A stretch of DNA of 64,000 bases from Chitinophaga pinensis (GTDB lineage: Bacteria > Bacteroidota > Bacteroidia > Chitinophagales > Chitinophagaceae): contig CALQSB010000001.1 in NCBI GenBank assembly GCA_943333125.1, positions 1-64,000 of the forward strand, written 5' to 3'. Of this stretch, positions 1-64,000 are shown one piece after another (the first letter of the stretch is position 1; every line of letters starts with the position of its first letter). The translations under genes and the position numbers were made by a program. A model generated the notes under the pieces. It did not search any database. It saw nothing but the letters and a program-made list of their open reading frames with translations, and had not been told where the DNA came from.

Positions 1-587
1 ATCTGATAAGAAAAATTATTGTTCGTTTTGATCTCTGCATTATTTTGGATTTGAGTAGCCAAAACTTTATCTGATGTATTGTTTTTTATGATTAATCTAT
101 TATTTATAGCAACAAGATTTGAAGTTTCCGATGGAACAGATTCGTTAACTGCAAAAAGTGTTTCTTTTTCTTTTTTATCAGAAGCTGTAACTAATAAATT
201 TGTTGTTGAATATTTTACATGTTGAATTGCAATCTTTTTCTCCTTTGGTAATTCGCTATTTGTTTTTTTGAAATCATAACCATCTTGATGAAGATTATTC
301 TGATTGTAAATTGAAGAGACATTGGCTAATCTGGTATTTGAATTTTCAGGTAATACATTTATTTTAGCTGAATAATAAGGTAAACTTTCTGGGTTATGAT
401 TTAATGAACCTAAAATCAGATAAGACACTAAAATAAAAAGCACAGAAGTTAAAGATGGCCATTTTTTTGAAGGATGGACATTATTATATATGCTACTCCA
501 AACCTTCTTTGAAGGATTCATTTTAAAATTCTCTGTTGCTTCTTTCAAAAAATTTTCAAAATAATCAGTATGATTATTATCGTTCAT
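1..587 (-). CDS. Membrane-anchored partner of the ECF sigma factor (partial)
   Basis: The reading frame stays open from the ATG at 587 to the window edge, giving the first 195 residues; the C-terminus lies outside. The N-terminus reads MNDNNHTDYFENFLKEATEN, then a short amphipathic part ending PSKKVWSSIYNN, and one hydrophobic segment at about residues 45-63. A Ser/Asn/Lys-rich stretch without clear domains follows. It starts 25 bases after the sigma factor gene, so the two are probably co-transcribed. In Chitinophagaceae, genes in this place often encode a one-pass membrane protein with a C-terminal outer-membrane-like domain, possibly an anti-sigma factor; that role is inferred from position only. 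Confidence 0.75.
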   Translation of the reverse strand, partial: MNDNNHTDYFENFLKEATENFKMNPSKKVWSSIYNNVHPSKKWPSLTSVLFILVSYLILGSLNHNPESLPYYSAKINVLPENSNTRLANVSSIYNQNNLHQDGYDFKKTNSELPKEKKIAIQHVKYSTTNLLVTASDKKEKETLFAVNESVPSETSNLVAINNRLIIKNNTSDKVLATQIQNNAEIKTNNNFSYQ

Positions 588-612
588 TTTATAATTTATA
601 TTATAAATAGTA

Positions 613-1194
613 TTAAAACAATGAGGCGATGTTACCTATTGTAATTCTTTTTCTTGGACTTTCGATAATCCCTTTTTTCAAAAGGATTCCTTCCAGCATA
701 TTTTTTGCTCTTGCATATTGACTTCTACTTGTACTTTCTTCAATTTCAAGCATTGTAGCAATCTCTTTGTGAGAATACCCCTCAATTGCATATAAGTTTA
801 AAACAGTTTTATATCCCAAAGGGAGCAATCTTATCGATTCAATAATCTGCTTAGTTTGCATCATCGATAAAATAGACTCTTCTTTAACATGAATATTATT
901 GGCATAAATAAGGTCTACAGTATCAGAAAATTTCTTATTTTTTTTGATAATATTGATACAAGTGTGAACCATAATACGTCTGATCCAGCTTTCCAATGGA
1001 CCTTCGTTTCTGAACTGATGCAGCTGTGTAAAAACTTTTATAAATCCTTCCTGTAGCATATCCTCGGCATCATGGCGGCTTTTTGCATAACGATAACACA
1101 CTCCAAGCATTTTAGGACTGTACTTATTGTATAAAACTTCCTGTGCTCCGGTGTTGTTTATTTTGCTTCCGGCAAGCATTTGCTCTTCGGTCAT
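613..1194 (-). CDS. ECF-family RNA polymerase sigma factor
   Basis: This 193-residue protein has the two-domain layout of RpoE-like sigma-70 factors. Region 2 (about residues 20-85) contains the segment RHDAEDMLQEGFIKVF, which binds core polymerase and melts the -10 element. Region 4 (about 115-170) has a helix-turn-helix with YSHKEIATMLEIEESTSRSQ. It would direct RNA polymerase to a small regulon. The next gene downstream encodes a one-pass membrane protein, the usual arrangement for a sigma factor held or sensed at the membrane. The last 20 residues, after the helix-turn-helix, are a short unconserved tail. The signal it answers cannot be read from the sequence. Confidence 0.93.
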   Translation of the reverse strand: MTEEQMLAGSKINNTGAQEVLYNKYSPKMLGVCYRYAKSRHDAEDMLQEGFIKVFTQLHQFRNEGPLESWIRRIMVHTCINIIKKNKKFSDTVDLIYANNIHVKEESILSMMQTKQIIESIRLLPLGYKTVLNLYAIEGYSHKEIATMLEIEESTSRSQYARAKNMLEGILLKKGIIESPRKRITIGNIASLF

Positions 1195-1290
1195 GTTATT
1201 TTAATAAGGATAAATTTAGGTAAAAATCTACTTATACTAGGATAATGGAGATCAAATAAAGCAATAACTTAAACACATTTGTGAAAAAAA

Positions 1291-1788
1291 TTATCGTGCT
1301 CTTCTTTTCAAACTATCAGCAGGATAAACCAATTTAAAACTATCCCTCAGTTTTTCTACCCACAAAACCATCGCTATTTTTTGAGGATCAGTAATAATGG
1401 CCTCTCGGTGAATAATTGTATAGGAGCTTAATGGCATTTCATTTTCTTCTAATTGCTCTTTAATTTCCTGCAGTTTGTGAAATTGACGACGAATAGAATA
1501 AGATCCAAACACCGAAAAATTCAATTCGTCTTTTCCTTCATCAATATGATTATTCAGCCACAAACTCACTGGCTGAATTTTTGAATACCAGGGATAGTTT
1601 GTATGGTTACTATGACAATCATAACAACTTGTTTTTAAAATCTGATTTACATCTTCAGGAACATAATGTGTTAGTTCAATAGATTTCGAATTTGCTGTTG
1701 ATAAATTATTATTTCTTCTGGGAACAAACTGAATGAGAATAAATAACATTAACAGTACTAAAAATATTCTGGTTATTATTTTTTTCAT
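1291..1788 (-). CDS. Haem-binding-domain protein (c-type CxxCH)
   Basis: This 165-residue protein starts with one hydrophobic segment (residues 5-22) that can be a signal anchor, so the rest should face the periplasm. A single haem attachment motif CYDCH is at residues 55-59, followed by SNHTNYPWYSKIQPVSLWL. This matches the Haem_bd domain found in Bacteroidota, with the conserved MP...Y...H stretch near residue 118. It probably carries one covalently bound haem; no electron partner is visible nearby. The gene begins 10 bases after gpmI ends, on the same strand, so it is likely read from the gpmI transcript. Confidence 0.85.
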   Translation of the reverse strand: MKKIITRIFLVLLMLFILIQFVPRRNNNLSTANSKSIELTHYVPEDVNQILKTSCYDCHSNHTNYPWYSKIQPVSLWLNNHIDEGKDELNFSVFGSYSIRRQFHKLQEIKEQLEENEMPLSSYTIIHREAIITDPQKIAMVLWVEKLRDSFKLVYPADSLKRRAR

Positions 1789-1798
1789 TTCTATTTAT

Positions 1799-3316
1799 TT
1801 AGTTAGTTAAAATATTCCCACTCATTTCTTCCGGTATAGGCAAGTTCATAAAACTTAAAATTGTAGGAGCAAGGTCACCCAGTTTTCCAGGCTTTATTGT
1901 TCCAGTCCAGTTATTGTCAATAATAAATAATGGCACAGGATTTAGCGTATGTGCTGTATTGGGTGTGCCGTCCTCATTGATTTCGTAATCAGCATTACCA
2001 TGGTCGGCAGTAAGAAAGATGGTATAGTTTTTTGATAATGCAGCAGCAACAACTTTTTCTACAGAATGATCAACGGTTTCAACAGCCTTAATAACGGCTT
2101 CCCATACACCAGTATGGCCTACCATATCTGCATTGGCAAAATTTAAACAAATAAAATCAGGGGAGGATTGAAGGATCTCATTGATTACTGCATCGGTCAC
2201 TTCATTTGCACTCATTTCTGGTTGAAGATCGTAAGTAGCCACTTTTGGCGAAGGAATCATGATTCTTTTTTCTCCATCAAATGGTTTTTCTCTGCCTCCG
2301 CTAAAAAAGAAACTAACATGAGGATATTTTTCTGTCTCAGCAATTCGCAATTGTGACTTTCCTTGATTTGATAAAATTTCACCCAGTGTATTTTTAAGGT
2401 CATCATTTTCAAATACAACATGCACATTTTTAAAAGAATGATCGTATTGTGTCATTGTTGTATAATGAAGATTGAGTTTGTTCATTTGAAACTCAGGCAT
2501 ATCTTGTTGAGTAAGCACTTCAGTAATTTCTCTGCATCTGTCTGTTCTGAAGTTGAAGCAAATAACAGCATCGCCTTCAGTAATAGTTGTCTTTGGTAAA
2601 TTTGTATTAATGATGGGTTTAATAAATTCGTCAGTAACATTATTATCGTAAGAATTTTTGATACTGGCAATCAAATCCGCTGAATTATTACCGGTTCCAT
2701 GAACAAGTGCATCGTATGCCATTTTCACTCTTTCCCATCTTTTATCTCTGTCCATTGCATAATACCTACCTGTAATGGTTGCTATTTCCCCAACTGATAA
2801 TTTTATATGATCAAGTAATTGTTTTATGAATTCAAGTCCGGATTTTGGATCTGTATCTCTTCCGTCAGTGAAAGCATGAACCAAAACATTTGAAAATTTT
2901 TCAGCAGCACACAAAGAAAGTATTGCTTTTAAGTGATTGATATGTGAATGAACTCCACCGTCGCTGACCAATCCAACTAAATGCAAGGTTTTGTTGTTGT
3001 TTTTTGCATATTGAATTCCTTCGAGCAAAATTTTGTTTTTTTGAAACTCTTGATTACGAATAGCTACATTGATTCTTTGTAGCTCCTGATATACAATTCT
3101 TCCTGCGCCAAGATTCAGATGTCCAACTTCACTGTTTCCCATTTGTCCTTCCGGTAATCCAACTTCTTCTCCACAGGTAATCAAAGTAGTATTCGGATAT
3201 TTGGAATATAATGAACTCACAAAAGGCACATTTGAGTTTTGAATGGCGTCACTTTTCTTAAGTTTCCCAAGACCCCATCCGTCCATTATAATCAATGCAA
3301 TTTTCTTGTCTTCCAT
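1799..3316 (-). CDS. gpmI: 2,3-bisphosphoglycerate-independent phosphoglycerate mutase
   Basis: At 505 residues it has the usual length for iPGM. It interconverts 3- and 2-phosphoglycerate in glycolysis and gluconeogenesis, using two manganese ions and a phosphoserine intermediate. Visible marks are the metal-binding IIMDGWG near the N-terminus, the nucleophile Ser62 in QMGNSEVGHLNLGAGR, the substrate-binding segment FTDGRDTDPKSG, and the C-terminal metal site TADHGNADYE. The gene is first in a minus-strand pair with the haem-binding-domain protein. Nothing about it is unusual. Confidence 0.97.
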   Translation of the reverse strand: MEDKKIALIIMDGWGLGKLKKSDAIQNSNVPFVSSLYSKYPNTTLITCGEEVGLPEGQMGNSEVGHLNLGAGRIVYQELQRINVAIRNQEFQKNKILLEGIQYAKNNNKTLHLVGLVSDGGVHSHINHLKAILSLCAAEKFSNVLVHAFTDGRDTDPKSGLEFIKQLLDHIKLSVGEIATITGRYYAMDRDKRWERVKMAYDALVHGTGNNSADLIASIKNSYDNNVTDEFIKPIINTNLPKTTITEGDAVICFNFRTDRCREITEVLTQQDMPEFQMNKLNLHYTTMTQYDHSFKNVHVVFENDDLKNTLGEILSNQGKSQLRIAETEKYPHVSFFFSGGREKPFDGEKRIMIPSPKVATYDLQPEMSANEVTDAVINEILQSSPDFICLNFANADMVGHTGVWEAVIKAVETVDHSVEKVVAAALSKNYTIFLTADHGNADYEINEDGTPNTAHTLNPVPLFIIDNNWTGTIKPGKLGDLAPTILSFMNLPIPEEMSGNILTN

Positions 3317-3496
3317 ACTGTAAAACTAAATCATTACGTTCAAAATAATACCAACTAAGATTTTGTAAAAAAATGATTAATTGGGCAATGAAAAGACACG
3401 AAAAGCGTTATTATCAGGTACACAGCTACTATATTAATCATTTTAGTTAATAAAGATCTTCATCATACATATCAATTATTGTCTAAATCTTTTAAA

Positions 3497-3877
3497 ATGA
3501 GAAACTTAATAATACTTATTACAGCTTTCCTTTTTACCGTTTCGTTTACGGGTGCAAATGCTATAGAAGATATAATTGTGTCACTAAAATCGGGAAATTC
3601 AGGCCAACTTTCCACTTATTTCGATAATACCGTTGAAATAACACTTCCGGAAAAAAGCAATAGTTACAGTAAAAATCAGGCGGAAGTTATTATCAGGGAT
3701 TTTTTTATTTTAAATCAGGTAAAGAATTTCGAAATATTACACAAAGGGGGGAATATTGGTTCTCAATATTGCATTGGCACCTTATTTACAAAAAATGGAA
3801 TATTCAGAACTACAATTTATCTTAAACAGAAAGGAGATCGTCAAATGCTTCAGGAAATAAGATTCGAGTTAAATTGA
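3497..3877 (+). CDS. DUF4783 family secreted protein
   Basis: A small exported protein (126 residues from the ATG at 3497). That ATG is preferred over an in-frame TTG at 3479 because it directly precedes a clean signal peptide (MRNLIILITAFLFTVSFTGA, cleavage after about residue 22). The mature part begins AIEDIIVSLKSGNSGQLSTY and resembles the NTF2-like fold described for DUF4783 proteins of Bacteroidota, which have no known function. The end has the typical KGDRQMLQEIRFELN. A strong terminator follows at 3899-3923, so this is a single-gene unit upstream of nadC. Confidence 0.8.
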   Translation: MRNLIILITAFLFTVSFTGANAIEDIIVSLKSGNSGQLSTYFDNTVEITLPEKSNSYSKNQAEVIIRDFFILNQVKNFEILHKGGNIGSQYCIGTLFTKNGIFRTTIYLKQKGDRQMLQEIRFELN

Positions 3878-3898
3878 TATGTTTTTTAAATAAATAAC

Positions 3899-3923
3899 AA
3901 GCGCTCTATGGGGCGCTTTTTTG
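3899..3923 (+). terminator. Rho-independent terminator after the DUF4783 gene
   Basis: AAGCGC (3899-3904) pairs with GCGCTT (3913-3918) across an 8-base loop and is followed by a run of T. Because it lies just upstream of nadC, it argues against extending nadC to an in-frame TTG at 3921. Confidence 0.8.
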
Positions 3924-3934
3924 TTTTCTATACG

Positions 3935-3942
3935 TAGATTTG
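3935..3942 (+). promoter_or_regulatory. Possible -7 box of the nadC promoter
   Basis: TAGATTTG matches the Bacteroidota -7 consensus TAnnTTTG. The last G is 5 bases before the nadC ATG, so transcription would start at or next to the start codon, giving a leaderless or nearly leaderless message. No good TTG -33 element is seen at the right distance, so support is partial. Confidence 0.4.
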
Positions 3943-3947
3943 CGGAT

Positions 3948-4799
3948 ATGAATAATGAAGTCCAGTTAAATGATTTAATCATTAATGCGCTGCAGGAGGA
4001 TATTGGAGACGGAGACCACTCTACATTATCTTGTATTGATAAAAATGCAAGTGGAAAAGCGGTATTAAAAATAAAACAGGATTGTACTTTAGCAGGAGTT
4101 TCTGTTGCTGCCAAAATTTTCAACCTTGCTGATCCAACAATTTTTTTTAAGCCACTAAAAAACGACGGAGATCAGGTATTCAATGGAGAAACTGCATTTG
4201 AAGTTTTTGCACCAATACATACCATTCTTAAATGTGAACGGCTGGTGCTTAACACCATGCAAAGAATGAGTGGTATCGCAACTCTCACCAGCGAGTATAT
4301 AAAAGCGTTATCGGGCTTCCATTCAAAACTTCTGGATACCAGAAAGACTACTCCTAATTTCAGACTACTGGAAAAAGAGGCCGTAAGAATTGGAGGCGGA
4401 ACCAATCACCGATTTGGGTTGTATGATATGATTATGCTGAAGGATAATCATATCGATTATTGTGGCTCTATTGAAAAAGCTATTGAACTGGCATATCAGT
4501 ATGTTCAAAATATAAAGCCCGGATTAAAAATTGAAGTAGAAACCAGAAACTTAGTGGATGTACAAAAGGTTGTTGCGACAGGAAAAATAGACAGAATTAT
4601 GCTCGACAATTTCTCTCCTGAACAATTATCTGAAGCCGTAAAGATTATTAATAAAAGATTTGAAACGGAAGCAAGTGGAGGAATCACTTTAGCAAACATT
4701 GCTTCTTTCGCCGCCACCGGAGTTGATTTTATTTCCAGCGGATCTATCATTCATCAGGCAAGAAGCATTGACCTGAGCCTAAAAGCAGTGATTATTTAA
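3948..4799 (+). CDS. nadC: Nicotinate-nucleotide diphosphorylase (carboxylating)
   Basis: Quinolinate phosphoribosyltransferase joins quinolinate and PRPP to give nicotinate mononucleotide, CO2 and diphosphate in de novo NAD synthesis. The 283-residue protein shows the family landmarks: ALQEDIGDGDHST at the start, LNTMQRMSGIATLT, the PRPP and quinolinate-binding segment LDTRKTTPNFRLLEKEAVR, GLYDMIMLKDNH, and the barrel end IMLDNFSPEQL and GGITL. The start is set at the ATG at 3948 because the terminator of the preceding gene occupies 3899-3923. nadE, the last NAD step, is 3 kb downstream in the window. Confidence 0.95.
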   Translation: MNNEVQLNDLIINALQEDIGDGDHSTLSCIDKNASGKAVLKIKQDCTLAGVSVAAKIFNLADPTIFFKPLKNDGDQVFNGETAFEVFAPIHTILKCERLVLNTMQRMSGIATLTSEYIKALSGFHSKLLDTRKTTPNFRLLEKEAVRIGGGTNHRFGLYDMIMLKDNHIDYCGSIEKAIELAYQYVQNIKPGLKIEVETRNLVDVQKVVATGKIDRIMLDNFSPEQLSEAVKIINKRFETEASGGITLANIASFAATGVDFISSGSIIHQARSIDLSLKAVII

Positions 4800-4810
4800 A
4801 ACTTATTGAA

Positions 4811-5149
4811 TTGAAAAAGAAGACAAATTCCTCAGGTATTATTTATTCTACAGATCCGGATTTTAAGCCATTTGCAGAATCCAGCGAATCCATCAACACC
4901 GCCTTGCCTTCGGAGCAAAAGCTTTTAGTAAGAATGGAAACCAAGCACCGAGGAGGAAAAGTAGTGACATTGGTGGAAGGGTTTTCAGGCAGTCAGACAG
5001 ACCGGGAAGAGCTGACCAAAAAGCTCAAAAATCATTGTGGTACAGGAGGTTCTGCAAAAGATGGCGAAATATTGGTCCAGGGAGACCATAGAGAAAAACT
5101 GCTCCAATGGCTTATTAAAAACGGATTTATACATTCGAAAAAAAGGTAA
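4811..5149 (+). CDS. SUI1/eIF1-like translation factor
   Basis: This 112-residue protein resembles the bacterial YciH/SUI1 family. The core has VRMETKHRGGKVVTLVEGF, followed by LTKKLKNHCGTGGSAKDGEI and a C-terminal LLQWLIKNGF, as in eIF1-fold proteins that bind the small ribosomal subunit. Their bacterial role is not settled. The start has to be the TTG at 4811, because the first internal ATG would remove the typical N-terminus with YSTDPDFKPF. It lies 11 bases after nadC and is probably co-transcribed. Confidence 0.88.
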   Translation: MKKKTNSSGIIYSTDPDFKPFAESSESINTALPSEQKLLVRMETKHRGGKVVTLVEGFSGSQTDREELTKKLKNHCGTGGSAKDGEILVQGDHREKLLQWLIKNGFIHSKKR

Positions 5150-5274
5150 ATTTTCTTGTTCTTTTTTTTTATTCAAATACGAATTTGTTATCAACCATCT
5201 TTGTTAACATCAGTTGTGAAAAAAAATAGAGAAAATAAAGCAAAATTTCTTTAACTTGTTACAAAAGTCCTTAT

Positions 5275-5661
5275 ATGAATTCTAAAATTTCCGCTGGAGT
5301 TACCATAAGTGTTGAAACTTTCTATCAACCAGAGTATAGTAATCCTATTAATCATGAATTCATGTTTGCTTATAAAATCACCATTGAAAATAAAAATAAT
5401 TTCCCTGTAAAACTTTTAAGAAGACACTGGCACATTATTGACAGCAATGGAAGTATAAAAGATGTGGAGGGTGAGGGTGTAGTTGGAATTCAGCCTGTAA
5501 TCTTACCAATGGGTTCTTATCAATATATCAGTGGTTGTAATTTACAAACTGAAATGGGCAAGATGAATGGTAATTATGTGTTAGAAAATATGAACAATAA
5601 AAAAACATTTAATGTTATTATTCCTTCTTTTCAGTTAGAGGCTCCTTTGAAAATGAATTAA
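5275..5661 (+). CDS. apaG: ApaG family protein
   Basis: A 128-residue single-domain protein with the fibronectin-like ApaG fold. It has VETFYQPEYSNP at the start, FAYKITIENKNNFPVKLLRRHW in the middle, and VEGEGVVGIQPVILPMGSYQY with the glycine-rich loop. ApaG proteins are linked to cobalt and magnesium resistance in enterobacteria, and the mechanism is unclear. The gene stands between the SUI1 gene and the desaturase with gaps of 125 and 73 bases, so it may have its own promoter. Confidence 0.92.
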   Translation: MNSKISAGVTISVETFYQPEYSNPINHEFMFAYKITIENKNNFPVKLLRRHWHIIDSNGSIKDVEGEGVVGIQPVILPMGSYQYISGCNLQTEMGKMNGNYVLENMNNKKTFNVIIPSFQLEAPLKMN

Positions 5662-5734
5662 TTTTTCTTGTGATCAGTTTTAATATTTTATCCCAGCCAA
5701 CCGTAAGTAATATTTAGTTTGGTAAAATCAGTAT

Positions 5735-6847
5735 ATGTCAAAATTAACGTTCAACAACAGCAACAATGAGTTTTATCAGAGTTTGAAATGGAGTGTAGAT
5801 AATTATTTTAAAGAAAAAAATGTTTCAAGAACAGGAGACTATCGGTTATACATTAAAACCTTTTTGCTGATTGGGTCTGCTTTATTCATCTATTTAATTT
5901 TGATGAATTTTTCTTTAACCTTAAATCCATTATTAGCTATACTCTTGTGTTCAATTATGGGTTTCATTTTTGCCTGTATTGGATTTAGTGTAATGCATGA
6001 TGCTAATCACGGGAGCTACAGCAATAATACCAGGCTCAATGATTTTATTGGTTTGATTGCATCAAATGGACTTGGGGCAAATGCTTACTTTTGGAAGCAA
6101 AAACACAATATTATTCATCATACTTACACCAATGTTGATGGGATAGATGACGATATTGCAAAGAGCCCGATTATTCGTCAGTGTGAAACTCAAAAATGGG
6201 TTCCGATGCATAGAATTCAACATCTTTATTTACCATTTATTTATTCGTTGTCTTCAATTTTCTGGATCTTTTTTATGGATTTTACGAAATATTTTGGAAG
6301 AAAAATTTACACTACAGATGCCTGGAAAATGACAATGAAAAATCATATTGTTTTTTGGGTTACTAAATTATATTACCTCAGTTTTTTTATTATCGTTCCA
6401 ATTATGATTTGGGGCTGGGCAGGGTGGTTGATTGGTTTTTTCGTTACTAATGCCGCAATGGGAATTACTTTGTCTTTTGTTTTTCAATTGGCTCATGTAG
6501 TTGAAAATACTGAATTTGAACACATCGCTTTAGATACTACTAAACATATTGATACGGCATGGGCCGAACATCAAATCAGAACAACAGCTAATTTTGCTAT
6601 GAGTAACAAAGTTATTTCCTGGTTTGTTGGAGGATTAAATTTTCAAATAGAACATCATTTGTTTCCCAAAGTTAGCCATGTGCATTATCCTGCAATAAGT
6701 AATATTGTTCAGGAAAAATGCAAAGAATTTAATTTGCCCTACAATCAATATTCAACTATGTATGAAGCAGTAGCCTCTCATTTCAGAGTTATGTATAGTT
6801 TAGGAAGACGTCCGGCAATAGAAAATATTCAGATGCAGGCCGCATAA
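5735..6847 (+). CDS. Membrane fatty acid desaturase
   Basis: This 370-residue integral membrane di-iron enzyme introduces a double bond into acyl chains. All three histidine boxes are intact: HDANH at residues 88-92, HNIIHH at 124-129, and QIEHH at 304-308. Hydrophobic segments lie around residues 42-85 and 205-255. The QxxHH third box is typical of front-end and acyl-CoA desaturases found in many Bacteroidota. It ends 2 bases before the end of gldB, which runs in the opposite direction. The exact substrate and double-bond position cannot be read from the sequence. Confidence 0.93.
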   Translation: MSKLTFNNSNNEFYQSLKWSVDNYFKEKNVSRTGDYRLYIKTFLLIGSALFIYLILMNFSLTLNPLLAILLCSIMGFIFACIGFSVMHDANHGSYSNNTRLNDFIGLIASNGLGANAYFWKQKHNIIHHTYTNVDGIDDDIAKSPIIRQCETQKWVPMHRIQHLYLPFIYSLSSIFWIFFMDFTKYFGRKIYTTDAWKMTMKNHIVFWVTKLYYLSFFIIVPIMIWGWAGWLIGFFVTNAAMGITLSFVFQLAHVVENTEFEHIALDTTKHIDTAWAEHQIRTTANFAMSNKVISWFVGGLNFQIEHHLFPKVSHVHYPAISNIVQEKCKEFNLPYNQYSTMYEAVASHFRVMYSLGRRPAIENIQMQAA

Positions 6848-6849
6848 TT

Positions 6850-7860
6850 TTAAGGCTTGTATTTTGCTTTTTCTAGCAATACTTCATCATTCAATTCCAT
6901 TAGTTCCTTTAATGTGGTTTTTGGATTTTTACTCATGTACTTTTTAACAATCTGCCAGCCTACAAAGGCCCCAATATTGCCCGGTGAAGATTCTCCTAAT
7001 TCCTGTGTTTTCGGGCTTTCGCCAAGATAATTTTTGATAATATTGTAATCATTATTTTGCAACAGTTCGTTCTGAATAAATAAATTCCAAATCGAATTTT
7101 CATGCTGATAACATTCATTCAATTGCTTTTCTGTATAACCAATTAACAGGTATTCTTTTTTCTCCGGTAATAATTTTTGCAGAAAAAATAAAACTTTTCC
7201 TTTTTCTATCATTTGTGATGCCAATACTACATCTTCTTTTTTCTCCGGGTAAAGATCAATCACCATATTTTTCATGCAGTTTATAGAAATATATTCAGGT
7301 TCAAATCGATCTGTAATGTATTTGGGATAAGTTTCCTGTAACCATGTTGATTGATAAAATGTTGCATTTTTTCCTAAATGATGCTGCAACCCCACAATAA
7401 AAGCATCTTCGGCAAGGATATCTCCATAACCATCCAGGGGACCAATATAAGTAATGATGGTTTCGGGCGCCTTATACTCAGGGAAATAATATTTTAATAG
7501 CTGTAGTCCTTTTTTGATTTCTTTTTCATAAGGAGAAAAATCTTCAAATATTTTTTCGGTGGTATCGTAAAGTGTGCGATATGCAGAAATAAACCCTTTT
7601 ACATAGTTAGCAGTAGAGTCGGCACTCCACCTTGGATCGCAACTAAGTATGGTATTCATGAAATTTTCACCAAATGAGGGATAAGTAGCAATTAATGGAT
7701 CTAACTGCTTATAGAGATTAGAACTATCTAGAGTAAATAGGGCTTTTTCAAATCTTTTTGTACTGAGCTTGATGGAAATATTTGATACATCCGGTGTATT
7801 GTCATTTGAATGGCATGAAAAAAATATAATTACCAGGGACAAACAGATAAATAAACGCAT
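6850..7860 (-). CDS. gldB: Gliding motility lipoprotein GldB
   Basis: The 336-residue protein begins with a lipoprotein signal ending in FFSC, with the lipidated Cys at residue 16. The body matches GldB: NISIKLSTKRFEKALFTLD near the start and the C-terminal GNIGAFVGWQIVKKYMSKNP. GldB is needed for gliding and chitin use in Flavobacterium johnsoniae and is linked to the type IX secretion and gliding machinery. The gldC partner common in flavobacteria is not next to it. It is divergent from nadE; gldB and nadE are also close neighbours in other Bacteroidota. Confidence 0.9.
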   Translation of the reverse strand: MRLFICLSLVIIFFSCHSNDNTPDVSNISIKLSTKRFEKALFTLDSSNLYKQLDPLIATYPSFGENFMNTILSCDPRWSADSTANYVKGFISAYRTLYDTTEKIFEDFSPYEKEIKKGLQLLKYYFPEYKAPETIITYIGPLDGYGDILAEDAFIVGLQHHLGKNATFYQSTWLQETYPKYITDRFEPEYISINCMKNMVIDLYPEKKEDVVLASQMIEKGKVLFFLQKLLPEKKEYLLIGYTEKQLNECYQHENSIWNLFIQNELLQNNDYNIIKNYLGESPKTQELGESSPGNIGAFVGWQIVKKYMSKNPKTTLKELMELNDEVLLEKAKYKP

Positions 7861-7959
7861 ACAAATGATTTAACTTTACTGCGGATTAAATTAACCGCCT
7901 TGCGAAGTTAAATTAAACTCAATTATTACAGGAATTGAAAAATGGTTTATTAAAATAAA

Positions 7960-9642
7960 ATGAAAATATTTCTGGCACAGCAAAATTATCATATTGGTAA
8001 TTTTGAAAGCAATACCGATAAAATAATAGATGCAGTAAGAAAAGCAAAGTTGGAAAACGGCGATCTTATCGTATTCAGTGAATTATGTGTTTGCGGCTAT
8101 CCTCCCAGAGATTTTTTATATTTTGATGATTTTATCAAAAAATCTATTCAGGCTATACATAAAATAAAAAAAGAAGCAATAGGAATTGCTGTGTTAATAG
8201 GTGCTCCTCAAAGAAATACTGTGTCCAAAGGCAAAGATTTATTTAATGCTGCTTATTTTTTAAATGATGGGGAAATTCAACAGGTTGTTCAAAAAACCTG
8301 TTTACCTACTTACGATGTTTTTGATGAAAACAGGTATTTCGAACCGGCTTCTGATTGGAATGTTATTCACTTTAAAGGAAAAAAAATCGCCATTACCATA
8401 TGTGAAGACATTTGGAATCTTGGAGAAAATCCTCTGTATACAATTTGTCCTATGGATAAATTATTTATACAGCAGCCCGATTTTATGATTAATATTTCAG
8501 CTTCACCTTTTGATTATACTCATCAATCAGACAGAACAGAAGTAGTAAAATCTAATGTTGTTAAATATGGCATTCCGATGTTTTATTGTAATGCAGTGGG
8601 AAGTCAGACTGAAATAGTTTTTGATGGAAGTTCTTTAGTTTTTGACAAGAACGGAATCCTTTGTGGAAGCATGGCTTCTTTCAAAGAAGATCTGCAGGCG
8701 TTTATTTTAAATGCAGATGGGAGTATCAATTCGCCATATAAGCAAGAAACAAAAACTCAATTAGATCCTGCTGTTAACCAAACTGCATTAATTCCCGATT
8801 TGAATATTGAACTTATTTATGAAGCATTGATTTTAGGCATTAAAGATTACTTTTTCAAAATGGGATTTAAAAAAGCGATTATTGGTAGCAGTGGTGGAAT
8901 TGATAGTGCAGTTACTCTTGCGCTTGCCGTTGAAGCTTTAGGTAATGAAAATGTAACGGCAGTGCTTATGCCTTCGCAGTTTTCCAGTAATCATTCTGTT
9001 TCTGATGCTGTTGCTTTAAGTAAAAATTTAAAAAATCCATATCATACTATTTCTATTCAAAAAATAAATGATGCCTTTCTAGAGGAACTCGCTCCTTTTT
9101 TTGAAGGAACAAATTCGGGTGTTGCTGAAGAAAATATTCAAAGCAGATCCAGAGGTAATCTATTAATGGCGATAGCTAACAAATTTGGCTTTGTATTACT
9201 CAATACTTCCAATAAAAGTGAATTGTCTACAGGATATGGAACATTATATGGCGACATGGCTGGCGGGCTCAGCGTATTGGGCGATTGTTACAAATTGCAG
9301 GTTTATGCACTTGCCAGATATATAAACAGAAATGATGAAGTAATTCCCAAAAATATTTTATTAAAAGAACCGAGTGCAGAGTTAAGACCTAATCAGAAAG
9401 ACAGTGATAGTTTGCCAGACTATCAAATACTTGATTCCTTGCTTTATCAGTATATTGAATTAGCCAAAGGTCCTGAAGAAATCAAAGCAACAGGATTTAA
9501 TGCTGATTTGGTAGATCGAGTTTTAAGAATGGTAAACATGAATGAATACAAAAGAAATCAGTTTTGTCCGATAATCAGAATTTCACCTAAGGCGTTTGGT
9601 GTAGGACGAAGAATGCCTATCGTTGGAAAATATCTTTCTTAA
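7960..9642 (+). CDS. nadE: Glutamine-dependent NAD+ synthase
   Basis: Amidates nicotinate adenine dinucleotide to NAD+ using glutamine and ATP. The protein has 560 residues and two domains. The nitrilase-like glutaminase domain (residues 1 to about 250) has the Glu in VFSELCVCGYPP (Glu41), the Lys segment QKTCLPTYDVFDENRYF and the Cys in ITICEDIW. The ammonia is passed to the C-terminal synthetase domain with the P-loop SSGGIDSAVTLALA, and later LSTGYGTLYGDMAGGL and EPSAELRPNQKDSDSLPDY. The length is normal and all catalytic residues are visible. Confidence 0.97.
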   Translation: MKIFLAQQNYHIGNFESNTDKIIDAVRKAKLENGDLIVFSELCVCGYPPRDFLYFDDFIKKSIQAIHKIKKEAIGIAVLIGAPQRNTVSKGKDLFNAAYFLNDGEIQQVVQKTCLPTYDVFDENRYFEPASDWNVIHFKGKKIAITICEDIWNLGENPLYTICPMDKLFIQQPDFMINISASPFDYTHQSDRTEVVKSNVVKYGIPMFYCNAVGSQTEIVFDGSSLVFDKNGILCGSMASFKEDLQAFILNADGSINSPYKQETKTQLDPAVNQTALIPDLNIELIYEALILGIKDYFFKMGFKKAIIGSSGGIDSAVTLALAVEALGNENVTAVLMPSQFSSNHSVSDAVALSKNLKNPYHTISIQKINDAFLEELAPFFEGTNSGVAEENIQSRSRGNLLMAIANKFGFVLLNTSNKSELSTGYGTLYGDMAGGLSVLGDCYKLQVYALARYINRNDEVIPKNILLKEPSAELRPNQKDSDSLPDYQILDSLLYQYIELAKGPEEIKATGFNADLVDRVLRMVNMNEYKRNQFCPIIRISPKAFGVGRRMPIVGKYLS

Positions 9643-9669
9643 AAAATTAAGTGTCTTATCTTATACCTT

Positions 9670-10599
9670 ATGCGTGCAACAGTTTATAAGTCAACAGGCA
9701 GTTGGTACATTGTAAAAAATGACCAGGGGCAACCTTTTAATGTGCGCATTAAAGGCAAGTTTAAAATTGACAACATAACTTCTACAAACCCTATCGCAGT
9801 AGGTGATATTGTGAATATTGAAAATGAAGATGATATTGAAAGTGCTATAATTACTGAAATAGCAGAAAGAAAAAATTACATCAACAGGGTTTCTCCTCAC
9901 AACAAAAATCAGCATCATATTGTTGCTTCAAATCTTGATCAGTCTTTGTTGTTTGCCACAATAAAAGATCCCCGCACTTCACTGGGTTTCATGGACAGAT
10001 TTTTGGTAACCTCAGAAGCTTATCAGGTGCCCGCTATCATTGTATTCAATAAAATAGATTTGTTGAATAAAAAAGATGAAGAGAAACTTAATCAGGTAAA
10101 AAAAATGTACGAAGATATTGGCTATCGGATTATAACAATTAGTTTACAAACACAGAAAGGCCTTGAAGAAGTTCAAGAGATATTGACGAATAAAACTACC
10201 TTACTCAGTGGGCATTCGGGCGTTGGTAAATCTACTTTTATAAATTATTTATTTCCAGAGTTGAATTTAAAAACCAGTGATGTTAGCGATTGGAGTGGAA
10301 AGGGAATGCATACTACTACGTTTGCCGAAATGTTTGATTTGCCATTTGGCGGAAGGATAATAGATACTCCTGGAATCAGAGAGCTGGGATTGTTTGATAT
10401 GGAGAAACAGGAATTAGCGCATTTTTTTCCAGAGATGAAAGCGCTTATGCAGGAATGTCAGTTTAATGATTGCATTCACATCAATGAACCAGGATGTGCA
10501 ATAAAAAATGCTGTTGCGCATTCACGAAACAGCATTTCTATGGAAAGGTATTTGAGTTACCTGAATATTTTAGATTCTATTGACAAAAAGGAGTATTGA
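9670..10599 (+). CDS. rsgA: Ribosome biogenesis GTPase RsgA
   Basis: A circularly permuted GTPase that helps mature the 30S subunit. The 309-residue protein has an N-terminal OB fold (to about residue 70), G4 FNKIDLL before G1 GHSGVGKSTFINYL, then switch regions with GMHTTTFAEMF and DTPGIRELGLF. The C-terminal zinc knuckle is ECQFNDCIHINEPGCAIKNA, with three Cys and one His ligand. It follows nadE by 27 bases, so the two may share a message, and it ends 14 bases before the convergent gene at 10614. Confidence 0.96.
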   Translation: MRATVYKSTGSWYIVKNDQGQPFNVRIKGKFKIDNITSTNPIAVGDIVNIENEDDIESAIITEIAERKNYINRVSPHNKNQHHIVASNLDQSLLFATIKDPRTSLGFMDRFLVTSEAYQVPAIIVFNKIDLLNKKDEEKLNQVKKMYEDIGYRIITISLQTQKGLEEVQEILTNKTTLLSGHSGVGKSTFINYLFPELNLKTSDVSDWSGKGMHTTTFAEMFDLPFGGRIIDTPGIRELGLFDMEKQELAHFFPEMKALMQECQFNDCIHINEPGCAIKNAVAHSRNSISMERYLSYLNILDSIDKKEY

Positions 10600-10613
10600 T
10601 GTTTTTTTATTTT

Positions 10614-10916
10614 TTAGAAAGCATTGCGTTCTAAAAAATGGGCTACTTCCATTACAACCTGATTGTCATTCTTCATTGTTTTTATTTGTTGAGGAAAGAT
10701 ACTTACCCCTTCAAAAATATTGTAATGAAGTGTTAGAAACTGATCTTTATATTTGAAATCCCAGTCAAGAGTTTCGCTATCATCAACCTGATTAAGAAAA
10801 ATAACTTGAAGCTTTTCTGATAAGGTGTGGGCAATAGCATAAAATTTTGAAATTCCGCAGTTGTCATCAATGACGGCTTCTGTGCCTCCGGATTTAGTTT
10901 TTAGTTGGTACGACAT
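10614..10916 (-). CDS. Hypothetical 100-residue protein
   Basis: I do not recognise a firm family. The product has no signal peptide or membrane segment. The sequence MSYQLKTKSGGTEAVIDDNC is followed by LDWDFKYKDQFLTLHYNIFE and ends in an acidic-basic helix (VVMEVAHFLERNAF), which suggests a small alpha/beta cytoplasmic protein. Base and codon use look like the neighbours, and the gene fills the space between rsgA and a small lipoprotein gene, so it is likely real. Its function is unknown. Confidence 0.7.
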   Translation of the reverse strand: MSYQLKTKSGGTEAVIDDNCGISKFYAIAHTLSEKLQVIFLNQVDDSETLDWDFKYKDQFLTLHYNIFEGVSIFPQQIKTMKNDNQVVMEVAHFLERNAF

Positions 10917-10968
10917 AATTTAGGTTTTAATATAGGTTCGGTTAAATAATAAAAAACAATTTTTAATA

Positions 10969-11157
10969 CTAATAAATCTTTCTTCCTCCTTTGAATTTTG
11001 ATTTGTTAGCTGCTCTTATGGCTTTCTGATCACCGGAAGCGATACGCTCTGCTCCAATTGCGGCACCACTTGTAGGACATCCTGTTTTATGAGATCTGAA
11101 AATCGAACAACTATTCAAAAGAACTAAAATTGAAATTGCCAGTATAATATTTTTCAT
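10969..11157 (-). CDS. Very small lipoprotein
   Basis: A 62-residue product starting at the ATG at 11157 (an in-frame TTG lies just upstream at 11160). It has a lipoprotein signal with LVLLNSC, the Cys at residue 17, then SIFRSHKTGCPTSGAAIGAE and a basic end KSKFKGGRKIY. Short lipoproteins with CPTxGxxxGAE followed by a basic tail are common in Bacteroidota and have no assigned role. Its coding nature is supported by the signal peptide, its length and the pattern of neighbouring genes. Confidence 0.7.
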   Translation of the reverse strand: MKNIILAISILVLLNSCSIFRSHKTGCPTSGAAIGAERIASGDQKAIRAANKSKFKGGRKIY

Positions 11158-11207
11158 CAAATGAAGATAATAAGAGTTTTGAATTAAATCAATCAGAGAA
11201 ATTAATT

Positions 11208-11726
11208 TTACAGATTCTTAAACCATTCACTGTACTTTACATAATTGCCAGCGATTCTGTTTATTTCTCCACTTATCATTGCCTCACTGATATTTTTTAC
11301 TTTTTTTGCAGGAACACCGGCATAAATACTACCAGGCTCCACAATTGTATTTTCAAGTACTACAGCGCCTGCTGCGATAATGCTGTTGCTGCCAATCTGA
11401 ACATTATCCATTATGATTGATCCCATTCCAATCAGCACATTTTGATGTATAACGCATCCATGTACTATTGCATTGTGTCCGATGCTAACATTATTTTCAA
11501 TAATAGTGCCACATTTTTCAAAAGTACAGTGAATGATGGCTCCATCTTGAATATTAACACGGTTGCCGATTTTAATAAAATTCACATCGCCACGAATGAC
11601 TGCATTGAACCAAACGCTGCATTCATCGCCCATTTCAACGTTTCCAACAATAGTTGCATTGGGAGCAATAAAACAATTTTCACCCCATTTGGGCGCAATC
11701 CCTTCCACTGGATATATAAACGACAT
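11208..11726 (-). CDS. Gamma-carbonic anhydrase-like hexapeptide-repeat protein
   Basis: The 172 residues form a left-handed beta helix made of hexapeptide repeats (for example APNATIVGNVEMGDECSVWF, IKIGNRVNIQDGAIIH, GHNAIVHGCVIHQNVLIGMG). The family includes YrdA and gamma-class carbonic anhydrases. His residues that could bind metal are present in IIHCTF and IGHNAIVHG. Whether it hydrates CO2 is unknown; many YrdA-like proteins are inactive or act on other substrates. It is divergent from the aminotransferase at 11838. Confidence 0.9.
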   Translation of the reverse strand: MSFIYPVEGIAPKWGENCFIAPNATIVGNVEMGDECSVWFNAVIRGDVNFIKIGNRVNIQDGAIIHCTFEKCGTIIENNVSIGHNAIVHGCVIHQNVLIGMGSIIMDNVQIGSNSIIAAGAVVLENTIVEPGSIYAGVPAKKVKNISEAMISGEINRIAGNYVKYSEWFKNL

Positions 11727-11837
11727 AAATTAAATATTAAGGATAAAACAGCTTGTTTACGATTACAATCTTAGTTTGTTAACTTGCGTAAAAATACGAT
11801 ATTGATTCATTCATAACTGAAAATTCAATTCAAGAAC

Positions 11838-13025
11838 ATGAATAACAGAGAACTTTTTTTAAGGCATGTCGGACAAACATCAGGCGCGCCTTTATGCCTT
11901 AATATTGTAAAAGCAGTAGGAAGTAAAATGTGGGATAATAATGGCAAAGAATATATTGATCTCATCGCAGGAATCAGTGTTTGTAATATCGGACATCGTC
12001 ATCCCAATGTTGTTGATGCCATAAAAAAGCAAGCCGATGAATATTTGCATATTATGGTTTATGGAGAGTTTGTTGAAAATCCTCAGGTGCATTATGCAAC
12101 TCACCTCACCTCACATTTACCACAAAATTTGAATTCGGTTTTTTTTACAGCAAGTGGCAGTGAAGCCACAGAAGGTGCAATGAAACTGGCTAAAAGATTT
12201 ACTGGAAGAACTTCAATGGTTTCATTTAAAAATTCATACCATGGAAGTACACAAGGCGCATTGAGCGTAATGGGCAGCGAATACTGGCAACAGGCATTTC
12301 GTCCGTTACTTCCAGGAATTGTTCAATTGAATTATAATTCATTTGATGATCTTGATGCCATCAATGAAAACACGGCCTGTGTCATTGCAGAAACCATTCA
12401 GGCAGAAGCTGGAGTGAATATGCCTGATATGAATTGGCTTAAAGCGTTGAGAGAAAAATGTACTACAACCGGAACTTTGCTAGTGCTTGATGAAATACAA
12501 TGTGGCTTTGGCAGAAATGGAACGCTGTGGGCTTTTGAACAATTTGGTATTACACCCGACATTTTATTATTAGGAAAAGCATTAGGTGGCGGAATGCCTC
12601 TCGGTGCATTTGTTGCCGATAAAAAAATAATGGATTCGTTTACTAACAATCCCGTACTCGGTCATATCAATACATTTGGCGGTCATCCTGTTTCTTGTGC
12701 AGCTGGACTAGCGGCTTTCAAAGTTTTAATTGAAGAAGAAATAATTAATGGAGTTCATGAAAAAGAAAAACTATTTCATACTTTATTAGTACATGAAAAA
12801 ATTTTAAAAATTAGCAGTAAAGGTTTAATGATAGCTGTTCATTTTGATTCATTTGAAACCAATAAAAAAATAATCGATTTATTAATAGAAAGAGGTGTGT
12901 TTACTGATTGGTTTTTATTTGCAGCTCACGCATTAAGAATAGCACCACCGCTAAATATTTCGGATGAGGATATTGAAATTGCTTGTAAAATTATCATTGA
13001 GGTACTTGATTCCTTAGCTAATTGA
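11838..13025 (+). CDS. Class III PLP-dependent aminotransferase
   Basis: The 395-residue protein belongs to the acetylornithine/ornithine/4-aminobutyrate aminotransferase family. It has GKEYIDLIAGISVCNIGHRH at the start, the PLP phosphate site FFTASGSEATEGAMKLAKRF, the cofactor Asp in LVLDEIQCGFGRNG, and the Schiff-base lysine in LLLGKALGGGMPLGAF. No arginine-synthesis genes are nearby, so the exact amino donor is open. The protein is shorter than most family members, but all the core motifs are present. Confidence 0.9.
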   Translation: MNNRELFLRHVGQTSGAPLCLNIVKAVGSKMWDNNGKEYIDLIAGISVCNIGHRHPNVVDAIKKQADEYLHIMVYGEFVENPQVHYATHLTSHLPQNLNSVFFTASGSEATEGAMKLAKRFTGRTSMVSFKNSYHGSTQGALSVMGSEYWQQAFRPLLPGIVQLNYNSFDDLDAINENTACVIAETIQAEAGVNMPDMNWLKALREKCTTTGTLLVLDEIQCGFGRNGTLWAFEQFGITPDILLLGKALGGGMPLGAFVADKKIMDSFTNNPVLGHINTFGGHPVSCAAGLAAFKVLIEEEIINGVHEKEKLFHTLLVHEKILKISSKGLMIAVHFDSFETNKKIIDLLIERGVFTDWFLFAAHALRIAPPLNISDEDIEIACKIIIEVLDSLAN

Positions 13026-13038
13026 AGAAATTAAGATA

Positions 13039-16000
13039 TTAAAAATCCAACCCCAAAGAAACATACATTACTGGTCTGGTATTAAAGAAGCCTTTCATCG
13101 GCCAGCCCACATCATATTTCACAAAATATCCCAGCAAAGTACTTCTGGCTCCAAATCCATATCCACCAACAAAAGGACCAACACCTTTTTCTTTAACCGT
13201 AACGGTAACTTGTCCGTTACTAAAGGTTGATTCTGGTCGTTTCATGTTTTTTACAGATCCAGTCCATGCAGTTCCCAGATCAATAAACTGCGTGAGTTGT
13301 AAATCTCTTAAAAATGCGTTGCTTACGGTTTTATCGAATAAGGTTGATAAAACAGGTAATCTGAATTCACTGTTAATTACAACGGCATTATTTCCGTTCG
13401 CCGCATTTTGAATATATCCACGCATATTTAATGCCAGACTCTGAAATGCATAATTTTGATTTGCATCAGGAACATTTGCAGTATTGAAATATCTTTCGCG
13501 TGTACTTCCAGGTTTTGTATTATTTCCAAACATCAGCCAGCCATCTACACCTCCCAGATAGTAAATGAATTTTTGTTTCCCCCAACTGAAATCCCCTGCA
13601 GCTCTTCCTGCCCATATAAAATTCTTGTAGATAGGATAGTAATAGCGGGCATCAAATCCAAAATTAAAAATGGCAGGACTTTTTACGCCATTATATATCT
13701 TGCCTACCTGACGATTCCAGTCAACAAATGCTTTATATCTTAATCCGTTCATGATGTTATTCGACTTGCTCAAACTATTGTCGTAAACATATTCCAGATG
13801 AGAAACCGAATAATAAGTCTCCTGATTTTCTAAGCTCGCACTGAGTTGATCGTAATTAGAAACAGCCAGATTATCGGTTCTTATTCCTGTTGTAATCCTG
13901 ATGCTTTTTGTCACATCAAAAGGATAGCTGATGTTAAATTGATATAAATTGGTAAATAACTTTGCCGGGTAATCGCCATATACATTTCCCTGATTATCTA
14001 CAAGCCGGGCAGAAGTACCTAGTGCATTTCTGTAATAAGTTGCTCCCCAGTCAATTCTCTTTTTTACATTCTGATAAGAAACCAGCCACTCATTATCTTT
14101 AAGATTTGTACCAATTTTAAAGCCTCCAAAAATTCTTTTATCTTCCATTAAATCAGAAGTGCCCATAGTAATCAATCCGTTCAATGGAGTATTGCTGCTA
14201 AGCATAATAGGACCAGAGCCGTTTCCGTAAGGCTGATATTTGTTAAACATTACTGCAGTATTGAAACCTACAGATCCAAAATCAACAGAAAATTTTATAG
14301 GCTTATAGTGGTATAGCTTGGCCCTACTTAGCATATCATTTTCGCCCTCATTTAAAGCAATGTTTTCAGAGAGGATACCAATATTGGTACTGTCTTTTTT
14401 CTCTTCACCGAATTCAGTTTGAAACGAATCATTTTGTTTGCCTGAATTTTCTGCGCTATTGGTAACTTTTGCAGATTTGATATTTGTTCTTTTGCTTTCC
14501 CTCATTAATTTTTTTCCGTATTCAGTGGGTTGAGCAGTGATGTTTCTTTTATTGAGCGTAAATTCATCAATTTTCAATTTGTATAAACTTTTCTGATCTC
14601 CCTGTCGGGTAACCTCACTCAGCATTCTGTCATCACCGGCTGTTCTGGTTTCAGCAAGATTGCTTTCATAATTGGATAATGGAAAAGTGTAGGAAGAATC
14701 AGCAGATACCGAAATAACAGCAATAGAATCAACTGCTGTTTTTTTCTGAACGCGAAGTGTACTGTCGATTTCTTTTGTGGTTGGATTAGTCAGAATATCT
14801 CCACCAATTAATACTAAAGTATCCAGTCCTAATTTCTTTGTTGTAAAAAAACCAGCATAACGGTTAGCTATGCCATTTTCATCACTCACAAAAGTAAAAT
14901 GATTTACATTGTATTGAGCAGGGAATCGGGCATTGCCATATTTCAAATCTGTGAGTTGAGAAATTTGATTCAGTTCTGGTTTATCTCCGAAGTTGGTGAT
15001 GAGAAAAATATTGTACCTGTTATTGCAGGGAAGTACAGTGTCATTTGAAACAGCACTTATAGAGGGTCTGTTGCTAGCGAAAATAATTCCAGTTTTATTG
15101 GGAAAGGATACAAATGCAGGATCCAGATTATCATAAATGTCATTGGTGATTTGTTTTACTTTTTCTTTTTCAAGATCAAAAGTATAAATATCCGTATGGC
15201 CATTCTTTACAGCAGAAAGTAAAATTGTTCTGCTGTCGAGCAAATATTTAATATCCTGAATCTGATCAAATTTATCGGTAAGATCTATATCCCATTTTTT
15301 TTGCATGGTCAGCACATCATAAATAAAAAGGTATAATCTTCCTTTCTCATTATATACTACTGAAATACGTGTTCCCTTGGGATCCCAGGCCATCATAGGA
15401 TAGTTAGGGTTCATTTGATTTTCGTAAGTACGTACACCGTATTTTAATATTGTGGTGTTTTCATTATCATCATTTAAAATTACTCTGACAATTCCTTTTT
15501 TGAATTGAGTAACCACATAGGAATTATTTTTTTTGTTTGGATTTACATTGAACCGATAATAGTTTTCTCTTGAAGTGATATCAAACCCATCTACAAAATT
15601 TCCTTTTGGATAAGGTTTTCTATGGGTAATGTCTTTATCATATTTATCACTCTCGTATTGCATGAACTCTGCCGTTAATGCTTTGAAACTCTTTTTAGTG
15701 ATCTGCATACTGGCCTTACCAACATTTTTGTAAGTTCTGGCCAGATAAAGAAAGAAAGTAACATTTTCTTTCTTGTATTTTTCTTCTATAAAATACCAGA
15801 AAGCATGTCCGGCCAAACTGGGATTATTAAAACTGAAGTTGGAGAATTTTTTATATTTACCGCTTAATAATTCGCTTTTCAATTCATCATCAAGTGAAGT
15901 GTTCCAATGTTCGCCGAGATATGCAATATATCCATTTGTAAACCAAACAGGTAAATCAAGCAAGGTTTGATTACTGGCCACTTCGCCCAAATCGGATCCA

Positions 16001-16458
16001 AACAATAAATTTTTTGTAATTACATCAGCTATGCCTTCCCGTATTTGTCTTTTTAAATCTGCATGATTGGCATCAAAATAAATCAGCATTTTATTGTTAA
16101 CCAATTTTGTGGTGCTTCCTGCATTCATGATGTCTGATTCCAGACCAATATTTGTCTGCTGATAATCTTTAAAGTCATTAAATAAAATAATATTCACCCT
16201 TTTTTGTAAGCTGTATTCGGCAGCGGTTTCAATATCAGGCAATTCTTTTTCTGCAACTTGTAATGCATATTTGGCTAGTTCCTGACCACCTTTATAAAAA
16301 TAAACATTGAAATTTTCGGTATGATAATATTGCCACTTGAATTTTTTGAATTGCACTCTGTTCTTTCCAAAAGTAACTGCGCTTACCTGAGATGACCCGG
16401 TTTGGAACTGAAGAATAAAAATGAATGAGATAAGAAATATTCTGCTGAACTTTGACAT
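13039..16458 (-). CDS. Large exported beta-propeller and outer-membrane-barrel protein
   Basis: The 1139-residue product starts at the ATG at 16458. Its signal peptide ends near QFQTGSSQVSA. Residues of about 30-270 resemble a peptidase-MA-like domain (YHTENFNVYFYKGGQELAKY, DLPVWFTNGYIAYLGEHW) but lack HExxH. Residues of about 290-570 look like WD40-like/TolB propeller strands (MMAWDPKGTRISVVYNEKGR, IIFASNRP). After a Ser/Lys-rich linker, the last 400 residues are alternating strands ending in a BamA/surface-antigen-like barrel with VSLGLDF at the terminus. Proteins of this build are frequent in Bacteroidota and have no proven function; a surface or secretion role is plausible. Confidence 0.85.
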   Translation of the reverse strand: MSKFSRIFLISFIFILQFQTGSSQVSAVTFGKNRVQFKKFKWQYYHTENFNVYFYKGGQELAKYALQVAEKELPDIETAAEYSLQKRVNIILFNDFKDYQQTNIGLESDIMNAGSTTKLVNNKMLIYFDANHADLKRQIREGIADVITKNLLFGSDLGEVASNQTLLDLPVWFTNGYIAYLGEHWNTSLDDELKSELLSGKYKKFSNFSFNNPSLAGHAFWYFIEEKYKKENVTFFLYLARTYKNVGKASMQITKKSFKALTAEFMQYESDKYDKDITHRKPYPKGNFVDGFDITSRENYYRFNVNPNKKNNSYVVTQFKKGIVRVILNDDNENTTILKYGVRTYENQMNPNYPMMAWDPKGTRISVVYNEKGRLYLFIYDVLTMQKKWDIDLTDKFDQIQDIKYLLDSRTILLSAVKNGHTDIYTFDLEKEKVKQITNDIYDNLDPAFVSFPNKTGIIFASNRPSISAVSNDTVLPCNNRYNIFLITNFGDKPELNQISQLTDLKYGNARFPAQYNVNHFTFVSDENGIANRYAGFFTTKKLGLDTLVLIGGDILTNPTTKEIDSTLRVQKKTAVDSIAVISVSADSSYTFPLSNYESNLAETRTAGDDRMLSEVTRQGDQKSLYKLKIDEFTLNKRNITAQPTEYGKKLMRESKRTNIKSAKVTNSAENSGKQNDSFQTEFGEEKKDSTNIGILSENIALNEGENDMLSRAKLYHYKPIKFSVDFGSVGFNTAVMFNKYQPYGNGSGPIMLSSNTPLNGLITMGTSDLMEDKRIFGGFKIGTNLKDNEWLVSYQNVKKRIDWGATYYRNALGTSARLVDNQGNVYGDYPAKLFTNLYQFNISYPFDVTKSIRITTGIRTDNLAVSNYDQLSASLENQETYYSVSHLEYVYDNSLSKSNNIMNGLRYKAFVDWNRQVGKIYNGVKSPAIFNFGFDARYYYPIYKNFIWAGRAAGDFSWGKQKFIYYLGGVDGWLMFGNNTKPGSTRERYFNTANVPDANQNYAFQSLALNMRGYIQNAANGNNAVVINSEFRLPVLSTLFDKTVSNAFLRDLQLTQFIDLGTAWTGSVKNMKRPESTFSNGQVTVTVKEKGVGPFVGGYGFGARSTLLGYFVKYDVGWPMKGFFNTRPVMYVSLGLDF

Positions 16459-16461
16459 GCG

Positions 16462-16469
16462 CAAATATA
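16462..16469 (-). promoter_or_regulatory. Possible -7 box directly before the 16458 start codon
   Basis: Read on the minus strand, TATATTTG is followed by CGC and then the ATG of the large barrel protein gene. It fits TAnnTTTG exactly. With the usual start point 4-7 bases after the box, the message would begin at or inside the start codon. No TTG -33 element is placed well, so this remains tentative. Confidence 0.4.
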
Positions 16470-16529
16470 TATTAATGGGTACTAAATTAGTTGATAAACC
16501 TTAATCCTTAAAAAACAATTTAAAAGACA

Positions 16530-17171
16530 ATGTTTCAAATTAAACTATTCGAATTTAGTCCTATTCAGGAGAATACCTACTTACTTTATAATGAGTTTAA
16601 CGATTGTATAATAATTGATCCCGGTTGTTATTTTGACGAAGAAAAACAAACGATTAAAAATTTTATCAAATCAAATAATCTCAACGCTAAATATCTGATC
16701 AATACCCATTGCCACCTTGATCATGTTTTTGGCAATAAATTCGTAGCGGAGGAATTTAATCTCATCCCTCATATCCATCCTCTTGAAAAAAAATTACTGG
16801 ATTACGCTCCTACAAGCGGTTTGATGTACAACTTGCCTTTCGATAATTATTCGGGGGAACTAAAATATATTGAAGAAGGAGCATCAATTAAGCTAGGCAC
16901 AGATGAGCTTATTAGTCTGTTTACTCCAGGTCATAGTCCGGGAAGTTTAAGCTTTTATTGTAAAAAACAATCTTTTGTGATTTCCGGTGATGTGCTTTTT
17001 TATCAAAGCATTGGAAGAACCGATTTGCCCGGAGGTAATCTGGAAACTTTATTAACCAGTATAAGAAAACAATTATTTGTTTTGCCGGATGAAACGGAAG
17101 TTTACAGTGGCCACGGGCAAAAAACGAGTGTGGGTGAGGAAAAGAGATCAAATCCGTTTTTAAAGTCGTAA
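16530..17171 (+). CDS. MBL-fold metallo-hydrolase (glyoxalase II-like)
   Basis: The 213 residues form a metallo-beta-lactamase fold. The metal site THCHLDHVFG is present, with later ligands in FTPGHSPGSL, ISGDVLF and SGHGQKTSVGEEK. This matches the short glyoxalase II-like hydrolases that are widespread in Bacteroidota and may cleave thioesters such as lactoyl-thiol conjugates. The organism makes bacillithiol (bshA at 46136), so a bacillithiol thioester is a reasonable but unproven substrate. It is divergent from the barrel protein gene with only 71 bases between them. Confidence 0.92.
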   Translation: MFQIKLFEFSPIQENTYLLYNEFNDCIIIDPGCYFDEEKQTIKNFIKSNNLNAKYLINTHCHLDHVFGNKFVAEEFNLIPHIHPLEKKLLDYAPTSGLMYNLPFDNYSGELKYIEEGASIKLGTDELISLFTPGHSPGSLSFYCKKQSFVISGDVLFYQSIGRTDLPGGNLETLLTSIRKQLFVLPDETEVYSGHGQKTSVGEEKRSNPFLKS

Positions 17172-17277
17172 AAAACCAGACTTGTTTTATTGATTCTTTC
17201 AAGATCATTAGAAAAGTCTCCACATTTTCTGTTGATATACAAGCGGTGATATAAAAATCAGGCCCCTGGAAGTAAGT

Positions 17278-17682
17278 TTATGAAATAATGGATTGACATA
17301 ACTCAATTAATACCCCATTTGTTCCTTTTGGATGCAAAAAACAAACCCATTTATTATCGGCTCCTTTTTTGGGCGCATCACTTAAAAGTACAAAACCTTC
17401 TAATGAGAGCCGTTTCATTTCGGATATAATGTCCTCTACTTCAAAAGCAATATGATGAAGGCCTTCTCCCTTTTTTTCAATGAATCTGGAAATAACGCCA
17501 TCGGGAGTCATGCTTTCTAGCAACTCTATTTTTGTTTGCCCCGTTTGAAAAAATGCGGTTTTAACTTGTTCTGAATCAACTACTTCCGTTTTATAGCAAG
17601 GGCTGTTCAACAATTTTTCAAATAAAGGAATGGAGTTATTTAGTTCTTTCACAGCAATCCCGATATGTTCCACTTGCTTCAT
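17278..17682 (-). CDS. mce: Methylmalonyl-CoA epimerase
   Basis: The 134-residue vicinal-oxygen-chelate protein converts (S)- to (R)-methylmalonyl-CoA in the propionate/succinyl-CoA route. It has MKQVEHIGIAVKELNNSIPL, LLESMTPDGVISRFIEKKGE, GLHHIAFEVEDI and GVLIELCQ, with metal-binding His residues in the two H-I/H-H motifs and Glu in the last. The start was chosen at the ATG at 17682 because a longer frame to 17757 adds 25 residues not seen in the family. A separate B12-binding subunit at 32068 would belong to the same pathway. Confidence 0.94.
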   Translation of the reverse strand: MKQVEHIGIAVKELNNSIPLFEKLLNSPCYKTEVVDSEQVKTAFFQTGQTKIELLESMTPDGVISRFIEKKGEGLHHIAFEVEDIISEMKRLSLEGFVLLSDAPKKGADNKWVCFLHPKGTNGVLIELCQSIIS

Positions 17683-17818
17683 AAAATTTGATTTAAGAAT
17701 GAAAAGATGTTTACGAAATGCGTTAAATCGATTTTCAAATTTCGTTATAGCTAGCAAAATAAAACCTTTTCCACTAATTTCGCGTTATATACACGTATTA
17801 ATAAACTTATTATAATTT

Positions 17819-19036
17819 ATGTTGAATCTGCCTATTTATTTAGACAATAACGCTACCACTCCAATGGATCCGAGAGTGTTAGAAACAATGACTCCTTATT
17901 TTTTGAATCATTTTGGAAATTCCGCAAGCAGAAATCATCCTTTTGGATGGGCTGCAGAAGAGGCGGTGGATTATGCCAGAGAGCAAGTTGCCAAATTGAT
18001 TGGAGCTGATCCCAAAGAAATTATTTTTACTTCAGGAGCCACAGAAGCAGATAATCTGGGCATAAAAGGCATATTTGAAATGTATGCCAGTAAAGGAAAT
18101 CATATCATCACCGCTACAACAGAACACAAAGCGGTACTTGATACCTGCAAGCATATTGAAAAACAAGGTGGAGAAGTTACTTATCTGGAAGTTAAACCTG
18201 ATGGATTAATTGATTTAGCCGAATTGGAAGCTGCCATCAAACCCACAACAATTTTAATAGCCATAATGTATGCCAATAATGAAATTGGTACGGTTATGCC
18301 TATCAAAGAAATCAGTGCTATTGCCCGTAAACATGGTGTACTGGTTTTTACTGACGGTACTCAGGCAGTTGGAAAAATTCCGGTTGATGTAAATAAAGAT
18401 GGCATCGACTTAATGGCTTTTACTGCACATAAAATGTATGGTCCAAAAGGCGTTGGTGCGTTGTATGTTCGCAGAAAAAATCCCAGAGTAAAAGTTACTG
18501 CACAAATAGATGGTGGTGGACACGAGCGAGGCATGCGCAGCGGAACAATAAATGTACCAGGTGTAGTTGGCTTTGGTAAGGCCTGCGAATTGTGCATGAA
18601 TGAAATGGAATCAGACACGAAACGCATTGTAAAATTAAGAGACAAGCTGGAGGCTTCTTTAATAAAAATCGAAGAATCTTATGTTAATGGAAGCGTAACC
18701 CACCGTTTACCGCATGTTGCTAATATTTCTTTTAAACATGTAGAAGGAGAAGGGCTTTTGATGGGCTTTAATAAAAATATTGCTTTAAGTTCAGGATCTG
18801 CCTGCACTTCAGCTTCTCTTGAACCTTCTTACGTGTTAAAAGCATTGGGCTTAGGTGATGATCTGGCTCATAGCTCACTTCGTTTTGGATTGAGTAGATT
18901 TACCACAGAAGAAGAAATAGACTATACAATAAAAGCAATCACCGACACTGTTCTTAAATTAAGAGATATGAGTCCTCTTTGGGAAATGTATAAAGAAGGA
19001 ATTGATTTAAATTCAATAGAGTGGGCGGCACACTAA
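17819..19036 (+). CDS. iscS: Cysteine desulfurase (IscS/NifS type)
   Basis: A PLP enzyme that takes sulfur from cysteine and loads it on IscU. The 405-residue protein begins IYLDNNATTPMDPRV, has the cofactor lysine in FTAHKMYGPKGVGALYVR, His in ATTEHKAVLDTC, and the active-site cysteine loop SSGSACTSASLEPSYVLKAL. This long loop and the length are typical of group I desulfurases. It is first in the iscS-iscU-iscA cluster. A small hairpin follows at 19051-19068, before iscU, and may tune expression of the later genes. Confidence 0.96.
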   Translation: MLNLPIYLDNNATTPMDPRVLETMTPYFLNHFGNSASRNHPFGWAAEEAVDYAREQVAKLIGADPKEIIFTSGATEADNLGIKGIFEMYASKGNHIITATTEHKAVLDTCKHIEKQGGEVTYLEVKPDGLIDLAELEAAIKPTTILIAIMYANNEIGTVMPIKEISAIARKHGVLVFTDGTQAVGKIPVDVNKDGIDLMAFTAHKMYGPKGVGALYVRRKNPRVKVTAQIDGGGHERGMRSGTINVPGVVGFGKACELCMNEMESDTKRIVKLRDKLEASLIKIEESYVNGSVTHRLPHVANISFKHVEGEGLLMGFNKNIALSSGSACTSASLEPSYVLKALGLGDDLAHSSLRFGLSRFTTEEEIDYTIKAITDTVLKLRDMSPLWEMYKEGIDLNSIEWAAH

Positions 19037-19050
19037 AATTTAAAAAGCTT

Positions 19051-19068
19051 GCCCCGAAACCTCGGGGT
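19051..19068 (+). other. Hairpin between iscS and iscU
   Basis: CCCCGA (19052-19057) pairs with TCGGGG (19062-19067) around the loop AACC. There is no T-run directly after it, so it is unlikely to be a full terminator; it could protect an RNA end or weaken read-through. The region between it and iscU (19069-19139) is a stretch of A/T-rich sequence. Confidence 0.5.
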
Positions 19069-19139
19069 GAAAATTAAAAAACCGATTTAGAATAAATAAT
19101 TATCAAATTAATTAATTTTCAAATTTTCAAATTAATAAC

Positions 19140-19559
19140 ATGGCATATTCAGAAAAAGTAATCGATCATTATCAGAATCCAAAAAATGTTGGAACCTTGG
19201 ACAAATCAAGTAAAAATGTTGGAACCGGACTTGTAGGTGCTCCTGAATGCGGTGATGTGATGAGATTACAAATTGAAGTGAATGGCGAAACAGGTATGAT
19301 TACTGACGCTAAGTTCAAAACCTTTGGTTGCGGATCTGCAATTGCTTCTTCTTCATTGGCTACAGAATGGCTGAAAGGCAAAAGTGTTGATGAGGCGTTG
19401 AAGATAGATAACATGACTATTGTAGAGGAACTGAATCTTCCTCCTGTAAAAATTCACTGCTCTGTATTGGCTGAGGATGCTATTAAAGCTGCAATTAACG
19501 ATTACAGAGAAAAAAATGGAATGGAAAAAATAAAGTTTGAAGAAAGTGTGGTTCACTAA
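19140..19559 (+). CDS. iscU: Fe-S cluster scaffold protein IscU
   Basis: The 139-residue scaffold receives sulfur from IscS and iron to build [2Fe-2S] clusters. It has the three conserved cysteines in APECGDVMR, FGCGSAIASSS and KIHCSVLAEDA, plus the Asp two residues after the first Cys. The LPPVK motif recognised by the HscA chaperone is present (LNLPPVKIHCS), although no hscA or hscB is in the window. It sits 12 bases before iscA. Confidence 0.96.
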   Translation: MAYSEKVIDHYQNPKNVGTLDKSSKNVGTGLVGAPECGDVMRLQIEVNGETGMITDAKFKTFGCGSAIASSSLATEWLKGKSVDEALKIDNMTIVEELNLPPVKIHCSVLAEDAIKAAINDYREKNGMEKIKFEESVVH

Positions 19560-19571
19560 TCCTGTTTTAAA

Positions 19572-19922
19572 ATGATAGCAACAGACAATAGTATATACAT
19601 AAGCGACAAAGCAAAGCTAAAAGTTCATCAGTTGATGAAAGATGCTTCTGTGGATGGTGATGCGTCTTATTTTCTTCGTGTGGGCGTTGTAGGTGGTGGA
19701 TGCAGCGGGTTAAGTTATAAGCTTGATTTTGATAATGAAATAAAACCAATGGATCAGGTGTTTGAAGATAAAGGCATAAAAATAGTAACTGATCTTAAGA
19801 GTTTTTTATATCTCGTTAACACAGAACTTGAATTCAGTGATGGATTAAATGGTAAAGGATTTTATTTCAATAATCCTAATGCCAGCAGGAGTTGCGGATG
19901 CGGTGACAGTTTTGCCGTTTAG
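19572..19922 (+). CDS. iscA: A-type Fe-S assembly protein IscA/HesB
   Basis: A 116-residue carrier or scaffold for Fe-S clusters. The three conserved cysteines are in GGGCSGLSYKL and SRSCGCGDSFAV. It ends the isc cluster. A C-rich repeat motif begins 3 bases after its stop codon. The cluster lacks iscR, hscA, hscB and fdx, which is common in Bacteroidota, where other assembly systems such as Suf are often also present. Confidence 0.93.
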   Translation: MIATDNSIYISDKAKLKVHQLMKDASVDGDASYFLRVGVVGGGCSGLSYKLDFDNEIKPMDQVFEDKGIKIVTDLKSFLYLVNTELEFSDGLNGKGFYFNNPNASRSCGCGDSFAV

Positions 19923-20233
19923 ACGGCCCCCCTCAATCCCCCAAGGGGGAAGTTGATTGTGTTTTGTTGGGTAGCCACGAATCCATGAATTGTTTTTTTA
20001 CCGCATACAAAAGAGAAATATGAGTTTTCGCAGCGTTTAATTGCGTTACTCTTGTTTTACCCCAAGGTTTAGGTCAGACTATTTTATATTCATAATTTTT
20101 ATTTTACTACTATACAGCTTATACCTTATATCTAGCTTATTTAGCCTATCCATCTTTTCCAACAAGTACAAACTCTAATAAAAAAGAAAGCCACCAAATT
20201 GGTGGCTTTTCTGTTATAGATAAATTATTTCGA
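19923..20233. repeat. Gap with three repeat modules and a terminator
   Basis: The 311 bases between iscA and the M43 protease hold no gene I can support. They contain a C-rich inverted motif (GCCCCCC then TCAATCCCCCAA then GGGGG; about 19926-19951), also seen at 55991 and 56334. Further along is the 16-base word ATATGAGTTTTCGCAG at 20018-20033, repeated exactly at 39113-39128. A degenerate AGCTTAT/CTTATC series at about 20115-20155 resembles 39160-39215. The terminator of the protease gene is at 20184-20215. Confidence 0.7.
20184..20215 (-). terminator. Terminator of the M43 protease gene
   Basis: AAAGCCACCAA (20187-20197) and TTGGTGGCTTT (20199-20209) form a near-perfect palindrome. On the minus strand the hairpin is followed by TTCTTTTTTATTAG, a good T-run directly downstream of the protease stop codon. 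Confidence 0.85.
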
Positions 20234-21223
20234 TTAAGGCTGAGCGAAAGTTGTTCTTCCTCCTCCAGTTGCAAATGTAGCCAGCATTCTTGTTTTCTGA
20301 CCAGCAGAGAACATATACATACAAGCATCATCTGTGTAATCCATATAGTTCATTGTCATTTCGATTGGTGTACCTGTACAAGTTGATTTATGACCAGATG
20401 CAGGGCAACCATAATTAGCCGTGTTGTGAGTAGGAGTATCTCCAACTAAATCACTTCCGCAGGTAGCATCACCCCAGATGTGACGAAGATTTAACCAATG
20501 ACCTACTTCATGAGTGGCTGTTCGTCCTTTGTTGTATGGAGCAGAAACTGTTCCTGTTGAACCAAAAGCATTGTTATCAATTACAACGCCATCAGTTGTT
20601 GAACTTCCTCCAGGGAATTGAGCATATCCTAAAATTCCTCCGCCTAAATTACAGCACCATAAATTCAAACTGGTTGTTGGACTTGTTGGATTCAAACCGC
20701 CGCTTGCTGTTTTTTTAACAGCATCATTAGTGGTCCAACTAGATTTTGTCGTTACTTTTCTGATTGTTTGGCTTAAAACAAAACGAATGTTGGTATTGCC
20801 GGAACGAACAGCCGTAAAAATTGAAGGAGTTAAATTGTAATCTGTATTTGTAGCAGCAAAATCTGCATTCAAAACTGCAATTTGAGAAGCGATTTGTGCA
20901 TCAGAAATATTTTCTGCAGTTGTTTTGTATAAAACATTTACTACAACAGGGATTTCATAAACACCATTTACAAGCCTTGCCATATCAGGATTGCTGGCAA
21001 ATCTTTCCGTAGCTTCTTCAATGGCTTGCATTCTGCCAACTAAAGAAGGATCTTCTTTTAATTGTCTCTCTAATACTTCATAGGAAGCGCAATGGCGGCC
21101 AAATGATGCAGGAGCATCAGCAACAACGTTATTCAGGTCAGTGCCGGTTTCATTGATAGAATTTTTCTGGCAACCAATAGCAAACATGGTTAAACCCATA
21201 AAGTACAATAGTGTTTTTTTCAT
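20234..21223 (-). CDS. M43-family zinc metalloprotease (lipoprotein)
   Basis: A 329-residue exported protease of the pappalysin/cytophagalysin family. The lipobox places a Cys at residue 18 (FAIGC). The zinc site HEVGHWLNLRH occupies residues 238-248 with catalytic Glu239, and the Met-turn MNYMDY follows at about 291-296, as expected for metzincins. Many cysteines suggest disulfide bonds. It lacks the C-terminal sorting domain of type IX substrates, so it is likely held on the membrane by its lipid. It stands alone with its own terminator. Confidence 0.93.
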   Translation of the reverse strand: MKKTLLYFMGLTMFAIGCQKNSINETGTDLNNVVADAPASFGRHCASYEVLERQLKEDPSLVGRMQAIEEATERFASNPDMARLVNGVYEIPVVVNVLYKTTAENISDAQIASQIAVLNADFAATNTDYNLTPSIFTAVRSGNTNIRFVLSQTIRKVTTKSSWTTNDAVKKTASGGLNPTSPTTSLNLWCCNLGGGILGYAQFPGGSSTTDGVVIDNNAFGSTGTVSAPYNKGRTATHEVGHWLNLRHIWGDATCGSDLVGDTPTHNTANYGCPASGHKSTCTGTPIEMTMNYMDYTDDACMYMFSAGQKTRMLATFATGGGRTTFAQP

Positions 21224-21476
21224 AACATTCGTTTTAGTTAAAAATTAGAAATTGGAAGTTAACGATTTAATAAAATCTGCCAAAAAAAATTGTCGAAATA
21301 ATTAAAAATAATTCACTCAAAAAGAAGCAAAGTTTAATTGTGGGTGATTATTTTGATAAATCAAGGACAATTTTAATTCTTTGGAGGTGCCATATTGATT
21401 GATATTTTTCATAAAATAGACAAGGCTTTTTCTTTGGTTTCTTTTTTAAGGGTTAAATTGCGGTACTTTAAAAATT

Positions 21477-22199
21477 ATGTGGAGTATTTGCAAAAAAGAA
21501 ATCAATCAGTTTTTCAGCAGTCTGACCGGCTATATAGCTGTAATCCTTTTTTTGCTGATCAATGGCATGTTCCTTTTTGTGTTACAAGACTCCAGCGTAC
21601 TGGAATATGGCTATGCCACCCTCGATAAATTCTTCGACCTTGCTCCCTGGATTTTTCTTTTTTTGGTGCCAGCTGTTGCTATGCGTTCTTTTTCAGATGA
21701 ATTCAGAACAGGGACTTTTGAAATTTTAAAAACCAAACCGCTGACTTCATTTCAAATTACTTTGGGTAAATATTTTTCTATTCTTATCGTTATTTTATTT
21801 TCATTGATTCCTACGTTTCTTTATGTTTATACTATTAAATCGTTAAGCTCTACCGGGGTCATTGATTCGGGTGGTATTATAGGAAGCTACATCGGACTTT
21901 TCTTGCTGAGTGCTGTATTTTCTGCGATCAGCCTTTGTTGTGGAAGTTTTACTTCCAATGCAATCGTTTCATTTTTATTAAGTGCCTTTGCCTGTTTATT
22001 ACTTTACTTCGGATTTAATGCCATTAGTCATCTTGCCTTTTTTACAGGTCATGCAGATTATTATATCGAGATGTTTGGAATAGATTTTCATTACAAAAGT
22101 ATAAGCAGGGGCGTACTCGATAGCAGAGATGTTATTTATTTTTTCAGTTTGATTATAATGTCTCTTTTTATCACCGAAAAAAAACTTCAGCAAAAATAA
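21477..22199 (+). CDS. gldF: Gliding motility ABC transporter permease GldF
   Basis: A 240-residue protein with six hydrophobic segments and the ABC-2 permease pattern. The early part MWSICKKEINQFFSSLTGYI and the EFRTGTFEILKTKPLTSFQI loop match GldF of gliding Bacteroidota. GldF works with GldG and the ATPase GldA in an ABC transporter required for gliding in Flavobacterium; the ATPase gene is not in the window. It is directly followed by gldG with one base between them, so translation is probably coupled. Confidence 0.92.
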   Translation: MWSICKKEINQFFSSLTGYIAVILFLLINGMFLFVLQDSSVLEYGYATLDKFFDLAPWIFLFLVPAVAMRSFSDEFRTGTFEILKTKPLTSFQITLGKYFSILIVILFSLIPTFLYVYTIKSLSSTGVIDSGGIIGSYIGLFLLSAVFSAISLCCGSFTSNAIVSFLLSAFACLLLYFGFNAISHLAFFTGHADYYIEMFGIDFHYKSISRGVLDSRDVIYFFSLIIMSLFITEKKLQQK

Positions 22200-22200
22200 T

Positions 22201-23907
22201 ATGAAGTTTATTTCAAAAATATTAAACAGTCGATGGGGCATTTTTTTAATGCTTGCTTTTTTACTGGCTATAAATGTAGTTGCATCCTTATGGCACAGCA
22301 GGATTGATTTAACTGATGAGAAAAGATTCACCCTAAGCAAGGGAACCGAATTATTGCTTAATAACATCGATGAGCCAATAACCATAGATGTTTTTTTAAA
22401 AGGGAACTATCCAAGTGGGTTCAAAAAACTGGCTTCCGCTACAGAAGATTTGCTGAGGGAATTCAAAGAAGTAGCTGGTAATAAATTAAAATACCGGTTT
22501 ATTTCGCCAGAAGATATCCTTGCAGGTACTACGGTTAGTTATGCCGACACACTTACCTCAATGGGTTTACTGCCCATTAATTTAACGGCACAAAAAAAAG
22601 ATGGACAGGAGCAACAGAATGTTTTCCCAATTGCATTGCTGCATCAAAAAGACAAAATATTTCCTGTTGAAATTTATAAAGGAAAAACACCTATCGTAAA
22701 CGTAAAGGAAGTAAATAATGCAGAAGCGCTTCTTGAATTCAACATAGCTAATGGAATTGCAAAGCTGAATCAAAAATCAAAAATAAAAATAGCCTATGCT
22801 ATCGGAAATGGTGAGCCGATGGATTACAGTGTTTATGATCTTGCCGAACAAACGCTTAAACCTGATTTCGATTTATCGTTAATTGATATCAATCAACAAC
22901 CCTTTATCAGTCCTGAATTTAAATCACTGATACTATTAAAACCTAAACTGTCATTTACAGAAACAGAAAAACTAAAGATTGATCAATATGTGATGAATGG
23001 CGGGAAGTTGCTTTTTTTTATTGACAGACTCAATGCAGAAATGGATAGTCTTCAGATAAAAAATGAAGTTGTTGCTTACGACCGCGATTTAAATTTAAAC
23101 GATCTGCTTTTTAAATATGGAGTAAGGGTAAATCCAAATCTAATCATGGATTTACAATGCGATTATCTTCCTTTTGATATCAATGGTAATGGGCAATTCG
23201 AATTGCTTCCCTGGAATTATTTTCCTGTAATAGAATCAGCCGAAAATCACCCAATCAATAAAAATCTTGGATATGTTTCGGGCCGATTTGTAAATTCAAT
23301 CGACATGGTGGAAGCGGAAGGAATTACAAAAACTGTTTTATTACACAGTTCTTTAAACTCCCGAATTATTGCTTCCCCGGCATTGATCAGCGGTAAAGAA
23401 AACAGTACCGCTCCTGAAGATAATAATTTTAAAACGGCTAATATTCCTATCGCTGTATTGCTGGAAGGAAAATTTAAGTCCTTGTTTTCAAACCGGCTTT
23501 CCAATGAAATGAATGATTCATTGAAAGCTCACCATATTGATTTTTTATCGTCTTGCCCAATTGAAAATAAAATGCTGGTTGTTTCAGATGGCGACATTTT
23601 AATGAATTCTGTGGTGAAAGGAAATCAACCTTTGCCAATGGGAATGAATCCTTACACGTATGGCTCACAACGTCAATTTCCTTTTGCTAATAAAGATTTT
23701 CTGTTGAACGCATTGGATTATCTGATTAATGAGAATAATCTTTCCGAAGCCAAAAGCAAAGATTACGCCATCCGATTTTTAGATCCTAAAAAAATTAATG
23801 CGCAAAAAAATTTCTGGCAATTGATGAATATTGTACTACCCATATTCATGGTCATTTTATTTGCTCTGGTTTTTCAATTCCTTCGTAAAAGAAAATATGC
23901 ACGCTAA
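22201..23907 (+). CDS. gldG: Gliding motility ABC transporter substrate-binding-like protein GldG
   Basis: The 568-residue protein has an N-terminal membrane segment (about residues 12-30), a large periplasmic part of the ABC-type uncharacterised-transport fold with RFTLSKGTELLLNNIDEPIT, and a C-terminal membrane segment (about 540-560) before a basic tail FLRKRKYAR. These features match GldG. It forms an operon with gldF upstream and the TerC gene 8 bases downstream. No sign of truncation. Confidence 0.92.
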   Translation: MKFISKILNSRWGIFLMLAFLLAINVVASLWHSRIDLTDEKRFTLSKGTELLLNNIDEPITIDVFLKGNYPSGFKKLASATEDLLREFKEVAGNKLKYRFISPEDILAGTTVSYADTLTSMGLLPINLTAQKKDGQEQQNVFPIALLHQKDKIFPVEIYKGKTPIVNVKEVNNAEALLEFNIANGIAKLNQKSKIKIAYAIGNGEPMDYSVYDLAEQTLKPDFDLSLIDINQQPFISPEFKSLILLKPKLSFTETEKLKIDQYVMNGGKLLFFIDRLNAEMDSLQIKNEVVAYDRDLNLNDLLFKYGVRVNPNLIMDLQCDYLPFDINGNGQFELLPWNYFPVIESAENHPINKNLGYVSGRFVNSIDMVEAEGITKTVLLHSSLNSRIIASPALISGKENSTAPEDNNFKTANIPIAVLLEGKFKSLFSNRLSNEMNDSLKAHHIDFLSSCPIENKMLVVSDGDILMNSVVKGNQPLPMGMNPYTYGSQRQFPFANKDFLLNALDYLINENNLSEAKSKDYAIRFLDPKKINAQKNFWQLMNIVLPIFMVILFALVFQFLRKRKYAR

Positions 23908-23915
23908 TATTTAAT

Positions 23916-24869
23916 ATGGATAAGTCTCAGGTCATATATTTGGTTTTTGGTTTGGTGGTATTATTATCACTGATTATCGACCTTGGTATTTTCAGCAAGA
24001 AAAATCATTTGGTGAGCATTCAATCTGCAGCTTTACAAACTGTTTTCTGGGTTTTGATAGCTATGGGTTTTATGGTATTTATCTGGTTTGAATGCGGCCG
24101 TCAAACTGCCATCGAATATTTAAGTGCTTATTTAATGGAATGGAGCCTGAGTATTGACAATGTTTTTGTTTTTATCATCATATTTTCTGCGTTTAAAGTA
24201 AATGAAATTCACTACGGAAGAGTTTTGTTAATTGGTATTTTGATGGCCATTTTTCTGAGATTGCTTTTTATTACTGTTGGTGTTTCATTGGTTAATGAAT
24301 TTCACTGGATATTATATTTATTCGGACTTTTTTTAGTGTACACTTCCTTTAAAATGTTTACAGCCACAGATGATCAGGAATTCAAACCTCAGGATTCAAA
24401 AGTGTACAAATTTTTAAATAAATATTTACCATTGGTTAACCATGATGGGAATGGAAGATTCATAATCAGAGAAAAGGGCAAGCCAATTTATACCACGTTG
24501 TTTGTAGTGGTAATTTTACTAGGTGCCATAGATTTTCTTTTTGCATTGGATTCTTTGCCTGTGGTGTTGGGGATTTCAAGAAGCAGAATCGTGGTTTATT
24601 CATCCAATATTTTTGCGGTGCTGGGATTAAGAAGTCTATTCTTTTTATTAAGATCTGCTATTTCTAAATTCGATTATCTTCAGCAAGGGATTTCATTTGT
24701 ACTTTTTTTTATCGGAATAAAAATGCTTGCCGAACACTGGATTAATATTTGGCTCGAAAAACAGACTCAGGTATATTTATCTCTCTTAATAATAGTAATA
24801 TCTATATTCGGTTCAATATTATATTCTGTAAAACATAAGAAAAAAGGAACACCCAAAGACATTGAATAA
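23916..24869 (+). CDS. TerC/Alx family membrane protein
   Basis: The 317-residue protein has about nine hydrophobic segments. Conserved acidic residues of the family are in WSLSIDNVFVFIIIFSAF and in FLFALDSLPVVLGISRS. TerC/Alx proteins export manganese or help metal loading of secreted proteins, and some relate to tellurite resistance. There are no other ter genes nearby, so a tellurite role is not supported here. The gene lies inside the gldF-gldG-murF/alr run, which suggests co-transcription rather than shared function. Confidence 0.92.
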   Translation: MDKSQVIYLVFGLVVLLSLIIDLGIFSKKNHLVSIQSAALQTVFWVLIAMGFMVFIWFECGRQTAIEYLSAYLMEWSLSIDNVFVFIIIFSAFKVNEIHYGRVLLIGILMAIFLRLLFITVGVSLVNEFHWILYLFGLFLVYTSFKMFTATDDQEFKPQDSKVYKFLNKYLPLVNHDGNGRFIIREKGKPIYTTLFVVVILLGAIDFLFALDSLPVVLGISRSRIVVYSSNIFAVLGLRSLFFLLRSAISKFDYLQQGISFVLFFIGIKMLAEHWINIWLEKQTQVYLSLLIIVISIFGSILYSVKHKKKGTPKDIE

Positions 24870-24882
24870 AGAAATTTAATTT

Positions 24883-27360
24883 TTGAATTATACCATTTCA
24901 AATATTGCCCTGGTTATTAATGCAAAAATATTGCAGCAACATAATGATGCTGTTATTGATAATATTCTTACAGACAGCCGACGTATTGCTTTCGCTTCTG
25001 GTGCATTGTTTTTTGCTATCAAAGGCCCAAGAAGAAATGGAAATACTTTTATTGCTGAGCTGTATCAGAAAGAAGTAAGAAACTTTATTGTTGATAACAG
25101 CTTTGATTTAAACGATTTAAATCGTTTTCCGGAAGCCAGTTTTATGCTTGTTGATGACGTCTTAATTGCTTTACAAGTTTTTGTAGCTAATCACAGAAAT
25201 CAATTTCAACTTCCTGTTATTGGTATTACCGGAAGTAACGGAAAAACAATTATTAAAGAATGGCTTTTCCAGTTGCTGAACCATTCATTCGATATTGTTA
25301 GAAGTCCGAAAAGTTATAATTCACAAATTGGTGTTCCATTGAGTGTTTGGCAAATCAATGAAAATCATAACCTGGGTATATTCGAAGCCGGAATTTCAAT
25401 GCCCGGTGAAATGGAAAAATTACAAAAAATAATCAGACCAAACATAGGTATTTTGTCATTTATCGGTGATGCACATGCAGAAGGTTTCATTAATACAGAT
25501 CAAAAAATAAATGAAAAATTAAAATTATTTTCTGATGCTGATCTGCTCATTTATTGCAATGAAAACGAAGCGGTGAATAATGGGATCCAGTCATTCTTAA
25601 AGAATGAAAATAAATCACTCAGATTATTTAGCTGGAGCCGGACTTCCACAGCTGATTTGCAGATCACAAAAATTGATAAACAAGCCAGTGCGAGTTATTT
25701 GAGTTGTAATTATAAAGACACTTCATTTGTTTTTTCTATACCCTTTACTGATGAAGCGTCAATCTTTAATGCCATCACTTGTTGTGCTACAATGCTAAAT
25801 CTGGGAATGGAAATTTCATTTATGGCAAATGCTATAAATGAATTGCGCCCTGTGGCTATGCGTCTGGAGTTGAAGCAGGGCATTAATCAATGCGTGGTAA
25901 TCAATGACAGTTACAGTGCCGATATTGATTCATTAAATATTGCCCTTGATTTTTTAGCACAACAGGAATTCTATTCCAGGAAAACAATTATTCTGAGTGA
26001 TATGCTTCAGTCTGATTTGTCAGATGAATTATTATACCCAAAAATGGCCTCATTAATTAAGCAGAAAAAAATAAGCCGTATAATCGGTATTGGTCCTAAT
26101 ATTTCTGCAAATGCCCATTCTTTTGAATGGCTTCCGGAAAAACATTTTTTCGCCACAACTCAGGAATTTATTGATGCTATTCCATCAATGAATTTCAATA
26201 ACGAGGCTATTCTGCTTAAAGGAGCCCGGATTTTTGAGTTTGAAAAAATTGGTCAGATAATAGAGCAAAAACTTCACGATACTATTCTTGAAATTAATCT
26301 GAATGCATTAAGAAATAATTTAAAAATTTATCGCCACCAATTGCACAAAAACACAAAACTGATGGCGATGGTAAAAGCATTCAGTTATGGAAGCGGAAGT
26401 GTAGAAATTGCTAATTTACTGCAACAGGAAGGCGTAGAATACCTCGCTGTTGCCTATACCGATGAAGGGGTTGAACTTAGAAAAGGAGGAATTCGTTTAC
26501 CTATCATGGTGATGAATACAACCGAAGTGGGTTTTGATAATCTAATACGTTATCAACTTGAACCAGAGATTTATTCATTCAAAATTTTTGATGCCTTTAA
26601 AAAATATTTATCGCATAAAAAAATAAATCAATTTCCTGTTCATATCAAGTTAGATACAGGCATGCACAGATTGGGATTCATGTCTCATGAAATAGATGAT
26701 TTGTGCAACCAATTGAAAGATGAAAAATTATTTACCATCAAGTCGGTTTTTTCTCATCTTGTGGCCAGTGAAGATTCTGCTCAGGAAACATTTACCGTTC
26801 AGCAGGGAATCGATTTTGAATTCATGGCCAATAAAATAGCATCAACTGTTGGCTATACTTTTTTAAAACATCTTGCAAATACATCTGCTATTCATTTTTA
26901 TCCTCATCTGCAATTTGATATGGTTCGTTTAGGAATCGGGCTTTATGGTGTGGATGAAAATTTCGCTCTTGAAAATGTAACCACATTAAAAACTACTATT
27001 GCACAAATAAAAAAAATAAAAAAAGGAGACACCGTTGGATATGGCAGAAAAGGTTTGACAGCTCATGATGCCGTAATTGCAACAGTTAGAATTGGATATG
27101 CCGATGGATATCCGAGAGCTTTTGGAAATGGCAATGGAAAGATGCTGGTTAATGGGCAAATGGCTCCGGTTATTGGTAACGTGTGTATGGATATGACCAT
27201 GCTTGATATTACAGGCATAAATACTAATGAAGGAGATGAGGTTATTGTTTTTGGTGAGCAGCTTCCGGTTAAAAAAATCGCCCATTGGGCACATACCATA
27301 CCGTATGAGATCCTCACCAACATTTCACAGCGGGTAAAAAGAGTTTATTTTGAAGAGTAG
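24883..27360 (+). CDS. MurF-like/alanine racemase fusion protein
   Basis: The 825-residue fusion has a MurF-like ligase domain (about residues 1-455) and a fold-type III alanine racemase (about 460-825). The ligase P-loop GITGSNGKT is at 114-122. The racemase has the PLP lysine Lys498 (MVKAFSYGSGS) and catalytic Tyr739 (RIGYADGYPRAFGNG), and should supply D-alanine. The ligase loop that reads DAYNANP in the stand-alone MurF reads DSYSADI here (343-349), so ligase activity is uncertain. The start is a TTG at 24883, because the first internal ATG would delete most of the Mur N-domain. Such fusions are common in Bacteroidota. Confidence 0.93.
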   Translation: MNYTISNIALVINAKILQQHNDAVIDNILTDSRRIAFASGALFFAIKGPRRNGNTFIAELYQKEVRNFIVDNSFDLNDLNRFPEASFMLVDDVLIALQVFVANHRNQFQLPVIGITGSNGKTIIKEWLFQLLNHSFDIVRSPKSYNSQIGVPLSVWQINENHNLGIFEAGISMPGEMEKLQKIIRPNIGILSFIGDAHAEGFINTDQKINEKLKLFSDADLLIYCNENEAVNNGIQSFLKNENKSLRLFSWSRTSTADLQITKIDKQASASYLSCNYKDTSFVFSIPFTDEASIFNAITCCATMLNLGMEISFMANAINELRPVAMRLELKQGINQCVVINDSYSADIDSLNIALDFLAQQEFYSRKTIILSDMLQSDLSDELLYPKMASLIKQKKISRIIGIGPNISANAHSFEWLPEKHFFATTQEFIDAIPSMNFNNEAILLKGARIFEFEKIGQIIEQKLHDTILEINLNALRNNLKIYRHQLHKNTKLMAMVKAFSYGSGSVEIANLLQQEGVEYLAVAYTDEGVELRKGGIRLPIMVMNTTEVGFDNLIRYQLEPEIYSFKIFDAFKKYLSHKKINQFPVHIKLDTGMHRLGFMSHEIDDLCNQLKDEKLFTIKSVFSHLVASEDSAQETFTVQQGIDFEFMANKIASTVGYTFLKHLANTSAIHFYPHLQFDMVRLGIGLYGVDENFALENVTTLKTTIAQIKKIKKGDTVGYGRKGLTAHDAVIATVRIGYADGYPRAFGNGNGKMLVNGQMAPVIGNVCMDMTMLDITGINTNEGDEVIVFGEQLPVKKIAHWAHTIPYEILTNISQRVKRVYFEE

Positions 27361-27411
27361 ACAAAAGGATAACCCGGAATCATTTGGTTTCTGTATCATC
27401 TGAAATCAAAC

Positions 27412-27443
27412 TTTTGAAACGTATTCATCGTCCCTTATCTTTG
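27412..27443 (+). promoter_or_regulatory. Promoter of lspA (Bacteroidota type)
   Basis: A -33 element TTTTG at 27412-27416 and a -7 box TATCTTTG at 27436-27443 are separated by 19 bases, the ideal distance. The start of transcription would fall about 5-7 bases later, near 27448-27450, just before the lspA ATG at 27453. This is one of the best promoter matches in the window. Confidence 0.75.
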
Positions 27444-27452
27444 CTGAATTAT

Positions 27453-28151
27453 ATGAAAAAAATTCACGTCATTATCATAATCTTACTGGTGGTCATATCT
27501 GATCAGCTTTTGAAGTATTATGTCAAGACCCATTTCTATCTCAATACTTCAAGTCCGGTTTTTGGTAATTGGTTTCATTTATATTTTGTTGAAAATCCAG
27601 GAATGGCCTATGGATGGAAATTTGGTGGAAACTGGGGCAAACTGGCACTTACTGTTTTTAGAATGGGGGCAGTTGTTTTTGGCGTTTTTTATATGGGAAG
27701 AATAATCAGACAACGCTATCATAAAGGTTTTATTTTTTGTGCCGCTTTGATTTTTGCCGGGGCACTTGGTAATTTAATAGACAGTTGCTTCTATGGATTA
27801 ATATTTAACAAAGGGATGATCTTTAATTCAATGATCAACGACTATATGGGTTACGACGGATTAGCAACTTTGTCCTCTAAAGGTTATGGTAAATTCCTTC
27901 ATGGAAATGTGGTAGACATGCTTTATTTTCCAGTACTCAGAGGACATTTTCCTGCTTGGCTTCCAATTTGGGGAGGCGAAGATTTTGAGTTTTTTAGACC
28001 CATATTCAATCTGGCAGATGCGGCTATTAGTGGAGGTGTGATTACTATTCTTGTATTTCAGCGTAAATTTTTTAATCACAAAAAAGAAGAAGTAAAAGAT
28101 AATCTGAATAATAAAGAAGAAATACCTGTTGTTGATACACAATTGTTATAA
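27453..28151 (+). CDS. lspA: Lipoprotein signal peptidase
   Basis: Cleaves the signal peptide of prolipoproteins at the lipidated cysteine; the window encodes many such substrates. The 232-residue protein has four membrane segments and the two catalytic Asp regions ALGNLIDSCFYG and FNLADAAISGG. A loop of about 60 residues between them is typical of the Bacteroidota version. The ATG at 27453 is chosen because a promoter lies at 27412-27443 and a longer frame to 27384 adds 23 unlikely residues. The C-terminal tail is charged and probably cytoplasmic. Confidence 0.95.
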   Translation: MKKIHVIIIILLVVISDQLLKYYVKTHFYLNTSSPVFGNWFHLYFVENPGMAYGWKFGGNWGKLALTVFRMGAVVFGVFYMGRIIRQRYHKGFIFCAALIFAGALGNLIDSCFYGLIFNKGMIFNSMINDYMGYDGLATLSSKGYGKFLHGNVVDMLYFPVLRGHFPAWLPIWGGEDFEFFRPIFNLADAAISGGVITILVFQRKFFNHKKEEVKDNLNNKEEIPVVDTQLL

Positions 28152-28246
28152 TTGATTTAACTTAGCGTCTCTTCATTTGAGCAATAAAATAGCTTAAGCT
28201 TTTTTGAAGAGATACAATATCATTATTAAAATACTAAAACACTAAT

Positions 28247-29758
28247 ATGAAACTTTTCAGTGCTTTTATTGCGCTTTTTATTTCTTCCTTATTATTTGTT
28301 TCCTGTCAAAAACAATTAAGTTTTGATGAGTCTTCAGGCACATTAAAAATCGATTCGTTATCTCCAACTCCAAAATGTTTACCCAGTTCTGTAAATGGAA
28401 CTTATATACTAGGTACCACTTTGAATTCATTAAATTATATTGATGTTCAAGTGGATGTAACGTTGCCAGGAAGTTTTGTAATTAAGACCGACACGATCAA
28501 CCACTTTTCATTTTATGGAACGGGAGAATTTCCTACAACAGGTATCAACACAGCAAGATTGTATGGTTTTGGAACACCTGATAGTTTAGCAGGAATAAAA
28601 CAATTTACCGTTTCTTATATTCATAATAACAGTGAGTGTCTTATTGATGTGGAAGTACAGGACAGTACTAGTTCTCCTAATGCGGTATACACTTTAGGTG
28701 GTGCCGGAACTAATTGTACCGGATTTACAACAGCAGGAACTTACATGCAAGGTTTGAGTACCAATTCCAGCAATACAGCTTCAATGGATGTAACTGTTAC
28801 AACAGCCGGTGCTTATAATTTATCAACTCCAGTAGTTAATGGAGTTTCTTTTTCTGCTACAGGAGCATTTACTTTAGCTAACACAGGAGTAACCTTAATT
28901 GCAAGCGGAACGCCAATAAGTGCAGGCCCATTTACTTATTCTGTAACCGGGCTTGGTGGTACAACTTGTAGCTTTGTAATCACATTTGATCCATTATCAT
29001 CTCCTGCAGTATTTACGCTTGGAGGTTCACCTGGAGGTTGTACAGGTGTTGTGCCATCTGGAAGTTATGATGTTGGTGTTGCTATGAATAGTTCTAACAC
29101 GGCTACAATAGATGTTACCGTAACCACGCCGGGTAGTTATCAGATTTCTACCAATAATAATAATGGTGTAGTTTTTACAGCTTCAGGAGTGTTCACTGCA
29201 ACAGGTCCACAACAGGTAATTTTATCTGCTTCAGGAACACCTACTGCCTCAGGACCTTTTGATTATAATGTTTCAAGTGCTGGTGGAAGCCCTTGTATAC
29301 TTACCATTACTTACACTGCACCGGTTAATAATTTTATTACCTGCAGAATGAATGACGTCTTTACCACGTTTAATGTAAATTCAACCGCAGGATTAACTAA
29401 TTCAGCAGGATCTTCTATTTTAAGTATTGATGGGGATTCTTCTACTTCTACTACATCCAGTATTAATTTATATATACAGAAAGATCAGGGAGGGGCGATA
29501 TTACCAGCTACTTATAATGTAAATCAATTTGCTTCAGGAATCAGCGTTTCCAGTGATTATTATTTCAATTCCACGACTACTTATAGTGTAGCAACGGATC
29601 CTATGAATCAATCACAAACGCCTGGATTTACTATTACTATTTCAACCTTGACCTTAACTAGATGCACAGGAACATTTGAGGGGACATTGCTGGGACCAGC
29701 ACCAACTTTTTTGCCAATAATTGTAACCCAAGGTACATTTGATGTGCCCAGGCAATAA
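28247..29758 (+). CDS. Surface lipoprotein with three tandem Cys-paired repeats
   Basis: I do not recognise a named family. The 503-residue protein has a lipobox with Cys20. Three repeats of about 100 residues follow: 44-150, 157-258 and 265-360. Each starts near a cysteine and ends near a second one (44/131, 157/241, 265/350), and each carries a pattern like NSSNTATIDVTVTTPGSYQI then GTPxxxGPF. They look like Ig-like beta sandwiches with one disulfide each. The C-terminal 140 residues are a different domain starting FITCRMNDVFTTF and ending VTQGTFDVP, like small Bacteroidota lipoproteins. A surface adhesin or scaffold role is only a guess. Confidence 0.8.
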   Translation: MKLFSAFIALFISSLLFVSCQKQLSFDESSGTLKIDSLSPTPKCLPSSVNGTYILGTTLNSLNYIDVQVDVTLPGSFVIKTDTINHFSFYGTGEFPTTGINTARLYGFGTPDSLAGIKQFTVSYIHNNSECLIDVEVQDSTSSPNAVYTLGGAGTNCTGFTTAGTYMQGLSTNSSNTASMDVTVTTAGAYNLSTPVVNGVSFSATGAFTLANTGVTLIASGTPISAGPFTYSVTGLGGTTCSFVITFDPLSSPAVFTLGGSPGGCTGVVPSGSYDVGVAMNSSNTATIDVTVTTPGSYQISTNNNNGVVFTASGVFTATGPQQVILSASGTPTASGPFDYNVSSAGGSPCILTITYTAPVNNFITCRMNDVFTTFNVNSTAGLTNSAGSSILSIDGDSSTSTTSSINLYIQKDQGGAILPATYNVNQFASGISVSSDYYFNSTTTYSVATDPMNQSQTPGFTITISTLTLTRCTGTFEGTLLGPAPTFLPIIVTQGTFDVPRQ

Positions 29759-29774
29759 TCGATTTTTATATCAT

Positions 29775-29816
29775 AGAAAAGCCGTTTCAATTGAAACGGC
29801 TTTTCTGTTTTTTATT
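29775..29816. terminator. Bidirectional terminator between the repeat lipoprotein and fumC
   Basis: AGAAAAGCCGTTTCAA (29775-29790) and its exact inverse complement (29791-29806) make a 32-base perfect palindrome, followed by TGTTTTTTATT. It fits the end of the plus-strand lipoprotein gene, and its A-run on the other side may also serve fumC. Confidence 0.9.
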
Positions 29817-29849
29817 AACACGGTCAGCTTTCAACGACTGTATCAACGA

Positions 29850-31247
29850 TTAAATATTTCCTACCATATTTGCAGGAATCACCCATTGATCAAATTCTTC
29901 GGGAGTTAAATAATTTAATTTAACGGCCATCTCTTTCAAAGTGGTTCCTTCTTTATGTGCCTTCTGTGCAATTTCAGCAGCTTTGTAATAACCAATTTTA
30001 GTATTCAAAGCCGTTACCAGCATTAATGAATTATCGACATGTTTTTTGATATTGCTTTCAATAGGTTCAATACCTACCGCACATTTATCATTGAAAGAAA
30101 CACAACCATCACCAATCAATCTGGCGCTGTGTAAAAAATTATAAATCATCACGGGTTTAAATACATTCAGTTCAAAATGTCCGTTACTGCCGCCAATACC
30201 AATGGTTACATCATTTCCCATGACCTGAGCCGCAATCATGGTCAGCGCCTCGCACTGTGTTGGATTTACTTTTCCAGGCATGATAGAAGATCCTGGTTCG
30301 TTATCCGGAATAAATAATTCACCAATACCACTTCTTGGACCAGATGAAAGCATTCGGATGTCATTGGCAATTTTCATTAAACTTACGGCTACCATTTTTA
30401 AAGCACCATGAGTTTCAACAATAGCATCATGAGCGGCTAATGCTTCGAATTTATTTTCGGCGGTAATAAAAGGCAATCCCGTTAAAGAAGCAATGTGCTT
30501 TGCTACATTTTCAGAATAGTTTTCAGGTGTGTTGATGCCTGTACCTACAGCGGTTCCGCCTAATGCCAATTCGCTAAGATGTGATAATGTATTTTTAATG
30601 GCTTTGATAGCATGATTTAACTGTGATACATAGCCGCTGAATTCCTGTCCAACTGTTAATGGCGTCGCATCCATGAAATGTGTTCTTCCAATTTTAACCA
30701 CATGCATGAACTGCTTACTTTTTGCCGCTAAAGTATCTCTTAGTTTTTCGATACCCGGTAATGTAGTTTCAATCAATATTTTATAAGCTGCAATGTGCAT
30801 CGCAGTGGGGAAGGTGTCATTACTGGATTGAGATTTATTTACATCATCGTTAGGATGAAGAAATTTTTCTTTGTCGTTGAGGCTTCCGCCTTTCAATACA
30901 TGTCCTCTGTAGGCAACCACTTCATTTACATTCATATTACTTTGAGTGCCACTTCCTGTTTGCCATACCACTAATGGAAAGTAGTCATTAAGTTTTCCAT
31001 CAATAATTTCATCGCAAACTTTTCCAATCAAATCAGTTTTTTCTTGCGTTAATACTCCGGCTTCGCAATTGGTAATAGCTGCAGCTTTTTTTAAATAGGC
31101 AAAGGCAGTGATAATTTCCTTAGGCATTTTATTGATGTCCTGAGCAATTTTAAAATTATCAATGCTTCTTTGAGTTTGAGCGCCATAGTAAGCATCTGAA
31201 GGAACGCTTACTTCGCCCATGGTGTCTTTTTCAATTCTGAATGGCAT
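29850..31247 (-). CDS. fumC: Class II fumarate hydratase
   Basis: Reversibly hydrates fumarate to malate in the citric acid cycle. The 465-residue protein has the family signature [16 protein letters not shown] with the mobile catalytic serine loop, [14 protein letters not shown], and [20 protein letters not shown]. Length and motifs are normal. It is the last gene of a minus-strand operon that begins with gltX, 10 bases after the enoyl-CoA hydratase gene. Confidence 0.97.
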
Positions 31248-31257
31248 AATGTATTTT

Positions 31258-32052
31258 TTAATTTCCTTTAAAAATAGCTTTTCTTTTTTCCAGAAAAGCA
31301 GTAGTTCCTTCTTTCATATCTTCTGTGTTGAAGCAATCTCCGAAAGATTCTGCTTCTTTATCAAAACCAGATTTTCCATTGGTAAATGCACTGTCGCTTA
31401 GTACAGCAGTATTTACACAGTCAATAATTTTGCTGATGGCAATTGGTGCTTTGGATTGTATGATTTGCAAAATCTCTGTTGCCTTTATTAATAAATTTTC
31501 GGTAGAGGTTACATGATTTACCAGCTTTAATTGCAATGCTTCATTGGCATCAACCATTTGTGCGGTCATTTGCAATTCCATGCTTTTTCCTTTTCCTATT
31601 AATTGTGTTAATCGCTGTGTGCCACCATATCCCGGTATCAATCCGAGGTTTACTTCTGGCTGACCAAACTTAGCATTCTCACTGCATATTCTGAAATGAC
31701 AGGCCATTGCCAGCTCACATCCGCCACCGAGCGCAAATCCATTTACAGCGGCAATTACAGGCTTCGGAGAATTTTCTATTTTTGAAAAAATAACCTGGCC
31801 TCGTTTTGAAAGCGCCATTGCTTCTGAATGCGTATAATTTGCAAACTCAGCAATATCGGCTCCTGCCACAAATGCCTTTGATCCGGAACCAGTAATAATC
31901 ACCGACTTTATTTCTGAATTTCTGTACACTTCATCCATTGCACTATCGATATCTGTGAACACTTCTTTATTAAGCGCATTCATTTTATCTGGGCGATTAA
32001 TGGTAATCGTGAAAATTCCATTTTCAATATGAGTTAAAATTGTGGTGTACAT
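31258..32052 (-). CDS. Enoyl-CoA hydratase/isomerase family protein
   Basis: The 264-residue crotonase-fold protein has the oxyanion-hole segments [11 protein letters not shown] and [19 protein letters not shown]. Both acidic residues used by true hydratases are present: Glu in [20 protein letters not shown] and Glu in [11 protein letters not shown]. It is thus likely an active enoyl-CoA hydratase of beta-oxidation or amino-acid breakdown. The gene sits between the B12-binding protein (15 bases upstream) and fumC (10 bases downstream). Confidence 0.93.
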
Positions 32053-32067
32053 AACTATTAGATTAAT

Positions 32068-32475
32068 TTAAAAATTTCTGTTTTCTTTTACCCAGGATTT
32101 TATATAGTCTGCAATTTCTGTTGTAGTTGTTCCTGGTGCAAATAATTGTCCAACACCCATCGTACTTAATTGCAGCATATCTTCTTCAGGAATAATACCG
32201 CCACCGGTGAGCAACACATCATTCATGTTTTTTTCTTTCATTAATGCAATTATTTTTGGAAATATAGTCATGTGGGCACCACTTAAAATACTCACTCCAA
32301 TAGCGTCCACATCTTCCTGTAGTGCTGCATTTACAACCATTTCAGGGGTTTGTCTTAAGCCTGTGTAAATTACTTCCATACCGGCATCACGTAATGAAGT
32401 GGCGATTACTTTTGCACCTCGGTCATGACCATCCAAACCAACTTTTGCTACTAATACTCTGATAGGTCTTTGCAT
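32068..32475 (-). CDS. Stand-alone cobalamin-binding subunit of an acyl-CoA mutase
   Basis: The 135-residue protein consists only of the B12-binding domain found at the C-terminus of methylmalonyl-CoA mutase. The lower-ligand motif LDGHDRG has His17, followed by SILSGAHM and [13 protein letters not shown], which bind the cobalamin tail. Separate small subunits occur in methylmalonyl-CoA, ethylmalonyl-CoA and 2-hydroxyisobutyryl-CoA mutases; the large subunit is not in the window. The window also has the epimerase (17278), which makes the methylmalonyl-CoA route likely. It starts 2 bases after gltX ends. Confidence 0.92.
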
Positions 32476-32477
32476 AA

Positions 32478-34013
32478 TTAACTGTTTAATAATGTTAATG
32501 CATTTTTGATACGAAGTATTGTTTCTTCTTTTTCAATCAAATGAGCGATTTCGAAAACTGCCGGGCCAAATTTTCCTCCCACCAGCATGATACGCATGGG
32601 TAGTTGTAATTCTCCTGGTTTGATATTCATTTCTGCGGCCAGATTTTTAAATGCATTTTCTATATCTGCTGTTGTCCATGAAATCTCATCCATTTTTTTA
32701 GAGAAGGTTTCAAAGAAATTCGTTTTAGCTTCATTCCATTTTGGTTTGATAGTATCTAAATCTAATTTTTCAGGTGCCTGGAAAAAATATACAGCTTGTT
32801 CATAGAAGTCTGGAATCAATGCACATCTTTCTTTTACCAAATCAATGATTTTTTTCAAAAAGACTTCATCGTTGATAGTGATGTCTTTATTTTTGAACAA
32901 GTCATTTACTAATGGGAATAAATAATCTGCGGATGAATTTTTTATCCATTCGTGATTGAACCATTTTGCTTTTTCATAATCAAATTTAGCTCCACTTTTA
33001 TGGACTCTTTCTATAGAAAAATCATTGATAAATTCTTCCATTGAAAACAACTCTTGTTCTTTACCACTATTCCATCCGAGCATGGCGAGTAAATTAATAA
33101 AAGCTTCAGGTAAAAATCCTTTCTCTTTAAATCCTTCAGTGAATTCATTATTTCTGGGATCGGTCCAGTTCATCGCATACACAGGAAATCCAAATTTGGC
33201 ACCATCGCGCTTGCTCAATTTTCCATTGGGTCCCAATATTAATGGTAAGTGAGCCCATTGGGGCATTTTATTTAAGCCAAACAAATATTTCCAAAGCAGA
33301 ATATGCACGGGAGCGCTGCTCAGCCATTCTTCACCTCTGAAGGCATGTGTAATTTTCATTAAATAATCATCCACTACAACTGCGAGATGATAGGTGGGCA
33401 TGCCATCAGCTTTAAGCAGCACTTTGTCATCCACAACATTAGAATCAAAACTTACTTCATGATGTATCATGTCGTGAAAAGTGATGATTTCATTTTCTGG
33501 AATTTTTATACGAATGACGTAAGGCGTTTTCTCCTCGATTAATTTTTCAACTTCAGAAGAAAGTAAAGTCAGTGAATTTTTCATCTTCTTTCTGATTCGT
33601 GAATCATATTGAGGTGAAGAATTTTCTTCTGTTTTGAAATCCAATCGCATTTGTTCTAATTGCTGTGTTGTATCGAATGCATAATAAGCATGACCATCTT
33701 TAATGAGTTGTTCGGCATACTCACGATACATTTCTTTTCTTTCACTTTGGCGGTAAGGACCAAAAGCGCCTGGTTTTGCAGGGCTTTCATCAGGAATCAT
33801 ACCACACCATTCCAGGCAATCGTAGATATATTGTTCGGCACCTTCTACAAATCTTGTTTGATCGGTGTCTTCAATTCTTAGAATAAAATCACCACTATGT
33901 TTTCTGGCAAAAAGATAATTGTATAACACGGTACGGACTCCACCGAGATGTAATCCTCCGGTTGGACTTGGCGCAAATCTTACCCTCACTTTTCCAAAGC
34001 TGTTGTTCATCAT
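32478..34013 (-). CDS. gltX: Glutamyl-tRNA synthetase
   Basis: Charges tRNA-Glu with glutamate. The 511-residue class I synthetase has the HIGH-type motif [20 protein letters not shown] at residues 14-33 and the KMSKS-type motif [14 protein letters not shown]. Both ATG codons at 34013 and 34010 could start it; the protein is the usual length either way. It heads the operon gltX, B12-binding protein, enoyl-CoA hydratase, fumC, an odd functional mix that may reflect growth-rate control more than a shared pathway. Confidence 0.97.
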
Positions 34014-34105
34014 AAAAGTCTATTTTTTGCGAATTTTGCTTCGCAGTGCAAAGATAAGTTTTGAGGGAGGTTTTGGGGAGAAATTTTTCTGCTGGTAAAG
34101 ATTGT

Positions 34106-34288
34106 TCCAAAGGTTTAATAAGTTCAAGAAGTTCAAAAGGTTATCAAGCATTTCTTCTCGGCAATGTCTCCTGAAAGGGACGTTGCGTATCTGATTAGCG
34201 GAATATTTTGATCTAAAGGTTTCATGAGTTCAATAGGTTCAATAGTCGATAACCTTTTGAACAAATTGAACCTTTCAAACCTCTTGAA
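34106..34288. repeat. Repeat module with nested hairpins between gltX and deoD
   Basis: The 275-base gap contains degenerate repeats like GTTCAAAAGGTT in both directions. GTTCAAAAGGTTATC at 34131-34145 has a perfect inverted copy at 34248-34262. Inside this outer pair lies a second hairpin, GCAATGTCTC (34161-34170) pairing with GGGACGTTGC (34177-34186), which occurs in three more places in the window. The module abuts the deoD stop codon. Confidence 0.75.
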
Positions 34289-34996
34289 CTACATTTTAAT
34301 CGCTGCTTCCAACGCCAGCGTAATCATCGGATTCAAAGATTTTTCTCTTTCGTCGGCAGAAATTTGTTCATGAGTGGGAATCACATCAGAAATAGTAAGC
34401 AGTGTTGCTGCAGTTTTTCCTAAAGTTTGAGCATTTGCAAATAATGCAAAAGCTTCCATTTCTACAGCCATACATTTATGTTCGTCAACAATAGCAGGCA
34501 TAGCAGGATTTTTTCTGTAAAAAATATCGCTGGAATGAATGGCGCCTGATCTTAAAGTTGTTTGTAATTCACGTGCTGTTTCATTGATGATATCAAATGC
34601 TTTTCCCTGATGTGAAATGCTGTTACCTTCAATATCAAAAGCATATTTGGCATAAGTGGATTCGCTGCAGGCGATATCCACATTGATGAGATCATATAAT
34701 TTTATATCAGTATGATAAGAACCTGCAGTGCCGATTCTGATGATACATTCCACTCCATATTCATTAAACAATTCGTAAGAATATATGCCGATAGAAGGAC
34801 AGCCCATCCCGCTGGCGCCGATGGTTATTTTCACATCTTTATAAGTACCAGTATAAAAAAATACGTTTCTTGTAGTGCTGACCAACTTAGGATCGGTGAG
34901 CCACTTTTCGGCTATATATTTTGCTCTCAAAGGATCTCCCGGCATTAAAACAACTGGGGCTATTTCTCCAAATTTTGCGCTGATATGAACACTCAT
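34289..34996 (-). CDS. deoD: Purine-nucleoside phosphorylase (DeoD type)
   Basis: Splits purine nucleosides with phosphate to give the free base and ribose 1-phosphate. The 235-residue hexameric-type enzyme has MPGDPLRAKYIAEKWL, the phosphate and ribose site GASGMGCPSIGIYSYELF, RIGTAGSY, AVEMEAFALF and the catalytic Asp in LLTISDVIPTHE. With upp (51745) and ade (52947) the window carries a small purine and pyrimidine salvage set. Confidence 0.96.
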   Translation of the reverse strand: MSVHISAKFGEIAPVVLMPGDPLRAKYIAEKWLTDPKLVSTTRNVFFYTGTYKDVKITIGASGMGCPSIGIYSYELFNEYGVECIIRIGTAGSYHTDIKLYDLINVDIACSESTYAKYAFDIEGNSISHQGKAFDIINETARELQTTLRSGAIHSSDIFYRKNPAMPAIVDEHKCMAVEMEAFALFANAQTLGKTAATLLTISDVIPTHEQISADEREKSLNPMITLALEAAIKM

Positions 34997-35059
34997 TATA
35001 TTTTTTTAATCGTGAAGATATTCAATTTTATTTAATGAATTTATTTAAGAGGAGGATAA

Positions 35060-35090
35060 AAAAATGCTGCATTCATTTTGAATGCAGCAT
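35060..35090 (-). terminator. Terminator of the lipoprotein gene at 35110
   Basis: ATGCTGCATTCA (35064-35075) pairs with TGAATGCAGCAT (35079-35090) around a 3-base loop. Read on the minus strand the hairpin is followed by a run of T, and it lies 20 bases after the stop codon. Confidence 0.85.
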
Positions 35091-35109
35091 CACTATATAA
35101 AAAAATATT

Positions 35110-35949
35110 TTAAGGAAGAGTAATGGTTCTTGTGCTATATCCATCAATTGAAATGGTAGCTAAATTATCACAAAGTCCATTTCCAAAATCCAGTGTGGCA
35201 AAATGAGTAGGCCCCTGAAATCTTATAGAACCCTGATCAACATGATCGCAACTCACTCTTTTGTGTAAAGGTATTTCAATAATGGCGTCACGGGTATTGC
35301 CAGAAGCGTTTGTAACCTGAGACGAGCCGGTAATGGTATATCCATCATCTAGTAAATAATGAGGGGTATTGCCGCCATCAGACTGAGTAATTTGTTTTAA
35401 TCCGCTATGAAGCCAGAATCGTCCATCGGGTGCTGTGATTTTTCCATTTACTACCTGACGTGTCCAGCTTATTATATTGTTTGTTGTGGTATTTGTCCAG
35501 GTAATTATTCCTTCTTTGTGATAACCATTTACATAATATTGATCAAAGGTCATTACTGCTGTACTACCGGTTAATCTGAAAGAATCTGACAATAAGATGT
35601 GAATAATTCCGGAACGGGTTATATTGGAATTAGGGTTAGTGCATCCTGTTCCAAAATCTAAAGTAATGGTTTTTGGAAAGGCACCTTGAGAAACGACAAC
35701 GCTGGCGCAACTATTAGTACCAGAATTAATCATAGGTGCTTTATTACCTGATAAGCCAGCAGTTTCAATTGTTTCTTCTAAAATATTATTGGCATCATCA
35801 GTTAAGCTTTCACTGATAGCTTGCTTTCCAGACAAATCGAAAGTGGTTTCAATTTCTCCATCACCAATCGTTTTGTCTTTTTTGCATGAAGAGAATCCGA
35901 TTAAAGTAAATCCTGCGGCAATTACTAATAATAATTTTTTTGGTTGCAT
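35110..35949 (-). CDS. Uncharacterised lipoprotein
   Basis: A 279-residue exported protein, with a lipobox at GFSSC (Cys22). The body has LSGKQAISESLTDDANNILE, then a beta-rich domain with a repeated pattern around ITLDFGTGCTNPNSNITRSG and ATLDFGNGLCDNLATISID. The similar F-G-x-G-C/LC units suggest an internal duplication. I cannot assign a known family; similar lipoproteins of unknown function are common in Chitinophagales. It has its own terminator and is divergent from the deacetylase at 36016. Confidence 0.78.
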   Translation of the reverse strand: MQPKKLLLVIAAGFTLIGFSSCKKDKTIGDGEIETTFDLSGKQAISESLTDDANNILEETIETAGLSGNKAPMINSGTNSCASVVVSQGAFPKTITLDFGTGCTNPNSNITRSGIIHILLSDSFRLTGSTAVMTFDQYYVNGYHKEGIITWTNTTTNNIISWTRQVVNGKITAPDGRFWLHSGLKQITQSDGGNTPHYLLDDGYTITGSSQVTNASGNTRDAIIEIPLHKRVSCDHVDQGSIRFQGPTHFATLDFGNGLCDNLATISIDGYSTRTITLP

Positions 35950-36015
35950 AATTTATAATTTTGTATTTAAGAAGACTGAAGATATAAATCATAGTTAATA
36001 AATAAAAGGAATCTA

Positions 36016-36651
36016 TTGTTATATTTTGTTAAAACACCGAATTGGTTTTCATTATTTTTCAAAAAAAGAATTTGGAAAATAAAGACAAACGAGCGCAGGC
36101 TATATCTAACATTTGATGATGGTCCTCATCCGTTAATCACTTCATTTGTTTTAGACGAATTGAAAAAGCATCAGGCGAAGGCAACTTTTTTTTGTATTGG
36201 AGATAATGTTGTAAAATATCCGGAAGTTTACAAAAGAATTATTGATGAAGGGCATGCTGTAGGTAATCATACCTTCAATCATTTAAATGGTTGGAAGACA
36301 GATGATAAAATTTATTTAGACAATATAGATAAAGCGAAAAAAATTATTGACAGTGATTTGTTTAGGCCTCCTTATGGAAGAATAACAAGTTTTCAAATCA
36401 GGCAATTGGGCATGAACCGGTTTAAATTAAAAACAATCATGTGGACAGTATTAAGTGGAGATTTTGACAATAATATTTCTAAAGATGCTTGTAAAGAGAA
36501 TGTAATACTAAATGCAGTCAATGGTTCGATTGTAGTATTTCATGACAGTGAGAAGGCAAATGAAAGAATGCGGTATGCACTTCCTGAAGTGTTGAATCAC
36601 TTTTCTAAACAAGGATTTGTGTTCAATAAAATAACTAAAGAAATATTGTAA
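36016..36651 (+). CDS. NodB-family polysaccharide deacetylase
   Basis: The 211-residue protein carries the metal-dependent carbohydrate esterase 4 fold. Motif 1 YLTFDDGPHP, motif 2 GNHTFNHLNG (the H-xxx-H metal site), motif 3 LFRPPYGR and motif 5 IVVFHDSEKA are all present. It could remove acetyl groups from peptidoglycan or another cell-wall glycan. No signal peptide is visible. The start is a TTG at 36016, because no ATG precedes motif 1 and the MLYFVKTPNWF beginning is typical of related proteins. Confidence 0.9.
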   Translation: MLYFVKTPNWFSLFFKKRIWKIKTNERRLYLTFDDGPHPLITSFVLDELKKHQAKATFFCIGDNVVKYPEVYKRIIDEGHAVGNHTFNHLNGWKTDDKIYLDNIDKAKKIIDSDLFRPPYGRITSFQIRQLGMNRFKLKTIMWTVLSGDFDNNISKDACKENVILNAVNGSIVVFHDSEKANERMRYALPEVLNHFSKQGFVFNKITKEIL

Positions 36652-36661
36652 AAAAAAGAAA

Positions 36662-36692
36662 GGCCTGAGTAGAAACTCTGGCCCGTTTTTAA
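36662..36692 (+). terminator. Weak terminator after the deacetylase gene
   Basis: GGCC-T-GAGT (36662-36670) pairs with ACTC-T-GGCC (36675-36683) with one T-T mismatch, followed by CGTTTTTAAT. It fits the end of the deacetylase transcript but is weaker than others in the window. Confidence 0.5.
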
Positions 36693-36836
36693 TCCGTACC
36701 CTATGAAAACTGTAAACAAGATAAGTAGTTTAATGTGGTTTACCAATATATCTTTTTGAATATGTATAACACATTTTAAATGCGCTTGAATTACGACAAG
36801 TGCTATTATGGATTTTGACGTTTTAATTAAATAATC

Positions 36837-37601
36837 ATGATTATAGATACCCATTGCCATCTTTATTTACCTGAGTTTGAAAAAGACATCAGTGAGGTAA
36901 TAAAAAGAGCAGAAAATAATGGAATTACATCACTATATCTTCCGGCAATAGACAGTAGTACACATTCAAGTATGATTGATCTTGAAAACCGCTTTCCTGA
37001 GCGTTGCTTTTCAATGATGGGATTGCATCCCTGTTCAGTGAAGGAGGATTATCTTAATGAATTGATGATTGTTGAAAATTATTTGACAGAAAAAAAATTT
37101 TATGCGATTGGAGAATGTGGCCTTGATTTTTACTGGGATAAAACTTTTATTAAAGAACAGATTCATGCTTTGGAATTTCAGCTTGCCCTTTCAATTCAAT
37201 ACGAATTACCGATAATCCTTCATACCCGAAATGCAACACAGGAAACCATTGATGTAATCAGACCGCATTCATCTAAAAAATTAAAAGGAATATTTCATTG
37301 CTTTGGAGGCAGTGTGGAAGAGGCAAATCAGATTATTGAAATGGGATTTTATCTGGGAATAGGAGGTGTGATTACGTATAAAAATGCCGGATTGGATCGG
37401 GTGCTTGAACAGATAGACCTTAAGCACATGGTATTGGAAACAGATGCACCTTATTTAACACCGGTTCCCCATCGAGGAAAAAGAAATGAATCTTCCTATT
37501 TGAAAATAATTGCCGAAAAAATAGCAATGATTAAAAATTGTAGTTTTGAAGAAGTAGCAAAAACAACGAGTGAGAATGCGATAATGGTTTTCGGAAAATA
37601 A
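36837..37601 (+). CDS. TatD family metal-dependent hydrolase (DNase)
   Basis: The 254-residue TIM-barrel protein has the metal ligands in DTHCHLYLPEF, GECGLDFYWD, LHTRNA, IFHCFGGS and ETDAPYLTP. TatD-family members are nucleases acting on DNA ends and RNA. It lies 27 bases before murF on the same strand; this tatD-murF pair is probably co-transcribed. The fold and all motifs are complete. Confidence 0.94.
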   Translation: MIIDTHCHLYLPEFEKDISEVIKRAENNGITSLYLPAIDSSTHSSMIDLENRFPERCFSMMGLHPCSVKEDYLNELMIVENYLTEKKFYAIGECGLDFYWDKTFIKEQIHALEFQLALSIQYELPIILHTRNATQETIDVIRPHSSKKLKGIFHCFGGSVEEANQIIEMGFYLGIGGVITYKNAGLDRVLEQIDLKHMVLETDAPYLTPVPHRGKRNESSYLKIIAEKIAMIKNCSFEEVAKTTSENAIMVFGK

Positions 37602-37628
37602 CAAACACCAAACACCAAATTAAATAAC

Positions 37629-38912
37629 ATGAACATCAACGAGCTATACGAAATCTACTGCCAATATCCTTCGATACAAACAGATACGCGTAGACTAAAA
37701 CAAGGAGACCTTTTTTTTGCCTTGAAAGGTGATAATTTCAATGGAAATGAATATGCACATGCCGCATTAGAAAAAGGAGCTTCCTATTGTGTAGTAGATG
37801 AGGTGATAGGTACTGAAGATAGTCGTTTATTGAAAGTGGACGATGTGCTTATTGCTTTACAGGCTTTAGCAAAGAAACACAGAACACAATTCAATATTCC
37901 TTTCATCGCCATAACAGGAAGTAATGGTAAAACAACAACTAAAGAACTGATTCATGTAGTGCTGTCTTCAACATATAAAACCTACACAACAGAAGGCAAT
38001 TTGAATAATCATATTGGAATTCCACTCACCATCCTCAAAATAAAAAAAGATGCAGAAATGGCTGTAGTGGAAATGGGAGCCAATCATCTTAAAGAAATTG
38101 AAGGTTATTGCGCCTACACCATGCCTACTCATGGTTTAATTACGAACTGTGGAAAGGCTCATCTGGAAGGCTTTGGCGGTGAAGAGGGCGTGAGAAAAGG
38201 TAAGGGGGAATTGTTTGAGTATCTCAAATCCTCAAATGCAACTATGTTTGTGTTTAACGATTACGATTACCTGCAAAATATGAGCGAAGGTTATGATCAT
38301 ATCATCAGCTATGGAAGTGAAAATGAACATTCGGATTTTGTGGGCAAGATGATTGGAGATAAACAATTTCTGGAAGTATCAATAATAAAAGGTGCACATA
38401 TCAGCAACATAAAAACACAGTTAGTAGGGGGATATAATTTACCTAATGTGCTTTCTGCTGTATGTATTGGTAAAACATTCAAAGTTTCCGACGAAAAAAT
38501 AAAATCATCTTTAGAATCTTATACGCCTTCCAATAGCAGATCTCAATTAATAATAAAAGATACCCATACAATTATTCTTGATGCATATAACGCCAATCCA
38601 AGCAGCATGAAACTGGCAATTGAAAATTTCGCAGGAATGCCCGGGAAGAATAAAATTATGATGTTGGGAGGAATGATGGAGCTGGGCAAAGAAAGTCATC
38701 AGGAACATGTTAGTCTTATTCAATTGATTAAACAATATCAATGGCTTCATGTGGTGTTAGTAGGAGAGCAATTTAAAAATATTCATGGAGATTTTCATTA
38801 TTTTAACACCTCCACTGAGGCCAGGGATTGGTTTATTACTCAGCATTTCTCCAATACAAATTTGTTAGTCAAAGGATCCCGTAGCATGCAAATGGAAAAG
38901 GTTTTAGAATGA
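37629..38912 (+). CDS. murF: UDP-N-acetylmuramoyl-tripeptide--D-alanyl-D-alanine ligase
   Basis: Adds D-Ala-D-Ala to the UDP-MurNAc-tripeptide, the last cytoplasmic step of peptidoglycan precursor synthesis. The 427-residue protein has the P-loop AITGSNGKTTTKE (94-106), VVEMGANHLKEIEGY, the carbamylated-lysine segment GVRKGKGELFEYL, and DAYNANPSSM (318-327). All catalytic motifs are complete, in contrast to the MurF domain fused to alanine racemase at 24883. The tRNA-Ser gene follows 45 bases after its stop. Confidence 0.96.
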   Translation: MNINELYEIYCQYPSIQTDTRRLKQGDLFFALKGDNFNGNEYAHAALEKGASYCVVDEVIGTEDSRLLKVDDVLIALQALAKKHRTQFNIPFIAITGSNGKTTTKELIHVVLSSTYKTYTTEGNLNNHIGIPLTILKIKKDAEMAVVEMGANHLKEIEGYCAYTMPTHGLITNCGKAHLEGFGGEEGVRKGKGELFEYLKSSNATMFVFNDYDYLQNMSEGYDHIISYGSENEHSDFVGKMIGDKQFLEVSIIKGAHISNIKTQLVGGYNLPNVLSAVCIGKTFKVSDEKIKSSLESYTPSNSRSQLIIKDTHTIILDAYNANPSSMKLAIENFAGMPGKNKIMMLGGMMELGKESHQEHVSLIQLIKQYQWLHVVLVGEQFKNIHGDFHYFNTSTEARDWFITQHFSNTNLLVKGSRSMQMEKVLE

Positions 38913-38936
38913 TTTTTAATTCAGCGTTATAGCACG

Positions 38937-38944
38937 TACATTTG
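38937..38944 (+). promoter_or_regulatory. -7 box of the tRNA-Ser promoter
   Basis: TACATTTG matches TAnnTTTG and lies 13 bases before the first base of the mature tRNA, a sensible distance for a short 5' leader. The -33 region has no clear TTG, so only the -7 box is well supported. Confidence 0.5.
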
Positions 38945-38957
38945 CTGCCCGTAAAAC

Positions 38958-39044
38958 GGAGAGTTGTCCGAGTGGCTGAAGGAGCACGCTTGGAAAGCGT
39001 GTATATGGGAAACTGTATCGAGGGTTCGAATCCCTCACTCTCCG
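38958..39044 (+). tRNA. tRNA-Ser (anticodon GGA)
   Basis: The acceptor stem GGAGAGT pairs with ACTCTCC at the 3' end, with discriminator G at 39044. The anticodon stem is CACGC/GCGTG around the loop TTGGAAA, giving anticodon GGA for UCC and UCU serine codons. The long variable arm (about 14 bases) and the T-arm with GGGTTCGAATCCC confirm a type II tRNA. The 87 bases exclude CCA, which is not encoded. It has its own -7 box and a terminator. Confidence 0.97.
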
Positions 39045-39048
39045 CATC

Positions 39049-39086
39049 AAAAGGATGTTTCATGAAAATGAGCATCCTTTTTTTAT
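39049..39086 (+). terminator. Terminator after tRNA-Ser
   Basis: AAAAGGATG (39049-39057) pairs with CATCCTTTT (39073-39081) across a 15-base loop, followed by TTTATG. The tRNA thus forms its own short transcription unit. Confidence 0.8.
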
Positions 39087-39347
39087 GTTAATTTACCGCA
39101 GAGAACTTTAGGATATGAGTTTTCGCAGAGATTTTTGCCAAGGAGGCACTAAGTTACCCAGGCTATCTAGCTTATCTATCTTATCCAGGCTATCCAGCTT
39201 ATCAAATTTATCCATTCCATTTTTACGCAACGTCCCTTGCAGGAGACATTGCTAAGAAGTAAAAAGTTTCACTAAGATTTATCCTCTATCCAGAATATCC
39301 AGCATCCCTCTGTACTAAACTCCTTTTCTCCTTTCTCCGCGGTGAAT
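39087..39347. repeat. Repeat modules between tRNA-Ser and gldJ
   Basis: No supportable gene lies here. From left to right it holds TTTACCGCA with the word ATATGAGTTTTCGCAG (39113-39128; also at 20018-20033), a degenerate series of about 11-base units like CTTATCCAGGCTAT and AGCTTATC (39160-39215), and one copy of the hairpin GCAACGTCCC (39227-39236)/GGAGACATTGC (39242-39252). The same first two modules occur in the same order after iscA. Confidence 0.7.
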
Positions 39348-39372
39348 AAAAAAAACCTCCCATTTGGGAGGT
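39348..39372 (-). terminator. Terminator of gldJ
   Basis: On the minus strand ACCTCCC and GGGAGGT pair around a 4-base loop (39355-39372 on the plus strand) and are followed by a run of T. It lies 20 bases after the gldJ stop codon. Confidence 0.85.
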
Positions 39373-39392
39373 CTCTTTTTATTAAAGCTATT

Positions 39393-40952
39393 TTATTTTT
39401 TTCGGGTATTTTGTTTGCGTTTTCCAAAAAGGTTACCTTCTTTAAATCCAGGTCCTTCTGGTGGTCCGAGATAACTTTGAGCACAACGGAAACCAACTGT
39501 AGAAGATCCTTGGTCTTCTTGCATATAACGACGTGCTCCAGGAGAAAGCCAGTAAGCTCTGTCGTTCCAGCTGCCGCCTTTTATTACTCTAGATTTATCA
39601 TTGATTAATGTAGTTACTCCATATTGGTAAGAGGCACTGCTGGCAGAATCTCCATCAAGATAATTGATTACATTATTACGCTGATAATTGGTTCTGTTTT
39701 TAACTTCCTCATCAGAGATATCAACTTTCTTTAAATGACCAAGACTGTCTCTTTCAAATTCTCCGCTACTGTTTTTATAATATTTCTGAAATTTATTACC
39801 ACGGAAATAGTTGAAATCCTGTCCATCAGTAGGAGTTAAAGGTCTGTAAACATCACCAACCCACTCGCTCACATTACCACTCATATTATACAATCCAAAA
39901 GCATTAGGATAGAAAGCTTTAATTGGACCTGCAATTGCAGCTCTGTCATTCAAGCCACCAGAAACACCCATGTTATCTCCACTGGTGCGTTTAAAGTTGG
40001 CTAAGAATTTTCCTTGCCATGTACCATGACGATTATCTCTTAACCCATTAATATTTTTACTCCAAGAATAAATTTGTTGATTAGAACGTAATTCTTCTCC
40101 ACTTTTGGTTTCTTTTTTACGCGGAGATGGATTTTGGTCCAGTAAACCATAAGCAGCATATTCCCATTCTGCTTCTGTAGGTAAACGATATCCAATATTC
40201 AGAATACCATCTTCCATTCTAACCGTATTTCTTGTTTTATTATTGATATCTTTTAAATCAGATTTTTTAGGTTTTGTTCTTCCCTGAATCATATCGGGAT
40301 TCATCAGATAAGCTTCGGTATTAAAAGAGCCATCAGCACCAGAACCTTTCATTTCTTTTTTAGCGGCATCTTTTTTTAGATAGCCTTTTTTCATCAGATT
40401 AAATTCGTTGACACGATCAGTTCTCCACATACAGAAATCATGAGATTGCTGCCAAGTTACGCCTACTACGGGATAATAATTATAAGATGGATAGCGGAAA
40501 TAATACTCCACGTATGGTTCGTTATAAGCCAATTCTTCTCTCCAGCATAATGTATCTGGAAGGCATTTGGCCATTACAGCGGTATCCCCACTAAAGGTGT
40601 TATCTACCCAGTATAAATATTCTCTATAGTGCACATTGGCAACTTCAGTTTCATCTATAAAAAAGGAAGGAACGGTAACCCTGCGAGGAATATTATTCCA
40701 ATCGCCCATTACATCTTCTTCTTTCGCGCCCATTACAAATGAGCCACCTTGTACAAATACTAAACCCGGACCAGCTTTTGGATACTTAACTTTAGAAACA
40801 TGGAAATTACCCATGTTTTTATCGTCATAACTCCATCCAGTTACACCAGACGTTTCTTTCTTCTTGCCAAATACTCCACAGGAATTCAAAGTAATAGCAG
40901 ATAATCCTAAAATAATTAGGGACTTTAATGAGATTGTTTTTTGCATGTGCAT
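39393..40952 (-). CDS. gldJ: Gliding motility lipoprotein GldJ (SUMF1-like)
   Basis: The 519-residue lipoprotein (lipobox LNSC, Cys25) has the formylglycine-generating-enzyme-like domain of GldJ and GldK. The segment PGLVFVQGGSFVMG then DWNNIPRRVTVPSFFIDETE, and later YRLPTEAEWEYAAYG and GLYNMSGNVSEWVGD, match GldJ better than GldK because of the conserved DWNN-PRRVTV stretch. GldJ is needed for gliding and stabilises other type IX secretion parts in Flavobacterium. An in-frame ATG at 40946 is an alternative start. The gene is divergent from porV. Confidence 0.88.
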   Translation of the reverse strand: MHMQKTISLKSLIILGLSAITLNSCGVFGKKKETSGVTGWSYDDKNMGNFHVSKVKYPKAGPGLVFVQGGSFVMGAKEEDVMGDWNNIPRRVTVPSFFIDETEVANVHYREYLYWVDNTFSGDTAVMAKCLPDTLCWREELAYNEPYVEYYFRYPSYNYYPVVGVTWQQSHDFCMWRTDRVNEFNLMKKGYLKKDAAKKEMKGSGADGSFNTEAYLMNPDMIQGRTKPKKSDLKDINNKTRNTVRMEDGILNIGYRLPTEAEWEYAAYGLLDQNPSPRKKETKSGEELRSNQQIYSWSKNINGLRDNRHGTWQGKFLANFKRTSGDNMGVSGGLNDRAAIAGPIKAFYPNAFGLYNMSGNVSEWVGDVYRPLTPTDGQDFNYFRGNKFQKYYKNSSGEFERDSLGHLKKVDISDEEVKNRTNYQRNNVINYLDGDSASSASYQYGVTTLINDKSRVIKGGSWNDRAYWLSPGARRYMQEDQGSSTVGFRCAQSYLGPPEGPGFKEGNLFGKRKQNTRKK

Positions 40953-41349
40953 TCGTTTTGCAAATTGGTTAACGAAGGGTTTTCTTATTTATTGTATTAA
41001 TTTGGGTTACAATCGATGCGAATATATAAACTTTCGCTTGATTCGAAATTAATTTTACCATTTTGTTAGTAAAAAATTAAAAACTAAAATTTTCATGCAA
41101 CGATTTTTATAATTCATTTGTCATAACATTCCTTAATTCAACTTAATTCATAACTAAATGCAATATTTAGAAATGAATCTTCGTTTTGAAAAGTACAATC
41201 ATTAATTAGCTTGTCAATTTTTTAATTTTTGACATTTTTTAAAAAAAATATTGGTGATTTCAATAAAACTATTATTTTTACAACTCAAACAAAATTAACA
41301 CACACAGCTTATAGATAGAAACTCTACCTAACCAAGACAATAAAATCGC
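40953..41349. other. Divergent control region between gldJ and porV
   Basis: These 397 bases are very AT-rich and hold no supportable gene. A clear promoter for porV lies at 41251-41280. On the minus strand TATATTCG at 41026-41019 could be a -7 box for gldJ with one mismatch, and its -33 region is weak. Long 5' leaders seem likely on both sides. Confidence 0.5.
41251..41280 (+). promoter_or_regulatory. Promoter of porV
   Basis: TTG at 41251-41253 and TATTTTTA at 41273-41280 are 19 bases apart; only the last base of the -7 box departs from TAnnTTTG. The transcript would begin near 41286, leaving a leader of about 64 bases before the ATG. Confidence 0.65.
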
Positions 41350-42486
41350 ATGAAACAAGCAACTTTGAGACTAACTGCTCTAGTTATGTTATTAACGGGT
41401 TCAGTTACTGCAACCCAGGCACAATCAGATCCAATTAACGTAGTAACATCTGCCGTTCCTTTTTTAAGAATTTCTCCTGATGCACGCGCTGGCGGTATGG
41501 GTGATGTAGGTATCGCGACTGCTGCTGATGCCAATTCTGGATACTGGAATTTAGCAAAAACTCCATTCGCAAAAGATAAAATGAGCATAACTGCTTCTTA
41601 TACTCCATGGTTGAGTGATTTGAAACTAAACGACGTTTATTTAGCTTCTTTGGCTGGATACTATCAATTAGATGAAACTCAGGCTATTTCTGCTTCTTTA
41701 AGATATTTCAGCTTAGGAAGTATTCAGTTTACTGATTTCAGTGGAAATGCATTACAATCATTTCGTCCTCGTGAGTTCGCATTTGATGCAGGATATTCAA
41801 GAAAACTTTCTAGTAAAATCGGATTGGGTGTAGCGCTTCGCTATATTAGTTCTGATCTTGCAGGTGGAAGTGTAAACGGAGTTACCTATAAAAAAGGTAC
41901 TTCTGTAGCAGGTGATGTTCACTTCTTTTACAAAGGAACAAATGCAAGTGGCAACGGATTCGATTGGGGTGCTACTCTAACTAACTTAGGTTCTAAAATT
42001 TCTTATACAAGCGATGCTAGTCAGAAAGATTATATTCCTGCTAACTTCGGTATCGGTTGTGCTTATAATAAAACATTCGATGCTGATAGCAAAATCACTT
42101 TTGCTTTGGATATAAACAAATTAATGGTACCAACTCCTCCAAGTGCAACGGATTCTGCTTCTTTGGTTGATTATCGTTCTAAAGGTGTGGTATCAAGCTG
42201 GTTCAGCTCTTTCGGTGATGCCGGAAAAGATGAATTGAAAGAAGCTACTTTAGCAGTAGGTTCTGAATACTGGTACAAAGATCAGTTCGCATTCAGAGCT
42301 GGTTATTTCTTCGAAAATAAAATCAAAGGAGATCGTCGTTATTTCACTTTGGGCGCTGGCTTAAAGTATAACATGATGGGATTAAACTTCTCTTACTTGC
42401 TACCAACTGGTTCAGGGGTTAACCGTAATCCTCTTTCAAATACATTGCGTTTCAGCTTAGTGTATAACATGGATTCAAAAAAATAA
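41350..42486 (+). CDS. porV: Type IX secretion system outer-membrane protein PorV
   Basis: The 378-residue protein has a signal peptide (cleaved after about TQAQ) and a beta-barrel. The N-terminal INVVTSAVPFLRISPDARAGGMGDVGIATAADANSGYWN is the PorV/FadL-like hallmark. PorV (LptO) receives cargo of the type IX system in the outer membrane and works with the sortase PorU and others. porU, often next to porV, is not in this window. The gene has a strong terminator and its own promoter. Confidence 0.9.
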   Translation: MKQATLRLTALVMLLTGSVTATQAQSDPINVVTSAVPFLRISPDARAGGMGDVGIATAADANSGYWNLAKTPFAKDKMSITASYTPWLSDLKLNDVYLASLAGYYQLDETQAISASLRYFSLGSIQFTDFSGNALQSFRPREFAFDAGYSRKLSSKIGLGVALRYISSDLAGGSVNGVTYKKGTSVAGDVHFFYKGTNASGNGFDWGATLTNLGSKISYTSDASQKDYIPANFGIGCAYNKTFDADSKITFALDINKLMVPTPPSATDSASLVDYRSKGVVSSWFSSFGDAGKDELKEATLAVGSEYWYKDQFAFRAGYFFENKIKGDRRYFTLGAGLKYNMMGLNFSYLLPTGSGVNRNPLSNTLRFSLVYNMDSKK

Positions 42487-42503
42487 TTTCTGATAACTTT
42501 TAT

Positions 42504-42541
42504 AAAAAGCGTTTCTTTAACCGGAAACGCTTTTTTATTTT
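42504..42541 (+). terminator. Terminator of porV
   Basis: AAAAAGCGTTTC (42504-42515) pairs with GAAACGCTTTTT (42524-42535) around an 8-base loop, followed by more T. Confidence 0.9.
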
Positions 42542-42560
42542 TGCAAAACTCAATTTTTTA

Positions 42561-42697
42561 AAAAGTTTAAAAAGTTTCAAAGGTTCAATATGTTCAAAAG
42601 GTTAGTTCATCGGTAAAATACTAGCCAACCAAACAACATAACTTCTTAAACCTTTTGAACCTCTTAAACCTTTTGAATCTCTCAAACCTTTTGAACT
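42561..42697 (+). repeat. Inverted and 18-base tandem repeats before ispF
   Basis: GTTCAAAAGGTT at 42592-42603 has a perfect inverted copy at 42649-42660. The word AAACCTTTTGAA recurs at 42648, 42666 and 42684, exactly 18 bases apart, forming three units (about 42643-42697). The last unit ends 7 bases before the ispF start codon. The same words occur between gltX and deoD. Confidence 0.8.
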
Positions 42698-42704
42698 TAC
42701 AATT

Positions 42705-43193
42705 ATGTCATACCGAATCGGCTCCGGCGTAGATTTTCATCAGTTAGCAGCAGGCAGAGACCTTTGGATTGGTGGTGTAAAAATTCCTCATCATAAAGGA
42801 TCATTAGGACACAGCGATGCAGATGTGTTGCTGCATGCCATATGCGATGCAATGCTGGGAGCTTTGGCATTAGGCGATATCGGAAAACATTTTCCCGACA
42901 CCAGCAGTGAATTTAAAAACATCGACAGCAAAATTTTACTCAAACGCAGTTTTGATTTGATTACCGAAATGGGTTACCAGGTTGTCAATATAGATAGTAC
43001 ATTATGCCTCGAGGCCCCCAAAATTTCGCCTTATGTTGAAGAAATGAGAAAGGCAATATCAACAGTGCTGGCAATTAATATTGCTGATGTTTCTATCAAA
43101 GCCACAACAACAGAAAAAATGGGATTTGTGGGCAGAGAAGAAGGTCTGGTGGCTTATGCAACAGTATTACTAAAACGCATAAACGAAAATTAA
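42705..43193 (+). CDS. ispF: 2-C-methyl-D-erythritol 2,4-cyclodiphosphate synthase
   Basis: Fifth enzyme of the MEP isoprenoid pathway. The 162-residue protein has the zinc ligands Asp and His in [11 protein letters not shown] and the conserved [30 protein letters not shown], and the C-terminal [17 protein letters not shown]. Length and motifs are normal. It lies 2 bases before dut. The repeated 18-base sequence reaches almost to its start codon, so its translation start may sit in a structured leader. Confidence 0.97.
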
Positions 43194-43195
43194 AA

Positions 43196-43639
43196 ATGTC
43201 CGAAATAAAAATAAATGTCATCAATCACTCTGGAAATCCACTGCCTGAATACGCAACATTGGGTTCTTCAGGAATGGACATCAGAGCACATTTAAATGAA
43301 CCGGTAACTTTAAAACCACTCGAAAGACAATTAATTCCTACAGGATTATATTTAGCATTACCTGAGCATTATGAAATTCAAATCAGACCAAGAAGTGGAT
43401 TGGCATTTAAACAAGGGATTACTTGTTTAAACACACCCGGTACCATTGACAGCGATTACCGTGGTGAAATAAAAGTATTACTGATTAATCTGAGCAGCGA
43501 AGATCAAACTATTCATAAAGGAGACAGAATTGCACAATTAGTAGTTTCAAAAACTGAACGAGCTCATTTAAATCAAGTTGAAATATTAGATGAAACGGTA
43601 AGAGGTATAGGAGGGTTTGGACATACGGGAGTGAGGTGA
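43196..43639 (+). CDS. dut: dUTP diphosphatase
   Basis: Hydrolyses dUTP to dUMP to keep uracil out of DNA. The 147-residue trimeric-type enzyme has all five motifs: [39 protein letters not shown] (with the catalytic Asp in IDSDY), GDRIAQLVV, and the C-terminal [10 protein letters not shown]. It directly follows ispF, and a tandem repeat follows after its stop. Confidence 0.97.
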
Positions 43640-43650
43640 GGATGGAAAGG

Positions 43651-43808
43651 CTGGATAAAGCTGGAGAAGTCTACATTCTAAGCATTGTCTCCTGAAAGGG
43701 ACATTGCGTAATAAGTAAGCTAGATAAAGCTGGATAAAGCTGGAGAAGTCTACATTCTAAGCATTGTCTCCTGAAGGGACATTGCGTAATAAGTAAGCTA
43801 GATAAAGC
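43651..43808. repeat. 79-base tandem duplication with hairpin motif
   Basis: Two nearly identical units (43651-43729 and 43730-43808) each contain CTGGATAAAGCTGGAGAAG, TCTACATTCTAAG, the hairpin GCATTGTCTC/GGGACATTGC and CGTAATAAGTAAGCTAGATA. They differ in length by one base. The hairpin is the same family as at 34161 and 39227, again next to units of about 11 bases (GATAAAGCTG). No gene is supported here. Confidence 0.85.
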
Positions 43809-43911
43809 TAGATAGGCTAGGTTTAAAAGGTGTAACATGTTTTTCTGAATTGGATAATACCTTTGAAACATTTGGAGCTTCTTAAGGCGCTTAAACATTT
43901 GAAAAATAATA

Positions 43912-44727
43912 ATGAAAAAAATAATTACAGCAATTTTTGTTTTAACGGCTTTCACTTTCATCAGTTGCCGTTCGACCAGGAAAATAAATAAGGCTATTGA
44001 GCCAAAAGAGTTAACCGCTTCCCTCATTAATAAAGACATTGAAGATTCAATAAGAAGAGTTAAGGAAACATTGGATCAATTCAAATCTCAGAAAATAGAT
44101 TTTAAAACTTTCAGTGCAAAAATAAAAGTAGAATCTTCCGGATCAAAGGGTAAGAATCCTGATATTACGGCAGTAATTAAAATAGTTAAAGATTCTGCCA
44201 TTTGGATGTCGTTATCTGCAACCTTTTTAAATGTTGAAGTATACAGAGTGCTGATTAAAAAAGACAGTGTAATCCTAATCAACAAACAGGAAAAAGAAGT
44301 ACAATACCGATCTTTAGATTACCTGCAGGAAGTAACACAGATTCCTTTTGATTATAAAACTTTACAGGATTTAATCATTGGTAATCCTATTTTTATAGGT
44401 GATAGTGTAATTTCTTTCAGAAAAGCAGAAAATAATATTCTTATATCAACCATTGATCAGTATTTTAAAAATCTTATCACATTAACAAGCGACACCAAAA
44501 TAATGTTACACAGTAAAATGGACGATATAGAATTAGGTCGAAGCAGAACTGCTGACATTATTTATGATGGTTATGAAAATAACAATGGAATTAATTTTTC
44601 AACAAACAGAGAGATCTCTGCATCAGAAAAAACGAAGATTGAAGTAAAGCTCAATTATAAACAATATGAATTTAACAAAGAATTGTCGATAGTTTTCAAT
44701 GTTCCTAAAAATTATAAACGCAAATAG
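43912..44727 (+). CDS. DUF4292 family lipoprotein
   Basis: The 271-residue lipoprotein (lipobox FISC, Cys19) resembles the DUF4292 group of Bacteroidota. After a short charged linker it has IDFKTFSAKIKVESSGSKGK, IWMSLSATFLNVEVYRVLIK and the following strand-rich body, a LolA/LolB-like half barrel. Such proteins may handle lipids or lipoproteins at the outer membrane, but this family has no proven role. It is placed before the EnvC-like gene with a gap of 79 bases. Confidence 0.85.
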   Translation: MKKIITAIFVLTAFTFISCRSTRKINKAIEPKELTASLINKDIEDSIRRVKETLDQFKSQKIDFKTFSAKIKVESSGSKGKNPDITAVIKIVKDSAIWMSLSATFLNVEVYRVLIKKDSVILINKQEKEVQYRSLDYLQEVTQIPFDYKTLQDLIIGNPIFIGDSVISFRKAENNILISTIDQYFKNLITLTSDTKIMLHSKMDDIELGRSRTADIIYDGYENNNGINFSTNREISASEKTKIEVKLNYKQYEFNKELSIVFNVPKNYKRK

Positions 44728-44776
44728 TTTTTATTTGCCAGATTGAGAATAATATTTATAATTTGATCAGGGTTTG

Positions 44777-44784
44777 TATTTTTG
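44777..44784 (+). promoter_or_regulatory. -7 box upstream of the EnvC-like gene
   Basis: TATTTTTG fits TAnnTTTG, 22 bases before the ATG at 44807. The bases at the -33 distance do not show a clear TTG. It probably starts a separate transcript after the DUF4292 gene. Confidence 0.45.
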
Positions 44785-44806
44785 CGTTACTCTTTAAATT
44801 CAATAC

Positions 44807-46132
44807 ATGATGAAATTCATTTTTTCTACGCTTACTTTTTTAATTCTGGCTTTGGTTGTGGTTGCACAGCCAAAATCAAGAGAAGAGCTGGAGAAACAAA
44901 GACAACAATTGAAAAGGGAGATAGAGGAGACTGAAAAATTATTGAACAACAACAAAACACAAACAAAGGAAAACCTTTTTCAATACAATCTGATTGCAAA
45001 AAAAGTAAATCTTCAAGACAGGGTAATTGACAATATAAATAAAGATCTGAACATGCTAGACAATAGCATGTTTATGATTTCAAAAGATGTTCGCAGGTAC
45101 GATCTTTTATTAGATACGCTGAAACAGGAATATGCTAAAAGTATGGTCTATGCTTACAAAAACAGAAGCAGCTATGATTTTCTAAATTTCATTTTTTCTG
45201 CTGCTAATTTTAATGACGCCATTAAACGAATATCTTATCTAAAAAGTTATCGTACTTATCGGGAAATGCAGGGGGATAATATTTTGCGTACTCAGGAACT
45301 TAGAAAAAAAAGAATACAGGATTTAAATGGAACAAAAGAACAAAAGAACGAAGTGTTGCAGGTACAAAGCAAGGAGATGGCATTACTGGAAACTCAGCGA
45401 AAGGAAAAAGATAGAGTAATTGCAGAATTAAAAAAACAAGGAAAACAACTCAATAAACAAATCGCCGCCAAGCAGAAGCAAATGCAAAAAGTAAACAATG
45501 CTATTGCTGCTGCAATAAGGTTGGCTCAGGAAGAGGCACGCAAAGAAGCTATGGCAAAAGCCGCTGCGGAAAGAAAAAGATTAAAGGATGAAGCGGATAG
45601 AGCTGCAAAGGCAAATGGCGCCGATGTAAAAGGAGCAACTGTAAAAACAGGTGTTACCACTCCAGTAAAAACGGCTCCTGTTCCCAAAACAGAGAGCGTT
45701 TTGTTGAATTCTGAAAATACCGCCTTAAACACAAGTTTTGAAAAAAACAGAGGCTCTTTACCCTGGCCGTTAGATAGAGGTATTGTATTGATGCATTACG
45801 GCTCCAACAGTTTACCCAGTGGCACCATCATGGATGTAACTTCTGTAACCATATCATCAGAAATTGGCTCAATCGTTAAGGCTGTATTTGACGGAACGGT
45901 AACTGCAGTAAAGCCTATTGAAGACATGATTGTAGTTATCATTCAGCATGGACGTTATTTTACAACGTATAGTAATTTATCTGGTGTTACTGTTCAAAAA
46001 GGACAATCCATTAAAACCGGACAGTCACTGGGTCGTGTAGCCGCTAATTTTGATGGAGTAGGAGCAATAGATTTTTACATCAGTAATGAAACTAGCAATT
46101 ATGACCCTGAGAAATGGCTCAAGCGGAAGTAG
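44807..46132 (+). CDS. EnvC-like murein hydrolase activator (degenerate M23 domain)
   Basis: The 441-residue secreted protein has a signal peptide, long coiled coils (about residues 22-115 and 160-265), an Ala/Lys/Val-rich linker and a C-terminal LytM/M23 domain (about 320-440). In the M23 domain the zinc-binding residues are missing: the H-x-x-x-D is replaced around HYGSNSLPSGTIMDVTSV, and the final HxH by IDFYIS. It is therefore likely an activator of amidases in the manner of EnvC rather than an enzyme, helping cells split the septum. The start could be either Met codon at 44807 or 44810. Confidence 0.88.
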   Translation: MMKFIFSTLTFLILALVVVAQPKSREELEKQRQQLKREIEETEKLLNNNKTQTKENLFQYNLIAKKVNLQDRVIDNINKDLNMLDNSMFMISKDVRRYDLLLDTLKQEYAKSMVYAYKNRSSYDFLNFIFSAANFNDAIKRISYLKSYRTYREMQGDNILRTQELRKKRIQDLNGTKEQKNEVLQVQSKEMALLETQRKEKDRVIAELKKQGKQLNKQIAAKQKQMQKVNNAIAAAIRLAQEEARKEAMAKAAAERKRLKDEADRAAKANGADVKGATVKTGVTTPVKTAPVPKTESVLLNSENTALNTSFEKNRGSLPWPLDRGIVLMHYGSNSLPSGTIMDVTSVTISSEIGSIVKAVFDGTVTAVKPIEDMIVVIIQHGRYFTTYSNLSGVTVQKGQSIKTGQSLGRVAANFDGVGAIDFYISNETSNYDPEKWLKRK

Positions 46133-46135
46133 TAT

Positions 46136-47266
46136 CTAGATATTAGATACTAGAACTCTCTCATACAATGCCTCATACTGTGGCACTATACTATCAATCC
46201 CAAATCGTTTCGCTTGTGCTAACGCATTTGCTTTAAATTGAAGATGAGTAGCGGGGTCAGAAAGTATGGCAATAGCATTTTTACTCATATCGTCGATGTC
46301 TCCCACATTGCTCATGTAGCCCGAAAAACCGTTGATGTTTATTTCCGGCAAACCGCCTGCATTGGTTGATATTACAGGTACTTCAGCTGCCATCGCTTCA
46401 AGAGCAGCCAATCCAAAACTTTCATATTCGCTGGGCAATAAAAATAAATCAGCAATGGGTAGAATGTCTTCAATTTGCTCTTGTTTGCCTAAAAATTTTA
46501 TTTCAGCACATTCATTGCATGTTCGAGTGAAGGCTTCAATCTCAGGCCTTTCGGGTCCATCACCAATAAGCAGAAGTTTGGAGGGGATTTTTTTATTTAC
46601 TTTTAAAAATATTTCAACAGTATCCATTACCCTTTTTAATTTTCTGAAATTCGATGCATGAACGATGATTTTTTCGTTGTTAGGGGCGATTGATTTTTTA
46701 AAGGCATCTATTGGTTTTTTATTGAATCTTTCAATGTCCACAAAATTGTGAATGACTTCAATAGGTTTTTTTATAGAAAAATATTTATAAGTTTCTTCTT
46801 TAAGATTATTGGAAACAGCAGTAAGTATGTCACTTTCTTCCATTGAAAAGGTAACAACAGGGCTGTAAGTTTTATCTCTTCCCACCAGTGTAATATCGGT
46901 GCCGTGTAACGTTGTAATGACTGGCAAGCGCTTGCCTTGCTTCAATAAAATTTGTTTGGCCATATAGGCTGCTGATGCATGAGGGATAGCATAATGTACA
47001 TGCAACAAATCGATATCGTTGTTATTCACAACATCTACCATAGCACTTGCCAAAGCAGTTTCATAAGGTGGAAAATCAAACAAAGGGTAGGTAGGCACTC
47101 TTACCTCGTGATAAAAAATATTTGTATGAAAACCACTTAGTCTTACTGGTTGCTGGTAGGTGATGAAATGAATGTTGTGTCCTTTTTCGGCTAATACTTT
47201 TCCAAGCTCGGTTGCCAGAACGCCGGAGCCGCCAAAAGTGGGGTAACATACTATTGCAATATTCAT
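46136..47266 (-). CDS. bshA: N-acetyl-alpha-D-glucosaminyl L-malate synthase
   Basis: First enzyme of bacillithiol synthesis: it joins UDP-GlcNAc and L-malate. The 376-residue GT4 glycosyltransferase has the N-terminal YPTFGGSGVLATELGKVLAE, LLHVHYAIPHASAAYMAKQI, TTLHGTDITLVG, and the C-terminal donor site LPSEYESFGLAALEAMAAEV. The sequence pattern is that of BshA rather than other GT4 enzymes. bshB and bshC are not visible in the window. Its end is 3 bases from the convergent EnvC-like gene. Confidence 0.92.
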   Translation of the reverse strand: MNIAIVCYPTFGGSGVLATELGKVLAEKGHNIHFITYQQPVRLSGFHTNIFYHEVRVPTYPLFDFPPYETALASAMVDVVNNNDIDLLHVHYAIPHASAAYMAKQILLKQGKRLPVITTLHGTDITLVGRDKTYSPVVTFSMEESDILTAVSNNLKEETYKYFSIKKPIEVIHNFVDIERFNKKPIDAFKKSIAPNNEKIIVHASNFRKLKRVMDTVEIFLKVNKKIPSKLLLIGDGPERPEIEAFTRTCNECAEIKFLGKQEQIEDILPIADLFLLPSEYESFGLAALEAMAAEVPVISTNAGGLPEININGFSGYMSNVGDIDDMSKNAIAILSDPATHLQFKANALAQAKRFGIDSIVPQYEALYERVLVSNI

Positions 47267-47695
47267 GATTGATTGTTGAATGATTGTTTCGCAATTTAAG
47301 TTTTATGGTTAACTGTGCCAAAATGATGTTTGTTATTAAATTGTTTCAAGCAAGGAACGCAAGGGGGCAAAGTCGCAATGATTTTTCGCCACAAAGTTAC
47401 GAAGGCACAAAGTAACACGAAGGCTGGGTTAGCCAAGAATGCACGAATTATTTTTCATGAGAAAATGATTATTTCATATCCGTGAAACTACATTTACATT
47501 TAATATTTTACATTCGATATTTTATATTTATTTTTGCCACAAAGGCTCGAAGGCACAAAGTAACACGAAGGTTGAGGTTGGAATTTTTAATACATGAGAA
47601 AATGAAAATTTGATTTCCTAAATCCAACTTTTACATTTAATATTTTACATTCAATTCTACTGCTTTTATCTAAGTTTGCTAATAATTCAAAAATT
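47267..47695. repeat. 429-base gap with a 148-base direct repeat
   Basis: The gap between bshA and the M28 peptidase holds two related copies starting GCCACAAAG at 47388 and 47536 (148 bases apart). Each goes on to GAAGGCACAAAGTAACACGA, then CATGAGAAAATGA and TTACATTTAATATTTTACAT (47494 and 47631). There is no supportable gene. The -7 box of the following gene is at 47671. Confidence 0.8.
47671..47678 (+). promoter_or_regulatory. -7 box of the M28 peptidase gene
   Basis: TAAGTTTG fits TAnnTTTG and lies 17 bases before the ATG at 47696. No clear -33 TTG is present. It lies just after the second copy of the direct repeat. Confidence 0.45.
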
Positions 47696-49069
47696 ATGTT
47701 TTACAGAATCATTTGTGTTCTTTTATTTGTCGTTTCGTTTCAATCTGTCAATGCTCAGCAACAAGACTCCTTGTTCATCAGAAAGTTATTCAATGAAGTG
47801 ATGACGAATGCCAATGCGTATGAAAATCTTCGTTTTTTATGTAAGAAAGTCGGCCCAAGATTGAGTGGCTCGGCTAATGCGGCAAAAGCGGTTATTGAAA
47901 CATCCCGAATGCTAAGAGAAGCAGGAGCAGAAAAAGTTTATGAACAACCTTGCATGGTTCCTCATTGGGTTAGGGGCGGGAAAGAATCTGGTTATATTAT
48001 GCTGGCAGGAGGAGAAAAGCACGTATTGAAATTATGTGCATTAGGCAATGCAATTAGCACTCCAGTATCTGGTATAAAAGCGGAAGTCGTGGAAGTAACT
48101 TCGATGAAACAAATAAGTGAATTAGGAGAAAAAAATATTAAAGGGAAAATCGTTTTTCTTAATATACCAATGAATCCTACTTATTTGTACACCTTCCATG
48201 CTTATGGAGAAAGTGGTGTAGCCAGATGGGACGGGCCTTCGCAGGCAGCAAAATATGGCGCTATTGGAACTATGGTTCGCTCACTGGCCAGTAACAATGA
48301 CGACTACCCGCATACCGGAGTTATGAGTTATATCGATTCTTTTCCGAAAATTCCGGCCATCGCAATAAGTACCAATGATGCGGAATGGCTAAGTGCTCAA
48401 CTCAAAATATCCAATAAGGTTTCTGCCTGGTTTAAAACATCTTGTGAAATGCTTGCTGATGTAGCCTCTGCAAATGTTATTGCTGAAATTAAAGGATCCG
48501 AATTTCCTGATCAAATTATAACTGTTGGAGGCCATCTGGATAGTTGGGATCTGGCTGAAGGCGCTCATGATGACGGCGCCGGATGTGTGCAGTCTATAGA
48601 AGTTTTAAGAACGATGAAGGCGATGGGATACAAACCTAAAAGAACAATAAGAATCGTTTTATTTATGAATGAAGAAAATGGCAGCAGAGGTGAAGAAGCC
48701 TATTTTAATGCCGCAAAGAAAAATAACGAAAAACATTTATTTGCTCTGGAAAGTGATGCAGGAGGTTTTAGTCCCAGTGGTTTTGGAACAGACATGACCA
48801 AAGATCAGTTTGCAAAAGTATTAACCTGGAAACATTATTTTGAAGAATATGACATCAATAAATTTTCGAATGATGGCAGTGGCTCAGATATTGGCTCACT
48901 CAAATCCTTAGGCACGGCATTGTCTGAACTGCGACCAGATAGTCAGCGGTATTTTGATGTTCATCATGCGGTTTCTGACGTTTTTGAAAATGTAAGCAGA
49001 AGAGAGTTGAATTTAGGCAGTTTTGCTATGGCTGCATTTGTATATCTGGTTGATCAGTATGGTTTCTAA
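47696..49069 (+). CDS. M28-family metallopeptidase (exported)
   Basis: The 457-residue protein has a signal peptide (cut after SVNAQ). A protease-associated insertion (about residues 110-230) precedes the M28 catalytic part, which has GGHLDSWDLAEGAHDDGAGC with His and Asp zinc ligands, the catalytic Glu in FMNEENGSRGEEAYF, and later ligands in ALESDAGGF and HHAVSDVF. It should be an aminopeptidase or carboxypeptidase acting in the periplasm or outside. Confidence 0.9.
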   Translation: MFYRIICVLLFVVSFQSVNAQQQDSLFIRKLFNEVMTNANAYENLRFLCKKVGPRLSGSANAAKAVIETSRMLREAGAEKVYEQPCMVPHWVRGGKESGYIMLAGGEKHVLKLCALGNAISTPVSGIKAEVVEVTSMKQISELGEKNIKGKIVFLNIPMNPTYLYTFHAYGESGVARWDGPSQAAKYGAIGTMVRSLASNNDDYPHTGVMSYIDSFPKIPAIAISTNDAEWLSAQLKISNKVSAWFKTSCEMLADVASANVIAEIKGSEFPDQIITVGGHLDSWDLAEGAHDDGAGCVQSIEVLRTMKAMGYKPKRTIRIVLFMNEENGSRGEEAYFNAAKKNNEKHLFALESDAGGFSPSGFGTDMTKDQFAKVLTWKHYFEEYDINKFSNDGSGSDIGSLKSLGTALSELRPDSQRYFDVHHAVSDVFENVSRRELNLGSFAMAAFVYLVDQYGF

Positions 49070-49075
49070 ATCAAA

Positions 49076-49771
49076 TCAGGCTTGTATTAAAAAGATAACC
49101 GGTATTTTGTGAAGTTCCGGTTTTGTTTTTTTCCATTGTGCCACAGTTTTTGTTTCTATTTTTTCTTCCTTACCTGTGATATTAATTCCAATACAAATTT
49201 TTGTTTGTTCCTGACAGTGCTGCAGTAATGATTCCATCATTTGATTATTTCTATAAGGAGTTTCAATAAAAATTTTCGTGCTGTTATTTTTTAATGAATC
49301 GGTTTCCAGCGATTTTATTTTTTTTACTCGCTCTGCATGATCAATAGGAAGATAACCTACAAATTCAAATTGCTGTCCGTTCATTCCACTTGCCATCAAT
49401 GCCAGTAATATAGAACTTGGACCTACCAAGGGCTTTATTCTGCAATTCAATTCCTGGGCAGTGGCAATCAGCGTTTGTCCGGGATCGGCAATTCCAGGGC
49501 ATCCGGCTTCGCTGACAATGGCAATGTTCTTTCCTTGTTTGATTGCAGTTTTTAAATTATTGATTTGTTCTGTTTCTGCTTTATGAATGGTATGCCATTC
49601 GAAATCATCAATATTAATTGAGTTGTCCATTGACTTAAGAAATCTTCTTGTCGTTCTTTCATTTTCGGCAAAGATTACCTGACATTGTCTCAGCGCATCA
49701 ATGATATAAAGAGGAATCGTTTCTTTTGCTTCTTCAGCTAAAAAACAGGGAACAAGATAAACAGTTGTCAT
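49076..49771 (-). CDS. RsmI-like SAM-dependent methyltransferase
   Basis: The 231-residue tetrapyrrole-methylase-fold protein is related to RsmI, which methylates the ribose of C1402 in 16S rRNA. It has the motif VSEAGCPGIADPGQTLIATA, the SAM-binding PLVGPSSILLALMASG and VGYLPIDHAERVKKIKSLE. It is shorter than RsmI (about 280 residues) and has the different start MTTVYLVPCFLAEEA, so it is probably a paralogue of unknown substrate. It follows the EI24 gene by 3 bases. Confidence 0.85.
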   Translation of the reverse strand: MTTVYLVPCFLAEEAKETIPLYIIDALRQCQVIFAENERTTRRFLKSMDNSINIDDFEWHTIHKAETEQINNLKTAIKQGKNIAIVSEAGCPGIADPGQTLIATAQELNCRIKPLVGPSSILLALMASGMNGQQFEFVGYLPIDHAERVKKIKSLETDSLKNNSTKIFIETPYRNNQMMESLLQHCQEQTKICIGINITGKEEKIETKTVAQWKKTKPELHKIPVIFLIQA

Positions 49772-49774
49772 TTA

Positions 49775-50545
49775 TTAGATAATTACATTTTTTTCTTTAG
49801 CCCGGTGAAGGCTTAAAGTTGCAGCAATCACTGCATAACTAGGGGCAAATAACCATCCTATTACAGGTACAAAATGAAACAAATAAAATACCATTCCATT
49901 TCCAACGGCAAGTCCACGATGATGACTGATCAGATCTATACTTTCTGTAACACCTAAGTTATTTCTTTCACTGCTATAATCGAGCATCGAAAATCCCATA
50001 TAATAACAATCAATAAAAAATACAATCAGTGGTGTAATCCATCCTATCAATGGAATGAGGGATAAAAAAAGTAAAGCAATCACATAAACAGTTTGCCAGG
50101 ACATATTCCTCAATGCAATTCTAATTCCTCTTCTCATATCTTTTAACAACTGCGAAAAGCTAAAAGGAAATTCTTTACCGGTTAATATACTTTCTGTTTT
50201 TTCACTCAGATAAGCAAATACAGGAGATCCAATAATAAGAAACATGAATTTGAAAAAGGAAAAATAAAATATCAGTAATAACAAGTGAATAAAAATCTGA
50301 CCGATAATAAAGAAGAAACTGAGCCAGGTATCCTGCATGTGATCCAGCCATTTTTTTACACCGAATTTTGTAAGCATCCAGGCAGTTGCAGCGTTACTCG
50401 AAATCCAGAAATAATATATACCGATAACAAATAAAATGGCATAAAATAGACCTGGAATCAAAATCCACTTCCACAATTTGTGCTTCTTGATAAATTGATG
50501 CGCTTCAAAATAAGCTTGTATGGAAATGATGATTTCTTTGAGCAT
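49775..50545 (-). CDS. EI24/CysZ-like membrane protein
   Basis: The 256-residue protein has at least four strong hydrophobic segments (about residues 27-48, 75-110, 150-185, 220-245). The build and motifs such as KLWKWILIPGLFYAILF and MGFSMLDYSSERNN match the EI24 family, which includes CysZ sulfate permeases in proteobacteria. No sulfate-assimilation genes are nearby, so transport of sulfate is unproven. It shares an operon with the RsmI-like gene. Confidence 0.87.
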   Translation of the reverse strand: MLKEIIISIQAYFEAHQFIKKHKLWKWILIPGLFYAILFVIGIYYFWISSNAATAWMLTKFGVKKWLDHMQDTWLSFFFIIGQIFIHLLLLIFYFSFFKFMFLIIGSPVFAYLSEKTESILTGKEFPFSFSQLLKDMRRGIRIALRNMSWQTVYVIALLFLSLIPLIGWITPLIVFFIDCYYMGFSMLDYSSERNNLGVTESIDLISHHRGLAVGNGMVFYLFHFVPVIGWLFAPSYAVIAATLSLHRAKEKNVII

Positions 50546-50627
50546 TTTAAAAATTCTATTACTTCATCAGCGTAAATTTTAACTGATGAAAAGTTTTTAA
50601 ACAAACAAATTATCAATGGGAATTTGA

Positions 50628-51644
50628 TTAAAACGCAGGACAGGGAATGCCCTTATTGTCCGGCGGACGCTTGATGTAAATTACAGAAAACTCAGTACCA
50701 CCTCTGCTTCCTGTTGCGGATTTCAACTCGCTGATATTGATATCATAACTGGCTCCAATTCTTAAACCCCCAATTTCCAAACCTAAGTAAGGAATAAGTG
50801 CATCATTTAAGCGCAACCAGGAACCGATAAAGATGTTAGTAGGTTTCTCGTCGCTGCCATTGGCATTAAGGGATAGATTTCCACCAACAACAGTTTCGCT
50901 GGCTTTATTTTGGAATTGCTGTATGATTGAAAGATTCATACCCACCACTTCTGAAATAGGAAATGAACCCCCTGCATGTACAGTTAAGCGACCAGTAAGA
51001 TTCCAGTTTTTATCTTTAAAACTAACTTTTGGCCGATTGATGTGATACATTGATACGCCCAGATAATAATTATTTTCTCCATTGCTGGAACCAGAATATA
51101 ACAGACCCGCGTTCAGGTCCAGATAGTTTTTGTTTCTTCCCGTAAGTGGATTTATTCCCAAATATTCTCCTGAAGTTCCTTGAGCGAAACCGTTCTGTTG
51201 AAGTTCGTCCTCAAAAGTCAGCTTAGTTACATCCAAACCAACAGTAGAATAAGTACCCTGAAAACCAGCCCCAATTGTATTGTAGCCACTTTCATCTAAT
51301 GCTTTATGATAAGAAAGTGAAAGCGAACCATAATTCAGTTTTAAGGCGCCATTAGCACTGGCATCTGAAACTCCAGAAATTCCAACACCAAAAACATCCC
51401 CTTCAGGAATTTTATTTTTCATGATAGGAAAGTCTATGGAAGTACTGGTAGTAACATAAGCTTTTGGAATTGAAGGCCATTGATCTCTGTGATTGGCGGC
51501 TAATCTCCATATTCCATTGAACTTGCCAGTAAAGGCCGGATTTAGTGTAAGTGGAGAAGAAAAGAATTGAGAAAAATGCGGATCCTGTGCCTGAACACAA
51601 GATGAAATCATCACAAAAATAACAAGATGAACAAATTTCCTCAT
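50628..51644 (-). CDS. PorP/SprF-family type IX secretion membrane protein
   Basis: The 338-residue outer-membrane protein has a signal peptide (cut after CVQA) and the family start QDPHFSQFFSSPLTLNPAFTG, followed by barrel strands such as RLAANHRDQWPSIPKAYVTT. Members of this family pair with specific type IX substrates such as SprB adhesins or form part of the secretion machinery. No large adhesin gene is next to it, so its partner is elsewhere or it works with the core system. Confidence 0.92.
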   Translation of the reverse strand: MRKFVHLVIFVMISSCVQAQDPHFSQFFSSPLTLNPAFTGKFNGIWRLAANHRDQWPSIPKAYVTTSTSIDFPIMKNKIPEGDVFGVGISGVSDASANGALKLNYGSLSLSYHKALDESGYNTIGAGFQGTYSTVGLDVTKLTFEDELQQNGFAQGTSGEYLGINPLTGRNKNYLDLNAGLLYSGSSNGENNYYLGVSMYHINRPKVSFKDKNWNLTGRLTVHAGGSFPISEVVGMNLSIIQQFQNKASETVVGGNLSLNANGSDEKPTNIFIGSWLRLNDALIPYLGLEIGGLRIGASYDINISELKSATGSRGGTEFSVIYIKRPPDNKGIPCPAF

Positions 51645-51744
51645 GAATTGAATTTATTGCTGGTAAAGATAATAAAATAGCATTAAAATTCAAGCTATAA
51701 TTATAAAGATTTACACGAATTACTATTAGCGGTAATCTGTTGGA

Positions 51745-52395
51745 TTATTGCTGAACCTTGGTTCCATAAGCTAAATCACCTGCATCACCCAATCCCGGAA
51801 CGATATAACCTTTACTCGTTAGCTCTTTATCTATATCCCCACACCAGATATGAACATTAGGCTCTTCCTTTCTAACCAGATCGATGCCAATGGTACAGGC
51901 AATAGCGCAAACGATATGAAGTTCTTTGAAATTGCCTTCTGTTCTCAAATGCTCAATGGCTTTAACCAAAGAGGCTCCTGTGGCCAGCATAGGATCACTC
52001 AGAATGACAACTCTTCCTTCTATATCTGGGCAACTCATGTACTCAAGACTGATTTCAAAACTCCCATCGGCATGATGCTTTCTGTAAGCAGTCAAAAATG
52101 CATTATCTGCCTTGTCGAAATAATTCAACAAACCATTGTGCATAGCTATTCCGGCTCTTAAAATGGTACCTAATACAGGCTGTTCTTTTAATACCGTAAC
52201 TTTTGCCTGTCCCATTGGAGTGGCAATAGTTTTTTCGGTTGATTCTAATTGTTTGCTGATTTCATAGGCAGCTACTTCGGCAATTCTTTCGAGATTTCTT
52301 CTGAACCGAAATCTGTCGGTTTGAACTTCAACGTTTCTTATTTCGCTAACCCAGTTGCTTACTAATGAGTGATGTTCACTTAGATTTTTAACCAT
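51745..52395 (-). CDS. upp: Uracil phosphoribosyltransferase
   Basis: Forms UMP from uracil and PRPP in pyrimidine salvage. The 216-residue enzyme has GTILRAGIAMHNGLLNYFD, the PRPP loop ILSDPMLATGASLVKAIEHL and the uracil-recognition end VPGLGDAGDLAYGT. It has a clear promoter just upstream at 52467-52494. Length and motifs are normal. Confidence 0.96.
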   Translation of the reverse strand: MVKNLSEHHSLVSNWVSEIRNVEVQTDRFRFRRNLERIAEVAAYEISKQLESTEKTIATPMGQAKVTVLKEQPVLGTILRAGIAMHNGLLNYFDKADNAFLTAYRKHHADGSFEISLEYMSCPDIEGRVVILSDPMLATGASLVKAIEHLRTEGNFKELHIVCAIACTIGIDLVRKEEPNVHIWCGDIDKELTSKGYIVPGLGDAGDLAYGTKVQQ

Positions 52396-52466
52396 CTTTT
52401 TTTATTTTCAGTTTAATTATTAACGATCTCGCTTTATTAATGATCCTATTTGCTTAAATTAACAAA

Positions 52467-52494
52467 CAAATCTAAAATAAAATAAACGAGTCAA
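52467..52494 (-). promoter_or_regulatory. Promoter of upp
   Basis: Read on the minus strand, TTG (52494-52492) and TAGATTTG (52474-52467) are 17 bases apart and match the Bacteroidota consensus well. Transcription should start near 52461, giving a leader of about 65 bases. The -33 element is 2 bases from the -7 box of the gene in the other direction. Confidence 0.7.
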
Positions 52495-52496
52495 GC

Positions 52497-52504
52497 TATT
52501 TTTG
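52497..52504 (+). promoter_or_regulatory. -7 box of the small lipoprotein gene at 52531
   Basis: TATTTTTG fits TAnnTTTG, 26 bases before the ATG. It lies next to the -33 element of the divergent upp promoter, so the two polymerases could not bind together. A -33 TTG for this direction is not clear. Confidence 0.45.
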
Positions 52505-52530
52505 TTGAATTGTTTTAAAAATCATTTATC

Positions 52531-52950
52531 ATGAAGTCATTTCCTTATATATTTCTCTTGGCATTAATTGTAAATATTTCCTGTAAAAATAATAAAACGG
52601 GGAAAGAGTCCACAGATAATTATAAAACTAGCAAGCTTACTATTCAGGAAGTGGAAAGAAAAAATCCAGTTCGGTTTTTAATAGTTTCTGAAACAGACAA
52701 GCACAACATCATTGGACAAACAGTAATCAAAGGCGATATATCCAGTATGGCCACGCTGATTTCATACAAAGATGTGGCTATCAGGATATCATTTTTAAGT
52801 AAAACCGGAACGCTGCTGGAAGAAGATGAAGAAATGATTTATGAGGTGCTTAAACCTGGAACCCATGTTGATTTTAAATCAAAATATTTTGCACCCAAAG
52901 GGACAGCGCAAATCAACATGAAAATTACTGCAGCCAAAGCTTTAGATTAA
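52531..52950 (+). CDS. Small hypothetical lipoprotein
   Basis: The 139-residue protein has a lipobox VNISC with Cys18. The mature part has [20 protein letters not shown], then [20 protein letters not shown], and ends with a short beta-rich part ([16 protein letters not shown]). This looks like one Ig-like or transthyretin-like sandwich. I do not recognise the family. Its stop codon overlaps the stop of ade on the other strand (TTAA, 52947-52950). Confidence 0.75.
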
Positions 52951-54578
52951 GATACAAATTCGAAGCGGTCTCCATTGAATAAACCTTTGTCGCTTAATTT
53001 AAGATGAGGAATGACCAGTAAGGCCATGAATGATAGTGTCATAAAAGGAGCGCTTAATGTACTTCCCAGATTTAATTTAGTAAACAAATCTATTTCGGTG
53101 TAAGCCTTAGCAACTTCATAACCATTGTTGGTACTCATCAATCCGGCAACAGGCAATGGAAGTATTTTTTCGTTATTTTCATCAATAGCACTGACTCCGC
53201 CTCCACATCTGATTACTGCATTTACTGCTCTGCACAAACTTTCATCATCAGTTCCCACGGCTACGATATTATGACTGTCATGCGCAACCGAAGATGCAAG
53301 TGCTCCTTTTTTAAGGCCAATATTTTTTATAAATGCCTTCGCTACCGGAGCATTATAATAACGGTTCACCACAACTATTTTCAAAATGTCATTTTCAACA
53401 TCGGAAACTATTTTTCCATCAATAACTTTTGGAGGAAATAATATTTTGTTTGTAATCAATTGACCATCCAATGCTTCAATAACCATTATTTCTTTTTCGC
53501 CATTAAATGGCATACTAAATTCAGCAACCATTTTTTCAGTACAATCAAATTGGTTAATAACAGCAGCTGTAGGAGCATTGATAAATGAAAGTCCATTTTC
53601 GGCTACAAGAATGCCATCAATGAAAGTTTTTACCACTTCAAAATTGACAAGATCTTTTACAATTATACAATCAGCGAAATCTCCAATATTCAATAAGCCA
53701 ACATCCATTTTGTAATGCTCAACAGGATTAATACAAGCTGCTTTCAGCACTTTAAAAATATCTATACCTTTTTTTACGGCTCTTGCACAAAGTTGATTGA
53801 TATGTCCTGCGGCAAGACTATCGGGATGTTTATCATCACTGCAAAACATCATCATATCCGAGTGGTCATGCATCAAATCAATTAATGCTTCAAAGTTTTT
53901 CGCCGCACTTCCTTCTCTGATCAGAATTTTCATTCCGTATTTTAATTTATCCATTGCTTCTTCGGCTGTAAAACATTCATGATCGGTGCTGATACCGGCA
54001 TCAATATATTTTTTTGCGTCATTTCCTCTTAAGCCCGGGGCATGGCCATCAACAGGCTTATTGTATTTTTTTGCAGAGGCGATTTTTTTTAAAACTTCTG
54101 CATCATCGAATAAAACACCTGGAAAGTTCATCATTTCGCTGAGGTATTTTATTTCGGGCATTTGAAGTAAAACATCAATATCATCAGCATCAATTGCAGC
54201 GCCTGCCGTTTCAAAAATTGTTGCAGGCACACAACTTGGGGCACCGAAAGTGCATTTAAAAGGAACTGTATTGCCATTCTCAATCATATATTTTACGCCT
54301 TCCATCCCACAAACATTGGCTATTTCATGTGGATCGCTGATTGTGCCCACAGTGCCATGAACAACTGCTAGTTTTGCAAATTCTGAGGGAACCAGCATGG
54401 AGCTTTCGATGTGTACATGACTGTCTATAAATCCAGGGAGAATATAATGTGCTCCTTTTTTTTCTAAACCTTCATTGGTGATTTGGGTAATGCGGTTGTT
54501 TGATATTTCTAATGATCCCCAGAAAATATTTTTTTCTTTGATATCAACGATATTGCCTTGAATGGAAAATGTGGACAT
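52947..54578 (-). CDS. ade: Adenine deaminase
   Basis: Converts adenine to hypoxanthine and ammonia. The 543-residue amidohydrolase has the metal site [20 protein letters not shown], the carbamylated region [55 protein letters not shown] and the C-terminal [15 protein letters not shown] typical of this family. Together with deoD and upp it makes a small salvage set. It is divergent from the methyltransferase at 54655. Confidence 0.95.
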
Positions 54579-54643
54579 ATAATTTTATTGTAGTTACAAT
54601 GATAATAGATTTTATTGAATAACCAATTTGAACTTCGAATAAT

Positions 54644-54651
54644 TATATTTG
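54644..54651 (+). promoter_or_regulatory. Possible -7 box directly before the 54655 start codon
   Basis: TATATTTG is followed by TGC and the ATG at 54655, the same spacing as at 16462-16469 on the other strand. It would produce a leaderless message. A TTTG lies at 54627, but only 13 bases upstream, which is too close for a regular -33 element. Confidence 0.4.
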
Positions 54652-54654
54652 TGC

Positions 54655-55311
54655 ATGCAATTGAAAGCGATAGCCTCAGGTTTTGTAAGTAAAATATCTT
54701 TTCTGAACAGATCATTCGGAAAGAAAAAATTCCGTCTGCTGGATATAGGAGCAGGGAATCATTCTGCATCAAAAATAAAAAACGTATTTCCGGATTGCGA
54801 ATATCATGGAGTTGATTTGGAGCGCGACTATAACAACAGTGCATCTGATTTTGCCTTAATGTCTGGTTTTTATGAAATGGATCTTACCCGCTTAGATATG
54901 TCATCTATACCGGATAATTATTTTGATGGAATATGGATGGTTCATGTAATAGAACATTTGTATAATGGAGATGAAGTTATTTTAAAATTATTACCTAAGC
55001 TGGTCAGCGGAGGTTATTTATATATCGAATATCCAGGAATAAAAAGTACAAAGCTGCCATCAATGCATGGAAGTTTGAATTTCAAAGATGACCATACGCA
55101 TGTTCGGGTATATTCTGTAAAAGAATTGACCGTTTTACTGGAGCAAAATAATTGCAAAGTTTTAAAAGGCGGCACCAGAAGAAACATTTGGTTTATCCTG
55201 TCAATGCCTTTCAGGATAATTGGTTTTTGGATGAGAGGAAAAAAATTGCAGGGAAATATTTTTTGGGATTTTCTGGGATTTGCGGAATATGTTTGGGTGA
55301 GAAAAAATTAA
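54655..55311 (+). CDS. Class I SAM-dependent methyltransferase
   Basis: The 218-residue protein has the Rossmann-type motif [14 protein letters not shown], an acidic motif [11 protein letters not shown] and the segment [18 protein letters not shown], all typical of class I methyltransferases. The substrate cannot be inferred. The ATG at 54655 is preferred over a TTG two codons upstream. It ends by sharing TTAA (55308-55311) with the stop codon of trmD on the other strand. Confidence 0.85.
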
Positions 55312-55982
55312 TCCAGCAGATCAGGTCTTCTTTCTGCAGTGCGTTTCAATGCCTCGTTGTTTCGCCATTCTTCAATTAGTTTATGGTTGCCACTCATGAG
55401 TACATCGGGTACTTTCCAATCTCTGAATGTTTCAGGTCTAGAATAAACCGGTGGTGCCAGCAAATTGTCCTGAAAAGAATCTGTAAGTGCAGATGTTTCA
55501 TCATTTAAAACCCCTGGTATTAAGCGGCCAATCGAATCAGTTAGTACCGCCGCAGCAAGTTCGCCGCCACTCAATACATAGTCGCCGATTGAGATTTCTT
55601 TGGTAATAAAGTGATCCCTGAAACGCTGATCTACTCCTTTATAATGTCCGCAAATTAAAAGTAAATTATTTTTTAAGGAGAGCAAATTGGCCATTTTTTG
55701 ATTAAAGGTTTCGCCATCAGGAGTTAAAAAAATAATTTCATCATAATCGCATTTATTTTTAAGTGATTCAACAGCATTAACCAAAGGCTCAATCATCATT
55801 ACCATTCCTGCACCACCTCCAAATGGATAATCATCAACTTGTGCTCTGGCGTAAGTAGTATATTCTCTTAAGTTGATGACATTAACTTTAAGCAAACCTT
55901 TGTCTTGCGCACGCTTCATGATGGAGTGGGAGAATGGACCACTGAGTAAATCCGGTACAACTGTGATGATGTCGATTTTCAT
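55308..55982 (-). CDS. trmD: tRNA (guanine37-N1)-methyltransferase
   Basis: Methylates G37 next to the anticodon, which prevents frameshifting. The 224-residue knotted (SPOUT) enzyme has [20 protein letters not shown] at the start, [36 protein letters not shown] (SAM site with the catalytic region) and the C-terminal [19 protein letters not shown]. Its start codon is immediately downstream, on the minus strand, of a long repeat block (55988-56334), which may separate it from its promoter. Confidence 0.96.
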
Positions 55983-56334
55983 TTTTAAAAGCCCCCTTAA
56001 TCCCCCAAAGGGGGAAGTTTATTATGTTATGTTATGAAAGCCCCTTCATTTCTAGAAGGAGAAAGTATATTGCATTATGTTATCAAAACTCCCTCAATCA
56101 CTCAAAGGGAGAAGTTAATTATGTTATGTTTTAAAATCCCTTCGATCCCCCGAAGAAGAAAGTTTATTATGTTATTAAAGCCCCACGATCATCCGAAGCG
56201 ACTTTTATTTTGTTTTGTTATTTAACTGAATCCAATTTTATTAAACCTCTTAAGGTTTTTGTTTTTTTGTGTTATGTCATTAAAGTCAATGCTATCGCTT
56301 TAATTAACTCCCCCCTTTGGGGGATTTAGGGGGC
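55983..56334. repeat. C-rich tandem repeat block with inverted flanks
   Basis: Five imperfect units of 44-49 bases start at 55988, 56037, 56085, 56133 and 56177 and end near 56224. Each has AAAGCCCCTT-like, then a purine-rich AAGGGGGAAG-like part and TTATTATGTTATGTT. The first unit begins GCCCCCTTAATCCCCCAAAG, and an inverted copy (CCCTTTGGGGGATTTAGGGGGC) closes the block at 56313-56334. The gap thus looks like a 340-base element with inverted ends and an internal tandem array. No gene in it is convincing. Confidence 0.8.
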
Positions 56335-56721
56335 ATTTCCTTCCTCCAAAAATTCATCCAGATCTCTTTTGTTTTTCTTAGTAGGTCTGCCAATTTTGCT
56401 CATTCTTTTTCCAGTATTAAAAACAGCCGATTCGAATTTAATTCTTTCTATTTCTTCTACAGGAGTAATGTCAGTATAGTAATTAATGGCTTCAGCATAT
56501 TTTACGCGATTATAAAGCTTATCAACTACTTTAATCAACCATTTTTTTTCTGAAGTTTTAATTTCATATTCATCACCAGCATTAACATTTCTTGAAGCCT
56601 TTACACTTTCCCCTTTGCATTTAATCTTTCCTTTATCACAAGCTTCAGCAGCCAGATTGCGTGTTTTATACAATCTGATTGCCCAGAGAAATTTATCTAT
56701 TCTTAATTTTTCTTTTTCCAT
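56326..56721 (-). CDS. S4-domain RNA-binding protein (Hsp15-like)
   Basis: The 131-residue protein has the S4 fold: LRIDKFLWAIRLYKTRNLAA, EACDKGKIKCKGESVKASRN and the following strand, as in Hsp15, which binds stalled large ribosomal subunits. After it comes a charged helix ending RKRDLDEFLEEGNAP in the form KKNKRDLDEF. The stop codon and the last residues are made of the C-rich repeat sequence at 56326-56334, which suggests that the repeat has inserted at or overwritten the gene's end. Confidence 0.9.
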   Translation of the reverse strand: MEKEKLRIDKFLWAIRLYKTRNLAAEACDKGKIKCKGESVKASRNVNAGDEYEIKTSEKKWLIKVVDKLYNRVKYAEAINYYTDITPVEEIERIKFESAVFNTGKRMSKIGRPTKKNKRDLDEFLEEGNAP

Positions 56722-56840
56722 AAAAGAAGCTGCCTGGCAAAATTAAGTTTCTTTTTACAGCAAATACAGATTAATCATTTAGTATTTCCTAATTTTATCT
56801 TTAATAATCATTCAAAATAGCTATTCAAATTACAAAGGGT

Positions 56841-59021
56841 ATGAAAAAATTCAACAAGATAATTCTGATTGTTTTCTTTTTTTCTTTACAGTTCTCTTTT
56901 GCCCAAACCGGAATAAACTGGACAAAAGACGGTCTTAATTATATGAAATTTGATGAAGGAAATTTAGTGAAGATTGACCCAAAGAAATCCGGACAAACGA
57001 TTTTGGTAAAAAAAGAATTATTGATTCCTTTTGGTCAAAATGAATCATTGAATCCCCAATCTTATTTTTTTAACAGCGATAATACCAAGCTGCTGTTATT
57101 TGTGAATACAGCGAAAGTATGGCGATATAATACAAGAGGGGATTACTGGTTACTGGATTTAATTTCCACTAAATTGAAAAAATTAGGAAATGGGCTTTCG
57201 CCGCAATCAATGATGTTTGCAAAGTTTTCTCCTGATGGAAAAAATGTTGCTTATGTTAGTGAACATAATCTTTACTCCGAAGATATTTTGAATGGGAATA
57301 TCAAGAAACTTACGTTGGATGGTAGCCGAAAAATGATTAACGGTACCTTTGATTGGGTATATGAGGAAGAGTTTGGTTGCAGAGATGGTTTCAGATGGTC
57401 GCCCGACAGCAAACAGATTGCATACTGGCAGGTTGATGCAAATAAAATCAGGGATTATTATATGTTGAATACTACTGACTCTGTGTATTCAAAAATCATT
57501 CCTGTTGAATATCCTAAAGTAGGGGAAGCCCCTTCTCCGGTAAAAATCGGAGTGGTGTCACTCGCTAATGGCGTAACCCGCTGGATGAAAATAGAAGGAG
57601 ATCCCCGTCAAAATTATTTAACAAGAATGGAGTGGAGTGACGCCAATGAATTGATTGTTCAGCAACTAAACAGAAAACAACAAGAAAGTAAGTTGATGTT
57701 TTGCAATTCACTTGATGGTAGCGCAAGAACTTTCTGGGCCGAAAACAGTGATGCCTGGGTAGATATGAACACAGACAATCCAGTAGGATGGAATTGGGTA
57801 AATGAAAAAAAAGATTTTCTGTGGGTAAGTGAAAAAGATGGCTGGAGACATATCTATAAAATCAGCAAAGATGGTAAATCCACGGTGTTGCTTACTAAAG
57901 GAGATTACGATATCGGGCAGATTAATGCTATTGACGAAGTCAACAACTTCATTTATTTTTCCGCATCTCCAAATAATGCTACACAATTATATTTATATAG
58001 AGTTCACATAAACAATCTCTCTAAGCTTAACAAAGAAGATCCTGCTGAGTTAGTAAGTGGAAATAATCTTAAAGGAACACACCGGTATGAAATTTCTCCA
58101 AATTGCAAAATAGCTTTTCATAAATTTTCCAATTACAATACACCTGAAGTATCCGAGTGGGTTAGTTTACCTGAAAACAAAACTTTTAATGCTGAAAACA
58201 GCATAGCCAAAACAATAAAAATAAATTCAGATATCAATGTTGAGTATTTAAAAATACAAACTGTTGACAATATTGAATTGGACGCATGGATCAACAAGCC
58301 TAAAAATTTCAATCCGTTAAAAAAATATCCAATTGTTTTTTATGTGTACGGAGAACCTGCTGCTACAACAACAGACGACGTTTATGGCAATCATGATAAC
58401 TTTTTATATAACGGCAGTATGAGTGACGACGGATATTTACAAGTTGCTTTAGACAACAGAGGAACTCCTTCATTAAAAGGAGCTGCATGGCGAAAATCTA
58501 TTTACCGAAGAAATGGTCAGATCAACATTAGAGACATGGCGATGGGCATTAAAAAAATCCTGGAGTTTCCATTTATTGATAAAGAACGCGTGGCTGTTTG
58601 GGGATGGAGTGGAGGAGGTTCTTCCACATTACATCTTATGTTTCAGTTTCCAGAAATGTTTAAAACAGGGGTTTCAATTGCTCCTGTTTCCAACCTGCTT
58701 TACTATGATAATATTTATACAGAAAGATATATGGGATTACCCGAAGAAAATATGCAGGATTATATAAAAGGTTCTGCAATTACTTATGCTAATGGATTGA
58801 AAGGGAATTTACTTCTCATTCATGGAAGTGGCGACGATAATGTTCATTTCAGTAATGCTGAAGCATTGGTTAATGAGTTGGTGAAATTTAATAAACAATT
58901 TCAATTCATGGATTATCCAAACAGAACACACAGTATCAGTGAGGGTGAAGGAACTTTAAGGCACTTATCAAATTTGTATACAAACTTTATCAGAACCAAT
59001 TGTCCTCCTGGAGCAAAATAA
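56841..59021 (+). CDS. S9-family dipeptidyl peptidase IV
   Basis: The 726-residue exported enzyme removes dipeptides, usually Xaa-Pro, from peptide N-termini. It has a signal peptide (cut after SFAQ), a beta-propeller with the Glu motif FDWVYEEEFGCRDGFRWSPD that binds the free amino end, and an alpha/beta-hydrolase domain. The catalytic triad is Ser590 (WGWSGGGS), Asp665 (GSGDDNVHF) and His697 (RTHSIS). The gene ends directly against the stop codon of the aminotransferase on the other strand. Confidence 0.95.
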   Translation: MKKFNKIILIVFFFSLQFSFAQTGINWTKDGLNYMKFDEGNLVKIDPKKSGQTILVKKELLIPFGQNESLNPQSYFFNSDNTKLLLFVNTAKVWRYNTRGDYWLLDLISTKLKKLGNGLSPQSMMFAKFSPDGKNVAYVSEHNLYSEDILNGNIKKLTLDGSRKMINGTFDWVYEEEFGCRDGFRWSPDSKQIAYWQVDANKIRDYYMLNTTDSVYSKIIPVEYPKVGEAPSPVKIGVVSLANGVTRWMKIEGDPRQNYLTRMEWSDANELIVQQLNRKQQESKLMFCNSLDGSARTFWAENSDAWVDMNTDNPVGWNWVNEKKDFLWVSEKDGWRHIYKISKDGKSTVLLTKGDYDIGQINAIDEVNNFIYFSASPNNATQLYLYRVHINNLSKLNKEDPAELVSGNNLKGTHRYEISPNCKIAFHKFSNYNTPEVSEWVSLPENKTFNAENSIAKTIKINSDINVEYLKIQTVDNIELDAWINKPKNFNPLKKYPIVFYVYGEPAATTTDDVYGNHDNFLYNGSMSDDGYLQVALDNRGTPSLKGAAWRKSIYRRNGQINIRDMAMGIKKILEFPFIDKERVAVWGWSGGGSSTLHLMFQFPEMFKTGVSIAPVSNLLYYDNIYTERYMGLPEENMQDYIKGSAITYANGLKGNLLLIHGSGDDNVHFSNAEALVNELVKFNKQFQFMDYPNRTHSISEGEGTLRHLSNLYTNFIRTNCPPGAK

Positions 59022-60215
59022 TTAAATCTTTCCAGGATATTGATTTAATGCTTCTTCAAGAACATCCATTGCCTGATTAATGGATTCTTCATTTAACACA
59101 TAGGCAAGCCTTACTTCATTTTTACCTAAGCCAGGAGTGCTGTAAAATCCTGTTGCAGGAGCCAGCATGATCGTTGCGCCATTATGAGAAAAAGATTCTA
59201 ACAGCCACTGGCAAAATTTATCAGAATCGTCTATGGGTAAACGTGCCATAGCATAAAAAGCTCCGCCGGGATTAGGACAGAATACTCCTTTGATGGAATT
59301 AAGTCTGGTTACAATAGTATCTCTTCTGCGCTTATATTCAGCTTTAGTGGTGTCAAAATAATTATCAGGAAGATCTACAGCGGCTTCACCAAGTATTTGA
59401 GCAAAAGAAGGAGGACTTAATCTTGCCTGAGCAAATTTCATAGCGGTATCGAGCACTTCTTTATTTTTTGTTACAAATGCCCCTATTCTTCCGCCACAGG
59501 CACTATAGCGTTTGCTAATTGTATCCATTAATACAACATTGTTTTCTGCGCCTTTCAAATGCATGGCACTGGTATGTGTGCCTTCATAACAAAATTCTCT
59601 GTAGGCCTCATCAGCAAATAAAAACAGATTGTGCTTGATGATAATTTCTTTCAGCGTTTCCATTTCAGACGAACTATATAAATAACCGGTAGGATTGTTG
59701 GGATTACAAACTACAATAGCTTTTGTTCTAGGAGTAATTGCCTTCTCAAAGTCTTCAATTGGAGGAAGGGAAAACCCAGTTTCAATGCTGCTTTTGATGG
59801 GAATTACTTTTACATCAGCCTGAATAGCAAATCCATTATAATTTGCGTAAAAGGGTTCAGGAATAATAACTTCATCACCTGCATCCATACAGGCAATCAA
59901 GCCAAAAAGAATCGCTTCGCTTCCTCCTGTTGTGATAATTATATCGTTGTGGGTAACTTCAATATTATTCTTTGAATAATAATCCACAAGTTTTCTTCGG
60001 TAACTTTCATTGCCTGCGCTATGGCTATATTCTAGTACTTTGAAATCTGAATTTCTAACTGCATCCAAACAGGCTTTTGGAGTTTCTATATCGGGCTGTC
60101 CAATATTTAAATGGAATACTTTGATTCCTTTTTTCTTTGCTGCTTCTGCAAAAGGAACAAGTTTTCTTATTGGTGATGAAGGCATTTGATGCCCTCGTTT
60201 ACTTATTGATAACAT
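59022..60215 (-). CDS. Class I/II PLP-dependent aminotransferase (AspC-like)
   Basis: The 397-residue protein has LNIGQPDIETPKACLDAV near the start, the PLP-contacting ITTGGSEAILFGL, NPNNPTGYLYS, FADEAYREFCYEG and the cofactor lysine in DTISKRYSACGGRIGAF. This is the aspartate/aromatic aminotransferase group. The ATG at 60215 (MLSISKRGHQMPSSPIRKL) is preferred over an upstream ATG at 60230, because relatives start there. The precise substrates are not certain. Confidence 0.93.
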   Translation of the reverse strand: MLSISKRGHQMPSSPIRKLVPFAEAAKKKGIKVFHLNIGQPDIETPKACLDAVRNSDFKVLEYSHSAGNESYRRKLVDYYSKNNIEVTHNDIIITTGGSEAILFGLIACMDAGDEVIIPEPFYANYNGFAIQADVKVIPIKSSIETGFSLPPIEDFEKAITPRTKAIVVCNPNNPTGYLYSSSEMETLKEIIIKHNLFLFADEAYREFCYEGTHTSAMHLKGAENNVVLMDTISKRYSACGGRIGAFVTKNKEVLDTAMKFAQARLSPPSFAQILGEAAVDLPDNYFDTTKAEYKRRRDTIVTRLNSIKGVFCPNPGGAFYAMARLPIDDSDKFCQWLLESFSHNGATIMLAPATGFYSTPGLGKNEVRLAYVLNEESINQAMDVLEEALNQYPGKI

Positions 60216-60267
60216 TTGGCAAAGATACATGATGATATGATTCCTAGAATGACCTTAAATTCAATAA

Positions 60268-61146
60268 TTAGGATTCATAAAAACTTACATGGTGTTCTTT
60301 TAAAAAAGATTTAATCAAATTTACATGCAGACATTGTCCTAAATGAATAAAAGGATAATCAGAAATTTTTTTCGTTTTATTATTAATCATGATTTCTTTT
60401 TCTTCAAGATCAAAACCAAGATGAAGATGTTTAGTACTGTATTGCATTCCGTATACAATTCCATTTTCATCAAACAGAGGTCCACCACTTTGTCCACGTA
60501 ATCCTGGTGTACTCATTTCAATTCCAAAAAGGCCATTTTGAGTATCTCCTAAAAATCTTGTTACCATGCCCTCAATTGGAAATCGGGGAGATACATTTAT
60601 TCCTGATTTGGTCCATTCCAGCTCATCAGTTTCAGCATTAACCGCAAAATTGGTGAACTCTGGAAATGGAAAACCTAAACGGCAAAGAAATTTACCTTGT
60701 TTTAATTGAGTGTCATCTTTTAAAAATTTTGCACATTTTGCATATTGAATTTTTTCAAATCCATTGAATTTAATAATAGCCAGATCATGAACGGGGTGTA
60801 CCGTGATGGTAAAACTGGACATCTTATCAACACAGTCCACATAATTTGTTTTTAATTGACTTGTAGTATTTTCATTAAGGTTGTATTTGAGTTCGAGCTT
60901 ACTTAATAAATCAGCATTATTATTTATCTCTTTAAGTTCTTTTAAAAAAGACTGGTGACGGTTATTGATCTGATCTGCGGCTACAATCATTTCAGCCACA
61001 TGTTTACAGGTTATAGCATAGCCATCTTCATTTACGAAGAATAATGTTGCTGAACCCGGCATTATTTGCTTGCTTCCGTAATTACGGACAATACTATGTA
61101 TAGGTCTTGTGAAATCGGATACCGTTTCAATGGCAGTAGTAAACAT
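60268..61146 (-). CDS. Trypsin-like serine protease without a signal peptide
   Basis: The 292-residue chymotrypsin-fold protein has a complete catalytic triad: His49 (ITCKHVAE), Asp121 (HPVHDLAIIKF) and Ser220 (RGQSGGPLFDENG). Between His and Asp lies a helical, charged insertion of about 60 residues (about 52-112) that is not typical of DegP/HtrA. No signal peptide, membrane segment or PDZ domain is visible, so the protein should be cytoplasmic unless exported another way. It has its own unit bounded by the terminator at 61172. The substrate is unknown. Confidence 0.82.
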   Translation of the reverse strand: MFTTAIETVSDFTRPIHSIVRNYGSKQIMPGSATLFFVNEDGYAITCKHVAEMIVAADQINNRHQSFLKELKEINNNADLLSKLELKYNLNENTTSQLKTNYVDCVDKMSSFTITVHPVHDLAIIKFNGFEKIQYAKCAKFLKDDTQLKQGKFLCRLGFPFPEFTNFAVNAETDELEWTKSGINVSPRFPIEGMVTRFLGDTQNGLFGIEMSTPGLRGQSGGPLFDENGIVYGMQYSTKHLHLGFDLEEKEIMINNKTKKISDYPFIHLGQCLHVNLIKSFLKEHHVSFYES

Positions 61147-61171
61147 AAGTACGGTTGTTTTTCTGATAAAT

Positions 61172-61203
61172 AAAAACCCTGCAATATGCAGGGTTTTTAT
61201 TTA
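61172..61203. terminator. Terminator between the DUF1573 pair and the serine protease gene
   Basis: AAAAACCCTGCA (61172-61183) pairs with TGCAGGGTTTTT (61187-61198) around a 3-base loop. On the minus strand it ends the DUF1573 transcript; A and T runs on both sides make it potentially bidirectional. Confidence 0.9.
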
Positions 61204-61219
61204 TTGTATTAAAATTAAA

Positions 61220-61783
61220 TTATGGTTTTACGGGAGCAGTTACAGTTGTTGTAGTTAATTTTTTAGGAGAAACTTTTTTAGGTGGAGCAACTGTTGTAGA
61301 ATTTGTTTTTACTGGAACAGGAGTGGTGTTTTTTCTTGCAGGAACAACAGATACCGCTTCTTCAGTAGTAGAAGGAACAGCAACAGGAGTAGTTGAAGCC
61401 TCTTCGTTTTTAATTACTTCACCTTTAATAGTAATGCTTTTCATGTCATCACAACCTGCAAATTTTACAGTAAGATGTTTTTCAAACATGCCTAAATTTT
61501 TTGCATTGTAAGTGGCTTTAATAGCGCCTTTTGAACCTGGAGCAATTTTGTCTTTTGTATAATCGCTTATTGTACATCCACAAGTAGGATTGGCTTGTTC
61601 AATTAATAAATCTTCTTTGCCAATATTTAATACTTCAAAAATTGCTGATGTAGGATTGTCTTGTTTGATTTTACCTAAGTCAATGGTTTCTGTTTTGATT
61701 TTTGCAACATCATCAGATTTTTTCTGAGCAAATAATCCAGTTGTTAATACTAAAGCTGTAAGTGATAGTAGTAATTTTTTCAT
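61220..61783 (-). CDS. DUF1573 family exported protein with Thr/Pro/Val tail
   Basis: The 187-residue protein has a signal peptide (cut after GLFAQ) and one DUF1573 domain (about 25-125) with TIDLGKIKQDNPTSAIFEVL and NPTCGCTISDYTKDKIAPG. This Ig-like fold is common in Bacteroidota exported proteins and has no known function. The last 60 residues are low-complexity, rich in Thr, Pro, Val and Lys (for example PVAVPSTTEEAVSVVPA). It lies 37 bases after a second DUF1573 gene. Confidence 0.88.
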   Translation of the reverse strand: MKKLLLSLTALVLTTGLFAQKKSDDVAKIKTETIDLGKIKQDNPTSAIFEVLNIGKEDLLIEQANPTCGCTISDYTKDKIAPGSKGAIKATYNAKNLGMFEKHLTVKFAGCDDMKSITIKGEVIKNEEASTTPVAVPSTTEEAVSVVPARKNTTPVPVKTNSTTVAPPKKVSPKKLTTTTVTAPVKP

Positions 61784-61820
61784 TTTTTATTGTTTTTTTT
61801 TATTGAAAAATTTGATTGAA

Positions 61821-62303
61821 TCAGTCTTTTAAGTCATTTAAAGCTGCGTTGGAAGGAGCGCTTGCTGATGGTGTTTTCCAAACTTCGCCTTTAATGGTCA
61901 TTTGTTTTGTTTGATTTTCGTTATAGGTTATTGTAATAACTTTTGTAAATGGTCCTTCAGATGCTGCATTGTAGCCAACCTTTATTACACTTGATCCTCC
62001 AGCTTCTATATTCTTGTCTTTATCCCATTCTGGAGTTGTACATCCACAACTTGCCTGAACATTTACCAATTTCAAAGGTAAGGAACCTATATTGACAATT
62101 CCAAAATTATGATGAACTGGTTTTCCCTGAGGAATTTTGCCGAAATCAAAAACGTCTTCTTTAAGGACAAGTGAACTATCAGCAACTGAAGCAGCATTAA
62201 CTTCGCTTACAATAGCCTGAGAATCATGTTGATGACCATCATGCTGTGCATAAATGGTCAAATTCAAGACACACAAATATGTAATAATTACAAGTTTTTT
62301 CAT
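61821..62303 (-). CDS. DUF1573 family exported protein with His-rich N-terminus
   Basis: The 160-residue protein starts at the ATG at 62303, where a signal peptide begins (MKKLVIITYLCVLNLTIYAQ). A longer frame to 62345 would add 14 residues before it. The mature N-terminus reads HDGHQHDS, which could bind a metal. A DUF1573 domain follows with FDFGKIPQGKPVHHNFGIVN and ASCGCTTPEWDKDKNIEAGG. It is the first gene of the tandem pair and is likely co-transcribed with the next. Confidence 0.87.
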   Translation of the reverse strand: MKKLVIITYLCVLNLTIYAQHDGHQHDSQAIVSEVNAASVADSSLVLKEDVFDFGKIPQGKPVHHNFGIVNIGSLPLKLVNVQASCGCTTPEWDKDKNIEAGGSSVIKVGYNAASEGPFTKVITITYNENQTKQMTIKGEVWKTPSASAPSNAALNDLKD

Positions 62304-62494
62304 ATAGCTATTCCCAAAATGCGATGATAAAGATACAAAAACCATTTACATATAGGTAATTTTAATGAAGGTTTGCAGTATTTTAACAAACTAATAATCT
62401 AATTCAGTAAGGTTAATCCCAAGGCTTCAAAATTCAATTTCTTTCTGTCATGGGCTAAGCTTAATTTAAATGTCATTTAAATGCCCGAAAATGT

Positions 62495-62502
62495 TATTTT
62501 TG
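62495..62502 (+). promoter_or_regulatory. -7 box of the 2-oxoacid dehydrogenase E1 gene
   Basis: TATTTTTG fits TAnnTTTG and lies 16 bases before the ATG at 62519. The sequence at the -33 distance is not a clear TTG. Confidence 0.45.
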
Positions 62503-62518
62503 GCATTCATAATAGTTT

Positions 62519-64000
62519 ATGGAAACAATAAAAAATGAAATTAATGAGCAGGATAAGCTCAGCTTCGAAAACTTTAGAAATGAAGTACTAAGTGACTACA
62601 AATCTTGTTGTGTAAGCCGGGAAACCAGCCTTTTGGGAAGAAAGGAAGTGCTGACCGGTAAGGCTAAATTCGGAATTTTTGGAGATGGAAAAGAAGTAGC
62701 ACAAATTGCCATGGCTAAGTTTTTCAAACCAGGAGATTTCAGATCAGGTTATTATCGTGACCAAACCTTTATGTTTTCCAGTGGACTTGCTACTCCAGAG
62801 CATTTTTTTTCTCAATTATATGCGGACTCAGATATTAATAACGATACATTTAGTGCAGGCAGACAAATGAACGCTCATTTCGCTACTAAATTGGTAGATG
62901 AAAAAGGAGATTGGCTCGAGTTATCCAAACTAAAAAATGTATCCAGCGATATTGCACCCACAGCTGGACAGATGGTCAGGGCCTTAGGACTTGCTTTCGC
63001 TTCCAAGACTTTCAGAAATGTAGAACAATTACATGCCTTAGATCATCTTAGTAATATGGGAAATGAAATTTGCTTTTGTACAATCGGAGATGCGTCAACC
63101 AGTGAAGGTCATTTTTGGGAAACGATGAATGCTGCAGGGGTACTTCAGGTTCCACTGGCTGTATTTGTATGGGATGATGGTTATGGCATTTCTGTTCCCA
63201 AAAAAATCCAAACCACCAAATCTTCAATCTCTGATGCTTTATCTGGTTTACAAAAATCAGAAGAAACAAATGGCATTGACATTTATAAATTAAAAGGCTG
63301 GGACTATGCAGGGATGTGTGAAGTGCTTGATATCGCCATTCAGAAAATAAGAGATACGCACACGCCGGCTTTATTTCATATAGAAGAATTAACGCAACCT
63401 CAAGGGCATTCTACTTCGGGTAGCCATGAAAGATATAAAGATGAAGAAAGACTTAACTGGGAAAAAGAATGGGATTGTCAGAAGAAAATGCGTGAATGGT
63501 TATTGAACAATGCTCTTGCTGAAGATGCGGAGTTGATATCGATAGAAGAAAATGCAGTAAAGTTTGTAAAAGAATGTAAACATAAGGCCTGGGAAAAATA
63601 TCACCTTCCTTTAAAGCATCTGGTAAATCATTCAATCGAATTGTTAAACAAAGCAGCGCATTTAAATGCAGGGATCACTCCGATTATCACCGAACTTAAA
63701 TTGATCCGTGAACCTATGAGAAGAGATGTTTTAAAAGCAGTTTCAAGAGTCAGTGAAATGCTGGAAAAGACAAATGATTCTATAGCAGCAGCAATCAGCA
63801 GTTACTATCATCAATTAAAACAAGAGGGAGATAAGATATTTGATACTCATCTATATAATGAAGGGCCTAAATCGGCACTGAATGTTCCGGCCGTAAATAT
63901 TGAATATGATGCAGATGCGTCTGTTCTTAATGGTTACGAAGTTTTGAATAATTATTTTGATAAACTTTTTGCGCACAATCCTAAAGTAGCCGCTTTTGGA
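62519..64000 (+). CDS. 2-oxoacid dehydrogenase E1, alpha-beta fusion (partial)
   Basis: The frame stays open to the window end, giving the first 494 residues. The alpha part has GYYRDQTFMFSSGLATPEHF and the thiamine diphosphate site IGDASTSEGHFWETMNAAG (GDAST at 190-194) followed by VPLAVFVWDDGYGISVPKK. The end of the visible part (NGYEVLNNYFDKLFAHNPKV) begins the beta (transketolase-like) part, so both subunits are fused as in many Bacteroidota. It belongs to the branched-chain or pyruvate dehydrogenase E1 group; E2 and E3 are not in the window. It acts in the cytoplasm. Confidence 0.92.
   Translation, partial: METIKNEINEQDKLSFENFRNEVLSDYKSCCVSRETSLLGRKEVLTGKAKFGIFGDGKEVAQIAMAKFFKPGDFRSGYYRDQTFMFSSGLATPEHFFSQLYADSDINNDTFSAGRQMNAHFATKLVDEKGDWLELSKLKNVSSDIAPTAGQMVRALGLAFASKTFRNVEQLHALDHLSNMGNEICFCTIGDASTSEGHFWETMNAAGVLQVPLAVFVWDDGYGISVPKKIQTTKSSISDALSGLQKSEETNGIDIYKLKGWDYAGMCEVLDIAIQKIRDTHTPALFHIEELTQPQGHSTSGSHERYKDEERLNWEKEWDCQKKMREWLLNNALAEDAELISIEENAVKFVKECKHKAWEKYHLPLKHLVNHSIELLNKAAHLNAGITPIITELKLIREPMRRDVLKAVSRVSEMLEKTNDSIAAAISSYYHQLKQEGDKIFDTHLYNEGPKSALNVPAVNIEYDADASVLNGYEVLNNYFDKLFAHNPKVAAFG

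What the first reader, a model, noticed from the sequence alone, without database searches (positions are those of the whole stretch)
34161..43785. Dispersed hairpin family with four copies in three gaps
A 25-26 base element occurs at 34161-34186, 39227-39252 (opposite strand), 43682-43707 and 43761-43785. Its arms GCAATGTCTC and GGGACGTTGC can form about 10 pairs with a 6-base loop. Base changes between copies (C to A on one arm, or T-G versus T-A) mostly keep pairing, which suggests selection on a folded DNA or RNA. It always lies in gaps between genes, next to degenerate repeats of about 11 bases. I know of no named family with this sequence.
Basis: seen in the sequence. Interest (0 to 1): 0.55.

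Follow-up and report, generated by a model that had tools for sequence, protein, structure and literature searches.

The report
Orphaned REP hairpins and broken transposase
The four hairpins belong to a family of about 84 short DNA hairpins scattered between the genes of this bacterium; comparison with relatives ties them to a small single-strand-DNA transposase, of which only a broken copy was found in this genome.

Summary
The four window elements belong to a 36-base family with about 84 copies in the genome, 79 of them outside reading frames, and with matches in 38 of 93 genomes of the genus, very unevenly. Relatives reveal the cognate gene: a REP-associated tyrosine transposase (RAYT) flanked by the same hairpins, forward upstream and reversed downstream. 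In this genome the only copy of that RAYT found has lost about 360 bases, including both catalytic motifs, and still sits between inverted hairpins. At 68 of 80 related RAYT loci, nearly all Bacteroidota, nearby hairpins share one plan: 8 base pairs ending GTC/GAC, then a T that can stay unpaired, and often a GNA triloop. Outer stem and 5' foot follow the RAYT tree. This is an REP family of the poorly described Bacteroidota RAYT group (subclass 2.6 / group 5): no GTAG tag, direct arrays rather than REPIN doublets. Movement is inferred, not shown.

The parts
34154..34189 (+). REP hairpin copy 1 (foot CTTCTCG, core 34161-34186, tail GTA), between a Glu/Gln-tRNA-synthetase-like gene (-) and a phosphorylase-superfamily gene (-); co-directional gap
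   Evidence: CM R1 61.4 bits; same hairpin at the orthologous place in G075, and one beside the same synthetase-like gene in G073; genes
39224..39259 (-). REP hairpin copy 2, between a tRNA gene (38958-39044) and an FGE-sulfatase-like gene (-)
   Evidence: CM R1 61.1 bits; tRNA; R1 in the same gap of G073, G080 and G085, while in G075 that gap holds a tandem array of another hairpin
43675..43710 (+). REP hairpin copy 3, in the gap between dUTPase-like and DUF4292 genes; one stem pair broken (T-T)
   Evidence: CM R1 53.8 bits; G075 has one copy in this gap, this genome has two
43754..43788 (+). REP hairpin copy 4, a tandem duplicate of copy 3 (79-base spacing), one loop base missing
   Evidence: CM R1 45.0 bits; direct repeats 96-98% identical (families D3 and D5)
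34104..34152 (.). degenerate 9-base GTTCAA-type repeats beside copy 1 (also 34210-34290); accompanying feature, not shown to be part of the element
   Evidence: the repeat finder spacing 9
39149..39210 (.). degenerate 9-base TATCC/GGATA-type repeats beside copy 2 (same type beside copies 3 and 4); accompanying feature

Best explanation
The element is an REP (repetitive extragenic palindrome) family: a non-autonomous single-strand-DNA hairpin that was spread by a cognate RAYT, a Y1/HUH transposase-like enzyme. Inferred mechanism: when the strand is single (for example on the lagging-strand template), the 5' foot TTCTCA, the 8-bp stem, the unpaired T and the GNA-loop tip form the recognition structure; the RAYT binds only that strand, cuts next to the hairpin and joins it into single-stranded DNA elsewhere, and insertions survive mainly between genes and less often in divergent (promoter) gaps. 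Further copies arise by tandem duplication. In this genome the only copy of the cognate RAYT that was found (contig C57) has lost about 360 bases including the HUH and tyrosine motifs, so the hairpins are probably ageing relics. Shown: copy number, location, anatomy, bracketing of intact relatives of the RAYT, the broken gene, sites shared with relatives, and hairpin sequence following the RAYT tree. Inferred: binding, cutting, movement and strand choice.
For: 80-85 copies in the genome. 79 of 84 lie outside ORFs, where 91% of the window is ORF, and few in divergent gaps (8 of 66 against 13 of 33 window gaps, p=0.003). The RAYT of G073 has 5 hairpins upstream (+) and 3 downstream (-); the RAYT of G009 likewise 5 and 3. 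Of the 15 loci of this RAYT clade in the genus that one search scanned (L205-L219), 9 have R1 matches at E<=0.01; of 14 loci of other RAYTs in the same call (L221-L234) none. Remnant C57:7227-7400, 86% identical over residues 1-58, then a frameshifted piece of the C-terminal end, between hairpins 7155(+) and 7471(-). Of 80 RAYT loci from named records 68 have the GTC-T...GAC hairpin within 700 bases, 47 of the 74 with room on both sides have it on both sides in the expected orientation; 183 hits in the expected and 43 in the other orientation; control RAYT clades 3 of 27 and 6 of 23, none on both sides. T after GTC in both copies in 43 of 46 loci. Stem and foot need fewer changes on the RAYT tree than in any of 300 shuffles (37 vs mean 48.4; 15 vs 29.2). 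RAYT model pLDDT 90.7, best PDB match 4er8, a RAYT bound to a REP hairpin.
Against: No GTAG/GGAC foot; neighbouring copies are direct (23 of 25), not inverted REPIN/BIME doublets. No intact copy of the cognate RAYT in the genome; G075, G080 and G085 carry 52, 45 and 17 copies with no RAYT of this clade found, although these genomes are estimated only 88, 90 and 79% complete. In the genus the link between RAYT presence and copy number is only moderate (at least 10 copies in 7 of 16 RAYT+ genomes, remnant counted, and 9 of 77 others, p=0.006). Four of the 15 genus loci of this RAYT clade have no R1 match at all (L211, L213, L214, L215) and two only weak ones (L217, L218); L211, L214 and L215 have a related hairpin with another outer stem, L213 showed none and L218 a different one. 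One R1 copy lies about 150 bases upstream of another RAYT (C12) that has its own hairpins. 12 of 80 RAYT loci lack the strict motif. Following the RAYT tree is also what plain joint inheritance would give. The NCBIfam RAYT model scores 61-76 bits for four members, below its cut-off of 80. No fresh insertion was seen.
Confidence: 0.86

Rival explanations
1. The hairpins are kept as RNA-level elements (intrinsic terminators, mRNA 3' stabilisers) and the RAYT link is only their origin.
For: Depleted in divergent gaps, 18 of 66 in convergent gaps; the six strands folded as DNA fold better than nearly all shuffles.
Against: Only 5 of 84 copies have TTTT within 10 bases after the hairpin and 0 of 84 an A-run before it, as the other strand would need; among co-directional gaps 24 copies read with the genes and 16 against; 32 of 82 copies have at least one broken pair; no Rfam match in the window apart from a tRNA.
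Confidence: 0.12
2. The copies are still being moved in trans by one of the other Y1 transposases in this genome (for example the C12 or C45 RAYT).
For: Five Y1 genes are present; one R1 copy lies about 150 bases upstream of the C12 RAYT.
Against: In the flanks I read, each of the five has other hairpins near it (by eye); of 30 C12-type loci only 2 have R1 within the fetched flanks, of 30 C45-type loci none.
Confidence: 0.08
3. An intact cognate RAYT exists in this genome but falls in an assembly gap, so the family is active rather than orphaned.
For: Draft of 85 contigs; several contig ends carry R1 copies (C17, C34, C36, C61, C62, C75, C80), which is what a RAYT bracketed by repeats would cause.
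Against: Estimated completeness 99.95%; a broken, bracketed copy is present inside contig C57; G075, G080 and G085 also lack it as far as held; window sites are shared with relatives whose flanks are 73-98% identical.
Confidence: 0.2
4. Chance palindromes or ordinary simple-repeat debris of A+T-rich gaps.
For: Gaps also hold degenerate repeats.
Against: 80 places against 0 in the control; the same 36-mer in unrelated gaps and in other genomes.
Confidence: 0.01

Closest known systems
REPs of RAYT subclass 2.6 (Quentin et al. 2018, PMC6006769; = Bertels group 5), Bacteroidota
   Same: Same phylum; [quoted passage not shown] gene flanked by palindromes without GTAG, copies elsewhere in the genome
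   Different: The passages I read call the structures atypical and weaker, found by manual inspection, and give no consensus; here a common plan is given (8 bp ending GTC, bulged T, often a GNA tip). Their table S1 and profiles could not be read here
E. coli REP/BIME and TnpAREP (PDB 4er8)
   Same: Small HUH/Y1 enzyme (best fold match), asymmetric hairpin with a stem irregularity that is needed for activity there (PMC8266576, passages)
   Different: GTAG foot absent; direct arrays instead of alternating inverted pairs; sequence profile match only E=0.0032
REPINs of Pseudomonas (group 3 RAYT)
   Same: Non-autonomous hairpins thought to be mobilised in trans (abstract of PMC3116915 seen in a listing only)
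   Different: No inverted doublet, no GTAG here; bulged stem
IS200/IS605 ends (IS608)
   Same: Single-strand hairpin with an unpaired T contacted by the transposase (T17; passage of PMC8266576); 5' guide position
   Different: Here the same hairpin type on both sides of the gene and a high copy number of the hairpin alone; I saw 1-3 RAYT copies of this clade per genome in the genus search
CGTC-tagged REPs (PMC3733652, passages)
   Same: Extragenic palindromes also reported from Bacteroidetes
   Different: CGTC there is an unpaired end tag and no transposase is linked; here CGTC/TGTC lies inside the stem and a RAYT is linked

Membership tests
REP/RAYT system (REPtron) | 20-40 nt palindrome in high copy, extragenic | tested here: met
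   84 copies, 79 outside ORFs
REP/RAYT system (REPtron) | RAYT gene flanked by the same repeats in inverted orientation | tested here: met
   G073 and G009; 47 of 74 loci for the general plan; in the window's genome only a broken copy, bracketed
REP/RAYT system (REPtron) | RAYT fold with HUH and tyrosine motifs | tested here: met
   NHxH, Y, H, NP invariant in the 13 rows of A4; Foldseek best 4er8; NF047646 E=7e-19 for the G073 protein but below its cut-off
REP/RAYT system (REPtron) | enzyme binds and cuts the single-stranded repeat; repeats move | not testable with these tools
   no biochemistry; no fresh insertion found
GTAG-type REP | 5' GTAG or GTGG tetranucleotide | tested here: not met
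   foot TTCTCA in 62 of 84 copies, no GTAG or GTGG among the 12 commonest feet listed
REPIN / BIME | inverted doublets | tested here: not met
   23 of 25 neighbour pairs within 400 bases in the same orientation
RAYT subclass 2.6 / group 5 | NH[LIV]H, SS motif, HUH-to-Y distance about 82, Bacteroidetes, non-GTAG palindromes | tested here: met
   (distance counted on the G073 protein only); criteria from PMC6006769
RAYT subclass 2.6 / group 5 | YIH[QN]NP tyrosine motif | tested here: inconclusive
   YIHDNP in G073; N, D, E, H or K at that place in A4
RAYT subclass 2.6 / group 5 | published subclass profile, WQ motif, 21-residue insertion | not tested
   profile not available here; the other two not examined
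CGTC-type REP | unpaired CGTC tag, no transposase | tested here: not met
   CGTC/TGTC is inside the stem; a RAYT is linked
Intrinsic terminator | hairpin followed by a T run | tested here: not met
   5 of 84, and 0 of 84 for the other strand

The most novel reading that the evidence does not exclude
One clade of Bacteroidota RAYTs reads a modular single-strand hairpin: a shared part (GTC, unpaired T, GAC, often a GNA-type tip) and a variable address (outer five base pairs and foot) that changes together with the protein, so that the specificity code of an ssDNA transposase can be read from natural variation. In this lineage the hairpin population has outlived its enzyme, perhaps in several species.
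Probability: 0.45. Interest if true: 0.65.

Novelty: new variant of a known kind. Interest (0 to 1): 0.48.

Why it matters
REP biology has been worked out mostly with GTAG-tagged repeats of Proteobacteria (from the papers named here and recall). Here the repeats of the Bacteroidota RAYT group receive a clear common plan, a set of 80 gene loci (68 with hairpins) for testing which residues read which base pairs, and a genome in which the cognate enzyme seems dead while about 84 copies remain, a natural case for asking how such populations age. If the intact relatives prove active, the variable outer stem offers a natural experiment on the specificity of single-strand transposition.

Tried and rejected
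Rfam search of the window at gathering thresholds: only a tRNA. Recurrent ORF beside the hairpins: the largest group held 7 ORFs of 6 loci, not identified further, and I saw no transposase-like recurrence (names only; no family search was run on them). The C12 RAYT as cognate: rejected, it has GTTGGTG/CACCAAC hairpins and only 2 of 30 homologous loci have R1 nearby. The C45 RAYT as cognate: rejected, 0 of 30 loci. Stem with 10 pairs and bulged C11: about as good within this genome (17 against 18 doubly changed cells); I prefer the bulged-T register because in 18 of 46 loci of the clade only it pairs in both copies, in 27 either register can pair in at least one copy, and in none only the direct one. 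Two of the five covariation measures do not exceed their shuffles (pairs with a double change 66 of 500, further pair types 203 of 500). With DNA parameters the two C/G-closed copies tested fold without the bulge, so the bulge remains a model there. Terminator reading: rejected. Genus-wide RAYT/copy-number link: only moderate. Paper searches for REPs in Chitinophaga, for IS200 extrahelical bases, for GNA triloops and for Ferruginibacter hairpins listed 0 papers. That IS608 has an unpaired T comes from a passage; that GNA triloops are unusually stable in DNA is recalled, from no call.
Full report
What was checked. A two-arm pattern has 80 places per strand in the 2.85 Mb genome at up to 3 mismatches and none for the reversed control. 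Aligning 17 copies showed that conservation runs past the palindrome: a 5' foot CTTCTCA and a 3' GT. A covariance model of 36 positions (R1, built from 16 copies) lists 85 matches at E<=0.01 (one place is listed on both strands). My script over the fetched loci, not the whole genome, gives 84 non-overlapping copies on 34 contigs: 82 have a 26-base core, 81 of these 82 have T at position 9, 62 of 84 have exactly TTCTCA as foot and 72 of 84 GT as tail.

Anatomy. The copies vary most at the tip. Positions 12 and 16 are T-A in 59 and C-G in 18 of 80 copies with distinct flanks; the three loop bases fit GNA in 70 of 80. Counted on 71 distinct rows, 95.4% of cells are paired and 18 cells are changed on both sides, 16 of them at that one pair; 22 cells are changed on one side and keep a pair, 36 break it; two of five measures do not exceed their shuffles. 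So within this genome the stem alone does not prove selection on each copy; the apical pair may reflect two subfamilies. With DNA energies window copy 1 folds as 8 bp, bulged T, 3 bp, triloop (-7.3 kcal/mol, 1 of 200 shuffles as good) and its opposite strand less well (-5.0); two C/G-closed copies fold without the bulge in that model.

Place. Seventy-nine of 84 copies lie outside ORFs of 90 or more codons as my script called them, where 91% of the window is ORF. Of 66 copies with both neighbours visible (13 more lay at an edge), 40 are in co-directional, 18 in convergent and 8 in divergent gaps; the window's gaps of 60 bases or more are 16, 4 and 13 (p=0.003 for divergent; the background is this one window). 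Neighbouring copies within 400 bases are in the same orientation in 23 of 25 cases, so these are direct arrays, not REPINs. Thirty-six of 84 copies have at least three GGATA- or GTTCAA-type repeats within 120 bases, against 1 of 17 window gaps without the element.

Relatives. In a draw of 294 genomes of the family 34 have one at E<=1e-5, in 20 of 101 genera. The genus is probably Ferruginibacter: contig C25 of G060 has the length (32,154) of a record titled Ferruginibacter sp. RYN_298; this is an inference. Where orthologous gaps were held, window copies are mostly shared: gap 1 with G075, and a copy beside the same gene in G073; gap 2 with G073, G080 and G085, whereas G075 has an array of another hairpin there; gap 3 has one copy in G075 and in G085 and two here (flanks 73-98% identical). 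The window insertions are therefore not recent, and copy number changes by tandem duplication. One place in G073 has R1 copies where the compared stretch of this genome (C16) has none between the matched flanks, which I did not resolve further.

The enzyme. The genome has five Y1-type genes, two of them above the NCBIfam RAYT cut-off; in the flanks I read each has other hairpins. Scanning Y1 loci of eight relatives with R1 gave two loci with many hairpins: G073:C145 and G009:C34. In both a RAYT of about 190 codons stands between hairpins that face the same way upstream and the opposite way downstream. A search with that protein at E<=1e-8 matched 53 of 93 genomes, other RAYT kinds included; matches at E<=1e-30 lie in 15 genomes, G073 among them, and the window's own genome has only residues 1-58 at 86% identity (E=1.1e-30) on C57, followed by a frameshifted piece of the C-terminal end, between R1 copies. 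The alignment of C57 with G073 skips about 360 bases, which removes the HUH and tyrosine motifs. Of the 15 loci scanned for those genomes, 9 have R1 matches at E<=0.01, L217 and L218 weak ones and L211, L213, L214 and L215 none; 14 loci of other RAYTs have none at E<=0.01. By eye L211, L214 and L215 have hairpins of the same plan with another outer stem. In the genus, at least 10 R1 copies occur in 7 of 16 genomes with this RAYT (the remnant counted) and 9 of 77 without (p=0.006).

The clade. A motif of five free bases plus GTC, T, and the complementary arm (at least 7 of 8 pairs) was found within 700 bases of 68 of 80; in 47 of the 74 with room on both sides it occurs upstream forward and downstream reversed; 183 hits have the expected and 43 the other orientation. 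Two other RAYT clades gave 3 of 27 and 6 of 23 loci, none on both sides (only those of the 30 loci each that had full flanks). A detection that did not use the motif found inverted partner hairpins at 59 of 80 loci; without the G073 record 58, of which 46 have GTC/GAC stems in both copies, with T next in both in 43. On the RAYT tree (76 rows, 64 labelled) the outer stem changes 37 times against a mean of 48.4 and a minimum of 44 in 300 shuffles, the foot 15 against 29.2 and 24; joint inheritance alone would also give this. Among 59 distinct short-tip hairpins at these loci without G073, 34 have a GNA triloop, in 20 of 34 loci; 13 more are G-CCT-C. The predicted structure of the G073 RAYT (pLDDT 90.7) matches PDB 4er8, a RAYT bound to a REP hairpin, best of all, then mainly ISDra2 and IS608 transposases.

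Compared with what is known. Quentin et al. 2018 (PMC6006769; passages and section 13 read) describe a Bacteroidetes subclass 2.6, equal to Bertels group 5, with NH[LIV]H, YIH[QN]NP, an SS motif, a median of 82 residues between motifs, and palindromes that lack GTAG, have a weaker structure and were found by hand. The clade here fits on the points tested except the strict tyrosine motif (YIHDNP in G073); its WQ motif, insertion and profile were not tested. A 2021 NAR paper on REPtrons (PMC8266576; passages) reports that bulges and the 5' tetranucleotide matter for recognition and that only one strand is processed; I carry this over by analogy. CGTC-tagged REPs (PMC3733652; passages) differ. 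Nunvar 2010 (PMC2817692) holds none of the six terms I looked for; PMC8049555 none of the terms on RAYT loss. Bertels 2017 was not held.

Verdict. Real, and explained: an REP family of a Bacteroidota RAYT group, in a genome where the only copy of the cognate RAYT found is broken. The new part is the common hairpin plan and its change along with the enzyme. Movement itself, and whether the family is fully orphaned here (the genome is a draft and R1 copies sit at contig ends), remain open.

Noticed in passing
G000:C3:90740, C6:53364, C44:6334, C12:28644, C45:8155 (loci L016-L020, L060): Five other Y1 transposase or RAYT genes, each with its own hairpin type nearby (for example CCCACCGTTGAAACGGTGGG, TGTTCCATAGGAACA, CGACCCCTTCAGGGTCG, GTTGGTGTTTTCACCAAC); the genome seems to hold several independent hairpin families.
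   Followed up: partly
L160 (G075:C36), about 192-639: In G075 the gap orthologous to window 39090-39305 holds a tandem array of about 45-base units with another hairpin (GACTCGGTCAAAAGACCTTCGTCGGC) instead of the R1 copy.
   Followed up: no
window 34104-34290, 39149-39290, 42547-42698, 43640-43820: Degenerate 9-base repeats (GCTGGATAA-like and GGTTCAAAA-like), partly in inverted arrangement, enriched near R1 but also alone at 42547-42698; origin and role unknown.
   Followed up: partly
G000:C69:5940-6307 (L037): R1 array +,+,+,- whose flanks match stretches of the RAYT locus of G073; possibly a second place from which a RAYT was lost altogether.
   Followed up: no
G000 contigs C17, C34, C36, C61, C62, C75, C80: R1 copies lie within a few hundred bases of contig ends, so these arrays probably break the assembly.
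   Followed up: no
L243 (CALPIT020000145.1): A record titled Streptomyces griseus whose contig holds this Chitinophagaceae-type RAYT locus (same length and sequence as the G073 contig): the title looks wrong.
   Followed up: no
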